Shown here in pieces: positions 1 through 64,000 of a stretch of 64,000 nt of DNA (positions are counted from its first letter, which is position 1; the number at the start of each line of letters is the position of its first letter). The stretch comes from Kribbella monticola (lineage in GTDB: Bacteria; Actinomycetota; Actinomycetes; Propionibacteriales; Kribbellaceae). The translations under genes were made by a program, and so were the position numbers. The notes under the pieces are model-generated. The model was not told where the DNA came from and did not search any database. It worked only from the letters and a program-made list of their open reading frames with translations. Location of the stretch: contig NZ_QFXK01000031.1 in NCBI RefSeq assembly GCF_003261635.1, positions 434,001-498,000 on the forward strand, in the 5' to 3' direction.

Positions 1-254
1 GGGAGCCAAGGGCGCGTCGCTTCGAGGTGTCCCTCGACGCCTAGCGCGGCCCAGGAGTCGAGATCCTCGAGCAGTTCGGTGCGGGTCGCCTTCGGCCGGA
101 GTCCGAGCGAGTTGCCGGCGAAGTAGGCGACATCGGGGTAGTAGCCGTTGTCGACCGGCGGTACGTCGAACAGCTCGCGGTGCCCCGGGTCCGCCTTGTC
201 CAGCGCGAACGACTCGGCCTCGGAACCCGGTTCTTCCAGCGGTGGTTGCGTCAC
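1..254 (-). CDS. kynU: Kynureninase, N-terminal part (runs off the window)
   Basis: Kynureninase is a PLP enzyme that cleaves L-kynurenine to anthranilate and alanine in tryptophan catabolism. Translating the minus strand from a GTG at 252-254 gives about 84 residues that continue past base 1. They contain [12 protein letters not shown] followed by [16 protein letters not shown], the characteristic N-terminal kynureninase signature around the substrate and PLP-phosphate region. The GTG start overlaps the glgC stop codon by four bases (GTGA), which suggests translational coupling and a shared transcript with glgC. That partnership has no obvious metabolic logic. The PLP lysine lies outside the window, so catalytic competence cannot be judged. 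Confidence 0.85.
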
Positions 255-1477
255 GGTTTGACGACCTGGCCCTTGCCGAGCACCGTGACACCGCCCTTGG
301 ACACGGTGAAGCCGCGCTCGCGGTCGAGGTCCGGATCGACACCGATCTCGATACCGTCGGGGATCTCGATGTTCTTGTCCAGGATGACGTTCTTCAGGAC
401 GACGTTCGCGCCGATCTTGCAGTTGTCCATGATGACCGCGCGCTCGATTTTCGCGCCGGCGTTGACGATCACGTTCGCGCCGATCACCGAGTGGTCCACG
501 GTCGCGCCGGAGATGATCGAGCCGGCACAGACGATCGACTCGCCGACGGTCGCGTTGTCGGTGAACTTCGCGCCGGGCAACTGCGGGTGCGAGGTGAAGA
601 TCGGCCAGTCGGAGTTGTACAGGTTGAAGACCGGCTGGATCGAGACGAGGTCCATGTGAGCCTCGTGGTACGAGTCGAGCGAACCGACATCGCGCCAGTA
701 CGAGCGGTCCCGGTCGAGCGCACCCGGGACGTCGTTGTCCTTGAAGTCGTAGACGCCGGCCTTGCCCTCGGCCACCAGCATCGGGACGATGTCGCCGCCC
801 ATGTCGTGCCGGGACGCCGGGTTGGCCGCGTCCTTGCGAAGCGCCTCGACCAGCACATCGGCGCTGAACACGTAGTTGCCCATCGAGGCGAACGTCTCGT
901 CCGGCGAGTCCGGCAGCCCCGGCGGATCGGCCGGCTTCTCCAGGAACTCCGCGATCGCGTGGCCGTCGTCGGCCGTCTTGATCACGCCGAACTCCGAGGC
1001 CTCCGCGCGCGGTACCCGGATCCCGGCCACGGTCACGCCGTTGCCGCGCTCGATGTGTGCCTGCACCATCTGCGAGGCGTCCATCCGGTACACGTGGTCC
1101 GCGCCGAACACGACGATGATGTCCGGCTTGGCGTCGTTGATCAGGTTCATCGACTGGTAGATCGCGTCCGCACTGCCCTGGTACCACTGCGGGCCGAGCC
1201 GCTGCTGGGCCGGCACACAGGTGACGTAGTTGCCCAGGAACGTCGACATCCGCCAGGTGATCGTGACGTGCCGGTCCAGCGAGTGCGACTTGTACTGCGT
1301 CAGCACGCACAGACTGCGGATGCCCGCGTTGACCAGGTTGGACAGCACGAAGTCGATCAGGCGATAACTCCCGCCGAACGGCACAGCCGGTTTGGCCCGG
1401 TCCGCCGTGAGCGGCATCAGCCGCTTCCCCTCGCCGCCGGCCAGCACGATTCCCAGGATCTTCGGTGCCTTCGCCAT
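251..1477 (-). CDS. glgC: Glucose-1-phosphate adenylyltransferase (ADP-glucose pyrophosphorylase)
   Basis: Makes ADP-glucose from glucose-1-phosphate and ATP, the committed step for glycogen and, in actinobacteria, for maltose-1-phosphate. The 408-residue length is normal for bacterial GlgC. Residues 12-24 carry the nucleotide-binding [13 protein letters not shown] loop, followed by [10 protein letters not shown] (27-36), and the middle has the sugar-phosphate region with FLEKP and YVFSADVL. The C-terminal third is a left-handed beta-helix with isoleucine/valine-rich hexapeptides. It starts at ATG 1477, preceded by an AAGGTG-like Shine-Dalgarno, and is divergent from a GNAT gene and glgM/glgA. 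Its stop overlaps the kynU start. Confidence is high. Confidence 0.97.
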
Positions 1478-1522
1478 GTCCGCACCTTAGCTTTGCTGTG
1501 CGGTTTGCATAAGGCGGTTGCG

Positions 1523-1535
1523 AGTGTCGGACACT
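1523..1535. promoter_or_regulatory. Perfect 13-bp palindrome before the GNAT start
   Basis: AGTGTC-G-GACACT is an exact palindrome ending 6 bases before the ATG at 1542, inside the 64-bp divergent gap between glgC and the GNAT gene. Its position fits an operator that would block the GNAT gene and possibly glgC. No regulator can be assigned to it. Confidence 0.4.
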
Positions 1536-1541
1536 GTGAGC

Positions 1542-2078
1542 ATGCCCAGACTCGTCGAACCGACTACCGCCGTTCACCGATCCTTCCTCGAAGCCTGGGA
1601 CGAGCTGGAGCCGGAGCAGGAGCGGTGGATGGGTGCGCACGGGGCTTGGCAGTCGTGGACCCGCGACGAACTGGAGGACCCGGAACAGTTCGCTGCACTG
1701 GTCGAAGCGATCCGCTCAGAGGCGCTGCCGGAGACCGAGCTGCCGCCGGACCTGGTGCACCAGACAATGCTCTGGTACGTCGAAGGCGACCAATGGCTCG
1801 GCCGCCTCTCGATCCGGCACACCCTCACCCCGGTCCTGCACGAACTCGGCGGCCACATCGGCTACACCGTCCGCCCGTCCGCCCAACGCAAGGGCTACGC
1901 GACCCGGATGCTCACCGAGTCACTCCCCTGGGCCGCCCGCCTAGGCATCGACACCGCTCTCGTCACCTGCGACGTCGACAACATCGCCTCCCGCCGCGTG
2001 ATCGAGTCGGCCGGCGGCGAACTGGAAGACGAACGTCACGGCAAACTCCGCTTCTGGGTCCCCACCCACGTGAGCTGA
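1542..2078 (+). CDS. GNAT-family N-acetyltransferase
   Basis: A 178-residue protein of the acetyl-CoA-dependent GNAT fold; the substrate cannot be told from sequence. The C-terminal half holds the acetyl-CoA loop, seen as GYTVRPSAQRKGYATRML (the Q/R-x-x-G-x-G/A element), then a DVDNIASRRVIESAGGELE segment typical of ribosomal-protein and small-molecule acetyltransferases. I take ATG 1542 as the start. A longer in-frame TTG at 1518 would place the AGTGTCGGACACT palindrome inside the gene and has no better ribosome-binding site. The gene sits between the divergent glgC and glgM genes, which are adjacent in mycobacteria, so it looks inserted. Confidence 0.8.
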   Translation: MPRLVEPTTAVHRSFLEAWDELEPEQERWMGAHGAWQSWTRDELEDPEQFAALVEAIRSEALPETELPPDLVHQTMLWYVEGDQWLGRLSIRHTLTPVLHELGGHIGYTVRPSAQRKGYATRMLTESLPWAARLGIDTALVTCDVDNIASRRVIESAGGELEDERHGKLRFWVPTHVS

Positions 2079-2174
2079 CCCGGCTCACGGCGTACCGGCG
2101 GTAGTAACCGGTTGCTCCGGGGAAGCGAGGACGAGTCGGCTGCGTGGAGGTAGAGGCGCGGCTATTGTCGGGGC

Positions 2175-3329
2175 ATGAAGGTCGCGATCTTGACTCGTGA
2201 GTTCCCACCGGACGTGTACGGCGGGGCGGGGGTGCATGTGGACTTTCTGGTTCGCGAGTTGCGCCGGCTGCTCGAGGTCGAGGTGCACTGCATGGGTGAA
2301 CCACGGCTGGGCGCGGTCGCGCACTCCGAGGACGACCCGCGGATGCCGCACGCGAACGCGGCGCTCCGGATCCTCTCGACCGACCTGACGATGACCGCCG
2401 GTGTCTCCTCGGCGGAGCTCGTGCACTCCCACACCTGGTACGCGAACATGGCCGGCCACTGGGCCAAGCTCCTCTACGGCATCCCGCACGTGGTGACCGC
2501 GCACTCGCTGGAGCCGCTGCGACCGTGGAAGGCGGAGCAGCTCGGCGGTGGGTACCGCTTGTCGAGCTGGGCCGAGCGTACGGCGTACGAGGCGGCCGAT
2601 GCGGTCGTCGCGGTCAGCAACGCCACCCGCGACGACATCCTCGCGAGCTACCCGGCGATCGACCCCGCCAAGGTCCACATCATCACCAACGGCATCGACT
2701 CCGACTTCTACCACCCCGACCACTCGACGAACGTGCTCGAGCGGCTCGGCGTCGACCTGAACCGGCCGTACGTGACGTTCGTCGGCCGCATCACCCGGCA
2801 GAAGGGCGTCCCGCATCTGTTGCGCGCCGGGCTGCAACTGGATCCGTCCGTGCAGCTCGTCCTGCTCGCCGGCGCCGCCGACACGCCCGAACTGAAAGCC
2901 GAAACGGACGCACTGGTCGACGAACTCAAAGCCACCAGGGACGGCGTTTTCATCGTCTCCGAGATGCTGCCGCGCGAAGAGGTCCGCCAGGTACTCACGC
3001 ACGCGCTCGCGTTCTGCTGCCCGTCGGTCTACGAGCCGCTCGGCATCGTCAACCTGGAGGCGATGGCCTGCGAGACAGCCGTCGTCGCCAGCGCGGTCGG
3101 CGGTATCCCGGACGTCGTCGTCGACGGTGAGACCGGCACGCTGGTCGCGTACGACGAGAACGACATCGCCACCTTCGAGCGGCAACTCGCCGAGGGCATC
3201 AACGCGCTGGTCGCCGACCCCGCCAAGGCCGAGGCGATGGGCAAAGCCGGCCGCGCCCGGGCCGTCTCCGACTTCGGCTGGGACGCGGTCGCCAACCGCA
3301 CGGTCGAGCTCTACCAGTCGCTGCTCTAG
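2175..3329 (+). CDS. glgM: Actinobacterial GlgA-type glycosyltransferase (glycogen / maltose-1-phosphate synthase)
   Basis: GT4-family, GT-B-fold transferase using ADP-glucose. The mycobacterial homologue (GlgA, renamed GlgM) transfers glucose from ADP-glucose to glucose-1-phosphate, giving alpha-maltose-1-phosphate for the GlgE alpha-glucan pathway; older annotation calls it glycogen synthase. The 384 residues match that short actinobacterial type rather than the roughly 480-residue E. coli GlgA. The N-terminus has REFPPDVYGGAGVHV (8-22), and the C-terminal domain has the E-x7-E motif in YEPLGIVNLEAMA and the donor-binding VGRITRQKGV. It starts at ATG 2175 and is transcribed away from glgC, its ADP-glucose supplier. 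Whether this protein extends glucan or makes maltose-1-phosphate cannot be settled here. Confidence 0.92.
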   Translation: MKVAILTREFPPDVYGGAGVHVDFLVRELRRLLEVEVHCMGEPRLGAVAHSEDDPRMPHANAALRILSTDLTMTAGVSSAELVHSHTWYANMAGHWAKLLYGIPHVVTAHSLEPLRPWKAEQLGGGYRLSSWAERTAYEAADAVVAVSNATRDDILASYPAIDPAKVHIITNGIDSDFYHPDHSTNVLERLGVDLNRPYVTFVGRITRQKGVPHLLRAGLQLDPSVQLVLLAGAADTPELKAETDALVDELKATRDGVFIVSEMLPREEVRQVLTHALAFCCPSVYEPLGIVNLEAMACETAVVASAVGGIPDVVVDGETGTLVAYDENDIATFERQLAEGINALVADPAKAEAMGKAGRARAVSDFGWDAVANRTVELYQSLL

Positions 3330-3412
3330 CCGGCGTGGGTGGGCTTAGGTCCACTACCGGTTGGGGTTCAAGGCCCCTCGTGAGCGCGCGACGGCGGCGG
3401 TTGGGTTGAGGC

Positions 3413-4663
3413 ATGAACTCGACCCTGACAAAGACCGTCGCAGCCGTCCTCGCGACTGCTGCCCTCGCCGCCGCTCCGCTGTCCGCCTTCGCCGGCACCA
3501 CACCTCCGACGCATCCCTCGCTGGCTGAGGGAGCCACCTCGGCGGTCTCGTCGTTCCGCGGTTCGCTCGTTTCCGTGGTCGAGGTCGGCCAGGTGAGCAC
3601 CGCGGAGCTGAACGCCGCCGCCGAGGCGACCGGGTTCCACGGCACACCTGCTGCCCGGTACGACGTCACGGCGTACCGGCTTGTCTACCGAACCGTGGAC
3701 CACGACGGCCGTCCGACCACCGCGAGCGGGCTCGTCGTGCTCCCGAACGGCAAGCGCGGCCGGCTGACCGTGGCCGAGTACCTGCACGGAACCATGGCCG
3801 ACAGGTCCACTGCGCCCTCGGTCGACGCCAGTGGCCCGGACAGCCTCGTCACCGCTCTGCTCGCCTCCACCGGTCTGGTCGGCATCGCGCCGGACTACCT
3901 CGGGCTCGGCGTCGGCCACGGCCTACACCCGTACGTCGACACCAGGACCGAGGTCGGCGCCAGCGCGGACCTGTTGCTCGCAGCAAGGACCTTCGCCGCG
4001 TGGCACGGCGTCGGCCTCAAGCGGGACGTCCTGGTCACCGGCTTCTCCCAAGGTGGCCGGGGCAGCCTCGCCTTCGGGCACGCGTTGTCCCGTGGCGAGG
4101 TGGGTCACTTCCGCCTCGGCGCGATCCAGGCGGTCGCCGGACCGTACGACCTGGTCGGTACCGAGATGCCTGCGGCCTTCGACGGGCGGGTGCTGCCCGC
4201 GACGGCCGCCTTCTATCTCGCCTACCTCGCGGTCGCATGGAACCGCACGGTGGGCTTCTACGACGATCCGGCGGAGATCTTCAAGTCGCCGTACGCGGGG
4301 ACTGTCGAGGGGCTCTTCGACGGATCACACAGCTACGAGGACATCGTGGCCGGGCTGCCGGACTCGCCCGAGAAGCTCTTCCAACCGGCGTTCCTCGATC
4401 TGCTCGAGCATCCAGCCGGCCGCTACCTGCAGGCGCTGCGCGACGCGCATCAGGTCTGCAACTGGGCGCCGCCGGTGCCGGTCCACCTCTACACCGGCAC
4501 TCTCGACACCGACGTCGCGCCGGCCAACGCGACCGCCTGCACCGCCAGACTGACTCGGCACGGCGCCAAGGTCAGCATCCACTCGATGGGCGCTGTCGAC
4601 CACCCAGGCACCGCCCTGGCCGCCTACCCGCTCATCATCCGCGAGTTCGCCAAGGCGGCCTGA
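3413..4663 (+). CDS. Secreted alpha/beta-hydrolase, secretory-lipase type
   Basis: A 416-residue exported hydrolase. The first ~27 residues form a Sec signal peptide: a short basic N-region, an alanine/leucine core and a probable cleavage after AFA. The mature protein has an alpha/beta-hydrolase core with the nucleophile elbow GFSQGG (Ser at residue 212), preceded by a hydrophobic strand. A late Asp (in GTLDTDVAP) and His (in VDHPG) are in the right order to complete a triad. Spacing and length resemble actinobacterial secretory lipases/triacylglycerol lipases that act on exogenous lipid or ester. The gene stands alone between glgM and the convergent pepA. Substrate class is inference. Confidence 0.75.
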   Translation: MNSTLTKTVAAVLATAALAAAPLSAFAGTTPPTHPSLAEGATSAVSSFRGSLVSVVEVGQVSTAELNAAAEATGFHGTPAARYDVTAYRLVYRTVDHDGRPTTASGLVVLPNGKRGRLTVAEYLHGTMADRSTAPSVDASGPDSLVTALLASTGLVGIAPDYLGLGVGHGLHPYVDTRTEVGASADLLLAARTFAAWHGVGLKRDVLVTGFSQGGRGSLAFGHALSRGEVGHFRLGAIQAVAGPYDLVGTEMPAAFDGRVLPATAAFYLAYLAVAWNRTVGFYDDPAEIFKSPYAGTVEGLFDGSHSYEDIVAGLPDSPEKLFQPAFLDLLEHPAGRYLQALRDAHQVCNWAPPVPVHLYTGTLDTDVAPANATACTARLTRHGAKVSIHSMGAVDHPGTALAAYPLIIREFAKAA

Positions 4664-4714
4664 GCTGGTTCACCTCAGCTGGCCGCCGCCGCAGCCGATG
4701 CCGGTCTCTGCGGT

Positions 4715-6232
4715 TCAGCCGATGCCGGCGGTGGGGGTGTCGTTGGTGAGCCAGGTGGTGAGGAGGCGGGCGCCGGCTCCGGTGGCGCCGGTGGTGTATT
4801 CGAGCGCGTCCGCCGGCGACTCCGCGATGCTGGACAGGTCGAGGTGCGCCCACGGCACGTCACCCGCGAAAGCCTTGAGGAACAACGCGGCCGTGATCGA
4901 CCCCGGCCCCTTCGACGAGTTCACCGAGTCCGCGATCGGCGTCGAGATCAGCTCGGTGTACTCGTCGGGCAACGGCATCCGCCAGAGCCGCTCGCCGGAG
5001 GCCTCGCCCGCGTCGGCCAGGTTGTCCGCGAGCGCGTCGTCGGTGGCGAACAACCCGCCGTACAGCATCGATCCGAGCGATACCTTGATCGCGCCGGTCA
5101 GCGTGGCGATGTCGACGATGACGTCCGGCCCGAGCTCCTTCACGGCGTACGCGAGTCCGTCGGCCAGTACCAGCCGGCCTTCGGCGTCGGTGTTCTTCAC
5201 CTCGGTGGTGCGTCCGCCGTAGTGCCGGATCACGTCGTCCGGCCGGTACGCCGTACCCGACGGCATGTTCTCGGCCGAGCAGATCAGCCCGGTGACCTTC
5301 ACCTTCGCGCCGAGATCGCGCAGTGCCGACATCGTCGCGATCACCGAGCCACCGCCGGTCATGTCACGCTTCATCGACACCATGCCCTCGCGCGGCTTCA
5401 GCGACAGACCACCGGTGTCGTAGGTGATCCCCTTGCCGACAAGGACGACGTACGGCGTGTCGTCGGTCGCGCCCGGCGGGGTGTAGTCGAGGCGGATGAA
5501 TCGTGGCGGCCGGGTCGATCCCTTGCCGACGGCAAGGATCCCGCCGAACCCGTCGGCGGCCAGCTGCTTCTCGTCCCACACCGTCACCTCGAGCCCGGTG
5601 GCTGCGGCCAGCTCCGTCGCGCGGGCGGCCATCCAGGCGGGGTCCTTCTCATTCGACGGGGTGGTCGCGAACTCGCGCGCCAGCCAGCCGGTCCGGCCGA
5701 CCACCAGGCCGCGGTCGATCGCGTCGTCGCGGTCCTCGTCGGTACCGTCGGTCAGCTCGATCCGGCCGACCACCGGCTTACCGGTGTCGACGGTCTTGCG
5801 GTGGAACGTGAACGAGCCGAGCACGACACCCTCGGCGAATGCCTGCAGGCCGGCATCATCGATGCCCTCGGCAACCACCACGGTGAGCTCGTCCTTGCCC
5901 CGGCCGAACCGCGCGATCGCCGCACCGGCGTGTCGCAGATCCCTCGGGGTGCCCGCACCAGCGCCGACCAGCAGCACCTCGGCGACCTCGCCGGTCAGCA
6001 ACGGGTACGCCGCCGTGGTACCCGCGGATCGCCCGAAGCCGGCCGCCTCCTGCACCTCCAGCAATCGGTCGAGGTCGACCCCTAGACGTTCCCCAGCCTC
6101 CTTGGCGGCGGCGGGCAGACCCGCCTCGCCGACCACGATCACCCAGCTACGGGAACCGTGAACAGGAAGCCCCGGCTGCCAGACGACAGCCGGCAGGACG
6201 GGGAACACGGTGCGTGCACTTCGGCGAGCCAC
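4715..6232 (-). CDS. pepA: Leucyl aminopeptidase (M17 family)
   Basis: A two-metal cytosolic aminopeptidase that releases N-terminal residues from peptides. The 505 residues match the family. The C-terminal catalytic half has the diagnostic M17 block NTDAEGRLVLADGLAYA, the upstream metal/lysine region VGKGITYDTGGLSLKP (catalytic Lys and first metal Asp), and KRDMTGGGSVIATM. The N-terminal regulatory half is less conserved, as usual. The start is uncertain: GTG 6232 is used here, and GTG 6208 is in frame. Just upstream, TCGCCGAAGTG occurs twice in tandem, once overlapping the chosen start. The gene is convergent with the lipase. Confidence 0.93.
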   Translation of the reverse strand: MARRSARTVFPVLPAVVWQPGLPVHGSRSWVIVVGEAGLPAAAKEAGERLGVDLDRLLEVQEAAGFGRSAGTTAAYPLLTGEVAEVLLVGAGAGTPRDLRHAGAAIARFGRGKDELTVVVAEGIDDAGLQAFAEGVVLGSFTFHRKTVDTGKPVVGRIELTDGTDEDRDDAIDRGLVVGRTGWLAREFATTPSNEKDPAWMAARATELAAATGLEVTVWDEKQLAADGFGGILAVGKGSTRPPRFIRLDYTPPGATDDTPYVVLVGKGITYDTGGLSLKPREGMVSMKRDMTGGGSVIATMSALRDLGAKVKVTGLICSAENMPSGTAYRPDDVIRHYGGRTTEVKNTDAEGRLVLADGLAYAVKELGPDVIVDIATLTGAIKVSLGSMLYGGLFATDDALADNLADAGEASGERLWRMPLPDEYTELISTPIADSVNSSKGPGSITAALFLKAFAGDVPWAHLDLSSIAESPADALEYTTGATGAGARLLTTWLTNDTPTAGIG

Positions 6233-6374
6233 TTCGGCGACCTCACAGTTTGATCAAATGGACTGACTTCACGCTGGCCCCACCGTAACGACCCCGGCCG
6301 GTGCCCGAAAGCACCCACCGGGGTCGTTGGAGTTGTGCGGGTGCGCTCGTGCAGATGCACCCCGGAGAGTCGGC

Positions 6375-6542
6375 TCAGCCGACAACGGCCTTCAGCGCGT
6401 TCCCGAGCTCGGTCGCCTCGTCGGCGTTCAGTTCGACGACCAGCCGACCGCCGCCCTCGAGCGGGACCCGCATCACGATCCCGCGGCCCTCCTTGGTGAC
6501 CTCGAGCGGACCATCGCCCGTCCGCGGCTTCATCGCCGCCAT
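6375..6542 (-). CDS. DUF3117 family small protein
   Basis: A 55-residue protein that begins MAAMKPRTGDGPLEVTKEG and contains VMRVPLEGGGRLVVELNADEA, almost the standard sequence of DUF3117, a short conserved actinobacterial protein of unknown role (Rv1211 in M. tuberculosis). ATG 6542 is the start because a strong GGGAAGGGG ribosome-binding site lies just upstream; a longer in-frame reading has no conserved sequence. In mycobacteria this gene also sits between tag and glgM, so the position is ancestral. It is divergent from the PaaX-like gene. Confidence 0.9.
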   Translation of the reverse strand: MAAMKPRTGDGPLEVTKEGRGIVMRVPLEGGGRLVVELNADEATELGNALKAVVG

Positions 6543-6721
6543 GCGCGCACCCCTTCCCTCATGGATCTTGCCCTCTTCGGTCTTGAGCGACGACACCACA
6601 CGGTGGACCGTCGCCGGCGCCGTGCGGTGATGCGCCGTCGGCGCGTATCGCAGTGTGTATCGCGACCCATTATCCCCGATGTCAGGCCAAGGCCGTGCAC
6701 CATACGGCAGACTCAGGTCTC

Positions 6722-7519
6722 GTGCACGCCCGTTCAGCTCTCTTCGACCTGTACGGCGACCACCTGCGCGCCCGTGGTGCGCGCGCTCCGGTGGCCGCCC
6801 TGGTCCGGCTGCTCGCGCCGCTGGGCGTCCATCCGCCGGCCGTCCGGACGGCCGTGTCGCGGATGGTCCGGCAGGGCTGGCTGGAGCCGGTCCGGATCGA
6901 CGGCCTGCCGGGGTACGCGCTGACCGCCCGGGCGCGTCGCCGCCTCGACGACGCGGCCGCCCGGATCTACCGCACCGAGACCGGTTCCGACGGCAGCAGC
7001 GAGTGGGACCGGACCTGGCATCTGAGCATCCTCCGCGAGGTGCCCAACGCGCGCCGGCGCGAACAGCTCGCGAGCCAATTCGCCTTCCTGGGTTGGGCTC
7101 CGCTTTCCGACGCGGCCTGGGTCGGGCTGCGCAACGACACCGAGGTGGACCAGATCCTCGGCGTCGAGGGCATCGCCGCGGACCGGTTCCGGGCACCGAT
7201 CGAGGACGACGCGGTCGAGTTCGCCCGACGGGTCTGGAAGCTGGACGAACTCGGCGCGTCGTACGACAGCTGGCTGAACGAGGCGAAGGCGCTGGCCGAG
7301 AGCGCCGGGCCCGATGTCACCGACGAGCAGGCGTTCGCGGTCCGGTCCAATCTGGTCCACGAGTGGCGCAAGTTCCTGTTCCTCGATCCGGGGCTGCCGG
7401 CCGAGTTGCTGCCCGAGGACTGGGCCGGCACCCGGGCGGCCGAATTCTTCGATTTCCATGCGAATCGGCTGGGCCACGCGGCCGGGCGTTTCGTGGACAA
7501 CTGCCTGACCGTTCACTGA
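6722..7519 (+). CDS. PaaX-family transcriptional regulator
   Basis: A 265-residue protein of the PaaX repressor family, whose type member represses phenylacetate degradation and is released by phenylacetyl-CoA. The first ~70 residues form a winged helix (LYGDHLRARGARAPVAALVRLL, then HPPAVRTAVSRMVRQGWLE as the recognition region). The remainder is the PaaX central and C-terminal region, with RVWKLDELGASYDSWL and LVHEWRKFLFLDPGLPAELLPEDWAG, both strongly family-typical. GTG 6722 is chosen because conserved sequence starts there. It is followed after 31 bp by a PaaG-like enoyl-CoA enzyme, its most likely target. No other paa genes are in the window, so the ligand may be another acyl-CoA. Confidence 0.88.
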   Translation: MHARSALFDLYGDHLRARGARAPVAALVRLLAPLGVHPPAVRTAVSRMVRQGWLEPVRIDGLPGYALTARARRRLDDAAARIYRTETGSDGSSEWDRTWHLSILREVPNARRREQLASQFAFLGWAPLSDAAWVGLRNDTEVDQILGVEGIAADRFRAPIEDDAVEFARRVWKLDELGASYDSWLNEAKALAESAGPDVTDEQAFAVRSNLVHEWRKFLFLDPGLPAELLPEDWAGTRAAEFFDFHANRLGHAAGRFVDNCLTVH

Positions 7520-7550
7520 AAATCTCACCGACTGTTGGGAGCTAGGCACG

Positions 7551-8342
7551 ATGAGTGACTCCGTCCTGTACGACGTGTCCGAGGGCATCGCCACGATCAC
7601 CCTGAACCGGCCGGAAGCGATGAACTCGCTCGACACGGCCACCAAGGTGGCGCTGCGGGACACCATCCGGGTGGCCGCCGACGACAACGCCGTACGGGTT
7701 GTCGTGCTGACCGGGACCGGGCGCGCGTTCTGCGTCGGGCAGGATCTGAAGGAGCACATCGGCCTGCTCGAGGCGAACGACACCGAGGCGCTCTGGAGCA
7801 CTGTGCCGGACCACTACGCGCCGATCGCGCTGGCGCTGGCGGAGATGCCGAAGCCGGTGATCGCGGCCCTCAACGGTGTCGCGGCCGGAGCCGGCGCGTC
7901 GATGGCGTTCGCGTGCGACTTCCGGATCGTTGCCGACACGGCCGGTTTCAACCTCGCCTTCACCGGCATCGCCCTGTCCTGCGACACGGGCATCTCGTGG
8001 ACGCTCCCCCGGCTCGTCGGCCAGGCTCGCGCGACCGAACTGCTCTACTTCCCCCGCACGATTCCCGCCTCCGAGGCACTCGAGCTCGGCCTGGCGACCA
8101 CCGTCGTACCAGCCGGCGAGCTCGCCACCGCCGTCGACGAACTCGCCGCCAAACTCGCGAACGGGCCGACTGTTGCCTACGGCGCGGTCCGCCAGTCGCT
8201 CGCGTACTCAGCGACTCATTCGCTGGCCGAGTCGCTCGCCTTCGAGGCCGCCAAGATGGAACTCACCGGCGACACCGAGGACCACAAGAACGCCGTCGCC
8301 TCGTTCGTAGCCAAGCAGAAGCCCAGCTTCCACGGGAGGTAG
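7551..8342 (+). CDS. Enoyl-CoA hydratase/isomerase, PaaG-like
   Basis: A crotonase-fold enzyme of 263 residues acting on acyl-CoA thioesters. Both oxyanion-hole segments are visible: RAFCVGQDLKEH near residues 58-69 and GVAAGAGASMAFACDFRIV around 109-127. The later block FTGIALSCDTGISWTLPRLVG resembles PaaG isomerases: the usual hydratase glutamate is absent and an Asp is retained. A ring-1,2-epoxyphenylacetyl-CoA or delta3-delta2 enoyl isomerase role is therefore more likely than plain hydration. It ends one base before the convergent tag gene and is probably cotranscribed with the PaaX-like gene upstream. Confidence 0.85.
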   Translation: MSDSVLYDVSEGIATITLNRPEAMNSLDTATKVALRDTIRVAADDNAVRVVVLTGTGRAFCVGQDLKEHIGLLEANDTEALWSTVPDHYAPIALALAEMPKPVIAALNGVAAGAGASMAFACDFRIVADTAGFNLAFTGIALSCDTGISWTLPRLVGQARATELLYFPRTIPASEALELGLATTVVPAGELATAVDELAAKLANGPTVAYGAVRQSLAYSATHSLAESLAFEAAKMELTGDTEDHKNAVASFVAKQKPSFHGR

Positions 8343-8903
8343 TCAGCGGGCGATGCAGTCGGCGAGGTGGTCGTTGACGATGCCGGTGGCCTGCATCAGC
8401 GCGTATGCGGTGGTGGGGCCGATGAAGACGAAGCCCTTCTTTTTCAGGGCTTTGGACATTGCGACCGACTCCGGGGTGGTGGCCGGGACGTCGTCGTTCG
8501 TCTTCGGGGCCGGGCGGTTCTCGGGCTGGAACGACCAGAGCAGCTCGGTCAGCTCGCCGTCTTCCAATTCGAGCAGAGCCCGGGCGTTGGCGATCGTCGC
8601 GTTGATCTTCAAGCGGTTACGCACGATGCCGGTGTCGGCCATCAGCCGGTCGAAATCGTCCGCGCCGTACGCCGCGATCAGCTGTGGGTCGAAGTGGTCG
8701 AACGCCTTGCGGAAGTTCTCCCGTTTGCGCAGGATCGTGATCCACGACAAGCCGGACTGGAACCCCTCCAGCGTCATCCGCTCGAACAGCCCGCGGTCGT
8801 CGCGGATCTCGCGACCCCATTCGGTGTCGTGATATTCGATGTACTCCGGGGCCGAGGTCGCCCAGGTGCAGCGGGGCTGCCCGTCTGGGCCGATCACCGT
8901 CAT
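8343..8903 (-). CDS. tag: DNA-3-methyladenine glycosylase I
   Basis: Base-excision enzyme that removes 3-methyladenine from alkylated DNA. The 186 residues match the Tag family, including CTWATSAPEYIEYHDTEWG near the N-terminus (zinc-binding Cys and the base-recognition Glu region), FERMTLEGFQSGLSWITILRKRENFR (helix-hairpin region) and the C-terminal KGFVFIGPTTAYALMQATGIVNDH with a zinc His. Its ATG overlaps the stop of the upstream SRPBCC gene (ATGA). The position next to the DivIVA gene matches mycobacterial tagA (Rv1210 beside Rv1209). Confidence 0.95.
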   Translation of the reverse strand: MTVIGPDGQPRCTWATSAPEYIEYHDTEWGREIRDDRGLFERMTLEGFQSGLSWITILRKRENFRKAFDHFDPQLIAAYGADDFDRLMADTGIVRNRLKINATIANARALLELEDGELTELLWSFQPENRPAPKTNDDVPATTPESVAMSKALKKKGFVFIGPTTAYALMQATGIVNDHLADCIAR

Positions 8904-9349
8904 CGGGCAAGATCCTTCGTGAGGCGCTTGAACGAGATCCGCATCATCAGCTCGAAGCCGGGCCGGACCAGCGGCCAGGCGAGTCGGCCCAGACGGCCCA
9001 GGGGCGGGATCACGTCTTCCGACCAGACGAACGTGCTACCGCCCGGCGCGGGCCGGACCTCGAACGTGCCGGTCCCCCGGACGATGGTGCCGAGGTGTTT
9101 CACCGTGCAATCGCGCGGCGGATCCCAGTGCGTGATGACCATGTCGTCAGTGAACCCCAAGCCACCGACAGAAGTTCGCGCTGCGACTCCGCCGCCGACG
9201 CCACGGCCGTCGTTCTCGGTAGCCCATACGCGCGTGAACAGCATCCAGCGTGACTGGCGATCCCAGTCCATCACCGTGTCCCACGCCGCCTGCGGCTCCA
9301 GCGGCAACTCCACCGAAGCCTCCGCGTGACACGGCCCGCTGTCAGTCAT
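8900..9349 (-). CDS. SRPBCC-family (START/polyketide-cyclase-like) protein
   Basis: A 149-residue helix-grip protein. It begins with acidic strands (EASVELPLEPQAAWDTVMDWDRQSRWML), typical of Polyketide_cyc2/SRPBCC proteins that bind hydrophobic ligands, and ends with a long helix (RPGFELMMRISFKRLTKDL). No catalytic residues can be identified. It overlaps tag by four bases and begins 8 bp after the DivIVA gene, so it is the middle member of a DivIVA-SRPBCC-tag transcription unit. The ligand is unknown. Confidence 0.75.
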   Translation of the reverse strand: MTDSGPCHAEASVELPLEPQAAWDTVMDWDRQSRWMLFTRVWATENDGRGVGGGVAARTSVGGLGFTDDMVITHWDPPRDCTVKHLGTIVRGTGTFEVRPAPGGSTFVWSEDVIPPLGRLGRLAWPLVRPGFELMMRISFKRLTKDLAR

Positions 9350-9357
9350 CAGCCCGG

Positions 9358-10602
9358 TCAGCTCGGCCGCTGATAAGCACCCGCATCAGGCGCCGCACTA
9401 TGCCGCCCTCTGGGTGCTTGCTCACTCGCTTGCCCGTTCTGTTCCGGCTGCTGATCAGTCGAGGTCGCTTGCGGCTCCTGGTGCCCATTGGCCACGGCCG
9501 CGGCTGCCGGATCGGCCCACAACTGCCCACTCCGCGGTGCTTCCTGCCCACCTGCCGCCGGACGCTCACCAGCCGACTCGGCTGCCGGCCACCAAGCTGC
9601 CTGCTCCTGCGCTTCCTCGGGCCGCTCCAGCACGGGCTCCGGCGGTACAGGCGGCAACGGCGCCTCCAGCACAGACCCACGCTCCGCCTGGGAGTCAGAA
9701 TCAAGGTCGGTCTGGGCGATGGGCTCAGCCGGCTGCGCGATCTCGGGCTCGCCGGGCTGCTCGGGCTCAGCCGGTTGGGGAGTCGCCTGCGCCTCGGCGA
9801 CCGGTAGGTCCGCGTCGCGCTCGGCGGGGCGTGGGGCCTCGGGGGTCTGGCGTGGTGCGTCGGCGACTGGTTGGTTTGCCGTCGGTGCAAGTTCGCGCTC
9901 GGGGGCCGGGGCGACCTCGGGCTCGGCCGTCTGCTGGGACTCAGGCGCCTGCGCGACGACGGCCGCCTGCTCAACCTCCGGTGCCTGCGCCTCGGCCGCC
10001 TGCTCAACCTCAGGTGCCTGCGCGACCTCGGCCGTCGGCTCAGCCTCAGGTGCCTGCTCAACCTCAGCTGCCTGCTCAAGCTTCGGTGCCTGCCCGACCT
10101 CAGCTGTCTGACCAACGTCAGCTGTCTGCGCAACCTCGGGTGCCTGCTCGACCGCTGGCGCCTGGTCGGCCTCCAGCGCCTGGTCGGGTGATGGGGCGGT
10201 GGTGGTTTCGGCGGGGAAGTCGCCGCCTACGAGGATGGGGAGTTGGTAGCCGGTGTCGTCGAAGTCGTCGGCGTCGTAGGTGTGGCGTGAGGTGAAGCCG
10301 GCGCCTTCAGGACCATGCATGATCGGGGTGACGGCTCGTTCGAGGTCGGCGATGCGGCGGTCGCGTTCGGCGACCTCGCGGGCGACCCGTTCGAGCAGCG
10401 TGTCGACCTCGTCCATCCGGTAGCCGCGCAGCGCGACACCGAAGCGGGCCGTCTCGATGTCGTCGGAGGTGAGCGCTTGCCGGGCCGGCACGGACATGTC
10501 CGGCCGGTCGTCGTACGCCGTACTCATGGCGCCCCAGCGCCCGGAGGCCACCACGGCGACGGCCCCGATCAGGACCACGACTATCAAGGCGAAGAACCAC
10601 AT
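9358..10602 (-). CDS. Membrane-anchored DivIVA-domain protein with repetitive acidic Gln/Ala/Pro tail
   Basis: A 414-residue protein. Residues 3-20 are a hydrophobic N-terminal anchor (WFFALIVVVLIGAVAVV). Residues about 48-90 form a DivIVA-like segment (TARFGVALRGYRMDEVDTLL, then a coiled coil ending in DRRIADLE), the motif that senses curved membrane at poles and septa in actinobacteria. Residues 141-235 are imperfect five- to six-residue repeats of the type VEQAPE/AEVAQ, followed by a disordered Pro/Ala/Gln/Glu tail. ATG 10602 is chosen because the anchor begins there. It lies in the same relative place as mycobacterial Rv1209. The long repeat tail may be lineage-specific. A cell-envelope or growth-zone role is inferred from the domain only. 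Confidence 0.85.
   Translation of the reverse strand: MWFFALIVVVLIGAVAVVASGRWGAMSTAYDDRPDMSVPARQALTSDDIETARFGVALRGYRMDEVDTLLERVAREVAERDRRIADLERAVTPIMHGPEGAGFTSRHTYDADDFDDTGYQLPILVGGDFPAETTTAPSPDQALEADQAPAVEQAPEVAQTADVGQTAEVGQAPKLEQAAEVEQAPEAEPTAEVAQAPEVEQAAEAQAPEVEQAAVVAQAPESQQTAEPEVAPAPERELAPTANQPVADAPRQTPEAPRPAERDADLPVAEAQATPQPAEPEQPGEPEIAQPAEPIAQTDLDSDSQAERGSVLEAPLPPVPPEPVLERPEEAQEQAAWWPAAESAGERPAAGGQEAPRSGQLWADPAAAAVANGHQEPQATSTDQQPEQNGQASEQAPRGRHSAAPDAGAYQRPS
9898..10182 (-). repeat. Degenerate tandem repeats coding VEQAPE/AEVAQ units
   Basis: Within the DivIVA-domain gene, codons 141-235 are a run of imperfect 15-18-bp repeats coding Glu/Gln/Ala/Pro/Val-rich units. On the plus strand they appear as recurrent 'gcctgc-tcaacctc' style words. 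Unit order and length vary, consistent with slippage and recombination. Repeat number probably differs between strains. Confidence 0.8.
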
Positions 10603-10656
10603 CACGGGACCGATCGTGCCATGCCGCGGTACCTCACCGCACAATCGCTCCGGGTT

Positions 10657-11523
10657 TCACTGCCCGTCCGAACCCAGCCGGTGCGCCTCGCGCCGCTCGC
10701 GAGCCTCCGGGCTGTCCACCTCGGCCACGTCCCGGGCCGCCGCTTCGGCCGCCTCCTGGGCCGCGGCGTCGGCCAGCTCGCCGGACTTGACGATGTAGCT
10801 GATCGCCTCGTCCACGTCGTCGGTGATCACGAACATCTCCAGATCGGCCGCCGAGATCTTGCCGTCGGCAAGCATCGTCTCGCGCAGCCAGTCTGCCAGC
10901 CCGCTCCAGTACGACGTACCGAACAGCACCACCGGGAACGACGTGACCTTGCGGGTCTGCGCCAGCGTGAGCGCCTCGAACAGCTCGTCGAGGGTGCCGA
11001 ACCCGCCCGGCATCACCACGAACCCCTGCGCGTACTTCACGAACATGGTCTTGCGGGTGAAGAAGTACCGGAAGTTCATCCCGATGTCGACCCACTCGTT
11101 CAGCCCGCTCTCGAACGGCAGCTCGATCCCGAGCCCGACCGACACCCCACCGGCCTCGGAGGCGCCCTTGTTCGCCGCCTCCATCACACCCGGTCCGCCG
11201 CCGGTGATGACGGCGTACCCGGCCTCGACCAGCTTGCGCCCGAACCGTTCGGCCGCGGCGTACATCGGGTCGTCCGGCCTGGTCCGCGCCGAACCGAACA
11301 CGCTGATGGCAGCACCGAGCTCGGCAAGCATGCCGAAGCCCTCGATGAACTCCGACTGGATCCGCAGCACCCGCCAGGGGTCGGTGTGCACCCAGTCGGA
11401 CGGTCCGCGGCTGTCCAGCAGGCGCTGCTCCGACGTCGAGTGCTGCACCTGGTTACGCCGCATCACCACGGGCCCGCGCTGCTGCGACTGCGGGCGGTCC
11501 GGGTGGATCGATGGTTCTGCCAT
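10657..11523 (-). CDS. LOG-family (TIGR00730) Rossmann-fold nucleotide phosphoribohydrolase
   Basis: A 288-residue member of the 'lysine decarboxylase-like' LOG family. Proven members hydrolyse AMP or cytokinin nucleotides to the base and ribose-5-phosphate; none are true lysine decarboxylases. Diagnostic motifs are VITGGGPGVMEAANKGASEAGG and PGGFGTLDELFEALT, the nucleotide-binding PGGxGTxxE. It belongs to the longer TIGR00730 subgroup, with an extra N-terminal segment. It lies between dapE (71 bp upstream) and the DivIVA gene (54 bp downstream). In mycobacteria folP2 and gpgS fall between these two genes; they are absent here. Physiological substrate is unknown. Confidence 0.88.
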   Translation of the reverse strand: MAEPSIHPDRPQSQQRGPVVMRRNQVQHSTSEQRLLDSRGPSDWVHTDPWRVLRIQSEFIEGFGMLAELGAAISVFGSARTRPDDPMYAAAERFGRKLVEAGYAVITGGGPGVMEAANKGASEAGGVSVGLGIELPFESGLNEWVDIGMNFRYFFTRKTMFVKYAQGFVVMPGGFGTLDELFEALTLAQTRKVTSFPVVLFGTSYWSGLADWLRETMLADGKISAADLEMFVITDDVDEAISYIVKSGELADAAAQEAAEAAARDVAEVDSPEARERREAHRLGSDGQ

Positions 11524-11595
11524 ACGCCCAGATTAGTGCGGCGGGCCACCACCGACCCGCCGCACGGCCGTGTTCAGCCAACCGTCAAGAGACGG

Positions 11596-12660
11596 CTAGT
11601 CCGCCGTCAACCAGCTTCTCAACCGCTGTTCACACTGCTCGATCTCCGCCTCGGGCACGTACTCCTCCTGCTTGTGCGCGAGCAGCGGGTCGCCCGGCCC
11701 GTAGTTCACCGCCGGTACGCCGAGCAGCGTGAACCGCGCCACGTCGGTCCACCCGAACTTCGGCTGCGGCTCCCCACCCACCGCCGCCAGGAACGCCGCG
11801 GCAGCCGGTCGCTCCAGCCCCGGCAACCCGCCCGGAGCAGAATCGGTGATGGCGACCTCGAACCCCTCGAACACCTCCCGGACATGCGCCTCGGCCTCGG
11901 CCTCCGACCGGCTCGGCGCGAACCGGTAGTTCACCGTCACCGTGCACAGATCCGGTACGACGTTGCCCGCGACGCCGCCGCTGATCCCGACCGCGTTCAG
12001 CCCTTCGCGGTACTCCAGCCCGTCGATCGGCACCCGGCGCGGTTCGTACGCCGCCAGTCGCGCCAGCACCTCACCGGCCGCGTGGATCGCGTTGCGTCCC
12101 ATCCACGAGCGCGCCGAGTGCGCCCGCTCGCCGCGCGTGGTGATCTCGGCCCGCATCGTGCCCTGGCAACCGGCCTCGACCACCGCGTTCGACGGCTCCA
12201 TCACGACCGCGAAGACGCCCTGCAGCAGTTCGGGATCCGACTGGGAGAGCTTGAACAAGCCGTTGCGCTCGGCCTCGATCTCCTCGCAGTCGTAGAAGAC
12301 GTACGTCACATCGCGGACCGGCTCGGTCAGCGTCGCCGCGAGCCGCAGCCCGACCGCGACCCCACCTTTCATGTCGCAGGCGCCGAGGCCGTGGATCAGT
12401 CCGTCCGCGCGCCGCGACGGCAGGTTGTCGTTCAGCGGCACGGTGTCGAGATGCCCGGCGATCACGATCCGCTCGTCGCGTCCGAGCTCGGTCCGGGCCA
12501 CGACCGTGTTCCCGTGCCGGCTCACCGCGAGATGCGCGTACGCCGACAGCGCCGCCTCTACCGCGTCCGCGATCTCCTCCTCCGTGCCACTGACCGACGA
12601 GATGTCGACCAGCGCTTGGGTCAGGTCGGGCCCGGACTGGGTGAGATCAAGCTTGGCCAT
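11596..12660 (-). CDS. dapE: Succinyl-diaminopimelate desuccinylase
   Basis: A dinuclear zinc M20 peptidase that converts N-succinyl-LL-diaminopimelate to LL-DAP plus succinate in lysine and peptidoglycan precursor synthesis. The protein is 354 residues. The metal-site motifs IAGHLDTVPLND and GACDMKGGVAVG are intact, followed by YDCEEIEAERNG (catalytic Glu pair) and the dimerisation domain with RGERAHSARSWMG. ATG 12660 is supported by conserved sequence and overlaps the end of the VOC gene by 14 bp. A further 36 in-frame codons upstream are unrelated. dapD, the enzyme two steps earlier, lies 11.9 kb away; in mycobacteria the two genes are adjacent and divergent. Confidence 0.94.
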   Translation of the reverse strand: MAKLDLTQSGPDLTQALVDISSVSGTEEEIADAVEAALSAYAHLAVSRHGNTVVARTELGRDERIVIAGHLDTVPLNDNLPSRRADGLIHGLGACDMKGGVAVGLRLAATLTEPVRDVTYVFYDCEEIEAERNGLFKLSQSDPELLQGVFAVVMEPSNAVVEAGCQGTMRAEITTRGERAHSARSWMGRNAIHAAGEVLARLAAYEPRRVPIDGLEYREGLNAVGISGGVAGNVVPDLCTVTVNYRFAPSRSEAEAEAHVREVFEGFEVAITDSAPGGLPGLERPAAAAFLAAVGGEPQPKFGWTDVARFTLLGVPAVNYGPGDPLLAHKQEEYVPEAEIEQCEQRLRSWLTAD

Positions 12661-13348
12661 CGGTCTCCTCGGCAGGTGGTGGCAGGAACACACAGAACTC
12701 GTTGCCCTCGGGATCGGCGCAGACCCACCAGCCGATCTCGTCGTCCTTGGGCCGCAGCAGTGTCGCACCCGCGTCGAGGACGGGCTGCAACTCGTCCGCG
12801 GTGACGTCCCAGTGGATCCGGTTCTTCACCATCTTCGGCTCCGGCACCGGGATGAACACCCAGTACGGGAACGGCAACCCAGGAACGTTCTCCAGCCAGT
12901 ACCACGGGTTGGCCGGATTGTGCATGACATCACCGCCCACCACCCCCGCCCACCAACGAGCCTGCGCCTCCGGGTCGGCCGAATCCACGATCAACTCCAT
13001 CAACCGGTACGCCGGAACGCTGTCCCGCACGAACCCACAGAACTCGCCGCCCTCGGGATCACCCAGCACGGCCCAGTGCTGCTCGTCGGTGATCGGGCTC
13101 TGCACCGTCGCGCCGAGCTTCTCCAGCTCATCGATCGAGGAAGTGAGCACGTCCAGATGCACCCGCTGCTTCACCGTCCGCGGCTCCGGCACCTGATTGA
13201 TCCAGACCGTCTTCTCCGGCCGATCCCCCACCAGCACCGCCGGGTTGTCCGCCGGCGACGTCAACCCCAGCACCTGCCCCCAGAACGACGTCATCGCGCT
13301 CGGGCAGTTCACATCCACACACAGGTCCTTGAACCTCGCAACAGCCAT
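12647..13348 (-). CDS. VOC (glyoxalase/bleomycin-resistance fold) protein with two VOC modules
   Basis: A 233-residue protein with two tandem vicinal-oxygen-chelate modules. Module one starts FKDLCVDVNCPSAMTSFWGQVLGL, and module two includes VDSADPEAQARWWAGVVGG. Each ends with a DPEGxEFC motif (DPEGGEFCGF, DPEGNEFCVF). The glutamate in that motif is the usual metal ligand. The family includes lyases, dioxygenases and drug-binding proteins, so the function is open. ATG 13348 (after GGGG) is preferred over an upstream in-frame TTG. It is the first gene of the leftward dapE unit and overlaps dapE by 14 bp. Confidence 0.8.
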   Translation of the reverse strand: MAVARFKDLCVDVNCPSAMTSFWGQVLGLTSPADNPAVLVGDRPEKTVWINQVPEPRTVKQRVHLDVLTSSIDELEKLGATVQSPITDEQHWAVLGDPEGGEFCGFVRDSVPAYRLMELIVDSADPEAQARWWAGVVGGDVMHNPANPWYWLENVPGLPFPYWVFIPVPEPKMVKNRIHWDVTADELQPVLDAGATLLRPKDDEIGWWVCADPEGNEFCVFLPPPAEETDGQA

Positions 13349-13357
13349 CCCCAAAGG

Positions 13358-13966
13358 CTAGTGGGCCGCCGTGCTGTGTTTGCGTTGGTAGTGGCGATTG
13401 ACTCGTTCACGATTGCCACAGGACGGCGAGCACCAGGTTTGGCGCGGATCGTCCTGCAGGAAGTACTTCACGCAGCGCGCCGCCGGGCAGGCACGAAGGC
13501 GCGCTCGGTCGGGGCTGATCAGGAAGTCGATTCCCGAGCGCCCCACAGCGCCGACAAGCAGAGCAGTCGGGTCCGAGCTACGAACAGACCAGGTGGTCGC
13601 AGGCCCACCGTCCTCCGGCCAGTCCAGATGCGCAGTGCCCAGCTTGTCGGCGGCTTTGTTCAGCACAGCGAGCGCAGCATCTGGTTCCAGCAGCCGGTCG
13701 GCATCGGCGCGACTCGGCGGCGCTGGGCTGACGGCACGAGCGAACAGCGAACGCACCGCACGCCGTACGGCGAGCAGCGCCTGCCGAAGGTCGTCGTCCA
13801 CGGTCACGGCCGACGAATCAAAAGGACGCCCCAGTACTCCGGACGCCAGCGGCGCGATGTTGTCGACCCACTCGGCCAGCCCGCGATCCGTCGCCAGCAG
13901 ATCCGCGACACCACCTTGCCCGTCGTGCCGGATCGTCGCGGCAAGCTCGAACGCCAGCGTGGTCAT
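13358..13966 (-). CDS. CGNR zinc-finger (ABATE-domain) regulator
   Basis: A 202-residue protein with an N-terminal ABATE-like helical domain and a C-terminal CGNR treble-clef zinc finger: C-PAARC-VKYFLQDDPRQTWCSPSCGNRERVNRHYQ, with four cysteines and the CGNR that names the family. Such proteins are presumed DNA-binding stress regulators in actinobacteria. ATG 13966 is used because the conserved TLAFELAATIRHDG begins there; an in-frame GTG at 14002 is less plausible. It is divergent from the maleylpyruvate isomerase-family gene and ends 9 bp before the VOC gene start, so it may lead that operon. Confidence 0.85.
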   Translation of the reverse strand: MTTLAFELAATIRHDGQGGVADLLATDRGLAEWVDNIAPLASGVLGRPFDSSAVTVDDDLRQALLAVRRAVRSLFARAVSPAPPSRADADRLLEPDAALAVLNKAADKLGTAHLDWPEDGGPATTWSVRSSDPTALLVGAVGRSGIDFLISPDRARLRACPAARCVKYFLQDDPRQTWCSPSCGNRERVNRHYQRKHSTAAH

Positions 13967-14055
13967 ACCCTCCAGTCTAATGGCAAACCCACTTGCTCCC
14001 ATGTGGATCGTCGATCTAGGTTTCTCTCGCGATCACTACCGTCAAGGGGAGCAGC

Positions 14056-14718
14056 GTGAAGCCCGAGGTGACAGCGGCCGTCGACCGGCTGAACGCAGTA
14101 CTGGAGGAGGTTGACGAGGCGGCGGTGCGGGCGCCGTCGCGGTTGCCGGGCTGGTCCCGCGGACACTTGCTCACGCATCTTGCGAACTTCAGCGAGGCGA
14201 TGACCCGGCAGGTCGAGGAAGCGCTCGCTGGACGGTTGGTGGAGATGTACGACGGCGGCCGTCCGGCGCGGGATGCCGCGATCGAGCGCGGCGCCGGGAG
14301 GCCGGCCGAGGAGCTGAAGCGGCATGTTCGGGAGGCGGGTCGCGGACTGATCCAGGCGTGGCAGGAAGTCGGGCCGGACGACTGGGACCGGCCCGTCCGG
14401 CATCGGGAGAGCACGGTGGCGGCGACGGTGTACACCGGTTGGCGGGAGTACGAGATTCACACCGTCGATCTCGGTTTGGAGCCGACCAGCGACGCGTGGT
14501 CGAAGGAGTTCTGTCTGCATCTGCTGGAGTTCCTGCGCCCGAGGACTCCCGACAACCTCCACTTGGTCCTGCGAGCGCCAGACCTCGAATGGGAAGCAGG
14601 CACAGGCGAAACCCGCGTGCTCACCGGTGCGCTGACGGACCTGACCGCCTGGATGGCAGGGCGCGAACCCCAGCGCCCGGTGAGCGGCGACCTCCCGACG
14701 CTCAACCCCTGGCCCTAG
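14056..14718 (+). CDS. Maleylpyruvate isomerase-family mycothiol-dependent enzyme
   Basis: A 220-residue DinB/MDMPI-fold protein. The N-terminal four-helix bundle has LPGWSRGHLLTHLANFSEAM, holding a metal-ligand His (RGHLLTHLA), and a second His occurs in WREYEIHTVDLGL. These fit the three-His site of mycothiol-dependent isomerases and transferases. The C-terminal ~60 residues form the small MDMPI_C domain. GTG 14056 follows a strong AAGGGGAG site. It is divergent from the CGNR gene, and its stop overlaps the convergent sigJ stop by four bases. Substrate unknown; a thiol-conjugation role is consistent with mshB elsewhere in the window. Confidence 0.82.
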   Translation: MKPEVTAAVDRLNAVLEEVDEAAVRAPSRLPGWSRGHLLTHLANFSEAMTRQVEEALAGRLVEMYDGGRPARDAAIERGAGRPAEELKRHVREAGRGLIQAWQEVGPDDWDRPVRHRESTVAATVYTGWREYEIHTVDLGLEPTSDAWSKEFCLHLLEFLRPRTPDNLHLVLRAPDLEWEAGTGETRVLTGALTDLTAWMAGREPQRPVSGDLPTLNPWP

Positions 14719-15584
14719 GAGCGGCTGACGACGGCTGTGCGGGCCACGCCGGACAGCTTCGCTGGGTTGCGGACGGCGTAGAGGCCGGTGATCAGGCCGT
14801 TCTCCACGTGGACGGTGAGGACAGCGTCGAGCTTGTTCTCGAGGTGCAGGATGAGCGCCGGGTAGCCGTTGACCTGGACGAGTTGCAGCGACGCCGAGGC
14901 GGGGATCCTGCTCAGCAGCTTGACGACCCGCTCGGCTCCCCGGACCGGTACCTTCACGGCCTGTACGACGCCGCCGCCGTCGGCCAGCATGACGACATCG
15001 GGCGCGAGCATGTCGAGCAACCCCTGCAGGTCGCCGGTCTCGACGGCCCGCTGGAAGGCGGTCAGCACCCGCCGGGATTGGGCCGGCGAGACCACCTCGC
15101 GCGGCCGGCGCGCCGCGACGTGGGCTCGGGCCCGGTGGGCGATCTGGCGGACGGCGGTTACGTTCTTGTCGACGGCCGCCGCGATCTCGTCGTACTCGAG
15201 CTGGAACACCTCACGTAGTACGAAGACCGCCCGCTCGGTCGGGGTCAGCGTCTCCAGCACCAGCAACATCGCCATCGAGACGCTCTCCGCCAGCTCGACA
15301 TCGTCGGCGACATCGGGTGCGGTCAGCAGCGGCTCGGGCAGCCAGGGGCCGACATAGGACTCCTTGCGGCGCCGGAGTGTGCGCAGCCGGGTCAACGCCT
15401 GGCGGGTGGCGATCTGGACGAGGTACGCGCGCGGCTCGCGCACCGAGGCGAGGTCGACGCCCGTCCATCGCAGCCAGGTCTCCTGCAGCACGTCCTCCGC
15501 ATCGGCGGCCGAGCCGAGCAGCTCGTACGCGACCGTGAACAGTAAGTTGCGATGGGCAACGAAAACCTCGGTGTGCTCGCTCAT
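14715..15584 (-). CDS. sigJ: ECF41-type RNA polymerase sigma factor with SnoaL-like C-terminal domain
   Basis: A 289-residue extracytoplasmic-function sigma factor. Sigma-2 (about 5-75, DAEDVLQETWLRW) and sigma-4 (about 110-165, LTPTERAVFVLREVFQLEYDEIA) are complete. The linker has WLPEP, and the C-terminal extension carries the DGGG and NPAKL motifs (family form NPDKL). These mark group ECF41, in which the fused SnoaL-like domain replaces a separate anti-sigma and tunes activity. The divergent partner is a carboxymuconolactone decarboxylase-family gene, as in most ECF41 loci. Both genes are preceded by near-identical TGTCAC-N16-C(G/A)TC promoters, supporting autoregulation. Confidence 0.93.
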   Translation of the reverse strand: MSEHTEVFVAHRNLLFTVAYELLGSAADAEDVLQETWLRWTGVDLASVREPRAYLVQIATRQALTRLRTLRRRKESYVGPWLPEPLLTAPDVADDVELAESVSMAMLLVLETLTPTERAVFVLREVFQLEYDEIAAAVDKNVTAVRQIAHRARAHVAARRPREVVSPAQSRRVLTAFQRAVETGDLQGLLDMLAPDVVMLADGGGVVQAVKVPVRGAERVVKLLSRIPASASLQLVQVNGYPALILHLENKLDAVLTVHVENGLITGLYAVRNPAKLSGVARTAVVSRS

Positions 15585-15618
15585 CCCCGGCTCCTTCCGC
15601 TCGGCCTGCCATCCACCA

Positions 15619-15645
15619 GACGCCGGCCGGCGCCGATTCGTGACA
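15619..15645 (-). promoter_or_regulatory. Predicted ECF41 promoter of sigJ
   Basis: On the minus strand TGTCACG (15645-15639) is followed by exactly 16 bases and then CGTC (15622-15619). The described ECF41 consensus is TGTCACA in the -35 region and CGTC in the -10 region. The -10 lies 34 bases upstream of the sigJ ATG, a sensible leader length. Confidence 0.75.
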
Positions 15646-15680
15646 TCGGCCGTCGGTGGCGCTCGTCACACGGTCGGAGG

Positions 15681-15707
15681 TGTCACAGGACAGCAGCGGC
15701 CGGCATC
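15681..15707 (+). promoter_or_regulatory. Predicted ECF41 promoter of the AhpD-like gene
   Basis: TGTCACA at 15681-15687, then 16 bases, then CATC at 15704-15707. It has the same spacing as the sigJ promoter, with one change in the -10 (CATC for CGTC) and a shared GGCCGG at the end of the spacer. It ends 42 bases before the ATG at 15750. Confidence 0.7.
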
Positions 15708-15749
15708 TCCTGGTCGTAACCATCCAATCCCACGAGTGAGGACGAAGTC

Positions 15750-16238
15750 ATGGAACCCCGTATGGACCTGCTGACCAACGAGCTCGGCGCCAGGCTCGGC
15801 AAGCGATTCGCCGGTATCGGTCAGGCGATCCAGCAGACGACACTGCCCCGGAGCACCCAGGAACTGGTGATGCTCCGGGTCAGCCAGATCAACGGCTGTG
15901 GTTTCTGCGTCGACTTCCACACCAAGGAGGCCGCGGCCGGCGGTGAGACACCGGTCCGGATCAACCTGGTCGCGGCCTGGCGCGAGACGACGGTGTTCAC
16001 CGAGGCCGAGCGGGCCGCTCTGGCACTCGCCGAGGAAGGCACCCGGCTCGCCGACGCGTTCCACGGCGTCTCCGACGAGACCTGGGAACAGGCACGCAAG
16101 TACTACGACGAGGACCAACTCGCCGCGCTGGTCTACCTGATCGCCGTGGTCAACGCGGCCAACCGGCTCGGCGTGATCGTCCGCAACCAGGGCGGCTCCT
16201 ACGAACCGGGCATGTTCGCGAGCTACACCCACAACTAG
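15750..16238 (+). CDS. Carboxymuconolactone decarboxylase / AhpD-like protein
   Basis: A 162-residue AhpD-fold protein. The redox-type CxxC is present as CGFC (Cys50 and Cys53) with the following His57 in VDFHTKEA, the pattern of AhpD-like peroxidase reductants rather than true decarboxylases. Helices after it (ALALAEEGTRLADAFHGV, YLIAVVNAANRLGV) are typical. Divergence from an ECF41 sigma gene and the matching promoter strongly imply that it is the sigma factor's principal target, presumably acting in a redox or organic-peroxide response. The ATG has a GAGGAC site. A hairpin follows the gene. Confidence 0.9.
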   Translation: MEPRMDLLTNELGARLGKRFAGIGQAIQQTTLPRSTQELVMLRVSQINGCGFCVDFHTKEAAAGGETPVRINLVAAWRETTVFTEAERAALALAEEGTRLADAFHGVSDETWEQARKYYDEDQLAALVYLIAVVNAANRLGVIVRNQGGSYEPGMFASYTHN

Positions 16239-16251
16239 CAGACGGGGTGAT

Positions 16252-16281
16252 GGCGCCGGCCGGGAGTTGCGGGCCGGCGCC
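16252..16281. terminator. Bidirectional hairpin between convergent genes
   Basis: GGCGCCGGCC (16252-16261) and GGCCGGCGCC (16272-16281) form a perfect 10-bp stem with a 10-base loop. It lies between the AhpD-like gene and the convergent permease gene. There is no clear T-run. Confidence 0.65.
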
Positions 16282-16316
16282 CGCGGCGAGCACCGAGCCG
16301 TACTGCGTTGCTGACG

Positions 16317-17114
16317 CTACTTCATGCCCGTCGTCTTCATCGCGTCGACCAGGCGTTTCTGGCCGGCGACGAAGACTACGACGGTCGGGATCGCCGCGAT
16401 CACCGCGGCGGCGAGGATGAGGTTCCACGCGGAGGCGTACTGACCCTGCATGCCCGAGATGCCGAGCTGGATCACCCGCAGGTCGGGATTCCTCGTGATG
16501 GTCAGCGGCCAGAGGAACGCGTTCCAGTTCGCGAGGAAGAACAGCACCGACAACGAGGCGAGCACCGGCCGGCTGAGGGGCAGGATCACACTCCAGTACC
16601 GCCGCCAGTAGCCGCAGCCGTCGAGGTCGGCCGCCTCCTCCAGCTCCCGTGGGATGTTCAGGTAGTACTGCCGCAGCAGAAAGATGCCGAAGGCATGGAA
16701 GATGCTCGGCACGATCAGGCCGGCGTAGCTGTCGAGCAGGCCGAGTTGCTTGGCGACCAGGAACAGAGGCACCAGGATGACCGGCAGCGACACGAGCAGC
16801 GTCGACATGATGCCGGAGAAGATGAGCCCGCGCCCCGGGAACCTCAGCCGGGCCAATGCATATGCAGCCATCGAGTGGAAGAACAGCGCCACCACCGTCA
16901 CGATCACCGCCACGATCGCGCTGTTCAGCAGGAAGCGCGGCATCGGGATCTTCAGCAGCACGTACTGCAAGTTGTCGAGCGTCCACGACGACGGCCAGCC
17001 GAACGAGAACACATCCTCGGCCGGCTTCAGCGCGCTGATCAGAATCCACAACAACGGCGCCACCGCGATGATCGCCAGCACGTGCGCCAAGATCGGAAAG
17101 AACCTAGTCCTCAT
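16317..17114 (-). CDS. Sugar ABC transporter permease, MalG type
   Basis: A 265-residue inner-membrane permease of the CUT1 carbohydrate uptake family. About six transmembrane helices are visible, starting with FPILAHVLAIIAVAPLLWILISAL and FLLNSAIVAVIVTVVALFFHSMAAYAL. The cytoplasmic EAA loop reads ELEEAADLDGCGYWRRYWSVILPLSRP, where the ATPase docks. It overlaps the upstream permease gene by 11 bp and is the last gene of the unit. No ATPase gene is present, as is common for actinobacterial CUT1 systems that share MsiK-like ATPases. Confidence 0.92.
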   Translation of the reverse strand: MRTRFFPILAHVLAIIAVAPLLWILISALKPAEDVFSFGWPSSWTLDNLQYVLLKIPMPRFLLNSAIVAVIVTVVALFFHSMAAYALARLRFPGRGLIFSGIMSTLLVSLPVILVPLFLVAKQLGLLDSYAGLIVPSIFHAFGIFLLRQYYLNIPRELEEAADLDGCGYWRRYWSVILPLSRPVLASLSVLFFLANWNAFLWPLTITRNPDLRVIQLGISGMQGQYASAWNLILAAAVIAAIPTVVVFVAGQKRLVDAMKTTGMK

Positions 17115-18060
17115 CGAAGCGGCCTCCTCGGGTGAAGGCGAACATGAGACCGGTGCAGAGCACCAGGATCGCGACGACGACGGTGGTGAGCGCAGCGGCG
17201 TACCCCATGTTGTTGAAGGTGAACGCCTGTTCGTAGATGTAGAGCACGACCGTGCTGGTGGCGCGGGCCGGACCGCCCTTGGTGAGTACGTAGACCAGGT
17301 CGAACGCCTGGAGGCCGGTGACCGCGCCGATGGTCGAGTTCACCACCACGAAGAAGCTGGTCGGCCGCAGCAACGGCCAGATCACGTAGCGGAACCGCTG
17401 CCAGGCGCTCGCCCCATCGATCTGGGCGGCGTCCTCGAGTTCCTTCGGGACATCCTTCAGCCCGGCCAGGAAGACCAGCATCTGGTAGCCCATCAGGAAC
17501 CACACGCTGATCACCACATAGGTGCCGAGGGCAAGCGACGGCGTACCGAGGAACGACACGTCGCCGAGCCCCAGCGGCGCCAAGAGGTTCGCGATCGCGC
17601 CGCGCTTGTCCACCAGCAGGAACTGCCAGATCAGGCCGACCACGACGAGGCTGACCACGTTCGGGAGGAAGAACGCCGAACGGACCCAACCGATCCCTCG
17701 GAAGTGGTTCCGGACCAGCATGGCCAGTGCGAAGCTGACCACGAACGCCAGCGGAACGAACGTGACCACGTAGATCCCGGTGATCCTCAGCGAGGACCAG
17801 AGCTGGTCGTCGTGCGCCATCAGTTTGTAGTTGGCGAGCCCGACGTACGAGTAGTTGCCGAAGCCATCGACCTTGAAGAACGCGACACCGAAGGCGAGCA
17901 CCATCGGCAGGGCGACGAAGGCGAGCAGACCGAGCACGTCCGGTGCCAGGAACGCGTAGGCCGCCAGGGCCTCCCGCCGCTTCTTGGTCATCGAGGCCTT
18001 GGGCCGCCGGGGCCTGGTGACCGCGGCGGACGGACGCGGGGGTGCTGTCGTGGTCACCAT
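17104..18060 (-). CDS. Sugar ABC transporter permease, MalF type
   Basis: A 318-residue CUT1 permease partner. The N-terminal cytoplasmic stretch is Pro/Arg/Lys-rich. Six helices follow, including AYAFLAPDVLGLLAFVALPMVL, and the EAA loop is ELEDAAQIDGASAWQRFRYVIWPLLRP. The ATG overlaps the binding-protein stop by one base (TGATG), and the C-terminus overlaps the MalG-type gene. With its two neighbours it forms a complete membrane and binding part of an importer; regulation by the LacI protein at 21312-22313 is likely. Confidence 0.93.
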   Translation of the reverse strand: MVTTTAPPRPSAAVTRPRRPKASMTKKRREALAAYAFLAPDVLGLLAFVALPMVLAFGVAFFKVDGFGNYSYVGLANYKLMAHDDQLWSSLRITGIYVVTFVPLAFVVSFALAMLVRNHFRGIGWVRSAFFLPNVVSLVVVGLIWQFLLVDKRGAIANLLAPLGLGDVSFLGTPSLALGTYVVISVWFLMGYQMLVFLAGLKDVPKELEDAAQIDGASAWQRFRYVIWPLLRPTSFFVVVNSTIGAVTGLQAFDLVYVLTKGGPARATSTVVLYIYEQAFTFNNMGYAAALTTVVVAILVLCTGLMFAFTRGGRFDED

Positions 18061-19430
18061 CAGCTGATGGGAGCGCCCTGGTAGGTCTTCAGGAAGGTGT
18101 CGATCCTGGCCGCCGCGTCTGCCGCCGCCTTGCCGGGGTCGGCGCCGTTCAGCTGGCAGGCCTGGATCGCGTCGGCGATCGGCTGGTAGACCTCGGGTGG
18201 GAACCGCGGCTCCGGCTTGCCGGTCGGCGCGATCTCGCTGACGAACTTCTTCAGCACGCCCTCGCCGAACGCACCCTTGGCGTCGGCGGCGGTCTGGACC
18301 GACTTGCGCGGCGGCACGTTGGTCTTCACGACGGTGTTCCACTGCCGCTGCCGCTCGACCCCTTCGGCATCGGTCGAGCCGAGCGCCCAGGTGATGAACT
18401 TCGCGGCCGCCTCCGGGTTCTTGCCCTTGGCATTCGCCACGAACGCCCAGCCGCCGAGGTCGGTGGCCGGCTTGCCGCCGTCGGGCGTCGGATGCGGGAT
18501 GATCCCGTACTTGAAGTTCTTCGCCTTGGTCCGCAGATCCGCGACGGCCCAGATGCCGCTCTGCTGCATCGCGACCGCACCGGAGCCCAGGTTCGACACC
18601 ACGTCGCCGCCGCCGTCGCCGAGGGCCTTGCGCGGAGCGACCTTGTTCTTGATCGTGTCCTGCCAGAACTTCAGCGCCTGGACGGCCGCCGGCGAATCGA
18701 AGGCGACCTTGCCGTCCTTGATCGGCGTCCCGTCGCCCTGCCAGAGGAACGGGTACCAGGTGAAGTTCTGGTAGTACCCCGGCAGCGTCTCGAACATCAC
18801 GCCGTTGCGCTTGGCACCGGTCAGCTTCTGGGCGACGGCCAGTGTCTGGTCCCAGGTCTTCGGCAGATCTGCCTCCGACAATCCGGCCTTCTCGAACGCG
18901 GCCTCGCTGTAGTACATCGCCAGCGGCTCGATCTCCATCGGCAGCCCGTAGATCTTGCCGTCGACACTGCGTGCCTCGAGCAGTCCGGGCAGGTAGTCCG
19001 CCTTCGACTCGGCCGGTAGTGCCGACGACAGATCCTGCAGTACTCCGCCGTTGTAGTAGCGCAGGAAGTCTCCCGGGCTGATCAGGAAGATGTCGGGCCC
19101 CTGGCCGGACTGGAACGCCGTCTGCAACGTAGTACCGCTGAGGTAGTCCTTGCCGGGGATGTAGCGCAGCTTGACCTTGACGTCGTTGTTCGCGTTCCAC
19201 TGCTCGGCCAGCGACACGAACCACTTGCTCTGCGGCCCCTGGTCGTCGGACGGTCCGTAGAAGTTCCAGAACGACATCTCCTTGCCGCCGCCACCGCTGT
19301 TGTCATCACCGCAAGCAGTCAGCAGCGGGCCGCCGACCGCCGAAGCAGCGAGTGCGCCGAGGCCGCCGCGCAGGACGGTACGCCGGCTGGGGCGGCTGGG
19401 TGGCCTTGCAGAGAAGGGAGTTGCGGACAT
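18060..19430 (-). CDS. Extracellular sugar-binding lipoprotein of an ABC importer
   Basis: A 456-residue SBP_bac-type (ABC cluster B) solute-binding protein. The signal region has a twin-arginine-like SRRTVLRGGLG and a lipobox LLTAC with the lipidated Cys at residue 40, followed by an Asp/Ser/Gly-rich tether. It should be exported, possibly by Tat, and anchored outside. The mature part has typical CUT1 features: MSFWNFYGPSDDQG, a GPDIFLISPGDFLRYYNGG hinge region and QQSGIWAVADL. The ligand cannot be read; the linked SIS and PfkB genes suggest a sugar that is phosphorylated and isomerised. Its promoter region holds LacI-type palindromes. Confidence 0.92.
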   Translation of the reverse strand: MSATPFSARPPSRPSRRTVLRGGLGALAASAVGGPLLTACGDDNSGGGGKEMSFWNFYGPSDDQGPQSKWFVSLAEQWNANNDVKVKLRYIPGKDYLSGTTLQTAFQSGQGPDIFLISPGDFLRYYNGGVLQDLSSALPAESKADYLPGLLEARSVDGKIYGLPMEIEPLAMYYSEAAFEKAGLSEADLPKTWDQTLAVAQKLTGAKRNGVMFETLPGYYQNFTWYPFLWQGDGTPIKDGKVAFDSPAAVQALKFWQDTIKNKVAPRKALGDGGGDVVSNLGSGAVAMQQSGIWAVADLRTKAKNFKYGIIPHPTPDGGKPATDLGGWAFVANAKGKNPEAAAKFITWALGSTDAEGVERQRQWNTVVKTNVPPRKSVQTAADAKGAFGEGVLKKFVSEIAPTGKPEPRFPPEVYQPIADAIQACQLNGADPGKAAADAAARIDTFLKTYQGAPIS

Positions 19431-19464
19431 CAGAGACTCCAGGAGGTTTCGAGCGTCCGGGCGG

Positions 19465-19476
19465 GCAATCGATTTC
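19465..19476. promoter_or_regulatory. LacI-type operator 1 (GCAATCGATTTC)
   Basis: A 12-bp near-palindrome with central AATCGATT, differing at one position from the perfect site at 19617. It lies 34 bp upstream of the binding-protein start on the opposite strand, where it could block the leftward ABC operon. LacI proteins favour such CG-centred palindromes. Confidence 0.6.
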
Positions 19477-19616
19477 TCGCAATCTACGATCGCGAACCTG
19501 ACCGGTCAAGGGGGCCACCTCGCCAAGCTCGATCAGACCACTCGAGCGCCCTTGTTTTGAACGTTTCGAGCAGGATGCAGACGTTGACACTGCGTCAGCC
19601 CACTGCCTACGCTGCG

Positions 19617-19628
19617 GAAATCGATTTC
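19617..19628. promoter_or_regulatory. LacI-type operator 2 (GAAATCGATTTC)
   Basis: A perfect 12-bp palindrome 27 bases upstream of the SIS gene start, 152 bp from operator 1. The pair brackets the divergent promoter region and could allow looping by a LacI dimer of dimers. The probable regulator is encoded at 21312-22313 in the rightward operon. Confidence 0.65.
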
Positions 19629-19655
19629 TGAGTTCGAGCCGGAAGCGGGGCGAGG

Positions 19656-20297
19656 ATGCCGAACCGTGCGGGCGAGTTGCCGCGGGAGCTGGTGACGCGA
19701 GGACTGGAGGCGGCCCGCAGTGCGATCGAGACCGAGGCGGCTGCGGTGTCAGCGCTGGCAGGCCGCCTCGACGGAGTGTTCCTCGACGTACTGACCGCGG
19801 TCGCCGCCTGCGAAGGGCATCTCGTCGTCACCGGGCTCGGCAAGTCCGGCCTGGTCGGCCGGAAGATCGCCGCCACCCTCGCCAGTACCGGTACGCCGGC
19901 CACCTTCATCCATTCCGGTGACGCCCTTCACGGCGACTCCGGTGCGGTCACCCCACGCGACCTGGTGCTGGCTCTGTCCGCCTCGGGCGAGACCGCCGAG
20001 GTGTGCGCCTTTGCCCAGATGCTCGCGGACCGGGACATCCCGGTGATCGCGATGACGGGCGCTGAGGAGTCCACGCTGGCCAAGCTCGCGACGTACACGC
20101 TCGACACGATGGTGTTGCGCGAGGCCGATCCACTGAACCTCGCCCCGACCGCTTCGACGACCGCGGCCTTGGTGATGGGCGACGCGCTCGCCTGCGCCCT
20201 CGTAGTACTGCGGGAGTTCACGCACCAGGATTTCGCCCAGTTCCATCCGTCGGGAGCACTCGGCCGCAAACTCCTCGGTCGCGGAGAAACTCTGTGA
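19656..20297 (+). CDS. SIS-domain sugar-phosphate isomerase, KpsF/GutQ-like without CBS domains
   Basis: A 213-residue protein with one sugar-isomerase domain. Visible are VVTGLGKSGLVGRKIAATLASTG (phosphosugar-binding loop), SGDALHGDSGAV, ALSASGETAEV and the C-terminal FHPSGALGRKLL. This set is typical of the KpsF/GutQ arabinose-5-phosphate isomerase branch, but the usual C-terminal CBS pair is missing, giving two-thirds length. It is the first gene of the rightward unit, and the ribokinase GTG lies within its last codons. A catabolic ketose/aldose phosphate isomerase role alongside the PfkB kinase and importer is inferred. Confidence 0.85.
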   Translation: MPNRAGELPRELVTRGLEAARSAIETEAAAVSALAGRLDGVFLDVLTAVAACEGHLVVTGLGKSGLVGRKIAATLASTGTPATFIHSGDALHGDSGAVTPRDLVLALSASGETAEVCAFAQMLADRDIPVIAMTGAEESTLAKLATYTLDTMVLREADPLNLAPTASTTAALVMGDALACALVVLREFTHQDFAQFHPSGALGRKLLGRGETL

Positions 20298-21262
20298 ACC
20301 GCCGGTACGACGTATGTGTGCTCGGCTCGTTCATGAAGGACCTGGTCGCCAGCGCCGAGCGGCGGCCGCTGCCCGGCGAGACCTTGCACGGCACCGGTTT
20401 CGCGGAGTTCCTCGGCGGCAAAGGGGTGAACCAGGCGATCGCCGCGGCCCGGATGGGCGCCCGGACCACCATCGTCGGGACGATCGGCGACGACCGGTAC
20501 GGCGAGGAGTTCCTCGAGCTGCTCAAGTCGGACGGCGTCGACACCGAATGGGTGCTGCGGCATCCCGAGCTCGGCACCGGCGTCGGGTTGCCGCTGGTCC
20601 TGCCCGATGGCGGCAACTCGATCATCATCGTGTCCCGCGCGAACTCCGCGATCACCCCGGCCGACATCGAAGCAGCCGCCGAGGTGCTCGCGGCAAGCGG
20701 CGTACTGAGCGTGCAACTGGAACTCCCGGTCGAGGCGAGCCGCGCTGCCCTCGAGCTCGCCTCGGCCGCGGGGGTGACGACGATCCTGACCCCGGCGCCG
20801 GTCGGCACGGTGGACCCTTCGCTGGGCGAGTTCGTCGACATCCTGGTCCCGAACGAGGTGGAGGCGGCCGCGCTGACCGGGCTCGACTGTGACGACGAGT
20901 CGGAAGTACCGGCGATCGCCCGGCGGCTGACCGCGGAGTGGGACCTGCGCGGCTGCGTGATCACGCTCGGAGCCCGCGGGGCCTTTGTCCGCGACGAACT
21001 CACCGGCGAGGAGCTCCGGGTTCCCGCGCACCGCGTCGCCACAGTGGACACGGTCGGTGCGGGCGACGCCTTCTGCGGATCGCTCGCGGCGTCACTGGCG
21101 GCAGGCGCCGGCCTTGCGGACGCAGTACGGCTTGCCAATGCCGCGGGCGCTCTGTCCACGACGATCCACGGGGCCGCTGTCTCCGCACCCGACCGGTCCT
21201 CGGCCCTCCGCCTGCTCGACGCGCAATCCGTCGAAGAGCCTGTTGGTCGCCTTCGCTCATGA
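20294..21262 (+). CDS. PfkB-family sugar kinase, ribokinase-like
   Basis: A 322-residue carbohydrate kinase. Both PfkB signatures are present: GGKGVNQAIAAARMGA near residues 37-52 and DTVGAGDAFCGSLAASLAAG near the C-terminus, containing the catalytic Asp and anion hole GAGD. The N-terminus (VCVLGSFMKDLV) follows the ribokinase pattern, although other sugars are used within the subfamily. GTG 20294 overlaps the SIS stop by four bases, showing translational coupling. The lacI gene follows after 49 bp. Together with the importer it should phosphorylate an incoming sugar or its derivative. Confidence 0.9.
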   Translation: MNRRYDVCVLGSFMKDLVASAERRPLPGETLHGTGFAEFLGGKGVNQAIAAARMGARTTIVGTIGDDRYGEEFLELLKSDGVDTEWVLRHPELGTGVGLPLVLPDGGNSIIIVSRANSAITPADIEAAAEVLAASGVLSVQLELPVEASRAALELASAAGVTTILTPAPVGTVDPSLGEFVDILVPNEVEAAALTGLDCDDESEVPAIARRLTAEWDLRGCVITLGARGAFVRDELTGEELRVPAHRVATVDTVGAGDAFCGSLAASLAAGAGLADAVRLANAAGALSTTIHGAAVSAPDRSSALRLLDAQSVEEPVGRLRS

Positions 21263-21311
21263 GACCCTAGTGCCGTCCAGACGGCCGGTGGTTGTGGAGC
21301 GGAGAGCGAGC

Positions 21312-22313
21312 ATGACGACGATCTACGACGTCGCGCGTAGATCCGGCGTGTCGCCGGCGACCGTTTCGCGGGTACTGAGTGGCCGTCGCAACGTGGATCC
21401 GGAGCTGTCCGAGAAGGTCCGCGCCGCCGTCGCCGAGCTCGGCTACCGGCCCAACGGCGTCGCGCGGAACCTGCGCAAGGCGAGTACGAACCTGTGGGCC
21501 GTGGTCATCTCCGACATCGAGAACCCGTTCTTCACCTCGCTGGTGCGCGGGCTCGAGGACGTCGCGCAGACCGAGGGCTACCACGTGGTGCTGTGCAACT
21601 CCGACGAGGATCCGGCGAAGGAAGCGGCGTACGCGTCCGCCGTACTGACCGAGCAGATGGCCGGCGTGGTCGTCTCCCCCACCTCGACCGCCGAGGGCGT
21701 GCTGCAGTTGGCCGAGGCGAAGACGCCGATGGTGTTGATCGACCGCCGGGTGGACGGCGTCGAGGCCGACACCGTGCTGGTCGACAACGAACACGGCGCG
21801 GCCGAGGGCGTGAAGCACCTGATCGACGGCGGCTACGAACGGATCGCCTGCATCACCGGCCCGCGCCGCGTCAGTACGGCGATGGACCGGCTCGCCGGGT
21901 ACCGGTCAGCGCTACGGGCAGCCGGGATCCCTTACGACAAGGACCTCGTCCGGCATGCCGACTTCCGCGAGGCCGGCGGGTTCGCCGCTATGGAGAGCCT
22001 GCTCGAGTTGCCCGAACCACCCGAGGCGCTGTTCGTCAGCAACAACCTGATGACGGTCGGCGCGCTGGAATGCCTGGCGAAGCGAGGACTCCGAGCGCCT
22101 GACGACATCGCCCTGGTCGGCTTCGACGACATCCCGTGGGCCGACCTGGTCGTCCCCTCGCTCACCACGGTCGCCCAGCCGACGTACGAACTAGGCCGTA
22201 CTGCGGGCCTGCTGCTCAAGGACCGCATCGCCGCGCCGGGGCGTCCCCCGTCGACCGTCACGCTCCGGACCGAGCTCCACGTCCGGGCGACATCGGCGCC
22301 GAAGCAGAAGTAG
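21312..22313 (+). CDS. LacI-family transcriptional regulator of the sugar locus
   Basis: A 333-residue regulator. The N-terminal LacI HTH is complete (TIYDVARRSGVSPATVSRVLSG), with the hinge helix region GYRPNGVARNLRK. It is followed by a periplasmic-binding-protein-like effector domain with DIENPFFTSLVRGLEDVA and GFDDIPWADLVVPSLTTV. ATG 21312 is used because the HTH begins at residue 3; a longer upstream reading is not conserved. It is the last gene of the SIS-kinase unit and is expected to bind the ATCGAT palindromes at 19465 and 19617. Its last 56 bases overlap the convergent MFS gene. Confidence 0.94.
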   Translation: MTTIYDVARRSGVSPATVSRVLSGRRNVDPELSEKVRAAVAELGYRPNGVARNLRKASTNLWAVVISDIENPFFTSLVRGLEDVAQTEGYHVVLCNSDEDPAKEAAYASAVLTEQMAGVVVSPTSTAEGVLQLAEAKTPMVLIDRRVDGVEADTVLVDNEHGAAEGVKHLIDGGYERIACITGPRRVSTAMDRLAGYRSALRAAGIPYDKDLVRHADFREAGGFAAMESLLELPEPPEALFVSNNLMTVGALECLAKRGLRAPDDIALVGFDDIPWADLVVPSLTTVAQPTYELGRTAGLLLKDRIAAPGRPPSTVTLRTELHVRATSAPKQK

Positions 22314-23487
22314 CAGCCTTCCGCGGGTCGTAGTACGGAACCCAGCGGGCGAGCCAGCCGGTGCCCGCGACGGTGAGCGCGCCGAGAGCGACGGCGGCAG
22401 CGGCCAGCGGCGCGACGAAAGTGATCGCGCTGATCAGGATCGGACCGACCACGCTGCCGAACTCCGCGCAGAAGGTCCATCCGCCGAGGAACTGGGCACG
22501 CAGGTGGGCGGGCGCGGCATCGGCGCCGAGCGTCTTGACGATGCCCGAACCGAGACCGTTGCCTATGGCCATCAGTACGGCGACGGCGAGCACCCCGAGC
22601 AGCGCCGTACTGAAAGGAAGCGTGAGCATCCCGACGCCGAGCAGCAGCGTCGACGGGACGGCGATCCAGACCCGGCCGAAGCGGTCCATCACCAGACCGG
22701 CCGGATAGAACAGCAGCATCTCGATGCCGTTCGTGATGCCGAAGACGATCGAGGTATCGGTCGCGGACAGCCCGATGTGCTCACCCCACAACGGAATCAG
22801 GCTCGTCCGGGCCGCGCGGGCGACGGCGATCACGAAGACGCCCGCACCGAGCGTGAGGAACGTCCGCCGGTAGTCCCAGAGCACCTTCCTGATCGGCTGC
22901 GGCTCGGATTTCACGGCGACGCCCTCGGGTTCACCGGCGGTCAGGAGAAGGATGCCGGCACCCACGGATCCTGCGACGCCGACACCGTAGGCCCCGGTCA
23001 ATCCCCAGAAATGCCCGGCTGCGGCACCCAGGAACGGGCCGATGAAGAGGCCGATCCGGCTGACACCACCCAGCGTGGACAGAGCACGGGCGCGAAGCTC
23101 GACGGGCACGACTTCGGTGACGTACGACTGCCTCGCCAGGCTGAAGACCGCGCCGGCCAGCCCCGCCACCAGGAGTGCGACGCCAAGCAGCCAAGGTGTT
23201 CCGGCCAGCATCGCACCGGCCCACGCGACGGCACTCACGGCCGCGGCGGCGAGCAGCGCTCGGCGTTCCCCGATCCGCACGACGAGCGCCCCGGCCGGAA
23301 GCGATCCCGCGAACTGCCCGATCCCGAGCACCCCGACGAGGAAGGCCGCGAATCCCACGGACGCGCCAAGCCGCAACGCCGACAACGCCACCACCGGCAG
23401 CACCGCGCCTTGCCCAACCGCATTCAGCACCGTCGGCCCGAAAGCCGGCACCGCTACCTGCCAGAGACTGAACTCCCGCGAACCCAT
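22258..23487 (-). CDS. MFS transporter
   Basis: A 409-residue major facilitator protein with 12 predicted hydrophobic segments, including FAAFLVGVLGIGQFAGSLPAG and LLGVALLVAGLAGAVFSLARQ. The charged loop motif RIGERRALL lies between helices 2 and 3, resembling motif A of drug exporters. ATG 23487 follows a GGAGA site. The 3' end overlaps lacI by 56 bp on the opposite strand, so one coding sequence constrains the other. A MarR-like palindrome sits 20 bp upstream. The substrate is unknown; export is more likely than uptake because of the drug-exporter-like motif. Confidence 0.88.
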   Translation of the reverse strand: MGSREFSLWQVAVPAFGPTVLNAVGQGAVLPVVALSALRLGASVGFAAFLVGVLGIGQFAGSLPAGALVVRIGERRALLAAAAVSAVAWAGAMLAGTPWLLGVALLVAGLAGAVFSLARQSYVTEVVPVELRARALSTLGGVSRIGLFIGPFLGAAAGHFWGLTGAYGVGVAGSVGAGILLLTAGEPEGVAVKSEPQPIRKVLWDYRRTFLTLGAGVFVIAVARAARTSLIPLWGEHIGLSATDTSIVFGITNGIEMLLFYPAGLVMDRFGRVWIAVPSTLLLGVGMLTLPFSTALLGVLAVAVLMAIGNGLGSGIVKTLGADAAPAHLRAQFLGGWTFCAEFGSVVGPILISAITFVAPLAAAAVALGALTVAGTGWLARWVPYYDPRKAATSASAPMSPGRGARSGA

Positions 23488-23506
23488 CCGCGTCTCCTCG
23501 CCGCTT

Positions 23507-23524
23507 TATCTCGACATCAAGATA
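23507..23524. promoter_or_regulatory. MarR-like palindrome upstream of the MFS gene
   Basis: TATCTCGAC-ATCAAGATA has seven of nine matching positions between half-sites (TATCT-GA). The shape resembles MarR-family operators with TCTTGA/TCAAGA arms. It lies 20 bp upstream of the MFS start, the expected place for a repressor site. No MarR gene is nearby. Confidence 0.4.
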
Positions 23525-23544
23525 CACGACATGAAGACAAGCGG

Positions 23545-24408
23545 TCAGTGCAAGTTGTCCACCACGTCCTCGAGCTCGGTGACGAGTGGGGCGATCCAGT
23601 TCTTTGACGGTGGGACTGTGATGGTGCCTTCGGTGATGATCCAGGCCAGTGCGCGGGTGATGAAGCAGACGCCACCGACGGCCAGCTGGCGGCGTACGAG
23701 GTCGGGGTCGGCGCCGGAGACTTCGGTGTAGTGGGCAACGATCGGGTCGGGTTGGTGGCCGAGGGCGGCGGCGTCGCGGACGAGTGTGTAGAGGTCGCTC
23801 AGGTGCGGAGCCAGGTAGGCCAGCGGCCAGTCGACCGCGGCCCAGCGGGTTCCGTCGGTGACCAGGTTCTTCGGTACGAAATCGCCGTGTACGACGGCTG
23901 CCGGCGTCTCGTGATGCAGTTGGTCGAGCGCCGGTACTGCGGTCGCGATCACCTTGGCGGCGAGCTCGGCTCCGATCGGCTCCATCCCGCCGACGAGTTC
24001 GGCCAGCTGATCGGCGGTGAACTCGCTCTCACCGGCCGCCGGTCGCGACTGAATCTCCGCGAGCACCTCGATCGCGGCGAGGAAGCCGTCGGCAGACGGT
24101 TCCTGCTCCAGATTCAACCGGCCGACGTCTGCCAGGACCAGCACCACCGCATCGTCGAGGTCGGCATGATGGATCAGCCGCGGCGCGGGCAGGTCGAGCG
24201 GCACCACGAAGCGTTCGTACGCCGCCGCCTCGCCGGCCTGGGCGTCGCTGCCCCGCTTCACGATCACACTGCGGAGCCCGAAGGAGACCCGCCAGACCTC
24301 CGACGAACCCCACTCGCGCAGCAGTTCGCCTTTCAGTTCGTGCAACGAGGTCGCCTGGGTCGCAGTGAGTACAGGCTCCGCCACAGCGTCGATCCAGCCG
24401 GGCAGCAT
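23545..24408 (-). CDS. Aminoglycoside phosphotransferase (APH)-fold kinase-like protein
   Basis: A 287-residue protein with the APH/choline-kinase fold. The catalytic loop HGDFVPKNL (normally HGDxxxxN) and the metal-binding [17 protein letters not shown] are both present, so it should be active. The N-lobe lysine is probably in SVIVKRG. ATG 24408 is preferred over the long upstream reading because the conserved fold starts there. Such genes phosphorylate aminoglycosides, macrolides, sugars or cofactors. The substrate is not deducible, and no resistance should be assumed. It is transcribed toward the MFS gene (57-bp gap) and is divergent from dapD. Confidence 0.82.
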
Positions 24409-24522
24409 GGTCAGCTCCTTGCCTCCGGGCAGCCGATCACGCACCGCTGCCGATTCCTCGCGAAGTGTCCGGCCCCGAGGGTATTCGGTCCGGCCGACCA
24501 AGCGTCTGGCAGGCTTTGCGGT

Positions 24523-25461
24523 ATGACTGACAACGCCACTCACGCCTGGGGCTACGGCCTTGCCACCGTCACCGAACAGGGCAGCACCCTGGACGTCTGG
24601 TATCCGGCCCCCGAACTGGGCGCCGCGCCCGCGGAGAGCAAGGCACCGGCCGAGCTGATCGCTGCCGAGGGCAACGACGATCTGCGCCGGGTCCGCCGGG
24701 TCGTGGTCAAGTCCGACATAGTCCTCGAGCAGGCGCCGGCCGACACGGCGGATGCGTACCTGCGGCTGCACCTGCTGTCGCACCGGCTGGTCCGCCCGCA
24801 CGGCGTGAACCTGGACGGCATCTTCGCCGCGCTGCCGAACAACGCGTGGACCTCGCACGGCCCGGTCCCGGTCGAGCAGGTCGAGCAGGTCCGGCTACGG
24901 GCCCGCGCGGCCGGACTGCACCTGGCCGTGACGAGCGTCGACAAGTTCCCGCGGATGACGGACTACGTCGTACCGAGCGGTGTCCGGATCGCCGACGCCG
25001 ACCGGGTCCGGCTGGGCGCGCACCTCGCCGCCGGGACCACCGTCATGCACGAGGGCTTCGTCAACTTCAACGCCGGCACGCTCGGTACGTCGATGGTCGA
25101 GGGCCGCATCGTCGCCGGCGTGGTGGTCGACGACGGCAGCGACATCGGCGCGGGCTCGTCGATCATGGGCACTCTGTCGGGCGGTGGCAAGCAGGTCATC
25201 TCGATCGGCAAGCGCTGCCTGCTGGGCGCGAACGGCGGCATCGGCATCTCGCTCGGCGACGACTGCGTAGTCGAAGCGGGCCTCTACGTCACCGCCGGTA
25301 CGAAGGTCACGCTGCCGGACGGCACCGTCGTCAAGGCACGCGAGCTGTCCGGTCAGCCCGGGCTGCTCTACCTGCGGAACTCGGTCACCGGCGCTGTCGA
25401 GGCGCGCCCCCGCAAGGGCGAGGGCATCACTCTCAACGAAGCGCTGCACGCCAACGCGTAG
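24523..25461 (+). CDS. dapD: Tetrahydrodipicolinate N-succinyltransferase (actinobacterial type)
   Basis: Transfers succinyl from succinyl-CoA to tetrahydrodipicolinate in the succinylase branch of lysine/DAP synthesis. The 312 residues match the longer actinobacterial DapD. It contains WGYGLATVT near the start, [42 protein letters not shown], and a C-terminal left-handed beta-helix with [19 protein letters not shown] and [16 protein letters not shown]. It is functionally paired with dapE (11596-12660). dapC, normally near fdxA in related genomes, is not found in the window. Confidence 0.96.
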
Positions 25462-25557
25462 ACCGGTGGATGCCAACCAACGCGCGCCACAGTACGTCGT
25501 ACCGACTGTGACTCATCCAACGGAACCAGGGCCCTCCCGCCGGACGTTGAGACACGT

Positions 25558-26535
25558 ATGCCGGTGAAGCGCGGTCCGATAGTCGCTGTAGCAGCAGTGG
25601 GTGTGCTGGCGCTCGCTGTCGCCGCGGGTATCTCCGCGATCAACGGCAAGGGCGTCGGACCGCTGCTGCCGCCACGGGAGCAGTGCGAAGCGACAGCGGG
25701 CGGCAACACGGTCGTACTCGACCTGGACCAGGCGGAGTCGGCCGCGATCATCGTCGGAGTCGCCGTACGACGTGGGCTGCCGGCCAAAGCCGCCACGATC
25801 GCCTTGGCCACGGCGTACCAGGAATCCAACCTACGCAACGTCAACCACGGCGACCGCGATTCACTGGGTCTGTTCCAGCAACGGCCGTCGCAGGGCTGGG
25901 GAACGGCCGCGCAGGTGCGTGATCCGCACTATGCGTCCTGGAAGTTCTACGACGCGCTGTTGAAGGTGCGGAACTACCAGCAACTCGCGGTGACCGTCGC
26001 TGCCGACAGGGTGCAGCGCAGCGCGTTCCCCAACGCGTACGCCGATCATGAGGCTGACGCGCGGGTTCTGGCGTCAGCGTTGACAGGCAACACCAAGCAG
26101 GCATTGAGCTGCACCGTCAACACCTCGTCGATGCAACCGGAAGCGATGGGCACCAACGGCCTGACTCCACGCGCCGAGGCTGTTCGCCAGGATCTGCTGA
26201 AGACCTTCGGGAAGCTCTCGATAGGGGGCTACGAGCCCGGCGGCACCAAGACCGGACACATGGAAGGCTCCGCGCACTACGACGGTCGCGCGCTCGATAT
26301 CTTCGTCAAACCGATCTCGACGGCGAACACTCTCAAAGGCTGGGCGCTCGCGCAGTACCTCGTCGCCCGGGCAGACCATCTGAAGATCCGCACGGTCATC
26401 TTCTCCGACCGCATCTGGACGGCAGGCTCCAAGTCCGACGACGGGTGGCGCACCTACACCCCACCCGACCGCCCGGGCAACAAAGACACCCTCCGCCACC
26501 TGGACCACGTCCACGTCGACGTCATCGAACACTGA
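25558..26535 (+). CDS. Exported two-domain cell-wall hydrolase: lysozyme-like plus D,D-peptidase-like domain
   Basis: A 325-residue protein with one N-terminal hydrophobic helix (residues 8-26), serving as an anchor or signal. Residues about 60-140 have the transglycosylase/lysozyme look: ATAYQESNLRNVNHGDRDSLGLFQQRPSQGWG, with a likely catalytic Glu in QES. Residues about 205-325 match the ARB_07466-like C-terminal family: GHMEGSAHYDGRALDIF and a final HLDHVHVDV, whose H-x6-D and H-x-H spacing recalls M15 zinc peptidases. It may therefore cut both glycan and peptide. The gene stands alone after dapD and is followed by a very strong hairpin. Enzymatic activity is inferred. Confidence 0.72.
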   Translation: MPVKRGPIVAVAAVGVLALAVAAGISAINGKGVGPLLPPREQCEATAGGNTVVLDLDQAESAAIIVGVAVRRGLPAKAATIALATAYQESNLRNVNHGDRDSLGLFQQRPSQGWGTAAQVRDPHYASWKFYDALLKVRNYQQLAVTVAADRVQRSAFPNAYADHEADARVLASALTGNTKQALSCTVNTSSMQPEAMGTNGLTPRAEAVRQDLLKTFGKLSIGGYEPGGTKTGHMEGSAHYDGRALDIFVKPISTANTLKGWALAQYLVARADHLKIRTVIFSDRIWTAGSKSDDGWRTYTPPDRPGNKDTLRHLDHVHVDVIEH

Positions 26536-26564
26536 TTGCTGTCAGGGCAGCGGGATGGAACGTA

Positions 26565-26602
26565 CTCACGGCTCCCCCAGCCGATGCTGGAGGAGCCGTG
26601 AG
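26565..26602. terminator. Strong two-step hairpin between convergent genes
   Basis: CTCACGGCTCC (26565-26575) pairs with GGAGCCGTGAG (26592-26602). Inside, CCAGC-CGAT-GCTGG continues the stem after one mismatched base pair. It lies between the wall-hydrolase gene and fdxA and can terminate both. The inner CCCAGCCGATGC word recurs elsewhere in the window. Confidence 0.8.
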
Positions 26603-26616
26603 AGGTGAGCTGTTCG

Positions 26617-26943
26617 TTACTCGTCGTGTTCCTGCGGGGGCAGGGCGGCGATGAACGGGTGGTCCTTGTCGATCTTGCCGAGCTTGGAGGCGCCGCCGGG
26701 CGAACCCAGGTCGTTGAAGAAGTCGACGTTCGCGGTGTAGTAGTCCTTCCACTGCTCTGGGGTGTCGTCTTCGTAGTAGATCGCCTCGACCGGGCAGACC
26801 GGCTCGCATGCTCCGCAGTCGACGCACTCGTCGGGGTGGATGTAAAGCATCCGGTTGCCCTCGTAGATGCAGTCGACGGGGCATTCCTCGACGCAGGCGA
26901 GGTCCTTGAGGTCAACACACGGCTGCGCGATGACGTAGGTCAC
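26617..26943 (-). CDS. fdxA: 7Fe ferredoxin
   Basis: A 108-residue ferredoxin with one [3Fe-4S] and one [4Fe-4S] cluster, a soluble electron carrier. The first cluster region reads PCVDLKDLACVEECPVDC, and the second is ECVDCGACEPVCPVEAIYYEDD. The actinobacterial C-terminal extension (EQWKDYYTANVDFFNDLG) is present. GTG 26943 is the start because GGAGGAG lies 7 bases upstream and the family begins TYVIAQPC. In mycobacteria and streptomycetes dapC follows directly; here the next gene is convergent and unrelated. It is divergent from a GNAT gene, a pairing seen in other actinobacteria. Confidence 0.96.
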   Translation of the reverse strand: MTYVIAQPCVDLKDLACVEECPVDCIYEGNRMLYIHPDECVDCGACEPVCPVEAIYYEDDTPEQWKDYYTANVDFFNDLGSPGGASKLGKIDKDHPFIAALPPQEHDE

Positions 26944-27059
26944 TGGTACTCCTCCTATAGCCAGCAAGCGCAGCGGTCAGGGTGCTGCGGTGCGGTGGTG
27001 CTCGATGCAGTCTCTAGTATCAGGCTAGTACTACGCCCACTCTGCCAGGAGTCCGCATC

Positions 27060-27989
27060 GTGTCAGGCCTCAGCGCCCGTGATATCGGCCACCGTGTCGT
27101 GGTTCGCCATCGGCTCCCCGGCGGTCAGCTGACCGATGTGCTCGGCGTGCTCCAGTCCCTGGACGCCGACTCGCTCGTGGTGCGTCATGCCGACAGTACG
27201 CCGTACGCGGTCAAGCTGGCCGATGTGAGCGCGGCCAAGCCGATCCCCCCGCTCCCGCTCCGGCCGGTGGATGTGGAGCAACTGTTCCTCACCACAGCGC
27301 TCGGCCGCCCCGCTGTGGAGACCGTGCACCTTGGGCAGTGGTTGCTCCGGGCCTCGCAGGGCTGGACGGGCCGGGCCAACTCGCTCCTGCCCGCCGGAGA
27401 CCCTGGGATGCCGCTGAGCGACGCGCTGAAGCAAGCCGTGGCCTTCTACGAGGAGCGAGGACTTCGTCCGCTGGCTCTGGTCAGGCTTGGCACGCCCCTC
27501 GAAGCCGAGTTCCGGCAGCACGGCTGGGTCGAGTCGAGGCCGGGTGAATCGGATGCGCTCGTCCTGCACACGTCGTTGGATCTGGTGAACGGCGTACCGG
27601 CGTACGAGGTCGAGGTGCACGGCAAGCCCGACGACGAGTGGTACGGGACCGCCTTCGACGGTGAGGTGCCTGCCCCGGCGCCCGCGGTGATGGAGGGTGC
27701 TCCCAAGGCGGTCTTCGCCTCGGTCCGCCTGGACGGCACAGTCGTCGCCGTCGGCCGCGGGTCGATGACGGGCCATTGGCTCGGCATCGACGGAGTCCGC
27801 GTCGTTCCGGAGTACAGGAGGAGGGGACTGGCCACCGCCGTGCTCCAGGGGCTCGCGCGCTGGTCAGGGGCTCAGGGCGGCCGGCGGACCTACCTTGAAG
27901 TGCTCGAAGGCAACACCGCCGCGCTCAGTACCTACCTGAGCCTCGGCTACACAGAGGCCTACCGCTATCGCTACCTGACCAACCGGTGA
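27060..27989 (+). CDS. GNAT N-acetyltransferase with N-terminal accessory domain
   Basis: A 309-residue protein. The first ~65 residues form a small beta-rich domain (IGHRVVVRHRLPGGQLTDVLGVLQ, LVVRHADSTPYAVKLADV), and the C-terminal ~100 residues hold the acetyl-CoA site VRVVPEYRRRGLATAVLQGLARW, followed by YLEVLEGNTAALSTYLSLGYTEAYRYRY. The middle looks like a degenerate second GNAT module (LRASQGWTGRANSLLPAGDPG), common in this actinobacterial family found beside fdxA. GTG 27060 is used. It converges on and overlaps the DHA2 transporter by 19 bp. The acceptor is unknown. Confidence 0.82.
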   Translation: MSGLSARDIGHRVVVRHRLPGGQLTDVLGVLQSLDADSLVVRHADSTPYAVKLADVSAAKPIPPLPLRPVDVEQLFLTTALGRPAVETVHLGQWLLRASQGWTGRANSLLPAGDPGMPLSDALKQAVAFYEERGLRPLALVRLGTPLEAEFRQHGWVESRPGESDALVLHTSLDLVNGVPAYEVEVHGKPDDEWYGTAFDGEVPAPAPAVMEGAPKAVFASVRLDGTVVAVGRGSMTGHWLGIDGVRVVPEYRRRGLATAVLQGLARWSGAQGGRRTYLEVLEGNTAALSTYLSLGYTEAYRYRYLTNR

Positions 27990-29356
27990 GCAGAAGCCGC
28001 CCCAAGCACCGCCAGCACGACAAAGCCAGCCAGTACGACGCTCAGCGCGTCGGCGGGCGACGTGTGCCCCGAGGTGAGCCACGCGTACACAGAGCCCGAC
28101 ACAGCGACTCCGAGAGCCCCCGAGAGCTGGGCGTTGGTAGCGACGACACCGGAGAGGTCTGACGCGTACTGCGTCGGCATGCTCGACGTCACCGCTCCGA
28201 TCAACGTGTTGGCGCTGATCCCCAGCCCTAGCCCTCCGATAGCGAGCAGGCCGAACAGCAGCGGCCCAGCGACTCCACCGAGCAGCAGGTAGACCAACAC
28301 AGCCAGGTAGCCCGTTGCCAGCAGCAAACACCCGATCACGGGCATCCCGCGGTAGGTGCGCCGCAACCGAGGCAGTACCGGCCCGGCCACGCCGAACGCG
28401 GCCACCCAAGCAACCATCGCGAATCCCGCGTACGCCGGGCTCTTGCCGAGTCCCTGCTGGAGATACAACGCGAGGACGAACAGCAGTGCGAAGTACGTGC
28501 CAGTGGTGAACGCGTGCGCGAGTAGGCCGGCGCGGACCGAGGCGTTTCGTAGTACGGGACGGGCGATGAGCGGACGGCCACCGCGAGCGACGGCTTGGCG
28601 TTCGCCGTACTCGAAGAGGGCGAGCATCGGGGCGCTGAGGGCGAGGCAGATCCAGGACCAGGCGGGCCAGCCGCGTTCCGATCCGAGCAGCAGCGGCACG
28701 ATCACCAGCAGGACGGCAGCGGACAAGGTGAGTACGCCGCGCAGGTCGAGCGGCTGCCGCTCACCGTGGACCTCGTCAGCCGGTAGGACGCGGCGAGCGA
28801 CCAGCAGCAGGACGACACCGATCGGCACGTTGATCAAGAAGATCGGCCGCCAACTGGTACCGAACAGGTTCGCCGCGATCAGCAGGCCGCCCAGGACCTG
28901 GCCGGCCACGGCTCCTCCCGACAACGCGATCGAGAAGTACCCGAGCGCCCGCAGCCGATCCCGGCCGGCGAAGTGCAACTGGATACCGCTCAGCACCTGC
29001 GGAACCATCAGCGCCGCACCCGCGCCCTGGACGAACCGCGCCACCGTCAGCGAGTAGATCTCCGGCGCGACCCCACACACCAGCGAAGCCGCGGTGAACA
29101 CGGACAGACCGAGCACGAAGACGCGCTTGTAGCCGAACGACGACCCCAGTCGCGCACCGGTGATGAGCAGTACTGCGAACGCGACCACGTACCCGGAGAC
29201 CACCAGCGCGACCTGTCCTTCCGACGCGCTCAGATCGAGGCCGATCGACGGCGCGGCGATGTTGGCGACGGCCGTATCCACGTTCGCCATGAACTGCCCG
29301 GTGAGCAGAACTGCCAGCAGAGCGGACCGGCGGGAGGTGCGGGTGAGTAGGAGCAT
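27971..29356 (-). CDS. MFS transporter of the DHA2 (EmrB/QacA, 14-helix) family
   Basis: A 461-residue proton-coupled exporter. The N-terminus LLAVLLTGQFMANVDTAVANIAAPSI carries the DHA2 motif with Asp in helix 1 (NVDTAVANI). GARLGSSFGYKRVFVLGLSVFTAAS is the MFS motif A region, and RFVQGAGAALMVPQVLSGI is motif C. About 14 hydrophobic segments are visible. ATG 29356 is chosen because the helix starts there; upstream codons (29395) are not conserved. It is divergent from the MazF-like gene with only 53 bp between starts. Substrates are likely drugs or metabolites, not identifiable. Confidence 0.9.
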   Translation of the reverse strand: MLLLTRTSRRSALLAVLLTGQFMANVDTAVANIAAPSIGLDLSASEGQVALVVSGYVVAFAVLLITGARLGSSFGYKRVFVLGLSVFTAASLVCGVAPEIYSLTVARFVQGAGAALMVPQVLSGIQLHFAGRDRLRALGYFSIALSGGAVAGQVLGGLLIAANLFGTSWRPIFLINVPIGVVLLLVARRVLPADEVHGERQPLDLRGVLTLSAAVLLVIVPLLLGSERGWPAWSWICLALSAPMLALFEYGERQAVARGGRPLIARPVLRNASVRAGLLAHAFTTGTYFALLFVLALYLQQGLGKSPAYAGFAMVAWVAAFGVAGPVLPRLRRTYRGMPVIGCLLLATGYLAVLVYLLLGGVAGPLLFGLLAIGGLGLGISANTLIGAVTSSMPTQYASDLSGVVATNAQLSGALGVAVSGSVYAWLTSGHTSPADALSVVLAGFVVLAVLGAASAHRLVR

Positions 29357-29409
29357 GTGGATGGAACGGCGTACGGACCGATCGTGTGAGGGCACAGTAG
29401 GGTCGGCCC

Positions 29410-29847
29410 ATGGCAGACCACACGGCGGAGCGGCCGGAGTACGTGGGTGACTACGAGGGCACCGTGCGGGTGGAGTACACCCCGCATCCGGACGACGGCG
29501 TGGCGGATCCGGGCGAGATCGTCTGGACCTGGGTGCCGTTCGAGGAGGACCACCACCGCGGCAAGGACCGGCCGGTGCTGGTGGTCGGATCGGACGGTCC
29601 CTGGCTACTCGCGCTGATCCTGACCAGCAAGGACCACGACCGCGATGCCGCCGACGAGGCGCGCTGGGGCCGCGTTTGGCTCGACATCGGCAGCGGCCCG
29701 TGGGACAAGGACGGCCGGCGGTCCGAAGTACGGCTGGATCGCGTACTACGGATCGATCCCGGCCAGGTCCGCCGGGAGGGCGCCGTGATCGGCGAGGACC
29801 TCTTCAACGACGTCGCCGATCACCTGCACCAGCTCCACCGCTCCTGA
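29410..29847 (+). CDS. PemK/MazF-like protein without an adjacent antitoxin
   Basis: A 145-residue protein. The N-terminal 30 residues are charged; the core resembles the MazF/PemK/CcdB barrel: DPGEIVWTWVPFEED (G-x-I-V-W strand), GKDRPVLVVGSDGPWLLALILTSKDHD (RPVLVV strand and the catalytic-loop-like S/T region), then VRLDRVLRIDPGQVRREGAVI. MazF toxins cut mRNA. The insertion before RPVLVV and the absence of an antitoxin ORF on either side suggest a domesticated, solitary actinobacterial version whose toxicity is doubtful. A hairpin follows. Confidence 0.65.
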   Translation: MADHTAERPEYVGDYEGTVRVEYTPHPDDGVADPGEIVWTWVPFEEDHHRGKDRPVLVVGSDGPWLLALILTSKDHDRDAADEARWGRVWLDIGSGPWDKDGRRSEVRLDRVLRIDPGQVRREGAVIGEDLFNDVADHLHQLHRS

Positions 29848-29861
29848 GCCGAACCGTCCGG

Positions 29862-29892
29862 CGAGCCTGTGAGCCCGATCGGAGCAGGCTCG
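29862..29892. terminator. Hairpin between MazF-like and VanW genes
   Basis: CGAGCCTG (29862-29869) pairs with CAGGCTCG (29885-29892). The 15-base loop contains the self-complementary CCGATCGG. It lies between two convergent genes and is probably a bidirectional terminator. No long T-run is seen. Confidence 0.6.
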
Positions 29893-29902
29893 TGGCGGAC
29901 GA

Positions 29903-31642
29903 TCAGCTCGGCGGACGCGGTGACGTCGGGGTCGAGGGCGGCGTGGTGCCCGGCTTCGGGCCGCAGCGGATGTCGTCGGCGGCGTTGTACTTCGTGGTGA
30001 AGGACTCCGTCTTGACCCGCTGACCGTTCTTCGCGAAGTACCGGTAGATGGTGATGTCGAAGCCACCGGTCGGCGCCTGCGTCCGGCAGTCGGCCGCGGT
30101 GTTGTAGACCACCGAGGGCGAGCGGAAGTTCGACTTCGCCGAGGCGCCCGCGGTGATGTCCCAGACCTTGGTGCCCCAGATCTTCACCGTCAGCGTGCCC
30201 TGGTTGCCGGGCGTCGACGGCGTGAAGATGGTCTGCACCAGGATGCCGTGACCGGAGTCGTTGAGGAACTTCAGATCGACCGAACCCCAGGCGACGGTGG
30301 CCTCGCGGCCGACCGGGTAGCGGCTGATGTAGACGCTGTGCGCCTTGTGCTCGACATCCTTCAGCCCGGCGAAGAAGGCCGCATTGAAGGTGGTGGTGGC
30401 CGACTGCGAGACGCCACCGCCGAGGTCGAGGACGAACTTGCCGCCGTTGATGATGTTGCCCTCGGTGAAGCCGTTCTCCTTGGTGCGCTCGCCGACGATC
30501 TTGTTCAGGCTGAACATCTCGCCCGGCTTCAGCAGCGTGCCGTTGATCCGGCGGGCCGCCGTACCGATGTTCACGTTCCGGTAGGTGGCGTGCGGGAAGT
30601 GGGTGGTGAACTGACCCATCACTTCCTTGATCCCGAGCGCCTGCGCCGCCTCGGTGGTGACCTTCGCCTTGGACTTGGCCAGGCCCACCGACGCCTTCCG
30701 CTCGCTGCCGGTCTTCGGCAGGATCGACAGGATCGCGGGCACCACCTTGTCGCGGGCGACGACCATGCCGTCGACGGCTGGGATCACCTGCGGCTTGCCA
30801 CCCACGATCTCGACCCGGGCGTCCTTCGGCAGCGACTCGAGCTGCTTGAACCTCTCTTTGAACAGCGGCTCCAGCTTGGCCGCGTCCAGGCTCGGGGTGA
30901 AGTCACCGTCCTTGGCGACCAGCTTCAGCGCGGGGGCGAACTCGCTCGGCTTGAGGTCGACGCCCTTGTCCCCGACGGTGAGCCGGATCGGCCCGGACAT
31001 CGCCGGCTCGGCGTACTCCTTCATGGCCTTGTTGATCGCGTCCGTGCCGGCCGAGGGCTTGCTCACGTCGACCGGGAGGTCGCGCGGATTGCCGTCGGAC
31101 GGGAAACCCGACACCAGGGTGTCGGCGGCCTTGTCGTTGTCCAGCTGGAGACCGTCGGCGGGCGCGTGCTGCACCGGCTTGGCGTCGGTGAAGGTGATCG
31201 TGCCCTCGGTGGCCGGACGGTTCACCTGCTCGGCCAGCTTGTCGACCGCGGCCTTCAGCTTGGCCTCGTCGCGATCGATCACCGGCGCGACCGCGTCGCC
31301 ACCGGTCAGTACCTGCCACATCCGGGCCGGGTTGAGGCTACGGCCGGCCCCGGCCGCCTCGACGGTCGCGTCCACGTCGAAGCTGAGCCCGGCATCGGCC
31401 GGCTTGACCTGGTACGTCGAGTCGCCGGCCTTGACCTTGATCGGCACGCTCAGCCGGTCCTTGATCCCGGCCTGCAACTTCGCCTTGGCCGCCGCCTCGG
31501 ACAGGCCGCCGAGCGGGATGCCGAGGACGGTCGTGTCCCCTGGAGTCTTGTCACCGGTGAATGCGTACGCGGCGCCGTAGGCGATCACGAGCACCCCGAA
31601 TCCGGCCGCGGCGATGATCCCCGCGAGCTGTTTTCTCCCCAC
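29903..31642 (-). CDS. VanW-family membrane-anchored protein with PG_binding_4 repeats
   Basis: A 579-residue envelope protein. Residues 6-28 form a single N-terminal membrane helix (GIIAAAGFGVLVIAYGAAYAF). Two PG_binding_4-type regions follow (about 40-190 and 200-330), each with repeats such as GIPLGGLSEAAAKAKLQAGI. The VanW domain spans roughly 345-480, with GEMFSLNKIVGERTKENGFTEG and DLGGGVSQSATTTFNAAFFAG. The tail is Pro/Ser/Thr-rich. VanW occurs in some vancomycin-resistance clusters but its activity is unknown; family members without van genes, as here, are widespread and not evidence of resistance. Its start has a GGAGGAC site. Confidence 0.9.
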   Translation of the reverse strand: MGRKQLAGIIAAAGFGVLVIAYGAAYAFTGDKTPGDTTVLGIPLGGLSEAAAKAKLQAGIKDRLSVPIKVKAGDSTYQVKPADAGLSFDVDATVEAAGAGRSLNPARMWQVLTGGDAVAPVIDRDEAKLKAAVDKLAEQVNRPATEGTITFTDAKPVQHAPADGLQLDNDKAADTLVSGFPSDGNPRDLPVDVSKPSAGTDAINKAMKEYAEPAMSGPIRLTVGDKGVDLKPSEFAPALKLVAKDGDFTPSLDAAKLEPLFKERFKQLESLPKDARVEIVGGKPQVIPAVDGMVVARDKVVPAILSILPKTGSERKASVGLAKSKAKVTTEAAQALGIKEVMGQFTTHFPHATYRNVNIGTAARRINGTLLKPGEMFSLNKIVGERTKENGFTEGNIINGGKFVLDLGGGVSQSATTTFNAAFFAGLKDVEHKAHSVYISRYPVGREATVAWGSVDLKFLNDSGHGILVQTIFTPSTPGNQGTLTVKIWGTKVWDITAGASAKSNFRSPSVVYNTAADCRTQAPTGGFDITIYRYFAKNGQRVKTESFTTKYNAADDIRCGPKPGTTPPSTPTSPRPPS

Positions 31643-31729
31643 CGGACAGAGTCCTCCTGCTCGAACAACCAGACAGACGCCACTACCTGTCGAATGGCAG
31701 AACCGGCATTCTACGGGATGAGGGCAGCC

Positions 31730-32248
31730 TCAGTTGCCCCGTAGTTCCCGGTATCGCCCCGCGTAGTAGATCAGTGCCGCAGGGTCAACGGCCTCGTCCG
31801 CGCCCAGGCTCAGCACCTCGCCGACCACGATCGTGTGGTCCCCGCCGTCATAGGTCGCCGAGGTCCGGCACTCCAGCCAGGAGAGCGCTCCCCCGATCAC
31901 CGGGCAGCCCGTCTTCGGTCCGGGCGCCGTACCGATGCCGTCGAACTGGCTGAGCAGATCGCGCCCCGACTTCGCGAACCGCTCCGCGATCGGCTGCTGG
32001 TCGGCACCGAGCACCGAGACGGCCCAGAACCCGCACTCCAGTACCGCGTCGTGCATCCGGACCCCCTTGTCGACACAGACCAGCACCAGCGGCGGATCGA
32101 GCGACACCGAGGTGAACGCGTTCGCGGTCATCGCGTGCGCGACGCCACCCTGCAGGGTGCTCATGATCGTGATACCCGAGGCGAACCGGCCCAACGCCGT
32201 ACGGAACTCCCCAGGCGCGACGCTGCCACCGGGATCCGAAGTCACCAC
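31730..32248 (-). CDS. Flavin reductase-family (FMN-binding split-barrel) protein
   Basis: A 172-residue flavin reductase-like protein, expected to reduce FMN or FAD with NAD(P)H for a partner monooxygenase. The N-terminal FRTALGRFASGITIMST and HAMTANAFTSVSLDPPLVLVCVD are the classic HpaC/HsaB-type flavin-contact motifs, and the C-terminal GDHTIVVGEVLSLG is also conserved. No monooxygenase gene is beside it, so the partner lies elsewhere or the protein acts generally. It lies 138 bp from mshB, with a hairpin in the gap. Confidence 0.87.
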   Translation of the reverse strand: MVTSDPGGSVAPGEFRTALGRFASGITIMSTLQGGVAHAMTANAFTSVSLDPPLVLVCVDKGVRMHDAVLECGFWAVSVLGADQQPIAERFAKSGRDLLSQFDGIGTAPGPKTGCPVIGGALSWLECRTSATYDGGDHTIVVGEVLSLGADEAVDPAALIYYAGRYRELRGN

Positions 32249-32329
32249 AGCAGCCTAAGCCGCGGGATTGGTTGACGGCTCAACGCGGTGTGTGTCACCT
32301 GTCACTGTCGTCCCTCACCTCCCGTACTC

Positions 32330-32379
32330 CGCCGCCGCGGGCCGACCCGTAGCGCCGGGTCCGCGTCGTCGCGGCGGCG
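32330..32379. terminator. Nested inverted repeats after mshB
   Basis: The outer arms CGCCGCCGCG (32330-32339) and CGCGGCGGCG (32370-32379) pair perfectly. Inner arms GACCCG (32344-32349) and CGGGTC (32356-32361) also pair. It begins 7 bases after the mshB stop on the minus strand and is probably its terminator. There is no T-run. Confidence 0.6.
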
Positions 32380-32386
32380 TTGTCGG

Positions 32387-33295
32387 TCAGAGGCCGGCGA
32401 ACAGGTCGTGTTCCTGTCCGTCGGGGCCTGGTGCCGGGGTGCCCTTGACGAGGCGGTAGTGCTCGCTGGCCCAGATCTGGTGGCCGTTGTTGTTGGACAG
32501 CGCGAAGAACGGACCGTCGACGGTGATCTGGGTGGCGTGCGCCTTCATCGCGTTCATCTTGCGGTCGACGTACTCCTCGCCGTCGATCACACAGTCGATC
32601 AGCCGGTCGGGGGTGATCATCTTGTACTCCGCGTCGGGGTCCATGCCCTCGAACGTGGTGGTGTCACCGGCCTCACGGAGCCTGCGCAGGCTGTCGCGGA
32701 AGCTGTTCTCCGACATCGCCATCCAGTAGATCTTCGCGATGTCCCAGGGCTCGCCCAGGTCTTCGCGGTACGACCGGGCGGCGGCGAGCGCGGCCGCATA
32801 GGTGGCGACGCGGTGGGCCTTGATGTGGTCGGGGTGTCCGTAGTTGCCGAACTCGTCGTAGGTGACCAGGACCTGCGGGCGCAGCTCGCGGATGATCGGG
32901 ACCAGGTCGTTGGCCGCGGCGACCAGGTCGGCCTGCCAGAAGCTCTCCGGCCGGGTCTGGGGCGGAACGGCGGCGTTGCCCTCGTCGTCGTAGATCATCC
33001 CGGTGTCGCGGTACTTGCCCGGGCCGCCGAGGAACCGGTGGTCGGTCACGCCGAGCTCGTCCATCGCGGCGGCCAGCTCACCGATCCGGTGCCGGCCGAG
33101 CTGGTCGGTCTGGTCGGCGGCCAGGTGCTCGAGCTCGGGAACCAGCACCTCGCCTTCCTCGCCGAGAGTGCAGGTGACCAGGGTGACGTGGGCGCCTTCG
33201 GCCACATACCGGGCCATGGTGACGCCGTTGTTGATCGTCTCGTCGTCGGGATGGGCATGCACCAGCAGCAGCCGGCGGTCGGGAAGCTCGCTCAT
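32387..33295 (-). CDS. mshB: N-acetyl-glucosaminyl-inositol deacetylase (mycothiol synthesis)
   Basis: A zinc LmbE-family deacetylase that removes acetyl from GlcNAc-inositol, the second committed step in mycothiol synthesis. The 302 residues are normal for MshB. The AHPDDE zinc motif is at residues 14-19, and the second ligand is in GNYGHPDHIKAH. The VTCTLGEEGEVLVPELEHLAAD segment and the GGPGKYRDTGM loop fit MshB better than the paralogue Mca (mycothiol conjugate amidase), but Mca is the main alternative. Mycothiol would also serve the MDMPI-family protein at 14056. Confidence 0.88.
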   Translation of the reverse strand: MSELPDRRLLLVHAHPDDETINNGVTMARYVAEGAHVTLVTCTLGEEGEVLVPELEHLAADQTDQLGRHRIGELAAAMDELGVTDHRFLGGPGKYRDTGMIYDDEGNAAVPPQTRPESFWQADLVAAANDLVPIIRELRPQVLVTYDEFGNYGHPDHIKAHRVATYAAALAAARSYREDLGEPWDIAKIYWMAMSENSFRDSLRRLREAGDTTTFEGMDPDAEYKMITPDRLIDCVIDGEEYVDRKMNAMKAHATQITVDGPFFALSNNNGHQIWASEHYRLVKGTPAPGPDGQEHDLFAGL

Positions 33296-33362
33296 GCGGC
33301 CAGCCTACGTCGCAGCGCAGACAGTTCTCGGCGACCGCGGTGGGCCCGCCGGCTGCTCGATC

Positions 33363-33659
33363 TCAGCCGAACCGGCGCACCAGCAGGCAGCCGGCCTGGA
33401 ACCTCGACCGGGCGCCGAGCCCGGCGATCAGCGCGCTGATCTCCGACCGCACGGTGCGCAGGGAAAGCCCCAGTTGGCGCGCGATCGCGGCGTCCTTGGC
33501 ACCGGTGGCCATCAGCCGGCCGATCAGCACCTGACGGTTGGACAGTTCGCTCGCGGCAGCCGCGGACCGGCGGCGCGACCCCAGCTCATAGACCTCGCAG
33601 ACGACCTCCGGCGCGAAGTCCTCGATCCGCACCGCAGGAACAGCCTGGTAAACCGACAT
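33363..33659 (-). CDS. Very small LuxR-type HTH protein
   Basis: A 98-residue protein that is little more than a LuxR/GerE helix-turn-helix: LSNRQVLIGRLMATGAKDAAIARQLGLSLRTVRSEISALIAGLGARSRFQAGCLL, preceded by about 35 residues. It lacks a receiver or ligand domain. The internal ATG at 33659 is preferred because GGGGAGGAG then has correct spacing; the first in-frame ATG (33665) abuts that site. It is divergent from a STAND regulator with only 116 bp between starts, which suggests a functional pair. Stand-alone HTHs of this size can be modulators or remnants; the conserved HTH argues against decay. Confidence 0.75.
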   Translation of the reverse strand: MSVYQAVPAVRIEDFAPEVVCEVYELGSRRRSAAAASELSNRQVLIGRLMATGAKDAAIARQLGLSLRTVRSEISALIAGLGARSRFQAGCLLVRRFG

Positions 33660-33727
33660 CCCCATCTCCTCCCCAGTTGTCCAGCAGGCTCAATTCTCGA
33701 TTGGTCCAGACCGGCTCACCAGGTACA

Positions 33728-33749
33728 ACCCATACAGTTCACCCATACA
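33728..33749. repeat. Direct repeat ACCCATACA x2 in the divergent regulator promoter
   Basis: ACCCATACA occurs at 33728-33736 and again at 33741-33749, a 13-bp period. The pair is AT-richer than its surroundings and lies between the small LuxR-type gene and the STAND gene, 27 bp before the latter's start. It may be a tandem binding site for either regulator. Confidence 0.45.
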
Positions 33750-33775
33750 AAGGCGCCGATCGAGGGGATGTGCGG

Positions 33776-36145
33776 GTGGAATCCCAGTTCGCTGCTTTGC
33801 TCCGCCGGCATCGCACGGCGGCTGGGTTCACCCAGGACGAACTGGCGGAAACAGCCAAGCTGAGCGTCCAGGCGATCAGCACACTCGAGCGTGGTACACG
33901 GCGCTTTCCCCAGCCGGCCACCGTCGACGCCCTGGCCGACGCGCTCCGGCTCGACCCCGACCAGCGCGCCGCACTGGCCTCCGCGGCCTCGCGTCGCGGA
34001 AAGACTGCTGCTGATCGCAAGAGCCGGTCCGAGCCGCAGGAAGCCCCCTCGCCCCGGCAATTGCCGTTCATCAGCGGTGACTTCACCGGCCGGGTCCAGG
34101 AGCTCTCCGCGCTCATGGAGTACCTGACCGGCGGCAGCGGCGTGCACGTGGCCGCCATCACCGGCATGGGCGGCATCGGCAAGACCTCGCTGGCAATCCA
34201 TGCCGCTCACCAGCTGGCCGACCACTACAAGGACGGCCAGCTGTACCTCGACCTGCGTGGCTTCGGCATCGGACCGCCACTGGAACCACTGGACGCCCTG
34301 ACCTACCTGCTCGAGGACCTCGGCGAGACACCCAGCGCAGACCTCACCGTCGCCGCGGGGAGACTCCGTACTGCGCTGGCCGGGCGCCGGCTGGTCCTGC
34401 TGCTCGACAATGCGTCCGACCAGGAGCAGGTCCGCCACCTGCTGCCCGGCATGGGTGGTTGTGCCGTGATCGTGACGAGTCGACGCAGCCTGGCCGGACT
34501 CGGCGGCCGCCAGTTCCACCTGGGCGAGCCACCGCTGGAGGAGGCGGTGGCGATGCTCCGGCGCATTTCTGAGCGCCCGGACGCACCAGAGGCGGAGTGC
34601 GCGGAGGTGGTGCGGCAGTGTGGCGGTCTTCCGCTGGCGATCCGGATGGCCGGTGCGCGGCTGGCCTCCCGTCCGACCTGGCCGGTCGCCCATCTGGCCG
34701 AGCGGCTCGCGGACGGGCGTCGCAGGCTGGACGAGTTGCAGCTCGACGACTCCGGCGTACGGGCCACTCTGGTGCTGTCCATCGAGCAGTTGGCCGGCAG
34801 TGACGACCCGGTCGATGTCCAAGCGGTGACGATGTTCGCGCTGCTCGGTCTGTCCGACTGTGTGGACCTGACCTCGGCCCTGGCGGCCGCACTGTCGGAC
34901 AGCCCTGAGCCAGAAGCTGTCGTCGTACTGGAGCGGCTTGTGGACGTGCATCTGCTGAACACGCCGGGTCCCGGGCGCTACCGTCTGCACGACTTGGTCC
35001 GGGTAGCTGCGCGCGAGCTGGCCGAGCAGATGCTGACCAAGGAGGACAGGGCCGAGGCGAAGACCCGGTGGATCAAGCGACTCTCCGCTGTGGTGTGGAA
35101 GGCTAGCGAGCACATCGGGCACGGCGTCACTCGCGAAGGCTGGCTCCAGCCCGAGTGGCTCGAAGGCGCTGACGACCTGACCAGCCAGGACGACGTGCTG
35201 CACTGGCTCGACGTACAGCGGTCCAACCTCACGCCGACCCTGCAGCAGACGGTCGCCGACCACCCGGAGTACGCAGTACAGCTCGCTGTCGGACTGAACG
35301 CGTACTACGCCCTTCGCCGCGGCTGGCTCGAATGGCTCCAGGCCAACGAGGCCGTACTGCGACTCGCCACCGAGGGCGACGACCGGATCGCCGAAGGACT
35401 CGTGCTGCACGACCTCGGCGCCGCCCACGCCGAGCTGGGCAACTACGAGCAGGCCGTCGATCCCTTGCGCCGGGCCATCGTCGCGGCCGAGGCCTCCGGC
35501 GACGGCAACCTGCAGGCCCTCTGCCTGAGCAGCCTCAGTCACGTCCTCGAACGCACCGGCCGGATCGCCGCCGGCATCCCGTACGCCGAACGCGCGCGCG
35601 AGATCGGCCTGCGACTCGGGATCCCACCGCGAGCCGCCTGGGCCTGTCTGGCGCTCGGCATGCTGTACCTCAAGACGGACGCCGCCGAGGACGCAAGACG
35701 ACTGTTCACCGAAGCACTGGAACTCCTGGCCGAGCCCGGGCAGGAACGGTTCCGCGGCATGGTCGCGCAGAACATCGGCGTCGCCTACCGCGAGGCCGGC
35801 CAGTACGACGTCGCCGCCGAAGCGCTCCGGGAGAGCCTCGAGCTGTACCGCGCAGCAGGTGCCGCGATCTCGCAGGCAGAGGCACTCAACGAGCTGGGCC
35901 GGCTGTGCCTCGCACAGGGCCGCTACGAAGAGGCAGTCGAGTACCAGAGTGAGGGCCTGGCGATCGCCGGCCAGTACGGCGACTGGCTGTGCGAGGCAGA
36001 CATTCGCCAGAGCCTCGGTGAGGCACACCGCGCGCAAGGGATGCTCGCGGAGGCCCGCAGGGAGTGGCGTATCGCGCTGTCGATCCACGAGCAGCACAAC
36101 ACCCACGCCGCGGGCCCACTGCGCGCACTGCTCAGCTCAGCCTGA
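33776..36145 (+). CDS. STAND-type regulator: XRE helix-turn-helix, NB-ARC ATPase and TPR repeats
   Basis: A 789-residue signal-transduction ATPase. Residues 5-62 are an XRE/Cro-type HTH (AGFTQDELAETAKLSVQAISTLERG). Residues ~100-400 are an NB-ARC/AP-ATPase with P-loop GMGGIGKTS (130-138), Walker B-like RRLVLLLDNA and GLPLAIRMAGARLA. From about 520 to the end, tetratricopeptide repeats are visible (GNYEQAVDPLRRAI, GQYDVAAEALRESLELYRAAG, GRYEEAVEYQSEGLAI). This is the AfsR-like architecture with XRE in place of the SARP domain. GTG 33776 is chosen with GAGGGG 8 bases upstream; GTG 33770 is in frame. The last 9 bp overlap the convergent NUDIX gene. Confidence 0.9.
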   Translation: MESQFAALLRRHRTAAGFTQDELAETAKLSVQAISTLERGTRRFPQPATVDALADALRLDPDQRAALASAASRRGKTAADRKSRSEPQEAPSPRQLPFISGDFTGRVQELSALMEYLTGGSGVHVAAITGMGGIGKTSLAIHAAHQLADHYKDGQLYLDLRGFGIGPPLEPLDALTYLLEDLGETPSADLTVAAGRLRTALAGRRLVLLLDNASDQEQVRHLLPGMGGCAVIVTSRRSLAGLGGRQFHLGEPPLEEAVAMLRRISERPDAPEAECAEVVRQCGGLPLAIRMAGARLASRPTWPVAHLAERLADGRRRLDELQLDDSGVRATLVLSIEQLAGSDDPVDVQAVTMFALLGLSDCVDLTSALAAALSDSPEPEAVVVLERLVDVHLLNTPGPGRYRLHDLVRVAARELAEQMLTKEDRAEAKTRWIKRLSAVVWKASEHIGHGVTREGWLQPEWLEGADDLTSQDDVLHWLDVQRSNLTPTLQQTVADHPEYAVQLAVGLNAYYALRRGWLEWLQANEAVLRLATEGDDRIAEGLVLHDLGAAHAELGNYEQAVDPLRRAIVAAEASGDGNLQALCLSSLSHVLERTGRIAAGIPYAERAREIGLRLGIPPRAAWACLALGMLYLKTDAAEDARRLFTEALELLAEPGQERFRGMVAQNIGVAYREAGQYDVAAEALRESLELYRAAGAAISQAEALNELGRLCLAQGRYEEAVEYQSEGLAIAGQYGDWLCEADIRQSLGEAHRAQGMLAEARREWRIALSIHEQHNTHAAGPLRALLSSA

Positions 36146-36523
36146 CGTCAGCTGTTCCCGGAGAACAGAAAGGAACGGACGATCGGGAGCAAGCCAGTCG
36201 AGCTGGTCCAGCTCGGCCGGACCGACCCAGCGGATCTCGGCGTGCTCGTGCAGAACCGGCTCGCCCGCGACCAGCTCAGCGAAGTAGACGCGTAGTAGGT
36301 ACCGCTCGCCGATCGGCTCCTCCAAGCCGAACGACTTCCCTACTGACACGTGCAGGCCGAGCTCCTCGACGAGCTCCCGCTCCCCCGCGGCCTCGTCGGT
36401 CTCGCCCGGCTCGACCTTCCCGCCGGGAAACTCCCAGCCGCCATCAGCTCCACCGCGACGCGCCACGAGCACCTGCCCGGCCCGGAGCACCGCGACGCCG
36501 ATCACCACCTGCCTGTCACCCAT
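36137..36523 (-). CDS. NUDIX hydrolase, MutT-like
   Basis: A 128-residue NUDIX protein. The Nudix box is complete: GGKVEPGETDEAAGERELVEELG, matching G-x5-E-x7-R-E-U-x-E-E-x-G. Length and the ending (HAEIRWVGPAELDQLDWLAPDRPFL) fit the MutT/8-oxo-dGTP diphosphatase group that sanitises the nucleotide pool. The start is ambiguous: ATGs at 36523, 36535 and 36547 are all in frame, each inside one copy of a 12-bp tandem repeat. I use the innermost because the conserved sequence GDRQVVIGVAVL begins right after it. No ribosome-binding site is evident. Confidence 0.88.
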   Translation of the reverse strand: MGDRQVVIGVAVLRAGQVLVARRGGADGGWEFPGGKVEPGETDEAAGERELVEELGLHVSVGKSFGLEEPIGERYLLRVYFAELVAGEPVLHEHAEIRWVGPAELDQLDWLAPDRPFLSVLREQLTSG

Positions 36524-36556
36524 GGGTGAGCGCATGAGTGAGCCCATGAGTGAGCA
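36521..36556. repeat. Three 12-bp tandem repeats carrying in-frame NUDIX start codons
   Basis: The unit CATG(A/G)GTGAGC(G/C/A) occurs three times back to back at 36521-36532, 36533-36544 and 36545-36556. On the minus strand each copy supplies an in-frame ATG. Gain or loss of a unit would shift the N-terminus by four residues without a frameshift. Confidence 0.75.
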
Positions 36557-36597
36557 CTGTGCCAGAAACTGTCGGCGCACTGGGGCAGGATGCGGAC

Positions 36598-37239
36598 ATG
36601 CCGTTGCAGAACAGGGTGTTGCCCACCCAGGAGATCGTGGCCGAGCCGGGCCGCGGTCTGCTGATGGGTAATCGCGGATCCCTGCACGGCATCGACCGGC
36701 GACTGGGCACGACCCGCTGGCGGTCGAAGGCCTGGATCTGCTGCGTGCTCGACTGGAAGGGCGTGCAGCGCGATCCGATGCCACCAGGACGCTGGACCGC
36801 GCTGTTCTTCTTCGACGAGGCCGTGGCACTTGCCGCCGGCCACCGTCCGTGCGCCTACTGCCGGCGCCGCGATTTCCTCCTGTACGCCGGCGCCTGGGCC
36901 GCTGGGCACGATCTGCCCACCCGCCCTCGCGCCGCGGAGATGGACGCACAACTTCATCTGGAACGTGTCGAACCACGTACCCGCCGACAACGGACAACCA
37001 TCGCCGAACTGGCCAAGCTCCCCAGCGGCGCGATGATCCGGTACGACGGAACGCCGGCCCTGGTGCTCGACGGATCGGTGCTGCCGTGGTCGTGGAAGGG
37101 CTACGGCGCAGCCCTGGAAGTGCCGGGCCACCGACAGGTCGAAGTACTGACTCCACCGGCGAATCTCGTTGTCCTGCAGGGCGGATTCACTCCATTACTC
37201 CACCTGTCGGCCATCGGCAACTCAGGGGAACCTAAGTAG
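36598..37239 (+). CDS. Conserved protein of unknown function with a CxxC motif
   Basis: A 213-residue cytosolic protein; I do not recognise a characterised family. It begins PLQNRVLPTQEIVAEPGRGLLMGNRG, has a basic/aromatic centre (RWRSKAWICCVLDWKGVQRDPM), then FFFDEAVALAAGHRPCAYCRRRDFLLY with a CxxC pair and nearby His, and ends with a beta-rich segment (GAMIRYDGTPALVLDG). There is no signal or membrane helix. The HRPCAYC motif could bind metal, but one pair alone is not a full finger. ATG 36598 is chosen at the onset of the conserved-looking sequence. It is divergent from the NUDIX gene. Confidence 0.7.
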   Translation: MPLQNRVLPTQEIVAEPGRGLLMGNRGSLHGIDRRLGTTRWRSKAWICCVLDWKGVQRDPMPPGRWTALFFFDEAVALAAGHRPCAYCRRRDFLLYAGAWAAGHDLPTRPRAAEMDAQLHLERVEPRTRRQRTTIAELAKLPSGAMIRYDGTPALVLDGSVLPWSWKGYGAALEVPGHRQVEVLTPPANLVVLQGGFTPLLHLSAIGNSGEPK

Positions 37240-37331
37240 AAACACGCCGTACCGACAGGTCTTCCGTTGTGCGCCGAGCGAGGGCAAAGTGTGCCCATAC
37301 TTACAGCGACAAAACCATCACTGGAGTCGGT

Positions 37332-37625
37332 ATGGGCGACGGCAACAGCACTGTGGCAGCAGTGCAGCGTGCTCTAGAGGTGTTGCACACCACAGTGGGC
37401 AAGCTCAGCCAGGAGTACGGTGACACCCTCGGCGTCCGCCGGTTGGTGTCCGACGTGGCCAGGCTGAGTGACGACCTGGTAGAGCTCGGCCCTCCCGACC
37501 CGCATCACAGACCCGGACCTGTTCCGGAGGAACTCGAGGAGATCCCCGACGTGGAATACGACGCGTCCATGTGGACCGACGCGGAGCACGAAGGCTTCGG
37601 CGCACCTGACCGGCACGCTCCCTGA
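37332..37625 (+). CDS. Small acidic companion protein upstream of sdhC
   Basis: A 97-residue soluble protein of unknown function. The N-terminal half is helical (VAAVQRALEVLHTTVGKLSQEY, GVRRLVSDVARLSDDLVELG), and the C-terminal half is acidic and proline-rich (PGPVPEELEEIPDVEYDASMWTDAEHEG). There is no membrane segment or metal motif. Its stop overlaps the sdhC ATG (TGATG), so translation is coupled to the succinate dehydrogenase genes. That implies a role in expression, assembly or cofactor insertion of the complex, which is inference. ATG 37332 is chosen as the start of the compact helical region. Confidence 0.7.
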   Translation: MGDGNSTVAAVQRALEVLHTTVGKLSQEYGDTLGVRRLVSDVARLSDDLVELGPPDPHHRPGPVPEELEEIPDVEYDASMWTDAEHEGFGAPDRHAP

Positions 37626-38428
37626 TGGCGACCACGGGAGTGAGTGCGCCTGGGCGCGCGCAGATCAAGCAGAAGACGCTCCGGACCGATCGCTGGTGGC
37701 TGGCGCCGCTGCGGATCGGTGTGATCCTGGCTTTCTTCGTCGTCTACGCGACGGTCCGGATCTTCATGAACAAGTACTACTGGGTCGACGCGTACCACTA
37801 CCTGACCCCGCTGTACTCGCCGTGCGTGACGTCCTCCTGTGTCGAGGGCTCGAGCCACCTGGGCACCTGGTTCGGGGACTTCCCCCGGGTCATCCCGTTC
37901 AGCATCATCACGTTCGTGGTGCTGGCCGGCTTCCGCGGCACCTGCTACTACTACCGCAAGGCGGGCTGGCGGTCACTGCTGCTGGCACCGGCCGCCTGCG
38001 CCGTGCCGGAGCCGCACAAGAAGTACAACGGTGAGCGCAAGTTCCCGCTGACCGCGGTGAACCTGCACCGCTACTTCTTCTACGGTGCGCTGGTCTTCGG
38101 TCTGCTCAACGTCTACGACGGCACGCAGGCCTTCCACGGCAAGGACGGCGGCTTCGGCATCGGTCTGGGCACGCTGATCATCTGGATCAACCTGGTGATG
38201 CTGTGGATGTACACGCTGTCCTGCCACGCCTGCCGGCACATCGTCGGCGGCCGGCTGAAGAACTTCTCCAAGCACCCGTTGCGCTACCGGTACTGGACCT
38301 TCGTGTCGAAGCTGAATCCCAAGCACGGCACGTACGCGATGATCTCGCTCTTCACCGTGATCATCACCGACGCGTACATCATGTCGGTCTCGGCCGGCTG
38401 GTTCTCCGACCTGCGCTTCATCAACTGA
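37625..38428 (+). CDS. sdhC: Succinate dehydrogenase membrane (cytochrome b-type) subunit
   Basis: A 267-residue integral membrane anchor of succinate:quinone oxidoreductase. About five hydrophobic helices are visible: near 26-48 (LAPLRIGVILAFFVVYATV), 89-110, 147-165 (YFFYGALVFGLLNVYDG), 178-200 (LGTLIIWINLVMLWMYTLSC) and 237-257. Histidines such as in NLHRYFFYG and SCHACRHIVGG are candidate heme or quinone contacts. It resembles the mycobacterial Sdh1-type single anchor rather than separate SdhC plus SdhD. Order sdhC-sdhA-sdhB, starting within the stop of the 97-residue ORF. Confidence 0.88.
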   Translation: MATTGVSAPGRAQIKQKTLRTDRWWLAPLRIGVILAFFVVYATVRIFMNKYYWVDAYHYLTPLYSPCVTSSCVEGSSHLGTWFGDFPRVIPFSIITFVVLAGFRGTCYYYRKAGWRSLLLAPAACAVPEPHKKYNGERKFPLTAVNLHRYFFYGALVFGLLNVYDGTQAFHGKDGGFGIGLGTLIIWINLVMLWMYTLSCHACRHIVGGRLKNFSKHPLRYRYWTFVSKLNPKHGTYAMISLFTVIITDAYIMSVSAGWFSDLRFIN

Positions 38429-38446
38429 TTCGGACGCATCACACTT

Positions 38447-40324
38447 ATGACTGAGCTGGAACGACACCAATACGACGTGATCGTGATCGGCGCCGGCGGC
38501 GCCGGTCTACGGGCCGCGATCGAGGCCCGCGAACAGGGCAAGCGCACCGCGATCGTCTGCAAGTCGCTGTTCGGCAAGGCGCACACCGTGATGGCCGAGG
38601 GCGGCTGCGCGGCGGCGATGGGCAACGCGAACTCCAACGACAACTGGCAGACCCACTACCGCGACACCATGCGCGGCGGGAAGTTCCTGAACAACTGGCG
38701 GATGGCCGAACTGCACGCGCAGGAAGCCCCCGACCGGGTCTGGGAACTGGAGACGTACGGCGCGCTGTTCGACCGCACCCCGGACGGCAAGATCAGCCAG
38801 CGCAACTTCGGCGGTCACACCTACCCGCGGCTCGCCCACGTCGGCGACCGGACCGGACTCGAACTCATCCGCACCCTGCAGCAGAAGATCGTCTCGCTGC
38901 AGCAGGAGGACTTCGCGGCCACCGGCGACTACGAGGCCAACCTCAAGGTGTACGCCGAGTGCACGATCACGGAGCTGCTCAAGGACGGCGACGCGATCTC
39001 CGGGGCCTTCGGGTACTGGCGCGAGTCGGGCCGCTTCATCCTGTTCGACGCACCCGCGGTCATCCTGGCCACCGGCGGTGTCGGCAAGTCGTTCAAGGTC
39101 ACCTCGAACTCGTGGGAGTACACCGGTGACGGGCACGCCCTGGCGATGCGGGCCGGCGCGACCCTGATCAACATGGAGTTCATCCAGTTCCACCCGACCG
39201 GCATGGTCTGGCCGCCGTCGGTGAAGGGCATCCTGGTCACCGAGTCGGTCCGTGGTGACGGCGGGGTGCTGAAGAACTCCGAGGGCAAGCGGTTCATGTT
39301 CGACTACGTGCCGGACGTGTTCCGCGCGCAGTACGCGGAGACCGAAGAAGAGGCGGATCGCTGGTACAAGGACGCCGACAACAACCGGCGCCCACCGGAG
39401 CTGCTGCCGCGTGACGAGGTCGCCCGGGCGATCAACTCCGAGGTGAAGGCCGGCCGCGGTACGCCGCACGGTGGTGTCTTCCTGGATGTCTCGTCCCGGC
39501 TCCCCGCCGAGGAGATCAAGCGCCGGCTGCCGTCGATGCACCACCAGTTCAAGGAACTGGCCGATGTCGACATCACGGCCGAGCCGATGGAGGTCGGGCC
39601 GACCTGCCACTACGTGATGGGTGGTGTCGAGGTCGACCCCGACACCGCGTCGTCCGTCGTACCGGGTCTGTTCGCTGCCGGTGAGGTGGCCGGTGGCATG
39701 CACGGGTCGAACCGGCTGGGCGGCAACTCGCTGTCCGACCTGCTCGTGTTCGGCCGCCGGGCCGGCGCCGGCGCGGCCATGTACGTCGAGTCGCTCGGCC
39801 AGAACCGGCCGAAGATCGCCGAGGCCGACATCGACTCGGCAGCGGCCGAGGCGCTGGCGCCGTTCGAGCTCGAGGGCGGCGAGAACCCGTACACGATCCA
39901 CCAGGAACTGCAGCAGTCGATGAACGACCTGGTCGGCATCATCCGCAAGGCCGAGGAGATGGAGCAGGCGCTGGCGAAGCTGGCCGAGTTCCGCGGCCGG
40001 ATCGCGAAGATGACCGTCGAGGGGCACCGGCAGTTCAACCCGGGCTGGCACCTCGCGCTCGACCTGCGCAACATGCTGACCGTGTCGGAGTGTGTCGCGA
40101 AGGCGGCCCTGCTGCGTGAGGAGTCCCGTGGTGGTCACACCCGGGACGACTTCCCGGGCATGAACGCCGACTGGCGCAAGCTGCTGCTGGTCTGCTCGCT
40201 GCAGGCCGACGGCTCGGTCGACGTGGTGAAGAAGGACCAGATCCCGATGCGCGAGGACCTGCTGGAACTGTTCGAGCTGGACGAGCTGAAGAAGTACCTG
40301 ACTGAGGAGGAACTGCCGGCATGA
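38447..40324 (+). CDS. sdhA: Succinate dehydrogenase / fumarate reductase flavoprotein subunit
   Basis: A 625-residue catalytic subunit with covalent FAD that oxidises succinate to fumarate in the TCA cycle. The FAD loop is VIGAGGAGLRAAIEAREQGK (residues ~10-29). HTVMAEGGCAAAMGN contains the FAD-linking His of SdhA proteins. FIQFHPTGMVWP and the C-terminal HGSNRLGGNSLSDLLVFGRRAG are substrate and FAD signatures. Length and motifs resemble the mycobacterial Sdh1 enzyme. It sits 18 bp after sdhC, and its stop overlaps the sdhB ATG by four bases. Confidence 0.96.
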   Translation: MTELERHQYDVIVIGAGGAGLRAAIEAREQGKRTAIVCKSLFGKAHTVMAEGGCAAAMGNANSNDNWQTHYRDTMRGGKFLNNWRMAELHAQEAPDRVWELETYGALFDRTPDGKISQRNFGGHTYPRLAHVGDRTGLELIRTLQQKIVSLQQEDFAATGDYEANLKVYAECTITELLKDGDAISGAFGYWRESGRFILFDAPAVILATGGVGKSFKVTSNSWEYTGDGHALAMRAGATLINMEFIQFHPTGMVWPPSVKGILVTESVRGDGGVLKNSEGKRFMFDYVPDVFRAQYAETEEEADRWYKDADNNRRPPELLPRDEVARAINSEVKAGRGTPHGGVFLDVSSRLPAEEIKRRLPSMHHQFKELADVDITAEPMEVGPTCHYVMGGVEVDPDTASSVVPGLFAAGEVAGGMHGSNRLGGNSLSDLLVFGRRAGAGAAMYVESLGQNRPKIAEADIDSAAAEALAPFELEGGENPYTIHQELQQSMNDLVGIIRKAEEMEQALAKLAEFRGRIAKMTVEGHRQFNPGWHLALDLRNMLTVSECVAKAALLREESRGGHTRDDFPGMNADWRKLLLVCSLQADGSVDVVKKDQIPMREDLLELFELDELKKYLTEEELPA

Positions 40325-41070
40325 GTTACAAGGGCAAGTTCCGCGTCTGGCGCGGGGACGCCGAGGGTGGTGACCTCAAGGACTACGAGGTCGAGGTGAA
40401 CGAGGGCGAGGTCGTCCTCGACGTCATCCACCGGCTGCAGGGCACCCAGGCGCCGGATCTGGCGGTCCGCTGGAACTGCAAGGCCGGCAAGTGCGGCTCG
40501 TGCAGCGCCGAGATCAACGGCAAGCCGAAGCTGATGTGCATGTGCCGGATGAACACGTTCGAAGAGGACGAGGTCGTCACGGTCACGCCGATGCGCACCT
40601 TCCCGGTGATCCGCGACCTGGTCACGGACGTCTCGTTCAACTACCAGAAGGCCCGCGAGATCCCCGCGTTCACGCCGCCGGCCGACCTGAAGCCGGGCGA
40701 GTACCGGATGCAGCAGGTCGACGTGGAGCGCTCGCAGGAGTTCCGCAAGTGCATCGAGTGCTTCCTGTGCCAGGACACCTGCCACGTGATCCGTGACCAC
40801 GAGGAGAACAAGGAGTCCTTCTCGGGTCCGCGTTTCCTGATGCGCATCGCCGAACTGGACATGCACCCGCTGGACGCCGCCGACCGCAAGAACGCGGCCC
40901 AGGAGGAGCACGGCCTCGGCTTCTGCAACATCACCAAGTGCTGCACCGAGGTCTGCCCCGAGCACATCAAGATCACCGACAACGCCCTCATCCCGATGAA
41001 GGAACGCGTCGCCGATCGCAAGTACGACCCGATCGTCTGGCTCGGCAGCAAGATCCGCCGCCGCGCCTGA
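40321..41070 (+). CDS. sdhB: Succinate dehydrogenase iron-sulfur subunit
   Basis: A 249-residue electron-transfer subunit linking the flavin to the membrane quinone. The plant-type [2Fe-2S] site is CKAGKCGSCSAEINGKPKLMC. The [4Fe-4S] and [3Fe-4S] ligands lie in CIECFLCQDTCHV and CNITKCCTEVCPEHI. The ATG overlaps sdhA. A strong hairpin follows 15 bp after the stop, closing the sdh operon. Confidence 0.96.
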   Translation: MSYKGKFRVWRGDAEGGDLKDYEVEVNEGEVVLDVIHRLQGTQAPDLAVRWNCKAGKCGSCSAEINGKPKLMCMCRMNTFEEDEVVTVTPMRTFPVIRDLVTDVSFNYQKAREIPAFTPPADLKPGEYRMQQVDVERSQEFRKCIECFLCQDTCHVIRDHEENKESFSGPRFLMRIAELDMHPLDAADRKNAAQEEHGLGFCNITKCCTEVCPEHIKITDNALIPMKERVADRKYDPIVWLGSKIRRRA

Positions 41071-41085
41071 CACCCGCAGTACGAA

Positions 41086-41122
41086 AGGAGCCGCCCCCAG
41101 CCACAGGCTGGGGGCGGCTTCT
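41086..41122. terminator. Strong bidirectional terminator between sdhB and the ABC binding protein
   Basis: Arms 41090-41101 (GCCGCCCCCAGC) and 41107-41118 (GCTGGGGGCGGC) form a perfect 12-bp stem with a 5-base loop. The stem extends outward with A-T, G-T, G-C and A-T pairs to 41086/41122. It lies between two convergent transcripts. Confidence 0.88.
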
Positions 41123-41135
41123 GGTTTCGGTGAGG

Positions 41136-42182
41136 CTAGTTCTTGGCGGCCTTGGCGAAGTCGGTGGTGTAGGTCTTGCTGATGTCGATGGTGTCCTTCT
41201 TCGGCTTGACCGCCGGGGAGAACTTGCCGAGGACGGCGAGCGCGTTCTTGGCGCCGTCGGGATCCATCACGCCGGTGGCGTTGAACATGCCCTTGGAGTC
41301 GGTGATCGACTTGATGTAGAGCTCCTTGTCGGTGCCCGCGTAGTCGGCCGGCATCTTGGCGGCGATGGCCGCCGCGTCGTTGCTCGTGATGAACCCAAGC
41401 GTCTTCACGAAAGCGTTCGCCAGCTTCTGTACGACGTCCTTGTGCGCGGCAACGTAGTCGCAGGCCATGTAGAGCGAGCTCGCCGGGTACAACCCCCCGA
41501 GCGCCTTCTTCGTCCCCTCCTCGGTCCGCATGTCCAGCAGGATCTTGCCGTCACCCGTCTTCGTCAGCCGCGCGACGGTCGGGTCGGTGGTCATCCCGGC
41601 GTCGATGCCGCCGGAGTTCATCGCGGCGATGAAGGTCGAGTCCGCGCCGGCCTTCACGGTCGTGTAGTCGGCCGTCCCGACTCCGGCGTTACCGGCCAGG
41701 TACTGGGTCAGGAAGTCGGTCGAGGATCCGGCGCTGGTGACGCCGAGCTTGCGGCCCTTGAAGTCCGCCGGGCTCTTGATCGTGCCGGCCTGGGCCTTGG
41801 ACACCATCTCGACCTCGCCCGGCACGTTCGCGAACTGGACGACGCTCTGCAGGCACTTGCCCTTGGCCTGCATGTCGATGGTGTGGTCGTAGAAGCCGAC
41901 CACCCCTTGGGCCTGGTTGGCCAGCAGCGCGGTCTCGGCGGTGACACCGGCCGGGGTGTCGACGAGTTCGACGTTCAGCCCCTGGTCCTTGAAGTAGCCG
42001 AGTTGTTCGGTCAGTTTGGCCGGCATGTAGATCACCTTGGCCGCGCCGCCGACCATGATGGTGACCTTGTCCGAGGACGACGAGCCGGACGACGTACCGG
42101 ACTTGTTCTGGGTCTGGCAGCCGGTGAGGACGAGGACGGCGGCCAGCACGGGGACGCCGATTGCAGCAGGACGGATTGTCAC
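41136..42182 (-). CDS. SsuA/NMT1-like ABC transporter substrate-binding lipoprotein
   Basis: A 348-residue binding protein. Its signal peptide ends in the lipobox LTGC (Cys22), followed by a Ser/Gly/Thr tether. The mature part follows the SsuA/TauA/THI5-like pattern: YMPAKLTEQLGYFKDQGLNVELVDTPAG, GVVGFYDHTIDMQAKGK, and FKGRKLGVTSAGSSTDFLTQYL (the GxxxG-S/T ligand loop). This family binds sulfonates, taurine, nitrate, thiamine precursors or aromatic acids; the ligand is not readable. GTG 42182 follows AGGAGA. It is the last gene of a complete ATPase-permease-binding protein set, divergent from a CitA/CitB-like two-component system. Confidence 0.9.
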   Translation of the reverse strand: MTIRPAAIGVPVLAAVLVLTGCQTQNKSGTSSGSSSSDKVTIMVGGAAKVIYMPAKLTEQLGYFKDQGLNVELVDTPAGVTAETALLANQAQGVVGFYDHTIDMQAKGKCLQSVVQFANVPGEVEMVSKAQAGTIKSPADFKGRKLGVTSAGSSTDFLTQYLAGNAGVGTADYTTVKAGADSTFIAAMNSGGIDAGMTTDPTVARLTKTGDGKILLDMRTEEGTKKALGGLYPASSLYMACDYVAAHKDVVQKLANAFVKTLGFITSNDAAAIAAKMPADYAGTDKELYIKSITDSKGMFNATGVMDPDGAKNALAVLGKFSPAVKPKKDTIDISKTYTTDFAKAAKN

Positions 42183-42201
42183 GGTTGTCTCCTAGGGGAA
42201 A

Positions 42202-43044
42202 TCAGATGGCGGCGACGAAGGATGCCTGGGCCGGTGGACGCCAGCGCAGCAACCGCCGTTCGGCGAGGCCCAGCACGACCTCGGCCAGCAGTGCGAGCAC
42301 GGTGGTGATCAGCATTCCGGCGTAGATACCGGCTGCGTCGAAGGAGCCTTGGGCGGTGCTGATCAGCAGGCCCAGGCCCCGGGTGGCGCCGGTGTACTCA
42401 CCGACGATGGCGCCGATCAGGGCGAACCCGAAGGCAGTGTGCAGAGACGCCAGGATCCACGAGGTGGAACTCGGGACGACGATCGACCAGAGCACCTGGG
42501 CCCGGCCTGCACCCAGAATGCGAGCGTTGTTGACCAGGTTGCGGTCCACCTCACGGGCGCCCTGGAAGGCGTTGAAGAAGACCGGGAAGAAGACCAGCAC
42601 GAACGCGGTGGCGATCTTGGACTCCATCCCGAGCCCGAACCAGATCACGAACAATGCGGCCAGCACGATCCGCGGTACGGCGTTGAGGGCCTGGATATAA
42701 GGCGACACGACCTCGGCGAGCAGCCGGGCCCGGCCGAGCAGGATGCCGAGCACGACGCCGACCAACGAGCCGAGGATGAAGCCGAGAGCGGCTTCCTGCA
42801 GGGTCACGCCGATCTGCGCCCAGATCGAGCCCTGCGCTGTGCCGTCGGTGAACCAGATGACCAGCTTGTCCCAGATCAGACTCGGCTTGGAGTAGAAGAA
42901 CGGGTCGAGCCACAAGCTGACGGACAGCTCCCAACCGCCGAGGATCAATACCAGCAGCAGTAAGCGGAGCGCGTAGACGAGTGTCTTGTGCCTACGGCGT
43001 ACGGCGACGGCCGATCGGCCGGTGCGGCGGGAATCACGCAACAC
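42202..43044 (-). CDS. SsuC/TauC-type ABC permease
   Basis: A 280-residue single-type permease that would form a homodimer. Helices include LLLLVLILGGWELSVSLWL, GFILGSLVGVVLGILLGRARLL and FGFALIGAIVGEYTGATRGLGLLI. The EAA loop is DRNLVNNARILGAGRAQVLWSIVVPSS. It starts with GTG inside the last 11 bp of the ATPase gene and has an AGGAG site there. Codon 28 is the rare leucine codon TTA (42961-42963). It partners the ATPase (43034) and the lipoprotein (41136). Confidence 0.92.
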   Translation of the reverse strand: MLRDSRRTGRSAVAVRRRHKTLVYALRLLLLVLILGGWELSVSLWLDPFFYSKPSLIWDKLVIWFTDGTAQGSIWAQIGVTLQEAALGFILGSLVGVVLGILLGRARLLAEVVSPYIQALNAVPRIVLAALFVIWFGLGMESKIATAFVLVFFPVFFNAFQGAREVDRNLVNNARILGAGRAQVLWSIVVPSSTSWILASLHTAFGFALIGAIVGEYTGATRGLGLLISTAQGSFDAAGIYAGMLITTVLALLAEVVLGLAERRLLRWRPPAQASFVAAI

Positions 43045-43837
43045 GGGAGGCTCCTGTCTTGCGGGCGATCGCGACCTCGTCGGACAGCGAACTCCACACT
43101 TCGCGATAGATGGCGATGAACTCGGGCGTCATCCGGATCTCCTCGACGTTGCGGGGACGCTCCAGGTGGACTTCGAAGGTGTCCTTGATCCGGGCCGGGC
43201 TGGCGGTCATCACCACGACCCGGTCGGCGAGCGTGATGGCCTCCTCCAGGTCGTGGGTGACGAAGATGACCGCGGCGCTCGTGCCGGACCACAGGTCGAG
43301 TAGTTCGTTCTGCATCAAGGCCCGGGTCTGGACGTCGAGGGCCGAGAACGGTTCGTCCATCAGCAGGATCGACGGCTCGTTGACCAGCGTCTGGGCCAGC
43401 GCCACCCGCTTGCGCATGCCGCCGGACAACTGGTGCATGTAGTAGTCCTCGAACCCGGCCAGGCCGACCCGGGCGACCCAGTCCCGGGCCAGCGCGTCGG
43501 CCTGCTCCTTCGGCTTGCCCTGCCAAAGGGGGCCGGAGGCAACGTTTGCCAGCACGGTCCGCCACGGCAGCATGGCGTCGGCCTGGAACATGTACCCGAC
43601 GCCCGCCGGGATGCCCCGGACCGGTTGACCGTTGACGCTCACGCTGCCCTCGGACGGCGGCTCGAGCCCCGAGACGAGCGACAAGGTGGTCGACTTGCCG
43701 CACCCGGTCGGCCCGACCACCGCCACGAACTCACCGGCCGTCACCTGCAGGGTGATGTCCTGTACTGCGGTGTGGGCGGTCCCCGCGCTGGTCAGGAACC
43801 GCTTGGTCGCATGGTCGATGTCGACCAGATAGCTCAT
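43034..43837 (-). CDS. SsuB/TauB-type ABC transporter ATPase
   Basis: A 267-residue nucleotide-binding subunit that powers the importer. The Walker A motif GPTGCGKST is at residues 42-50, followed by the Q-loop GYMFQADAMLPWRTV, signature LSGGMRKRVALAQTL, Walker B ILLMDEPFSALD and H-loop FVTHDLEEA. ATG 43837 is chosen because the conserved domain starts there. It is the first gene of the leftward unit, 186 bp from the divergent kinase gene. Confidence 0.94.
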   Translation of the reverse strand: MSYLVDIDHATKRFLTSAGTAHTAVQDITLQVTAGEFVAVVGPTGCGKSTTLSLVSGLEPPSEGSVSVNGQPVRGIPAGVGYMFQADAMLPWRTVLANVASGPLWQGKPKEQADALARDWVARVGLAGFEDYYMHQLSGGMRKRVALAQTLVNEPSILLMDEPFSALDVQTRALMQNELLDLWSGTSAAVIFVTHDLEEAITLADRVVVMTASPARIKDTFEVHLERPRNVEEIRMTPEFIAIYREVWSSLSDEVAIARKTGASRVA

Positions 43838-44023
43838 CGCTCGCCCACCTCTCCTCGAACCCGCCGGCCCGGTTACGGGCGCCTTGCCGGCGGATGACAG
43901 CTCTGTTGCTTCGAAAAGGTAGGGAGGATTCGCCGCAGGCGGATCCCTTGCCGTCGTTACCCGCCCATTCCCCATAGCCCGCGTTCTGCGCATTTCGCTC
44001 AGAGCCGGGTTTACGGTGGGCAG

Positions 44024-45616
44024 ATGGTGGCTCGATTGCGCGGCATGCGCTTCACGCGGCAGCTCCTGCTGCTGCAGATCGGCCTGGTCGCGCTGGTCGT
44101 CGGCATCGGTTTCGGGCTGGTCGCCTGGCTGCTCGACCAGAGCCTGGAACATCAGTACGAGCAGCGCGCACTCAACGTCGCGCGAACCGTCGCAGCGGAG
44201 CAGCACCTGGGTGATCTCGTCCGGGCCGGCGACCAGCCGGCGGTCCAGCAGATCGCCCTCAACGCCTCGCGGGCGACCGGGGCACTGTTCGTCGTGGTGA
44301 CCGACGCGCGCGGCATCCGGCTCGCCCATCCGACCCCGGACCAGATCGGCAAGCCCGTCAGCACGGATCCGTCCGAAGCGCTGTCCGGCCGCGAAGTGGT
44401 GAACATCGAGCGCGGCACGCTCGGGCTGTCCGCGCGCGGCAAGGTCCCGGTCCGCGACTCGGCCGGTGCGATCGTCGGTGAGGTCAGTGTCGGCTTCGAT
44501 GCGGCCGAGATCCGGCACGCGCTGCAGGATCTGATCGGCGCCACCGCTCCCTTCGCCGTCGGAGCGCTGCTGCTCGGCGTCGCCGGATCGACCTGGCTGT
44601 CCCGGGTGCTGAAGCGTGGCACGTTCGGGCTCGAACCGGCCGACCTGGCCGACCTGGTCCGCGAGCGGGAAGCGGTACTGCACGGGATCGGCGAAGGAGT
44701 TCTCGCGGTCGACACCGACCGCCGGGTGACGATGTGCAACGACGAGGCAGTCCGGCTGCTCGGCCGGCCGGTCGAACCGGGGATTTCGCTGAGCGACCTG
44801 GATCTTCCACCCCGGTTGAGATCCGTGCTCGACGGCGACCGGGCGGACAACATCCTCACGGTGGCCGGCGATCGGGTGCTGGTGGCCAACCACCGTCCGG
44901 TCCATCGCGACGGGCGGGATCTCGGCAGCGTGCTGACGCTGCGGGATCGCACCGACCTGGAGCAGCTGACCAGCGAGCTGGACGCAGTACGGAGTATGAC
45001 CGGGGCGCTTCGTGCACAGCGGCACGAATTCGCGAACCGGATGCACACAGTTCTGGGGCTGTTGCAAGCAGACGCGCAGGACGACGCATTGGAGTATTTG
45101 CGAGCCGTCACCCAGTTCCAGGACGCCGACTCGATCAGCGAGTCGCCGGCCGTCCGATCCGCGACCATCAGGTCGTTCATGGCGGCCAAGACCGCACGGG
45201 CGGCCGAGCTCGGGGTGACGCTGACGCTGTCCGAGGCCAGTTGGGTTCAGCAGCGGCTGGTCGCGCCGGTCGAGGTGGTGACGGTTCTGGGCAACCTGGT
45301 CGACAACGCACTGGACGCGGCGCACGCGTCGACGCGTCGACCGGGTGGTGTCGAGGTCGACCTGCTGTCGGAGGGCACGCGGCTGGTGATCTCGGTGGCC
45401 AACACCGGCGACGGGATAGCGCCTGATCAGACCGAGGCGATCTTCGTCGAGGGCATCTCCAGCCGGGGTACCGATCGAGGGCTCGGGCTGGCGATCGCCC
45501 GCCAGACGGCCCGGCGGCTCGGTGGCGACATCGCCCTGGCGAACCCGGGCTGCGACGGTACCGAGACCGTGTTCGTCGCGCAGCTGCCCGACGTACTGGA
45601 GGAGGCGGGCAGATGA
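44024..45616 (+). CDS. CitA/DcuS-type sensor histidine kinase
   Basis: A 530-residue membrane kinase. Helices at ~12-37 and ~169-190 bracket an extracytoplasmic CitA/DcuS-like PAS domain (RALNVARTVA, DARGIRLAHPTPDQIGKPV). A cytoplasmic PAS follows (~215-320), then an unusual Spo0B-type histidine box RAQRHEFANRMHTVLGLLQ with the phosphorylated His at 334, and a HATPase domain (LVDNALDAA, RGTDRGLGLAI). This subfamily senses C4-dicarboxylates or citrate-like carboxylates. It overlaps the response-regulator start by four bases. The divergent ABC importer is the obvious candidate target. Confidence 0.93.
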   Translation: MVARLRGMRFTRQLLLLQIGLVALVVGIGFGLVAWLLDQSLEHQYEQRALNVARTVAAEQHLGDLVRAGDQPAVQQIALNASRATGALFVVVTDARGIRLAHPTPDQIGKPVSTDPSEALSGREVVNIERGTLGLSARGKVPVRDSAGAIVGEVSVGFDAAEIRHALQDLIGATAPFAVGALLLGVAGSTWLSRVLKRGTFGLEPADLADLVREREAVLHGIGEGVLAVDTDRRVTMCNDEAVRLLGRPVEPGISLSDLDLPPRLRSVLDGDRADNILTVAGDRVLVANHRPVHRDGRDLGSVLTLRDRTDLEQLTSELDAVRSMTGALRAQRHEFANRMHTVLGLLQADAQDDALEYLRAVTQFQDADSISESPAVRSATIRSFMAAKTARAAELGVTLTLSEASWVQQRLVAPVEVVTVLGNLVDNALDAAHASTRRPGGVEVDLLSEGTRLVISVANTGDGIAPDQTEAIFVEGISSRGTDRGLGLAIARQTARRLGGDIALANPGCDGTETVFVAQLPDVLEEAGR

Positions 45617-46284
45617 TCGGCGTTCTGGTGGTGGAGGACGACTTCCGGGTGGCTCAGGTGCACGCGCTGTTCGTTGCCCAGGTCATCGGTCTGGAGGTCG
45701 TCGGGGTGGCGCACACTGCTGCCGACGCACTCGGGCTGGCCGCGGACCTCAGGCCCGATCTCGTGCTGCTGGACAGTTATCTGCCCGACCGGCCGGGGAT
45801 CGAGATCGCCGCCGAACTGCACGCCGACATCTTCATGGTGACAGCGGATTCGTCGGCCGCCTCGGTCCGTGCGGCGTTCGCCGCGGGTGCGCTCAACTAT
45901 CTGATCAAGCCCTTCGGCTCGGAGCAACTGACGTCCCGGCTTCGTGCGTATGTGCGGTATCGGACGTTGCTCGGTGACCCGTCGGACGAGCTGACCCAGC
46001 AAGCGATCGACCGGGCCGTCGACGCACTGCACGAAGCCGATCGGCCGCCGACGCCGAAGGGTCAGTCGCCGGTGACGGCACGGCTGGTGACGACCGCGCT
46101 ACGGCAAGCCGGTGGACCGCGGACCGCGGCCGATCTGGCTGCCCAGCTGGGGATCTCCCGGGCGACCGCCCAGCGGTACCTGGCCGCGCTGGCCGACGAC
46201 GGACGCGCAGTACTGAGTCTGCGGTACGGCTCGACGGGACGGCCGGAACACCAGTACCGCTGGGCATCTCACTCTCGCGGGTGA
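45613..46284 (+). CDS. CitB/DcuR-type response regulator
   Basis: A 223-residue two-domain regulator. The receiver has EDD at residues 8-10, phosphoacceptor Asp54 (LLDSYLPD), Thr at VTAD and Lys99 (LIKPF). The C-terminal half has a winged HTH of the CitB kind (TAADLAAQLGISRATAQRYLAALADDGRAVLSLRYG). ATG overlaps the kinase stop, so stoichiometric expression is likely. It presumably activates the divergent ABC genes or an unlinked transporter. No binding site was identified in the 186-bp divergent region. Confidence 0.93.
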   Translation: MIGVLVVEDDFRVAQVHALFVAQVIGLEVVGVAHTAADALGLAADLRPDLVLLDSYLPDRPGIEIAAELHADIFMVTADSSAASVRAAFAAGALNYLIKPFGSEQLTSRLRAYVRYRTLLGDPSDELTQQAIDRAVDALHEADRPPTPKGQSPVTARLVTTALRQAGGPRTAADLAAQLGISRATAQRYLAALADDGRAVLSLRYGSTGRPEHQYRWASHSRG

Positions 46285-46355
46285 ACGCCGATCGGGGGAC
46301 GGCTCCCCTGCCGGGGTGACGCGGCATGGGCCCGTGCTGTCCTAGGGTCGCGACT

Positions 46356-48329
46356 ATGGATGTGGTGCTGGTCGGGCTGATCAACGTCGGCGTGTTCATG
46401 GTCATCTTCGTGCCGGTCTCGCAGCGGCTGCTCGGCGTGCGATTCGGGTTCGGCCGGCTGGCGATCGGGGCCGGGCTGACGCTGGCGATGTTCGCGCCCT
46501 TGATGAACGCGCTCGCCGGGCCGTTGCCCTGGACCGGCTCGACCGGAGCGGCGATCGCCCTGCTGGCACTGGACGCGATCTGCTCGATGCTGGCCGGGCT
46601 GATCTTCCTGGTGCTGGCCGAGGCCGTGGTACCGACCGGTTCGTTGCCGAGGGTCCGCGATCTGCGGCGCGATCTGACCGGGCGGGTCGCCCGTACGCAG
46701 CGCTACCTGCAGATTCTGCGGATCGCGATCCGGCACGGCCTCGGACCGTACCTGCGTGGCCGTCGCCGGCCGGGGCGCGAAAACGCTGCTGGGCAAGCAG
46801 ATCTCGCCCGCTCGCTCAGGCTCGCGCTGGACGAAGCCGGTGTCACCTTCGTCAAGCTCGGTCAGGTGTTGTCCACTCGCAGCGACGTCATACCGGCCTC
46901 CGTCGCGCTGGAGCTGAGCCGCCTGCAGGACCAGGTCTCCCCTGCTCCCTGGCCGCAGATCGAAGAAGTGCTCAGCCAGGAGTTGGGCGCGCCGCCCCGG
47001 CAGATCTTCGCCGAGTTCGGCCCGGAACCGCTCGCCGCCGCCTCGGTGGCCCAGGTCTACCCGGCGCGCCTGATCGACGGCGAACAGGTTGTCGTGAAGG
47101 TCCAGCGGCCCGGTATCTCCGCGCTGGTCGAACGCGATCTCGACATCGTCCAGCGGCTGGCCAGGACGCTCGAACGCAACACCGACTGGGGCCGCTCGAT
47201 GGGCGTCCGCGCACTCGCCGCAGGGTTCGCCGACGCGATGCGGGAGGAACTCGACTTCACCGTCGAGGCGACCAACATGACCAGCGTCGCGGCCGGCCGA
47301 ACGATTGCCGCCAGCAACGACATCGTCGTACCCGAGCTGCATCCGCGGCTGTGCAGCCGGCGGGTGCTCACGATGCAACGGCTGGACGGGATCCAGCTGG
47401 GCACGGCGGCCCGCTCGATCGCCGAGCGCGGCCTGGACGCCGCCCGGCTGGCCAAGGTGTTGTTCGAGTGCCTGCTCGGCCAGGTCGCGATCGACGGGGT
47501 GTTCCACGCCGACCCGCATCCCGGCAACTTCCTGCTGCTCACCGACGGCCGGATCGGGATGCTCGACCTCGGCTCGGTCGGCCGCCTCGATCCGTCCACC
47601 CGCGAAGCCCTGCAGCGGTTCCTGCTCGCGGTCGACCACGGCGACCCGACGGCCGCGACCGACGCCCTGCTGGAGATCGTCTACCGGCCGGACACGATCG
47701 ACGAACAGTCGCTCGAACGCGCGGTCGGCCAGTTCATGGCCCGCCACCTCGGCGCCGGGGCCGCCCTCGGACCGGCCATGTTCAACGACCTGTTCAAGAT
47801 CATCACCGGGCACGGACTCGGCGTTCCGCCCGAGGTGGCCGCGGTGTTCCGCGCCCTGGCCACCATCGAGGGCACGATCTCGCGGATCTCGCCTGGCTTC
47901 GACCTGGTCGCCGCGTCCCGCCAGTTCGCGGCCGCCCATGTCACCGACCGGCTCGCCCCCGACGCCTTACGCCGTACGGCGACCCAGGAGCTGGCCACCT
48001 TGCTGCCGATGCTGCGCCGGTTGCCTCGGCGGATCGACCGGATCGCCGCGGCGGCCGAGTCGGGCCGATTGAGCGTCAACGTGCGCCTGCTCGCCGACGA
48101 GCGCGATCGCCGGCACCTGACCGGCCTGCTCCACCAGGCGTTGCTCGCGGTCCTCGGCGCCACCGCCGGCTTGATGGCGGTTCTGCTCCTCGGTACGCCG
48201 GGAGGCCCACAGGTCACCAAGTCGCTGGGGTTGTACCAACTGTTCGCCTACAACCTGCTGGTGATCTGCGCAGTGCTCGTACTGCGGGTGCTCGTCCTGG
48301 TCTTCCGGCTGCCCGACAGCCGGAGTTGA
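46356..48329 (+). CDS. ABC1/UbiB/AarF-family atypical kinase with membrane helices
   Basis: A 657-residue protein. Four hydrophobic segments lie in the first ~90 residues and two more at the C-terminus. Between them is the ABC1 domain: VTFVKLGQVLSTRSDVIP (KxGQ motif), VVVKVQRPG (ATP-binding Lys), REELDFTVEATN (ExD) and HADPHPGNFLLLTDGRIGMLDLG (catalytic loop and metal site). UbiB-type proteins support quinone or other isoprenoid lipid handling through an ATPase activity. ATG 46356 is used. Codon 538 is a rare TTA (47967-47969). Its TGA overlaps the -35-like TTGACT of the next gene. Confidence 0.88.
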   Translation: MDVVLVGLINVGVFMVIFVPVSQRLLGVRFGFGRLAIGAGLTLAMFAPLMNALAGPLPWTGSTGAAIALLALDAICSMLAGLIFLVLAEAVVPTGSLPRVRDLRRDLTGRVARTQRYLQILRIAIRHGLGPYLRGRRRPGRENAAGQADLARSLRLALDEAGVTFVKLGQVLSTRSDVIPASVALELSRLQDQVSPAPWPQIEEVLSQELGAPPRQIFAEFGPEPLAAASVAQVYPARLIDGEQVVVKVQRPGISALVERDLDIVQRLARTLERNTDWGRSMGVRALAAGFADAMREELDFTVEATNMTSVAAGRTIAASNDIVVPELHPRLCSRRVLTMQRLDGIQLGTAARSIAERGLDAARLAKVLFECLLGQVAIDGVFHADPHPGNFLLLTDGRIGMLDLGSVGRLDPSTREALQRFLLAVDHGDPTAATDALLEIVYRPDTIDEQSLERAVGQFMARHLGAGAALGPAMFNDLFKIITGHGLGVPPEVAAVFRALATIEGTISRISPGFDLVAASRQFAAAHVTDRLAPDALRRTATQELATLLPMLRRLPRRIDRIAAAAESGRLSVNVRLLADERDRRHLTGLLHQALLAVLGATAGLMAVLLLGTPGGPQVTKSLGLYQLFAYNLLVICAVLVLRVLVLVFRLPDSRS

Positions 48330-48356
48330 CTTCAAGTTCACTTGAACTCTCAGGAT
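48326..48356 (+). promoter_or_regulatory. MerR/SoxR-shaped promoter of the MFS gene
   Basis: TTGACT (48326-48331), then a 19-bp spacer, then CAGGAT (48351-48356). Inside lies a perfect dyad TTCAAGT-TC-ACTTGAA (48331-48346). A dyad centred in an over-long 19-bp spacer is the hallmark of MerR-family activated promoters. No merR-type gene is in the window. Confidence 0.65.
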
Positions 48357-48363
48357 AGCGGGC

Positions 48364-49755
48364 ATGTCCTTGACCGAAGCGCACAAGCCCAAGCTGTTCA
48401 CCGGACCGCACTTGCCCCTGGTGCTCGGGGTGATCGCGCTGGTCACCCTGGGCGCGTTCGAGAACCGTGCGGTCGGTACTGCGTTGCCGACGATGGTCCG
48501 CGAGTTCGACGCGATCGGCAGCTTCGGCCTGGCCAATGCCGCCCCGAACGCGAGCTACCTGGTGTCGCTGGCCATCGCAGGGCTCTGGGCCGACCGGCGC
48601 GGCCCGATCCCGACGCTCCGGGCCGGTGCGATCACCTTCGCGCTCGCCCAGCTGCTGGTCGGCACTGCGCAAGGGATGCCGATGGTGGTCGCCGGACGAC
48701 TGCTGAGCGGTCTGGCCGAGGGCCTGCTGGACGTCGCGCTGATGGTGCTGGTCGCGCGCGCACTGCCCGCCGTACTGCGGCCGCGGATGTTCTCGTTGTT
48801 CGCGGCGATGTGGATCCTGCCGTCCGTCCTCGGACCGTTCGTGACGGGACTGGTGACCGAACAGGTCGGGTGGCGATGGGTGTTCATCGGCGCGGTCGCG
48901 TTGCTGGTCCCGAGCTGGCTACTGCTCCAGCCCGCGATGCGGTTGTCCGCGCGCAGCGCCGCGCCTGAACGCAGCCCGAAGGAGACGGCCGAACTGGAAG
49001 CGTGGCGATCCGCATTGCCTTGGGCGTTTGCCGCGTCGGTGGCCTTGTTCGCGATGACGCTGGCCGGTGACAAGCTCCAGGCTCACCGCTTCGCGGGCGG
49101 CCTGGCGATCGTGCTCAGCGTGGTGGTGCTCGCGCTGGCCGCCGTACGGGTGATGCCGCAAGGCACGTTCGTCGCGCGACGCGGGTTCCCGGCAGTGGTC
49201 GCAGTACGGGGGCTTGGTGGCGCCGCGTTCGCCGGGACAGGCGCTTATCTTCCGCTGCTGTTGACCTTGCGGCACGACTTCAGCCCTTCGAGGGCAGGCA
49301 TCACGCTGTCGATCACCGGCGTGAGCTGGGCGTTCGGCTCCTGGCTGCAGGGCCGCGACCACGGCCTGCAACGAGTGTCCGTACTACGTATCGGCCTGGT
49401 CCTGATGACGCTCGGGCTCGCTGTCACCTCGTTGCTCGCGTGGAGCGACGGAGCCGGCTGGGTGGGGTTGATCGGCTGGTCGTTCGCCGGCGTCGGCATG
49501 GGTCTCAGCTCGTCGAGCCTGTCGGTACTCACCCTCGATCTCTCCGACGCGGGCAACTCCGGTCGCAACACGAGCGCCGGTCAGATGGCGGGAACGATGA
49601 GCATCGCCACCGCGCTCGCGGTCAGCGGCACGCTGCTCGCCCTGAATTCCTCGGATCCCGGACCCTGGGTCTTCGGCACGATCATCATCACCAGCGCGGG
49701 CCTTGCTTTCGGTGCACTCCTCACCTCGCACCGGGTCCGCCCGATCACCTCCTGA
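48364..49755 (+). CDS. MFS transporter (probable efflux)
   Basis: A 463-residue facilitator with about 14 hydrophobic stretches. The N-terminus ALVTLGAFENRAVGTALPTMV has the DHA2-like helix-1 pattern with Glu and Asn instead of Asp. The loop WADRRGPIPTLRAGAI is motif A, and RLLSGLAEGLLDVALMVLVAR is the motif C region. It starts 7 bases after a MerR-type promoter -10, so the transcript may be leaderless or nearly so. Induction by a redox or drug-sensing MerR protein encoded elsewhere is predicted from the promoter shape. Substrate unknown. Confidence 0.87.
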   Translation: MSLTEAHKPKLFTGPHLPLVLGVIALVTLGAFENRAVGTALPTMVREFDAIGSFGLANAAPNASYLVSLAIAGLWADRRGPIPTLRAGAITFALAQLLVGTAQGMPMVVAGRLLSGLAEGLLDVALMVLVARALPAVLRPRMFSLFAAMWILPSVLGPFVTGLVTEQVGWRWVFIGAVALLVPSWLLLQPAMRLSARSAAPERSPKETAELEAWRSALPWAFAASVALFAMTLAGDKLQAHRFAGGLAIVLSVVVLALAAVRVMPQGTFVARRGFPAVVAVRGLGGAAFAGTGAYLPLLLTLRHDFSPSRAGITLSITGVSWAFGSWLQGRDHGLQRVSVLRIGLVLMTLGLAVTSLLAWSDGAGWVGLIGWSFAGVGMGLSSSSLSVLTLDLSDAGNSGRNTSAGQMAGTMSIATALAVSGTLLALNSSDPGPWVFGTIIITSAGLAFGALLTSHRVRPITS

Positions 49756-49809
49756 CCGGCAGCTCCGTCCCGCCGCCGGCCGACGGCGTACTGGCACTAG
49801 AGTGTGCGC

Positions 49810-50097
49810 ATGGCTGAGCTGCTGACGGACGACCAGATCGATGCCGCGATCCGCGACCACCTCCCGCAGTGGAAGGTCGACGAGAACGCGCTGGTCCGCA
49901 GCGTCAAGAAGGACAGCTTCCTGGACGGCATCCGGCTGGTCGCGACCGTCGCCCAGCTGGCCGAGTCGATGAACCACCACCCCGACATCGACATCCGCTA
50001 CACCACGATCACCTTCCGCGTCAGCAGCCACGACGCCGGCGGCATCACCGACGACGACCTCGTCCTAGCCCGCCACATCGACACCGCCGCCGGCTGA
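49810..50097 (+). CDS. Pterin-4a-carbinolamine dehydratase
   Basis: A 95-residue PCD/DCoH-fold enzyme that dehydrates 4a-hydroxytetrahydropterin, recycling tetrahydrobiopterin-like cofactors. The active-site HHPDIDIRY (two adjacent His plus Asp) is intact, with FLDGIRLVATVAQLAESMN before and GGITDDDLVLARHID after. ATG 49810 is used over an in-frame GTG two codons upstream. No pterin-dependent hydroxylase is nearby. Many actinobacteria carry this gene alone. Confidence 0.93.
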   Translation: MAELLTDDQIDAAIRDHLPQWKVDENALVRSVKKDSFLDGIRLVATVAQLAESMNHHPDIDIRYTTITFRVSSHDAGGITDDDLVLARHIDTAAG

Positions 50098-50202
50098 CCC
50101 CTACCTCCACGAGCGGCTGCGCCTGGGCCGCGGGCGGTGGAAAACGACGATATTCGGGGCATGCGGCAACGGTAGTAACTATTTGACGGTTACGGTTGTG
50201 TC

Positions 50203-51030
50203 GTGACGACTGCTGACGAGTACCGCCTGCTGGGGTTCACCGACGCCGATCGGGAGGCCGCCGAGAAGTACGAGGCCGACCCCGTGGCCGTGGCCAAGCT
50301 CGCCTCCGAGCTCCGCCGGGAGATCGGTGGCTTCCGCGGCGAGGGCGCGGGGCCGACCATGCCTGACGACACCCGGGACTCGGTCGCCGCGTTCCTCGAG
50401 ACGCTGCCGGACATCCGCCGGTACCACGCCGAGCGCGGGATCAGCGACGAGATCAGCTGGGCCACCCTCGCGGATCTCGGCAAACAGCTCGATGTGAGCC
50501 GCCGGACCAACGGCGAGTACGGGCTCGAGACGCACTGGTGGATGACGATCCACTGGACCGGCGCGATCTACGCCCTCGGCCGGCTGCAGTTCCTGCTCCA
50601 CCAGGTGCCGGACAAAAACCCGGTCCCCGGCGTCGAGCCGGGCGAATGGGTGATCGGCGTCCACATCCCCGAGACCGGCCCGCTCACTCCCGAGGCGGTC
50701 GACGACAGCTTCGCCCAGGCCCGCGAGTTCTTCCCGCGCCACTTCCCGGAGTACCCGGTGAAGACCGCGACGCTCGGCTCCTGGCTGATCGACCCCTACC
50801 TGCTGGACAACCTGCCGCAGGACTCGAACATGGTCCGGTTCGGCCGCCGCTTCACCCCGTACGGCGAACCCCGCGACGCCCAGGACAGCGCCATCTTCTT
50901 CACCTTCCGCAGCCACGACCTCGAACACCTCGACAAATACCCCCAGGACACCACCCTGCAGCGCCTCGTCATCAACCGCATCAAATCCGGCGGCACCTGG
51001 CAAAACGCCTTCGGCTACCTCCACCTCTAA
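50203..51030 (+). CDS. Acyltransferase-like protein (NAT_N/GNAT_C type, tentative)
   Basis: A 275-residue cytosolic protein with a helical N-terminus (YRLLGFTDADREAAEKYEADPVAVAKLASEL) and an alpha/beta C-terminal half with WWMTIHWTGAIYALGRLQFLLHQV, GVHIPETGPLTPEAVDDSFAQA and ATLGSWLIDPYLLDNLPQDSNMVRF. The pattern resembles the actinobacterial 'acyltransferase domain-containing' family built from NAT_N and GNAT_C modules. I recall this family only loosely and no acetyl-CoA motif is clear. GTG 50203 is used. It converges on the deacetylase gene with 15 bp between stops. Confidence 0.55.
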   Translation: MTTADEYRLLGFTDADREAAEKYEADPVAVAKLASELRREIGGFRGEGAGPTMPDDTRDSVAAFLETLPDIRRYHAERGISDEISWATLADLGKQLDVSRRTNGEYGLETHWWMTIHWTGAIYALGRLQFLLHQVPDKNPVPGVEPGEWVIGVHIPETGPLTPEAVDDSFAQAREFFPRHFPEYPVKTATLGSWLIDPYLLDNLPQDSNMVRFGRRFTPYGEPRDAQDSAIFFTFRSHDLEHLDKYPQDTTLQRLVINRIKSGGTWQNAFGYLHL

Positions 51031-51045
51031 CCGGGTGGGAGGCGG

Positions 51046-52236
51046 TTAGCGGCGTGGGGTGCCGTTCTTCTCGAGCCAGGTCAGGAGTTCGATGTTGCTG
51101 ACGCAGCGGATGTCTGGCTGGGTGCAGGTGTCTTGGACGAAGGTGGTGAGGGCGTCGGAGTACACGCTGTTGTTCCAGTGGTTGAAGTGGTTGCCGAGGA
51201 AGAGCGGTGGGTTGCCGGTGGCTCGGGAGCGTCGGAGCGCGAGCCGGTACGTGGCGAGGACCTGTGCCTTCAGAGCGGGCGCCTGTGACGCCGGTGCCTC
51301 GCGTGCACCCGTCTGGGCGTACCAGAGGTTGTAGTCCATCGACAGCGTGTTCTTGTGCGTCCCGGCCAGTTCGACCGACTGCAACGGGAAGTTCCAGATG
51401 CCGTCGGTCTTCTTCGGCCAGGCGATGTACCCGGGCTCGGACGCGTCGTACAGCATCCCGCGCTGCCGCATGACCTGCCGGTACGCCGAACGGTTGCCCT
51501 CCAAGCACGGCGTCCGCATCCCCTTGACCGTGGCCGGGTCGAAGGGAGCGGCCAGCGGCTTACCCGCAGCCAGGGTCGGCCCGTTCGCGACCATCAGGTC
51601 GAAGGCCTTGAGTTCGTCATTCCACTGAGTCGCGTTCCAGCCACCGATCCCGGTCTTCCCGCAGAAATGCCCGTTCGCATGCGTGCCGATCTCGTGCCCC
51701 TCGGCGATCGCCTGCCGCAGTACGGCGGTCCGCCGCACCACCTTCGCCGGATCACCCCAGCCGATCTCGGAGGCGCCCGGGCTCTTACCCGGCGGCTTGT
51801 AGTCGGCCCGGTGCGAACCGGGGTAGAGATACGGCCCGGACAGGAAGAACGTCATCCGCGCGTTGACCTGCTTGGCGATTTGCCGCCAGTGCGACCACAG
51901 TGTCAGATCGCCGGCGCCGTCGAACGACACGACCACGAACAGCGGCGGTTTGCCGTTCGCCAGCTTCGCCGGGAACGTCCGCGTCACCCGAGCCGCATTC
52001 GCACCCTTCACCGGCGAAGGCGTCGGCGTGCTCGGTGTCTGCGAAGGGCTAGCTGTCGGCCTAGGCGTCGAGGACGGGCTCGGCGTCGGCGACGTGCCCG
52101 GAGACTTGGAGGGCCGCACCGAGGGCGTCCCCGCAGTACCGGACGGGGCTCCCTCCAACGGAACGTCCCCGCAGCCAGAAACCAGCGCCGCGGCAACCAC
52201 CACCGCGCCGATCAGTACGCCGATCCTTCGCCTCAC
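51046..52236 (-). CDS. Lipoprotein polysaccharide deacetylase-like (NodB-type) protein
   Basis: A 396-residue exported lipoprotein. From GTG 52236 the signal is RRIGVLIGAVVVAAALVSGC (lipid Cys22), followed by a ~55-residue Ser/Thr/Pro stalk. The catalytic region resembles CE4 deacetylases: FVVVSFDGAGD (catalytic/metal Asp), RMTFFLSGPYLYPG, GHEIGTHANGHFCG (His pair, here H-x3-H) and a late LFLGNHFNHWN. An unusual variant, with insertions between motifs, so the metal site needs checking. It could modify peptidoglycan or another surface glycan. The longer reading (52284) adds no conserved sequence. DedA lies 78 bp upstream. Confidence 0.75.
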   Translation of the reverse strand: MRRRIGVLIGAVVVAAALVSGCGDVPLEGAPSGTAGTPSVRPSKSPGTSPTPSPSSTPRPTASPSQTPSTPTPSPVKGANAARVTRTFPAKLANGKPPLFVVVSFDGAGDLTLWSHWRQIAKQVNARMTFFLSGPYLYPGSHRADYKPPGKSPGASEIGWGDPAKVVRRTAVLRQAIAEGHEIGTHANGHFCGKTGIGGWNATQWNDELKAFDLMVANGPTLAAGKPLAAPFDPATVKGMRTPCLEGNRSAYRQVMRQRGMLYDASEPGYIAWPKKTDGIWNFPLQSVELAGTHKNTLSMDYNLWYAQTGAREAPASQAPALKAQVLATYRLALRRSRATGNPPLFLGNHFNHWNNSVYSDALTTFVQDTCTQPDIRCVSNIELLTWLEKNGTPRR

Positions 52237-52314
52237 CACGCCTCTACTGACGCACGCCCGGGCGACCTGGTTGGCCCAGGACACACCCTTGCGGGGAAAG
52301 CGAACGTTCGATCG

Positions 52315-52944
52315 TTACCCGGCCGTGACCTTGGCGGCTTTGCGGCGCCCGGCGATCCGGCGCGACGTCTCCAGCACCAGACCGATCAGGAACGCCAGCC
52401 CGAGGCTGAACGCGAGCGCCTTCAGCGAGTCGTGCGCGAACGCGTCGCCGCCGATGTAGCCGAGCAACGCGACGTACGTGTAGGCGATCGTCACGCCCGC
52501 GATCGTGAAGACGATGAACTTGCGGAACGAGTACGCCGTGGCGCCGGCGGTCAGCGTCGCCACCATCCGCGCACCAGGGATGTAGCGGACGGTCATCAAC
52601 ACCAGCCCACCCCGCGTGTGCAACGCATGCGAGACCTTCTCGTACATCGCCTGCCGCGCGTCCTGCCGTCGCATCCAGCGCCGCAGCGCCGGACCGGAAC
52701 CGCGACCGAGCAGGTAGCAGACCGATTCGCCGATCACCGAGCCGACCATCGCGACCACGATCACCAGCAGCAGGTTCTGGTGACCCGCGGCGGCCGCCAT
52801 CCCGGCGGTGACGACCATGCCCTCACTGGGCACGATCGGGAACACCGCATCGACCGCGGCGGCCACGAAGAGAATGAGCAGCAGCCAGTGCGAGGCCATC
52901 GCCACACTCAACAGGTGCCGAACGACCTCCATCAACTGTGTCAC
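52315..52944 (-). CDS. DedA-family membrane protein
   Basis: A 209-residue integral membrane protein of the DedA/SNARE-associated (VTT) family. Helices include HWLLLILFVAAAVDAVFPIVPSE and the re-entrant/amphipathic region GSVIGESVCYLLGRGSG. The signature VLMTVRYIPGARMVATLTAGAT, with the conserved R-x-I/F-P-G-x-R, is complete. DedA proteins act as lipid scramblases or flippases, for example for undecaprenyl phosphate recycling and envelope stress resistance. It may be cotranscribed with the downstream lipoprotein deacetylase, itself a possible user of carrier lipid-derived glycans. Confidence 0.92.
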   Translation of the reverse strand: MTQLMEVVRHLLSVAMASHWLLLILFVAAAVDAVFPIVPSEGMVVTAGMAAAAGHQNLLLVIVVAMVGSVIGESVCYLLGRGSGPALRRWMRRQDARQAMYEKVSHALHTRGGLVLMTVRYIPGARMVATLTAGATAYSFRKFIVFTIAGVTIAYTYVALLGYIGGDAFAHDSLKALAFSLGLAFLIGLVLETSRRIAGRRKAAKVTAG

Positions 52945-52995
52945 GCACCGAGCCTCTCATCCGGTGTCAACACGAACCCAATCGGCGAGTGCCGC

Positions 52996-53997
52996 TCAGG
53001 CGGAACCGAGCCAGGAATTCATCCGCAGGGAGGCCAGAGTTTCCAGTGGGGCGCCGGCGAACTCCCCGGGCTCGCGGCGCAGTGCCCGATCCCACACCAG
53101 CGCCCGGGCGACCTTGCCGATCCAGCAGGCGAGGTCGAGTTCGGCGAGCAGGCCGGCCGGGTCGCCGAACACCTCGAGATAGGCGTCGCGCGGACGGCGT
53201 ACGAGTTCGTCGCCGGGGTCGACCTCGAGCCAGCGCGCCAGCGAGCCGAGTGCGACCAGCATGCTGGAGAACGGGTGCGCGAGCACGCTGTCGCCCCAGT
53301 CGTAGAACTTGACCGAGCCGGCCGGGCCGCCGAGGACGTTGTTCGTGTGCAGGTCGTTGTGATCCAGGCTGGCCCGGTCGGGCAGGTCGGCGCAGCGCGC
53401 GGCGAACTCGGCCCGCTGCCCGCTGACCCACGCGTGCTGCTCCTTGGCGACCTCGCTCCCCGACGCGGCGGCGTACCGGCCGGTGATCTCCAGCGCTTCG
53501 TCCAACCGCTGCGGCATCACCGTCGCACGCATATCGGTGACTCCGGCCGCGAGGAGATCCTCGGCATGCGGCATCAGGTCGAGCTGCAACTGCCCGTACT
53601 GCGGAAGCACGCTCACCAGCGCCTCGGACCACCCGGACGGCTCACCGAGTCGCTCCCGCAGAGTCGGACCGCCGTCGGGCAGCAGGACCCAGCCGCGATC
53701 GACGTCCACGGCAATTGGGTCGAGCACCCACTGCGGCACCACGGACGCCAGCAAGCGATACAGCGGTACTTCGAAGACCATCTCCGGAGCCGGGGCCTTC
53801 AGCCACACCGCACCGCGCTCGGTGTCGGCCCGCAGTACGGTCCCCCACGGCTTCAACCGCGGCTGGGTCACCTCACCGACCCGCTTGATGCCGGCAGCCG
53901 TCAACTGTTCGTCGAGCCAGTTCGCAGCGTCCGAGAACCATTCGGCGGAGCTCCACAGGGAGGTCGTCTCACTGGTTTCGCTGATCGGCGAAGTCAT
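52996..53997 (-). CDS. Aminoglycoside phosphotransferase-family kinase-like protein
   Basis: A 333-residue APH-fold protein. The catalytic loop is LDHNDLHTNNVL (H-N-D-x4-N) and the metal Asp is in FYDWGDSVLAHP. The N-lobe lysine appears in RGAVWLKAPAPE. Both APH sites are intact, so phosphoryl transfer is plausible. Substrate is not inferable; many such actinobacterial genes are not resistance determinants. It ends 51 bp before the DedA start and begins 10 bp after the LAL regulator stop, so it may be read through from that gene. Confidence 0.85.
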   Translation of the reverse strand: MTSPISETSETTSLWSSAEWFSDAANWLDEQLTAAGIKRVGEVTQPRLKPWGTVLRADTERGAVWLKAPAPEMVFEVPLYRLLASVVPQWVLDPIAVDVDRGWVLLPDGGPTLRERLGEPSGWSEALVSVLPQYGQLQLDLMPHAEDLLAAGVTDMRATVMPQRLDEALEITGRYAAASGSEVAKEQHAWVSGQRAEFAARCADLPDRASLDHNDLHTNNVLGGPAGSVKFYDWGDSVLAHPFSSMLVALGSLARWLEVDPGDELVRRPRDAYLEVFGDPAGLLAELDLACWIGKVARALVWDRALRREPGEFAGAPLETLASLRMNSWLGSA

Positions 53998-54007
53998 GCC
54001 GGCCAGC

Positions 54008-56710
54008 CTACGGATTCCCGGGGCCGAGCTGCCTGGCCAATTCCGTTCGCGAGTGGATGCCGAGCTTCGCGTAGACCTTGCGCAGGTGGTACTCGACCGT
54101 CTTCGGGCTGAGGAACAACCTCGCCGCCGCGGACCGGATACTCTCGCCGTCCACCAGCAGCATCGCGATCTGGCGTTCCTGCGGGGTGAGCTGGTCCGCG
54201 GTCGACGGCTCGCGGCGGCGGGCGGTCTCGCCGGTCGCCTTCAGTTCGGCCGCGGCCAGATCGGCCCAGCCCGGCGCACCCAGCCGATCGAAGTCACTGA
54301 CCGCCAGCCGAAGTTGGGCACGCGCATCGACTCTCCGCCGGGCCCGCCGCAGCCAACCGCCGTAGGCGAGCCTGGTCCGCGCCGTCTCGAACACGTCGAG
54401 CGTCCGCTGATGCCAACCGAGCGCCTCTTCGAAGAACCGCTCGTCCTCCTCGACCAGACCACGAGCCCGCGCCGACCGGCCCAGCGCCCACGGCTGCCCC
54501 TTGCCCTCGGCCAGTACGGCGAACTCGCGCGCGACGGCGACCGCGTCCTCCGTCCGGCCGAGCCGCAGATAGACTTCGACCATCTCCGGCGCGGGCGACA
54601 GATCGGGGTCCAGCAACCCCAGCGAATCAAGCACTTCCGCCAGCTGCTCGTACGACGCGAGGGCACCGGCCGGATTGCCCTGGCCGAGCTCGAGATCGCC
54701 CAGCGCGAACAACGCCCAGGCCCGGCCGATATGGATCTGCCGTTCGGTGCAGATCCCGATCGCTTCGGTCGCCAGCGAGCGGCACTCCTCGGCCCGGCCG
54801 CGATGCGCGGACAGCCACGCCTGCCCGGCCAGGCAGATCGCCAACTCGGTGGTCTGCCCGGTCTCGCGGGACAGCCTGATCCCCTCGTCGTACGCCGCGG
54901 CCGCATCCGCCCAGCGGTCGGTCGTCGCCTCATCACGGGCGAGGTGCATCAACAGGGCGGGCAGCGTCCCGACCGCGACCTGGTCCCGCCGCTCACGCAT
55001 CGCCTGCTCGAGCAACGCACGACCCGTTCCGGCTTCGCGCAGGAAGAGCGGCGCGAGCGTCATCCAGATCTGCCGGCGCCGATCGCGATCCAGGGCGGCG
55101 GACGGTTCCAGCCTGATGGCTTCCCGGATCTGCTCGGTCCCGGGCCGCCCGGCCAGAATCTTGGCGCTGCCGCTGGCCAGCAGCCCGAGAATCCGGACAC
55201 CCGGCCGATCAGTTGCCTCCAGCAATCGATCGATGCCGTCGGCGGCCTGCAGCGCGCCGGCCGCGTCGCCCAGCCGGAAGCAGGCGTTGACCGCATCGCT
55301 CAGCAGTCCGACGGCGGCCTCCGGATCGGTCGTCTCGTCCGCCGCGGCAAGCAGGATGTCGCGCGCCCGGGCAGGCGATCCGCACTTCACCGCGATGTCG
55401 GCACGCAACTCGTGCGCCCAGGTCGTGGTCGCCGCCGGCGGCTCGAACGCCAGCGCCTCACCGAGCAGGCTGTCGCCCCGGTCCGGCATCCCCGCGAACC
55501 AGGCCGCCTGCCCGGCAGCGACCAGTCGAGCCGCGCGTTCCTGGGCGTGTTCGGTCAATCTGGCCGCCCGTTCAAAGGCAGTCGCGGCGACCGCGTGTGC
55601 ACCGCGCTCAGCTGCATGATCGCCCGCGAGCTGGAGTGCCGCGGCGACCTCGTCGCTCTCCCCGAGCACAGTCTCCGAGAGATGCCAGGCCCGCCGGTCG
55701 GCTTCGTGCGGCCCCAAGATCGCGGCCACCGCTTGATGCACCGTACGCCGTTGCGCCGGCTCCGCGCTCGCATAGATCGCCGACCTGACCAGGGGATGCC
55801 GGAACTCGACCCGGCCGTCTCCGATCACCACGAGGGTTGCCTGCTCCGCCTCTGCCAACGCGGCCACGTCGACACCGAGCTCGTCGCAGGCCCTCGCGAT
55901 CACGCCCAGTTCGCCGTCCTCCACGGAGGCCACGAGCAACGCCGTACGGGCAGCGGGACTGAGCCGGGATGCCCTTACAGCAAAGGCGTCCGCCAACAAG
56001 GCCGGGACCAGAATCGGCCGGCCGGGCGGCAGCCGGTGCAACTGTTCCGGATCGTTCGCCAGTTCCAGCAACGCCAAGGGATTGCCCGCGACGCGACGAT
56101 GCAACTGGGCCACGAGATCGACCGGCAGTCCGCCGATAATGCGCTGAGCGGCTGGGAGATCGATGCCGGTGAGTTCGAGCCTGGGCAGATCCGCATCGGC
56201 CAGCGGGTGCGGTTCGCCGGCACGCGCGGCGACCAGCAGGACGATCGGGTCCGCGAGCAACCGGCGGGCGGCGAACAGCAGCGCCTCGGCGGACGGCCGG
56301 TCGAGCAGCTGCGCGTCGTCGACGAGGATCGCGACCGGCGCGGATTCGGCGTACCGGCAGATCAGGCTCAAGGTGGCGGCGCCGACCGCGAACCTGTCGG
56401 CCGCGGCGCCGGGGCTGAGCGCGAGGGCCGCCGCCAGCGCATCCCGTTGTGGTGCAGGGATGTGAGCGAGTTCGCCGAGCGCCGGCCGGAGTAGCTGGAG
56501 CAGGCCGCCGAACGGGATCTCGCGTTCGGCCTCGGTACCGCGGGCCCGGAGTACGCGGAGGCCGTCGGCGAGTGTCACCGCTTCGGCCATCAACGCCGAC
56601 TTCCCGATCCCCGGCTCCCCGGTGATCAGCAGCACTCCACTGGTGCCGACCCGCGCCCCCGCGACCAGCCGCTCGATCACCCGCCGTTCGGTCTCCCGCC
56701 CGATCAGCAT
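54008..56710 (-). CDS. Large ATP-binding LuxR-family (LAL) transcriptional regulator
   Basis: A 900-residue LAL/MalT-like regulator. The N-terminal AAA/STAND ATPase has P-loop GEPGIGKSALMAEA (about 31-44), Walker B VAILVDDAQLLDRPS, and the sensor-like RLSPAARTALLVASV. The central ~450 residues are TPR-like helices (ALASYEQLAEVLDSLG, RTEDAVAVAREFAVLAEG). The C-terminus is a LuxR HTH (LTPQERQIAMLLVDGESIRSAAARLFLSPKTVEYHLRKV). ATG 56710 is chosen because LIGRETE, the usual LAL start, follows it; GTG 56725 is also in frame. It is divergent from the methyltransferase and hydrolase-glycosyltransferase genes, the likely targets. Confidence 0.93.
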   Translation of the reverse strand: MLIGRETERRVIERLVAGARVGTSGVLLITGEPGIGKSALMAEAVTLADGLRVLRARGTEAEREIPFGGLLQLLRPALGELAHIPAPQRDALAAALALSPGAAADRFAVGAATLSLICRYAESAPVAILVDDAQLLDRPSAEALLFAARRLLADPIVLLVAARAGEPHPLADADLPRLELTGIDLPAAQRIIGGLPVDLVAQLHRRVAGNPLALLELANDPEQLHRLPPGRPILVPALLADAFAVRASRLSPAARTALLVASVEDGELGVIARACDELGVDVAALAEAEQATLVVIGDGRVEFRHPLVRSAIYASAEPAQRRTVHQAVAAILGPHEADRRAWHLSETVLGESDEVAAALQLAGDHAAERGAHAVAATAFERAARLTEHAQERAARLVAAGQAAWFAGMPDRGDSLLGEALAFEPPAATTTWAHELRADIAVKCGSPARARDILLAAADETTDPEAAVGLLSDAVNACFRLGDAAGALQAADGIDRLLEATDRPGVRILGLLASGSAKILAGRPGTEQIREAIRLEPSAALDRDRRRQIWMTLAPLFLREAGTGRALLEQAMRERRDQVAVGTLPALLMHLARDEATTDRWADAAAAYDEGIRLSRETGQTTELAICLAGQAWLSAHRGRAEECRSLATEAIGICTERQIHIGRAWALFALGDLELGQGNPAGALASYEQLAEVLDSLGLLDPDLSPAPEMVEVYLRLGRTEDAVAVAREFAVLAEGKGQPWALGRSARARGLVEEDERFFEEALGWHQRTLDVFETARTRLAYGGWLRRARRRVDARAQLRLAVSDFDRLGAPGWADLAAAELKATGETARRREPSTADQLTPQERQIAMLLVDGESIRSAAARLFLSPKTVEYHLRKVYAKLGIHSRTELARQLGPGNP

Positions 56711-56835
56711 CCCCGCAGTCTGCACGCCACTCCCCCGTCGCACCAGCCCCCGGGACTAGGTGGGTCACCTGATGCGACTGGGGGCCGGGCGCTTCTACGG
56801 TCGAGCGCAATGAGTCCCAGGGAGGGGAATCGACA

Positions 56836-57897
56836 ATGACCACGGTCGAACAACAGATCGACGGCGACAAGTTGATGGCGTTCGTGTTCCGCGCGGTGGA
56901 CGAGGTGGGGGCGACGCTCAACGCGGGCCTGGTGGTGATGGGCGACAAGCTCGGCTACTACCGCGCGCTCGCGGGCGCCGGTCCGCTGACACCGGCAGAG
57001 CTGGCCGAGCGCACACAGACCAGCGAGCACTACACCCGCGAGTGGCTGAACGCGCAGGCCGCGGGTGGTTTCGTCGAGTACGACGACGGCCGGTACGTCC
57101 TGCCGCCCGAGCACGCGATCGCACTCACCGACGAGAGCAGCCCGGCGTTCCTGCCCGGCTTCTTCCAGATCGCGCTCGGCACCGTCCACAACACCACGCA
57201 GACGATCGACGCCGCTCGCAGCGGTGCCGGCATCGGCTGGCACGAGCAGGACACCGATGTTCACGACGGTTGCGAGCGCTTCTTCCGGCCCGGCTACAAC
57301 GCGAATCTGCTGACCAGTTGGCTGCCTGCGTTGACCGACGTCGTCGGCAAACTCGACCGCGGCGCCAAGGTGGCCGACATCGGCTGCGGTCACGGCGCCT
57401 CGACGATCCTGATGGCGAAGGCGTTTCCGCAGTCGACGTTCCTCGGCTTCGACTACCACCCGGCGTCGATCGAGGTCGCCCGGAAGCGCGCCGCCGAAGC
57501 CGGAGCCGACGTGACGTTCGAGGTGGCGCCGGCGACGGCGTACAGCGGGACCGGGTACGACCTGGTGACGACGTTCGACGCGTTGCACGACATGGGCGAC
57601 CCGGTCGGCGCCGCGCGCCGGGTCCGCGAGTCGCTCGCCGAGGACGGCACCTGGATGGTCGTCGAACCGATGGCCGGCGACCGCGTCGAGGACAACCTGA
57701 ACCCGGTCGGCCGCGCGTACTACGGCTTCTCCACGCTGCTCTGTACGCCGGGATCGCTGTCGCAGGATGTCGGCCTGGCGCTCGGCACTCAGGCCGGGCC
57801 GGCCAGGATCCGCGACGTCACCACGGCGGCCGGTTTCACCCGGTTCCGGGTCGCCGCCGAGACGCCGTTCAACCTGGTGTACGAAGTCCGCCCCTGA
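56836..57897 (+). CDS. SAM-dependent methyltransferase with N-terminal winged-helix domain
   Basis: A 353-residue class I methyltransferase. Residues ~25-95 form a winged-helix-like dimerisation domain (LGYYRALAGAGPLTPAELAERTQTSEHYTREWLNAQAAGGFVE). The SAM site is KVADIGCGHGASTILMAKAFP (motif I), then FDYHPASIEVARKRA and VTTFDALHDMGDPVGAARRV. The layout matches the Rv2258c-like family; the methyl acceptor is unknown. A GGGAGGGGA site precedes ATG 56836. It lies 26 bp before the fusion gene, in one operon divergent from the LAL regulator. Confidence 0.88.
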   Translation: MTTVEQQIDGDKLMAFVFRAVDEVGATLNAGLVVMGDKLGYYRALAGAGPLTPAELAERTQTSEHYTREWLNAQAAGGFVEYDDGRYVLPPEHAIALTDESSPAFLPGFFQIALGTVHNTTQTIDAARSGAGIGWHEQDTDVHDGCERFFRPGYNANLLTSWLPALTDVVGKLDRGAKVADIGCGHGASTILMAKAFPQSTFLGFDYHPASIEVARKRAAEAGADVTFEVAPATAYSGTGYDLVTTFDALHDMGDPVGAARRVRESLAEDGTWMVVEPMAGDRVEDNLNPVGRAYYGFSTLLCTPGSLSQDVGLALGTQAGPARIRDVTTAAGFTRFRVAAETPFNLVYEVRP

Positions 57898-57923
57898 GAC
57901 AGTGCTCGCGAGGGGGCTCGCAG

Positions 57924-60098
57924 ATGACTTCGAAGCCGCAACGCCCAGCGCGCCCGGCCGACCAGGAGGGGACGGTCGAGCGCGACGGGGTGACGATCGC
58001 CTACAAGGTCCACTCCGGCCTTCACGCGACAGCCGAGGATGCAACAAATGTTGCTGCAGCGGATGTTGCGGCAACAGATGTTGCAGCTCCGACGGTGGTG
58101 TTCTTGCCGACCTGGTCGATCGTGCCGTCGCGGATCTGGAAGGCGCAGGTGCCGTACCTGGCCAAGCACTTCCGGGTCGTGACGTTCGACGGCCGCGGGT
58201 CGGGCGAGTCGAGTGCACCCGCAGGCGCCGCGGCGTACGCGGACAGCGAGTTCGTCGCGGACACCCTCGCCGTACTGGCCGCCACGAGGACCGGCACCTG
58301 CGTTCTGGTGTCGCTCTCCCGTGGCGTGCCGTGGGCGTTGCAAGTCGCCCATCAACTCCCCGATCAGGTGCTCGGTGTTGTGTGCATCGGCTCGGCCGCC
58401 GGGCTCGTACCGGCACAGGAGGAACGCATCCGCTGGTCGTGGAACGAGCGGCACGACACAACCGACGGGTGGGCGAAGTACAACAAGCACTACTGGACAG
58501 AGGGCGGGTACGACGATTTCCTGCGCTTCTTCTTCGCGCAGATGTTCCCCGAACCGCACTCCACCAAGCAGATCGAGGACGCCGTCGGCTGGGGCCACGA
58601 GATCAGCCCCGAGCGGCTGGTCGACACCGAGGCGGCCCGCCAGGATCGCGTTCCCGGCGTACCGGCGATGTCCTGTCCGGTCCTGGTGGTGCACGGCTCC
58701 GACGACAAGATTCGCCCCCTGGCCGAAGGTGTCGCGCTGGCCGACCAGACGGGTGGTTCGCTGATCACCGTCGAAGGCGGCGGACACGCCCCGAACGCCC
58801 GCGACCCGGTGCTGGTGAACCGCCTGCTCAAGGACTTCGTTTCAGGTGTCACCCCACCACAACCGGTACGGCGTACGTTGGTGCGCGCCTCGAATCGCCC
58901 GAAGCGGGTGCTCTATCTGTCCTCGCCGATCGGCCTCGGCCACGCCCGCCGGGATCTCGCGATCGCGCGCGAACTGCGGATGCGGAATCCCGGACTCGAG
59001 ATCGACTGGCTCGCCCAGCACCCGGTCACGCGAGTCCTGGCCGATGCGGGCGAATCGGTGCACCCGGCATCGGCGTACCTGCTGAACGAGTCGAGCCACA
59101 TCGAGTTCGAGGCCGACGAGCACGACCTGCACGCGTTCCAGGCGATCCGGCGGATGGACGAGATCCTGGTCGCGAACTTCCTCACCTTCACCGATGTGGT
59201 CGACGACCGGCCCTACGACCTGGTGATCGGCGACGAGGCCTGGGACGTCGACTACTTCCTGCACGAGAACCCGGAGCTGAAGCGTTTCGCCTATGCCTGG
59301 CTGACGGACTTCGTCGGTTGGCTGCCGCTTCCTTCGGGCGGCCCTGCCGAAGCTGCGCTGACCGCGGACTACAACGCGGAGATGCTCGAGCAACGGGCCC
59401 GCTTCCGCCGGCTCCGTGATCGCTCCCTCTTCATCGGCGACCCGGACGACATCGTCGAGGACACCTTCGGTCCGGGGTTGCCGTCGATCCGGTCGTGGAC
59501 GGCGCAGAACTTCGACTTCACCGGGTACATCACCGGCTTCGACCCCGCGGAGACCGCCGACCGCACGGCTCTCCGTGCCCGGCTCGGCTACCCGCCCGAC
59601 GCCAAGCTCTGCCTGGTCACCGTCGGCGGCTCGGGTGTTGGAAAATCCTTGCTGCAAAGGGTTTTAGACGCTATCCCGGTCGCGCGGCGAGCCGTTCCCG
59701 GCCTGCACTTCGTCGTCGTCACCGGACCTCGCATCGACCCGTCGACGCTGCCTTCGATGCCCGGGGCAACCATTCACGGCTATCTGCCGAACCTTCACCA
59801 CCACCTGGCCGCCGCGGACGTCGCGATCACCCAGGGCGGCCTCACCACCTGCATGGAACTCACCGCCGCCCGGGTGCCCTTCATCTACGTCCCACTCCAG
59901 CACCACTTCGAGCAGACCTTCCACGTCCCTGCCCGGCTGAACCGCCACAACGCCGGCCACCTCGTGCCCTACTCGGCCTGCACTCCCACCACCCTCGCCG
60001 AAACCCTCGCCAAGCTGTTGATCACCGACGTCGACTACCTCCCCGTCCCCACCACCGCCGCCCAGACCGCCGCCGCCCTCCTCACGGACCTGCTCTGA
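57924..60098 (+). CDS. Fusion of an alpha/beta-hydrolase and a GT-B glycosyltransferase
   Basis: A 724-residue two-domain protein. Residues ~20-310 are an alpha/beta-hydrolase with nucleophile Ser132 (VSLSRG), acid in HGSDDK (Asp260/261) and His288 (GGGHAP). Residues ~327-724 are a GT-B/MGT-like glycosyltransferase: VLYLSSPIGLGHARRDLAIARELR, then VTVGGSGVGKSLLQRVLDA and GYLPNLHHHLAAADVAITQGGLTTCMELTAARVPFI, the nucleotide-sugar site. There is no stop or frameshift between domains. An in-frame GTG at codon 320 could start the second domain separately but has no clear ribosome-binding site. Residues 39-56 are an alanine/valine/aspartate repeat. Codon 581 is TTA. It might glycosylate a small molecule and cleave an ester; both are inference. 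Confidence 0.85.
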   Translation: MTSKPQRPARPADQEGTVERDGVTIAYKVHSGLHATAEDATNVAAADVAATDVAAPTVVFLPTWSIVPSRIWKAQVPYLAKHFRVVTFDGRGSGESSAPAGAAAYADSEFVADTLAVLAATRTGTCVLVSLSRGVPWALQVAHQLPDQVLGVVCIGSAAGLVPAQEERIRWSWNERHDTTDGWAKYNKHYWTEGGYDDFLRFFFAQMFPEPHSTKQIEDAVGWGHEISPERLVDTEAARQDRVPGVPAMSCPVLVVHGSDDKIRPLAEGVALADQTGGSLITVEGGGHAPNARDPVLVNRLLKDFVSGVTPPQPVRRTLVRASNRPKRVLYLSSPIGLGHARRDLAIARELRMRNPGLEIDWLAQHPVTRVLADAGESVHPASAYLLNESSHIEFEADEHDLHAFQAIRRMDEILVANFLTFTDVVDDRPYDLVIGDEAWDVDYFLHENPELKRFAYAWLTDFVGWLPLPSGGPAEAALTADYNAEMLEQRARFRRLRDRSLFIGDPDDIVEDTFGPGLPSIRSWTAQNFDFTGYITGFDPAETADRTALRARLGYPPDAKLCLVTVGGSGVGKSLLQRVLDAIPVARRAVPGLHFVVVTGPRIDPSTLPSMPGATIHGYLPNLHHHLAAADVAITQGGLTTCMELTAARVPFIYVPLQHHFEQTFHVPARLNRHNAGHLVPYSACTPTTLAETLAKLLITDVDYLPVPTTAAQTAAALLTDLL
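58041..58084. repeat. AT-richer repeat with two GCAACA-NA-TGTTGC dyads inside the fusion gene
   Basis: GCAACA-AA-TGTTGC (58041-58054) and GCAACA-GA-TGTTGC (58071-58084) are 30 bp apart, with GTTGC-G-GCAAC between them. The stretch codes residues 40-54 (repeats of N/D-V-A-A) using codons such as ACA, AAT, GTT and GCA that the surrounding gene avoids. Confidence 0.7.
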
Positions 60099-60148
60099 AA
60101 ACCACCCCACCCTCGCGACCAACAAGGGGCACCAGCATCCCGCGGTAC

Positions 60149-60253
60149 GGCGTACCGACGGACAGGAGGTGTCAGGCCGGTCACCTGAATACCACCCTCA
60201 AGCGGAGGCCGCCCGGGCATTTTCAGGCCGTACCTCCTGTCCGTCGGTACGCC
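60149..60253. repeat. 22-bp perfect inverted repeat flanking a 61-bp insert
   Basis: Arms 60149-60170 and 60232-60253 are exact reverse complements (core CGTACCGACGGACAGGAGGT). The 61-bp centre contains two CAGGCC words and the palindrome GCCCGGGC. It starts 51 bp after the fusion gene stop and ends 54 bp before the ArsR gene. It could be a very long terminator stem or a small non-autonomous mobile element; no target-site duplication was established. Confidence 0.8.
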
Positions 60254-60270
60254 GGCTTCGGCACAGGCGA

Positions 60271-60306
60271 TTGACAGGACACTTCACCAGATGGTGAAGT
60301 GTCCTG
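60271..60306 (+). promoter_or_regulatory. TTGACA and perfect operator palindrome of the arsR-type gene
   Basis: TTGACA at 60271-60276 is a consensus -35. CAGGACACTTCACCA (60275-60289), two bases, then TGGTGAAGTGTCCTG (60292-60306) is a perfect 15-bp-arm palindrome that abuts the GTG start at 60307. It is almost certainly the autorepressor operator. Confidence 0.75.
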
Positions 60307-60624
60307 GTGTTGGCGACGACGTTTGCAGCTCTCGGAGACGGCACGCGGCTGGCCGTGGTGACTCGGCTGAGCCGCGGCGAGGCGACGATGGGCGAGCTCG
60401 CGGCGCCTCACCGAGTGAGCCTGCCCGCGATGACCAAGCACGTCGGGGTGCTGGTCGATGCCGGGTTGGTGAGCCGCCGGAAAGTCGGGCGGACGGTGGT
60501 CTGTTCGCTGCGCCCCGAGGCGTTCACCGAAGTACAGACGTGGCTCGGCGACCTCACGACGTACTGGAACACGACCATCGACCGGCTGGAAGACCTGTTG
60601 CGAGGGAGCGATGATGAGCACTGA
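60307..60624 (+). CDS. ArsR-family (SdpR-like) winged-helix repressor
   Basis: A 105-residue DNA-binding protein. It has the ArsR fold: ALGDGTRLAVVTRLSRGEATMGELAAPHRVSLPAMTKHVGVLVDAGLVSRRKVGRTVVCSL, including recognition helix and wing. No metal-binding CxC is present, so it is not a metal sensor of the classic type. GTG 60307 directly follows the operator palindrome, and TGA at 60295 prevents any longer reading. It overlaps the AHSA1 gene, a very common pairing in which this repressor controls the SRPBCC protein. Confidence 0.92.
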   Translation: MLATTFAALGDGTRLAVVTRLSRGEATMGELAAPHRVSLPAMTKHVGVLVDAGLVSRRKVGRTVVCSLRPEAFTEVQTWLGDLTTYWNTTIDRLEDLLRGSDDEH

Positions 60625-61036
60625 CGTCCGGATCGAAAGGGTGCTTCCGGCAACGATCGGCCGGGTGTACGACGCCTGGTCGCGCCCCGAGCTGCTGACC
60701 CGCTGGTACTGCCCGAACCCGAGTCACGAGCTGCAGGTCGAGGCCGACGTACGCATCGGCGGCGAGTACGTCGTGATCATGGGCCCGTATGTTGTCCGGG
60801 GCACCTATCTCGAGGTCGACCCGCCGCGCCTGCTCACCTTCACCTGGAAGTGGGACGACGGCGGCGACGACATCTCCCAGGTCCGCGTCGAACTCTCCGA
60901 GGTCGACGGCGGCACCCACCTCCTGCTCAGCCACACCGCGCTGGCCACCGCCGACGACGCCGCCGGCCACCTGCAGGGCTGGGAACTCCAACTGACCCGC
61001 CTCACCGACCTCCTCACCGCCGAGGCCCTCACCTGA
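60614..61036 (+). CDS. AHSA1/SRPBCC-domain protein paired with the ArsR repressor
   Basis: A 140-residue helix-grip (AHSA1-like, 'activator of Hsp90 ATPase' homology) protein: IERVLPATIGRVYDAWSRPELLTRWYCPNP at the start, GGEYVVIMGPYVVRGTYLEVDPPRLLTFTW in the middle, LLLSHTALATADDAAGHLQGWELQLTRL at the end. These bacterial proteins bind small hydrophobic ligands; none is known to act on Hsp90. Two adjacent ATGs (60611, 60614) are possible; the second is better spaced from GGGAG. It overlaps the arsR-type gene by 11 bp. Confidence 0.88.
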   Translation: MSTDVRIERVLPATIGRVYDAWSRPELLTRWYCPNPSHELQVEADVRIGGEYVVIMGPYVVRGTYLEVDPPRLLTFTWKWDDGGDDISQVRVELSEVDGGTHLLLSHTALATADDAAGHLQGWELQLTRLTDLLTAEALT

Positions 61037-61069
61037 GCCTCCGACTCCGCGCGAGGTCAGCCCGGAGCA

Positions 61070-61159
61070 ATGTCGACAAGTCGAGCCCGCGTACGGCGTA
61101 CCGGCAGGTGGCTCTTCCTCGTCGCCGCCGTACTCATCGCTGTGGTGGGCAAAAGTTGA
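61070..61159 (+). CDS. Possible 29-residue membrane peptide
   Basis: A short ORF with a very basic N-terminus (STSRARVRRTGR) and a hydrophobic segment (WLFLVAAVLIAVVG), the layout of a single-pass membrane peptide. A GGAG lies only two bases before the ATG, which is too close for an ideal site. Its stop codon overlaps the terminator stem of the opposite gene. It contains the GTACGGCGTACC word that recurs outside genes here. Low confidence; may be chance. Confidence 0.25.
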   Translation: MSTSRARVRRTGRWLFLVAAVLIAVVGKS

Positions 61160-61183
61160 GCCCCGGGCGGTGACCCGGGGCTC
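61158..61183 (-). terminator. Intrinsic terminator of the DUF5302 gene
   Basis: GAGCCCCGGG (61158-61167) pairs with CCCGGGGCTC (61174-61183), a perfect 10-bp stem with a 6-base loop. On the minus strand it is followed by AACTTTT, a proper T-run rare in this GC-rich window. It lies 24 bp after the DUF5302 stop. Confidence 0.85.
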
Positions 61184-61207
61184 GGAACGGATGGATGGGC
61201 GGCGAAA

Positions 61208-61387
61208 TCAGCTGCCGGACTTGCGCCGGAACTGGCGCTTCTGCTTGTCGTTGTGCGCCTCGCCGACGCCCTCGTGCCGCGGCCCGGTTCCCGGGTGCGC
61301 CTCGTGGTGGGCGTTCTTCTTGGCAAGTGCTTCACGGAACTTCTTCTGCAGATCGTCCTGCGCCGGCTCGCTGGGCTTGTCGCTCAT
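61208..61387 (-). CDS. DUF5302 family small protein
   Basis: A 59-residue hydrophilic protein: SDKPSEPAQDDLQKKFREAL, then AKKNAHHEAHPG and a basic tail KQKRQFRRKSGS. This is the pattern of DUF5302, a small conserved actinobacterial protein of unknown role. Translation starts at ATG 61387 behind AAGGAG, a good ribosome-binding site, and a T-tailed terminator follows. Highly charged composition suggests a disordered or nucleic-acid-associated protein, which is only a guess. Confidence 0.85.
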   Translation of the reverse strand: MSDKPSEPAQDDLQKKFREALAKKNAHHEAHPGTGPRHEGVGEAHNDKQKRQFRRKSGS

Positions 61388-61541
61388 ACCGTCTCCTTAC
61401 AAACCGTCAGGCGTACAGGCTCTAGCCAACCAATTGTGACCGCCCCAGCGCCAGCCATTTACAGCGGGGCCTCCCCAGCCGATGCCGGCTGGACCTTGGC
61501 GAGCGGAACTGTCGGCGTCCGCCACTACTGTGTGCGTCCTG

Positions 61542-62258
61542 ATGACAGCGTTCCAGGAGGACCAGGTACGGCGACTGCTGGCGAGCGGGTGGGGCACGTG
61601 CGAAGGGATCGCCGGGCAGGTCCGAGCCAGCGGCCTGCCTTCGATCAACCGCGAATACCTTAACGATGCCTTCCGCTCCGACCAATGGCAGTTCGCCGAG
61701 GAGGCCGTTCGCGCACTCACCGACCAGTTCAGCTCGGCACGATTCGCCGACGAGGTCCGGTACGGCGTGGTGCTGGTGCCCGCAGCTTCGGCATTGGACA
61801 CCCGCGGGGCGATGCCGGCCGCAGTACGAGCTGATCAGGCCGGCGCGGAATCCGGCGATGTGTACGACGAACGGTTGCCGGCCGGAACTCTGCTCAGCAC
61901 CGCCGAGCGCGACTGGACGATGGTGGCCGGAGTCGTGGGCGACTACGGCCCCGCACTCGGCAGCTATTACCAGGTGGCCGGCGCTCCAGCGGAGGACTTC
62001 ACCATCTTCGGCCAAGACACTCGTCGACTGATGACGCGCCAGGTCTGGGGAGCCCGGGTCCTGCAGTGCGGCCGAACGCCGCCGGACTGCGAACTCAACG
62101 AGCGCTGGACGTTCACGCTGTTCCCCGGCGAGCCGCTGGTCGACGGCCTGGCCGAATCCGGCACCGTGCTCAAGGGACGTGTGCGGTTCCGCCTCGGCAA
62201 GCCCGACCGCGGTATCGGCTCGGCTCGCGTCGCCCCCGCCATCGCCATCTCACCGTAG
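61542..62258 (+). CDS. Protein of unknown function
   Basis: A 238-residue protein I do not recognise. The N-terminal ~55 residues are helical (QEDQVRRLLASGWGTCEGIAGQVRASGLPSINREYLNDAF), resembling a small four-helix accessory region. The rest is beta-rich (YGVVLVPAASALDTRGAMPAAV, ERWTFTLFPGEPLVDGLAESG, KGRVRFRLGKPDRGIGSARV). There is no signal peptide or transmembrane helix. ATG 61542 is taken as the start; codons upstream to 61482 are open but start within a recurring intergenic word. It is followed 73 bp later by the LysE gene. Codon use is like its neighbours. Confidence 0.6.
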   Translation: MTAFQEDQVRRLLASGWGTCEGIAGQVRASGLPSINREYLNDAFRSDQWQFAEEAVRALTDQFSSARFADEVRYGVVLVPAASALDTRGAMPAAVRADQAGAESGDVYDERLPAGTLLSTAERDWTMVAGVVGDYGPALGSYYQVAGAPAEDFTIFGQDTRRLMTRQVWGARVLQCGRTPPDCELNERWTFTLFPGEPLVDGLAESGTVLKGRVRFRLGKPDRGIGSARVAPAIAISP

Positions 62259-62331
62259 GAAAAATGTCTCCGGCGCGGGCTCGGTGCCTGTTAGTTTCAA
62301 GGCTCCGACAGCTCGGGGAGGGATGGCCGAC

Positions 62332-62982
62332 ATGCTGGTCAGCAGTGAGGCACTGGCAGGAATCGCGTTGGTAGAGCTGGGTCTGGTGATCGTGCCGGGA
62401 CCGAACATGATCTACCTCGTCTCCCGCTCCGTCACCCAAGGACGACGCGCCGGCCTGACATCGCTCGCCGGAGTGGGCGTCGGCTTCCTCGCCTACCTCC
62501 TCGCCGCGACCGCCGGCCTCGCGACCCTCTTCGCGCTGGTCCCCGAGATCTACGTGACGCTCAAGCTCGCCGGCGCCGCCTACCTGCTCTGGCTCGCCTG
62601 GGGCGCTCTCCGTCCCGGCGGCAGCTCGGCGTTCACCCCGGAGGCGCTCACCCCCGATCGCCCCCGCAAGCTCTTCGGCATGGGTCTGCTGACCTGCATC
62701 CTCAACCCGAAGATCGCGATCCTCTACATCTCGCTGCTCCCCCAGTTCGTCGACCCCGCCCGCGGGCACGTCGGCACCCAGAGCCTTCTTCTCGGCCTCA
62801 CCCAATTGGCCGTCGGCGTCATCATGAACGCCGTGTTCGTCATCACCGCCGGATCCGTCGCCACCTTCTTCACCCGCAGGCCCCTGTGGTCCCGTATCCA
62901 CCGCTACCTCACCGGCACCGCCCTGGCCGCGTTCGCGATCAAGCTCGCCACCGACCGTGCCCAGCCCGTCGCAGCTCCGTAA
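62332..62982 (+). CDS. LysE/RhtB-family amino-acid exporter
   Basis: A 216-residue, six-helix exporter. The N-terminal LVIVPGPNMIYLVSRSVTQGRRAGLTSLAGVGVG is the family signature (PGP then G-x11-G). Further helices include LAYLLAATAGLATLFALV, LKLAGAAYLLWLAWGAL, and the NPK motif in LTCILNPKIAILYISLLPQFV. ATG 62332 is chosen because GGGGAGGG is 9 bases upstream; an in-frame ATG at 62323 touches that site. It probably exports an amino acid or homoserine-lactone-like molecule. It is convergent with the methyltransferase across a hairpin. Confidence 0.9.
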   Translation: MLVSSEALAGIALVELGLVIVPGPNMIYLVSRSVTQGRRAGLTSLAGVGVGFLAYLLAATAGLATLFALVPEIYVTLKLAGAAYLLWLAWGALRPGGSSAFTPEALTPDRPRKLFGMGLLTCILNPKIAILYISLLPQFVDPARGHVGTQSLLLGLTQLAVGVIMNAVFVITAGSVATFFTRRPLWSRIHRYLTGTALAAFAIKLATDRAQPVAAP

Positions 62983-63145
62983 ACCGGACCGCCGCCGTTT
63001 GTCCCTCGCCGTACAGTAGATTCCACGGCCCCGAGCCCACCGGCACCAATCGCGACAGCCACCTCACAGGCGCAGTCGCCCACTCCTTGCCACCCGCACT
63101 CGCCCGCGCCGCCACACCGCACATTCGCGGCCTCCCCTGACAGGT

Positions 63146-63187
63146 CAGGGTGCCGGGTGAGCCACATTCCCCTGCCCCGGCACCCTG
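63146..63187. terminator. Bidirectional hairpin between LysE and methyltransferase genes
   Basis: CAGGGTGCCGGG (63146-63157) pairs with CCCGGCACCCTG (63176-63187), a perfect 12-bp stem with an 18-base loop. It ends 12 bp before the stop of the leftward methyltransferase gene. The rest of the 217-bp gap shows nothing else recognisable. Confidence 0.75.
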
Positions 63188-63199
63188 GCCGCACCACCC

Positions 63200-63925
63200 T
63201 CAAGCAACCTCAGCCACAAAGACGAACTCCTTGCCTGGGCGATCGGGTGCATCCCGTATGTCGGTAACCGCGAACCCGGCTTCGCTCAACGACTCCTCGA
63301 CCTCGGCACGACTCCGGAACCGCAGCGTCGACTCCGACGTCATCCGCGCTCCGTCCGACTCGAACACGTACGTCGACCGGAACGTCACGAAGGGCTCATT
63401 CACCTCGAGCAAGTCGGTCCAATTCTCCACGTGGCCGACACCCGGTACGTCGATGCGCTTGTACGTCGCCTCGCGATTCCACTCCAACCACGCCCGCCGC
63501 TTTGGATCCCTTGTCTCAAACACAAACCGCCCACCCGGCACCAGCGCCGCCCGTACGCCGTACAGCGTCGCCATCCACTCCTCATCGGTGAGAAACACCT
63601 GCGCCACGTTCCCAGTCATCACCGCCATCTCCACCTGCAACGGCGGCAACCCGGTCGCATCCCCATGAATCCACCGAACCTTCTCAGCCCCCACCTTCCC
63701 CCGCGCCACCTCCAACGAAGCCAACGCCGGATCCACCCCCACCACCTCGACCCCAGCCGCTACCAACAGCCTCGCCAACTCCCCCGTCCCACACCCCACG
63801 TCCAGCACCGACCGAGCCCCAAACTCCCCCACCATCCCCACATACACCTCCAAATCCCCCCGCCCCTCCTCCAACGCGTCATAAACCCCCACCAACCGCC
63901 GATCCCCGAACAACGCATCAACCAT
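63200..63925 (-). CDS. Class I SAM-dependent methyltransferase
   Basis: A 241-residue methyltransferase. Motif I is SVLDVGCGTGELARLLVAAG, and motif II contains VVGVDPALASLEVAR. IHGDATGLPPLQVEMAVMTGNVAQVF is the adenine-binding and post-motif region. The C-terminal half (VPGGRFVFETRDPKRRAWLEW, FRSTYVFESDGARMTSESTLRF) resembles the actinobacterial trans-aconitate/ubiquinone-type group. The acceptor is unknown. ATG 63925 is the start, with 75 bp upstream to the window end showing no further gene. Confidence 0.88.
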   Translation of the reverse strand: MVDALFGDRRLVGVYDALEEGRGDLEVYVGMVGEFGARSVLDVGCGTGELARLLVAAGVEVVGVDPALASLEVARGKVGAEKVRWIHGDATGLPPLQVEMAVMTGNVAQVFLTDEEWMATLYGVRAALVPGGRFVFETRDPKRRAWLEWNREATYKRIDVPGVGHVENWTDLLEVNEPFVTFRSTYVFESDGARMTSESTLRFRSRAEVEESLSEAGFAVTDIRDAPDRPGKEFVFVAEVA

Positions 63926-64000
63926 CCCCCGAACCTATTCCGCCGCCCCTTCCCCACCAACCGACTTTCCGCAGGCGGCAAACACAGAGACCTTGTTGCG

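Follow-up and report, generated by a model that had tools for sequence, protein, structure and literature searches.

A single-gene fusion of an alpha/beta-hydrolase and a GT-B glycosyltransferase in Kribbella monticola: a conserved and possibly bifunctional actinobacterial enzyme

The genome of the soil bacterium Kribbella monticola contains a gene that seems to join a hydrolase to a glycosyltransferase, which raises the questions whether both are truly encoded as one protein, how widely such a protein occurs and on what it might act. We examined this gene within the window, i.e. the whole stretch of 64,000 nucleotides of DNA that was analysed (contig NZ_QFXK01000031.1, positions 434,001 to 498,000 of the forward strand). 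All positions given below are those of the window.

The gene occupies positions 57924..60098 (+). Its open frame, Pfam, an AlphaFold2 model and fold matches delineate an alpha/beta-hydrolase (approximately residues 14-310), a short linker and a GT-B glycosyltransferase (approximately residues 318-724). A preliminary description of this DNA had reported a single frame of 724 residues open from the ATG at 57924 to 60098, and translation confirms it with zero internal stops. The GC content at codon positions 1, 2 and 3 is 0.695, 0.479 and 0.855, respectively, a pattern as expected of a genuine high-GC gene. The same frame is open beyond this ATG, back to a GTG at 57042, and the extension overlaps the methyltransferase gene in a different frame. 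The two closest relatives (L093, L094) have N-terminal residues matching a start at 57924, and GAGGGGG is found 7 nt 5' of the ATG. AlphaFold2 yielded a confident two-domain model of the full fusion, with a mean pLDDT of 91.8 and a pTM of 0.92 across both domains. The fusion is the sole copy in its own genome, where the remaining matches have E values of 2.3e-7 or weaker. A stop or frameshift at the junction of the two halves, named in the preliminary description as a finding that would speak against the fusion, is absent. All 77 distinct frames compared, this one included, read through the junction, by which a sequencing or assembly error is ruled out.

The hydrolase half (57924..58868, +) was assigned by alignment columns, a PDB profile match and fold matches. 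It scores 53.6 bits against the Pfam profile Abhydrolase_1 (cut-off 25.8) over residues 69-290 and thereby belongs to the superfamily. Est816 (5egn), which according to its PDB title degrades N-acyl homoserine lactones, is the best PDB profile match (E 3e-31), and the structure matches are esterases and lactonases with Z of about 31. The nucleophile Ser132 lies in V-S-L-S-R-G and is followed by Asp261 and His288. The triad had originally been given as Ser132, Asp260/261 and His288. Ser132, Asp261 and His288 hold, while position 260 varies and Asp261 is invariant in 56/56 aligned fusions. Among 85 hydrolase domains scoring at least 100 bits (lower-scoring ones such as L108 and L131 were excluded), all 85 retain Asp and His at the respective columns; 72 have Ser as nucleophile and 12 have Cys, while in one the nucleophile is lost at a contig end. 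At the first Gly of the GxSxG elbow the family varies, with S, T, G or A in most of the aligned fusions.

The glycosyltransferase half (58872..60095, +) is supported by conserved columns, Pfam and a fold match to OleI. Residues 564-700 belong to Glyco_tran_28_C (58.1 bits, cut-off 22), a profile that matches 49/49 members of the glycosyltransferase alignment A2 at E values up to 1e-3. The half contains a G-L-G-H340 loop and a Q-G-G-L-T-T...E645 / H661..Q664 motif, and G337-H340, G638-L640, T642, E645, H661 and Q664 are invariant in 56/56 aligned fusions. Modelled separately it reached a pLDDT of 93.9, and this model aligns end-to-end with OleI (Z 28.4, rmsd 3.7, 346 residues). CalG1 and UGT109A1 match it over the full length with Z 28.1 each and are thus tied with OleI; Foldseek matches and Z-scores, for both halves, denote common folds. 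Both Rossmann-like GT-B domains are present in the model: Glyco_tran_28_C lies above its cut-off, in agreement with the full C-domain claimed before, and the alignment to OleI adds the N-domain. With both Pfam scores above cut-off and the active-site residues kept, the claim of a hydrolase fused to a GT-B glycosyltransferase is borne out.

Naming the reactions is another matter. The fold alone does not fix that of the glycosyltransferase half, since non-hydrolysing UDP-GlcNAc 2-epimerases share it (Z about 24.8). Both halves score below the curated cut-off of every named NCBIfam enzyme family that they match. For the hydrolase half these include PcaDC (68.5 bits, cut-off 390), PcaD (60.3, cut-off 255.85), Mle (at most 33.6, cut-offs 564.5 to 585) and EstX (26.4, cut-off 600), and for the glycosyltransferase half MurG (35.3, cut-off 250.25). 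Because these cut-offs are missed by far, family membership fixes the reaction of neither half. Judged by its sequence, the glycosyltransferase half is a distinct family without a member inside the range of the NCBIfam cut-offs.

The preliminary description had proposed counting the genomes with the same fusion, and had regarded homologues that are always separate genes as an argument against it. Such homologues are not the rule. We collected and compared 77 distinct fused frames, our own included, from Actinomycetota and one Chloroflexota metagenome-assembled genome (MAG); three are incomplete, two of them cut by contig ends (L029, L107) and one broken in the glycosyltransferase half (L129). 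The set from named genomes comprises 26 loci, all with hydrolase and glycosyltransferase in one frame, among them the cut L029 and a locus with two fusions (L028). Their hosts are Kribbella, Cellulomonas, Nocardioides, Knoellia, Segeticoccus, Phycicoccus, actinobacterial MAGs and one Ktedonobacterales (Chloroflexota) MAG. In the order sample the glycosyltransferase half is matched at E <=1e-30 in 39 of 293 genomes, the next best match having an E value of 2.7e-16; four of the 39 copies appear broken or partial (G454, G497, G643, G674). In the phylum sample, for which two candidates per genome were scored, a single match spans residue 57 or earlier to residue 721 or later in 22 of 396 genomes, own included. 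Only one of 72,556 plasmid records matches, that of Deinococcus sp. QL22 (L191, NZ_CP097150.1), with 54.6% identity. This copy has a TetR gene upstream, is annotated as two genes and has its frame broken inside the glycosyltransferase half; its occurrence is a sign of transfer between phyla. From the conservation of its sequence, the fusion is evidently no accident.

Upstream of the fusion and separated from it by 26 bp lies a gene for a SAM methyltransferase of 353 aa (56836..57897, +), identified by Methyltransf_31 and, for its Rv2258c-type winged helix, by HTH_65 (both Pfam). A further 92 bp separate the start of this gene from a divergent gene (54008..56743, -) for an LAL-type regulator of 911 aa with an AAA_16 ATPase and a LuxR/GerE helix-turn-helix (Pfam). 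Both neighbours are thus present at this locus as originally stated. Elsewhere their presence was counted from direct profile hits in those 74 of the 77 fusions for which 1.3 kb or more of upstream sequence was available. A same-strand methyltransferase directly precedes 47 of these 74, and 45 of the 47 also have the divergent LAL, the two other loci ending early. The methyltransferase is divergent in 5/74, a TetR gene is found in 12/74 (once in the opposite orientation) and 10/74 have neither methyltransferase nor TetR. The divergent, more distant methyltransferase accompanies Cys-type fusions in five genomes of the taxonomic order (L156, L158, L160, L161 and L162), and the glycosyltransferases of these five group as a single clade (support 100). 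Some of the ten fusions with neither gene have other recurrent neighbours, namely a BTAD-type regulator, a carboxymuconolactone decarboxylase-like protein and OsmC in L111, L112, L119 and, in part, L028. The compact three-gene unit that had been proposed therefore stands for the 45 loci with methyltransferase and LAL. As a unit that always travels together it is ruled out by the 12 TetR-linked fusions and by 15 Kribbella genomes described below, in which LAL and methyltransferase occur without the fusion. PADLOC anti-phage profiles (E <=1e-3) gave no family for the fusion, by which a phage-defence gene was ruled out; LAL and methyltransferase match PADLOC through their methyltransferase and DNA-binding parts only. 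Between positions 50000 and 64000, none of 4227 Rfam families of RNA elements was found at the gathering score.

The promoter region shared by LAL and methyltransferase contains a conserved box, AGGTGGGTCACCTGATGCGA (56758..56777, +), a candidate operator recognised by its invariant bases and its matches at other loci. Twelve of its bases are invariant in 26/26 aligned Kribbella promoters (29 were extracted and three dropped for length). A related box is found in 44 of the 47 LAL/methyltransferase loci, with a best match of at least 13 of 17 fixed positions compared with at most 13 in shuffles; the controls were single-base shuffles and the loci scored are related. It was missed in L022, L103 and L148 (L022 and L148 being the same contig), where the LAL match overran the true start and gave a long search region; with a wider region it was recovered in L103 and absent in L022/L148. 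Our genome has one exact site and one with two mismatches. The box is kept in fusion-less Kribbella genomes too.

Within Kribbella the site exists in three states. LAL, methyltransferase and fusion are all present in 14 of 38 genomes (our own among them), at a site delimited by dedA on one side and ArsR-AHSA1 on the other, with the usual flanks in 13 of the 14 (G426 differs). The fusion is missing in 24/38 and is therefore an accessory gene. Fifteen of these 24 (L163-L177) keep both LAL and methyltransferase beside dedA, which makes the two independent of the fusion, and in 13 of the 15 loci ArsR was called directly 3' of the methyltransferase. Five of the nine remaining genomes were retrieved (L178-L182), and in all five dedA, ArsR and AHSA1 are found with no LAL, methyltransferase or fusion between them. 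Methyltransferase orthologues with at least 79% identity occur in 29/38 genomes, and on the methyltransferase tree the presence of the fusion requires two changes. Loss inside Kribbella is the simpler reading, because Cellulomonas and Nocardioides possess the same trio of LAL, methyltransferase and fusion. The genomes with three, two or none of the genes are natural deletion strains that can be compared.

Two further elements were observed at this site. A palindromic repeat with 21-bp inverted ends lies between the stop of the fusion and the ArsR gene (60150-60252). Its half-sites (up to two mismatches) occur 27 times in the own genome and 0 times in the reversed control, several of them paired about 83 bp apart, and it folds at -70.3 kcal/mol (z -7.0); it resembles a MITE or REP-like element. 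Immediately 5' of the ArsR gene, the palindrome CACTTCACCAGATGGTGAAGTG is found at 60280-60301, and a matching palindrome lies between methyltransferase and ArsR in 13 fusion-less Kribbella loci. We regard it as a likely ArsR operator, predicted from its sequence.

Not all relatives are fused. A second copy in Kribbella G409 (L104) and the copy of G343 (L105) consist of separate genes, glycosyltransferase first and hydrolase thereafter. In L143 (G556) the hydrolase precedes the glycosyltransferase in a different frame, which may be a true split or a frameshift. The distant L108 (G175) has overlapping hydrolase and glycosyltransferase genes in the order of the fusion; its hydrolase is without the standard triad, in whose place a weak alignment shows C, N and Y. 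Unfused halves thus mostly adjoin each other (L104, L105, L108, L143). In the stretches fetched, no hydrolase was found with the distant glycosyltransferase of L127 and no glycosyltransferase with the distant hydrolase of L132; L130 stops at a contig border. Additional hydrolases stand directly upstream of the fusions in L106 and L107, preceded in both by TetR, and L028 has two fusions in tandem. In L158 a 204-residue insert (L158:8559-9167) separates a Cys hydrolase from the glycosyltransferase. A stretch of 34 residues therein is 41% identical to the hydrolase start (BLAST E 3.7e-4 for one sequence with composition statistics off). The profile score of the insert is 7.9 bits as against 7.2 for the best of 50 shuffles, and Pfam gives only a sub-threshold match to another family. 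It could be the leftover of a second hydrolase.

Ser- and Cys-type hydrolases are found side by side in several places. The two tandem fusions of L028 include both types, L106 has a separate Ser hydrolase and then a Cys fusion, the contig-end-cut L107 has two separate Ser hydrolases and then a Cys fusion, and genome G409 has a Ser fusion (L009) as well as the Cys split pair L104. By parsimony, 2 changes suffice to explain the Ser/Cys character on the hydrolase tree (74 rows), whereas the glycosyltransferase tree (69 rows) requires 6, of which well supported branches force at least 3. Eleven near-identical or cut Cellulomonas rows were left out of both trees, and L125, L148, L127, L130 and L107 also of the glycosyltransferase tree. 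A single clade of the Cys-linked glycosyltransferases is rejected, its log-likelihood being 213 lower (p-AU 1.0e-5 for 11 rows against 56 on quick trees). Because of the 2 changes against 6 and the rejection of this clade, repeated exchange of the hydrolase against a conserved glycosyltransferase would be the simplest reading of these sequences. The tandem hydrolases of L106 and L107, the tandem fusions of L028 and the GT-first split pairs L104 and L105 might then represent stages of such an exchange. Alternatively, Ser may have turned into Cys repeatedly within fixed fusions, or the glycosyltransferase tree may be wrong, so that the signal is false. We consider this rather improbable. The trees are admittedly quick ones with many weak branches, made from single genes with diverged sequences, several of them from MAGs. 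Moreover, the Cys of L107, the least certain of its type and part of an altered stretch, stood apart from the other Cys types on the first hydrolase tree, for which reason a second origin of Cys is likely there. However, on a hydrolase tree computed without 13 columns surrounding the nucleophile the Cys types are still grouped and 2 changes still suffice. The glycosyltransferases of L106 and L113 pair as sisters with support 100, but their fused hydrolases are unlike, Cys in L106 and Ser in L113, and the separate Ser hydrolase of L106 is 73% identical to the fused hydrolase of L113. Tentatively, we see a modular 'open-and-cap' family as possible, in which a conserved glycosyltransferase has repeatedly been re-joined to hydrolases of Ser and Cys type, so that the linkage cut would change and the capping would stay.

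As to function, the fold matches liken the hydrolase half to esterases and lactonases and the glycosyltransferase half to macrolide, calicheamicin and UGT-type transferases. That the joined gene was kept in many related bacteria suggests a shared small-molecule substrate. Our preferred reading, which we hold with reservation, is that of a conserved, cytosolic-looking bifunctional enzyme whose hydrolase and natural-product-type GT-B glycosyltransferase would act consecutively on one small molecule. The hydrolase would open an ester or lactone, or in the Cys type possibly transfer an acyl group. Cys takes the place of Ser in dienelactone hydrolase and PHA synthase (PMC11878206), and the Cys type could for that reason be a lactonase or an acyltransferase. 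The glycosyltransferase would then cap the hydroxyl or carboxyl set free and so prevent the ring from closing again; a bioactive compound might thereby be inactivated or tailored. For fusions of the LAL class, the methyltransferase could add a second tailoring step, and LAL here or TetR elsewhere might switch on the gene in response to the compound. With the hydrolase exchanged and the glycosyltransferase retained, the enzyme could be adapted to different linkages. The triad-less hydrolase of L108 and the partnerless halves of L127 and L132 count against consecutive action.

The same pair of activities might instead serve biosynthesis. During synthesis of a metabolite the hydrolase would remove an acyl protecting group (or, in the Cys type, act as acyltransferase) and the glycosyltransferase would add a sugar. 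This is the most serious alternative to inactivation, though in our view an unlikely one. Natural-product transferases are nearest to the glycosyltransferase fold and methyltransferase and LAL are conserved in 45/74 loci; yet the recurrent neighbour clusters that were examined showed no core biosynthetic gene, TetR is in 12/74 the only neighbour among those tested for, and the 15 Kribbella genomes mentioned above have LAL and methyltransferase with no fusion. Around the fusion genes there is no obvious biosynthetic cluster, and the neighbours vary by lineage. The hydrolase half could also be mainly a sensor or receptor controlling the glycosyltransferase, in the manner of plant D14/KAI2 or bacterial RsbQ. 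D14, DAD2, KAI2-like proteins and RsbQ are indeed among its fold matches (Z 29 to 30) and regulators of small-molecule type adjoin the fusion, but esterases, perhydrolases and lactonases match equally or slightly better (Z differences below 1 counting as equal) and 84/84 readable domains have Ser or Cys as nucleophile, which leaves this role improbable. Least probable of all, and by our estimate very unlikely, is a macrolide resistance protein made of a macrolide esterase and a macrolide glycosyltransferase. In its favour, the glycosyltransferase half has OleI as its first fold match, in a tie with others, and in NCBIfam the hydrolase half weakly matches macrolide esterases and the glycosyltransferase half macrolide transferases. 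The scores are far from the cut-offs, namely 38.2 against 420 bits for the 16-membered macrolide esterase (NF052610), 30.7 against 450 for EstT, 37.5 against 260 for MGT (TIGR01426) and 19.3 against 700 for OleI, which rules out macrolide resistance by family membership; moreover, higher scores are reached with the PcaD-type lactonase models (68.5 and 60.3 bits), likewise far under cut-off.

If the two halves share a substrate, as the preferred reading of consecutive action has it, a single compact gene supplies two ready-made reactions in an order that the fusion fixes, and the Ser, Cys, split and tandem forms provide a natural series on swapping one catalytic half and keeping the other. Plain annotations as 'alpha/beta hydrolase' may conceal a second enzyme. 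In the literature searched, which has most subscription journals outside it, we found no description of the hydrolase-glycosyltransferase fusion or of the hydrolase exchange, and the parts available of PMC12704417, PMC4921024, PMC10784701 and PMC11878206 do not describe the fusion. Each half is of known kind, and bifunctional fusion enzymes are known as a kind.

Compared with known systems, the hydrolase half resembles Est816 (5egn), the P. fluorescens esterase 1va4 and PcaD in fold, Ser-Asp-His order and position of the nucleophile. These entries are single-domain and without glycosyltransferase, and in the fusion family the elbow's first Gly is not conserved. The Gram-positive macrolide esterases of PMC12704417 are likewise soluble alpha/beta-hydrolases with Ser-Asp-His, but are described there as stand-alone enzymes, while the hydrolase here is fused to a glycosyltransferase and scores far below the NCBIfam cut-offs. 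As in dienelactone hydrolase and PHA synthase, Cys replaces Ser with Asp and His kept in 12/85 domains; unlike in those enzymes, the Cys type here is joined to a glycosyltransferase and alternates with the Ser type. The LipJ-type hydrolase-adenylate cyclase, going by the name of its NCBIfam model, shares an N-terminal alpha/beta-hydrolase in a two-domain actinobacterial protein, but its partner is a cyclase instead of a glycosyltransferase, and the LipJ model gives 26.8 bits against a cut-off of 800. The glycosyltransferase half has the GT-B fold, the G-x-G-H loop and the C-terminal donor motif in common with OleI (2iya), CalG1 (3oth), UGT109A1 (7vlb) and the MurG-type Glyco_tran_28 proteins; OleI, CalG1 and UGT109A1 are at most 17-20% identical to it in sequence, and it differs from them in being fused to a hydrolase.
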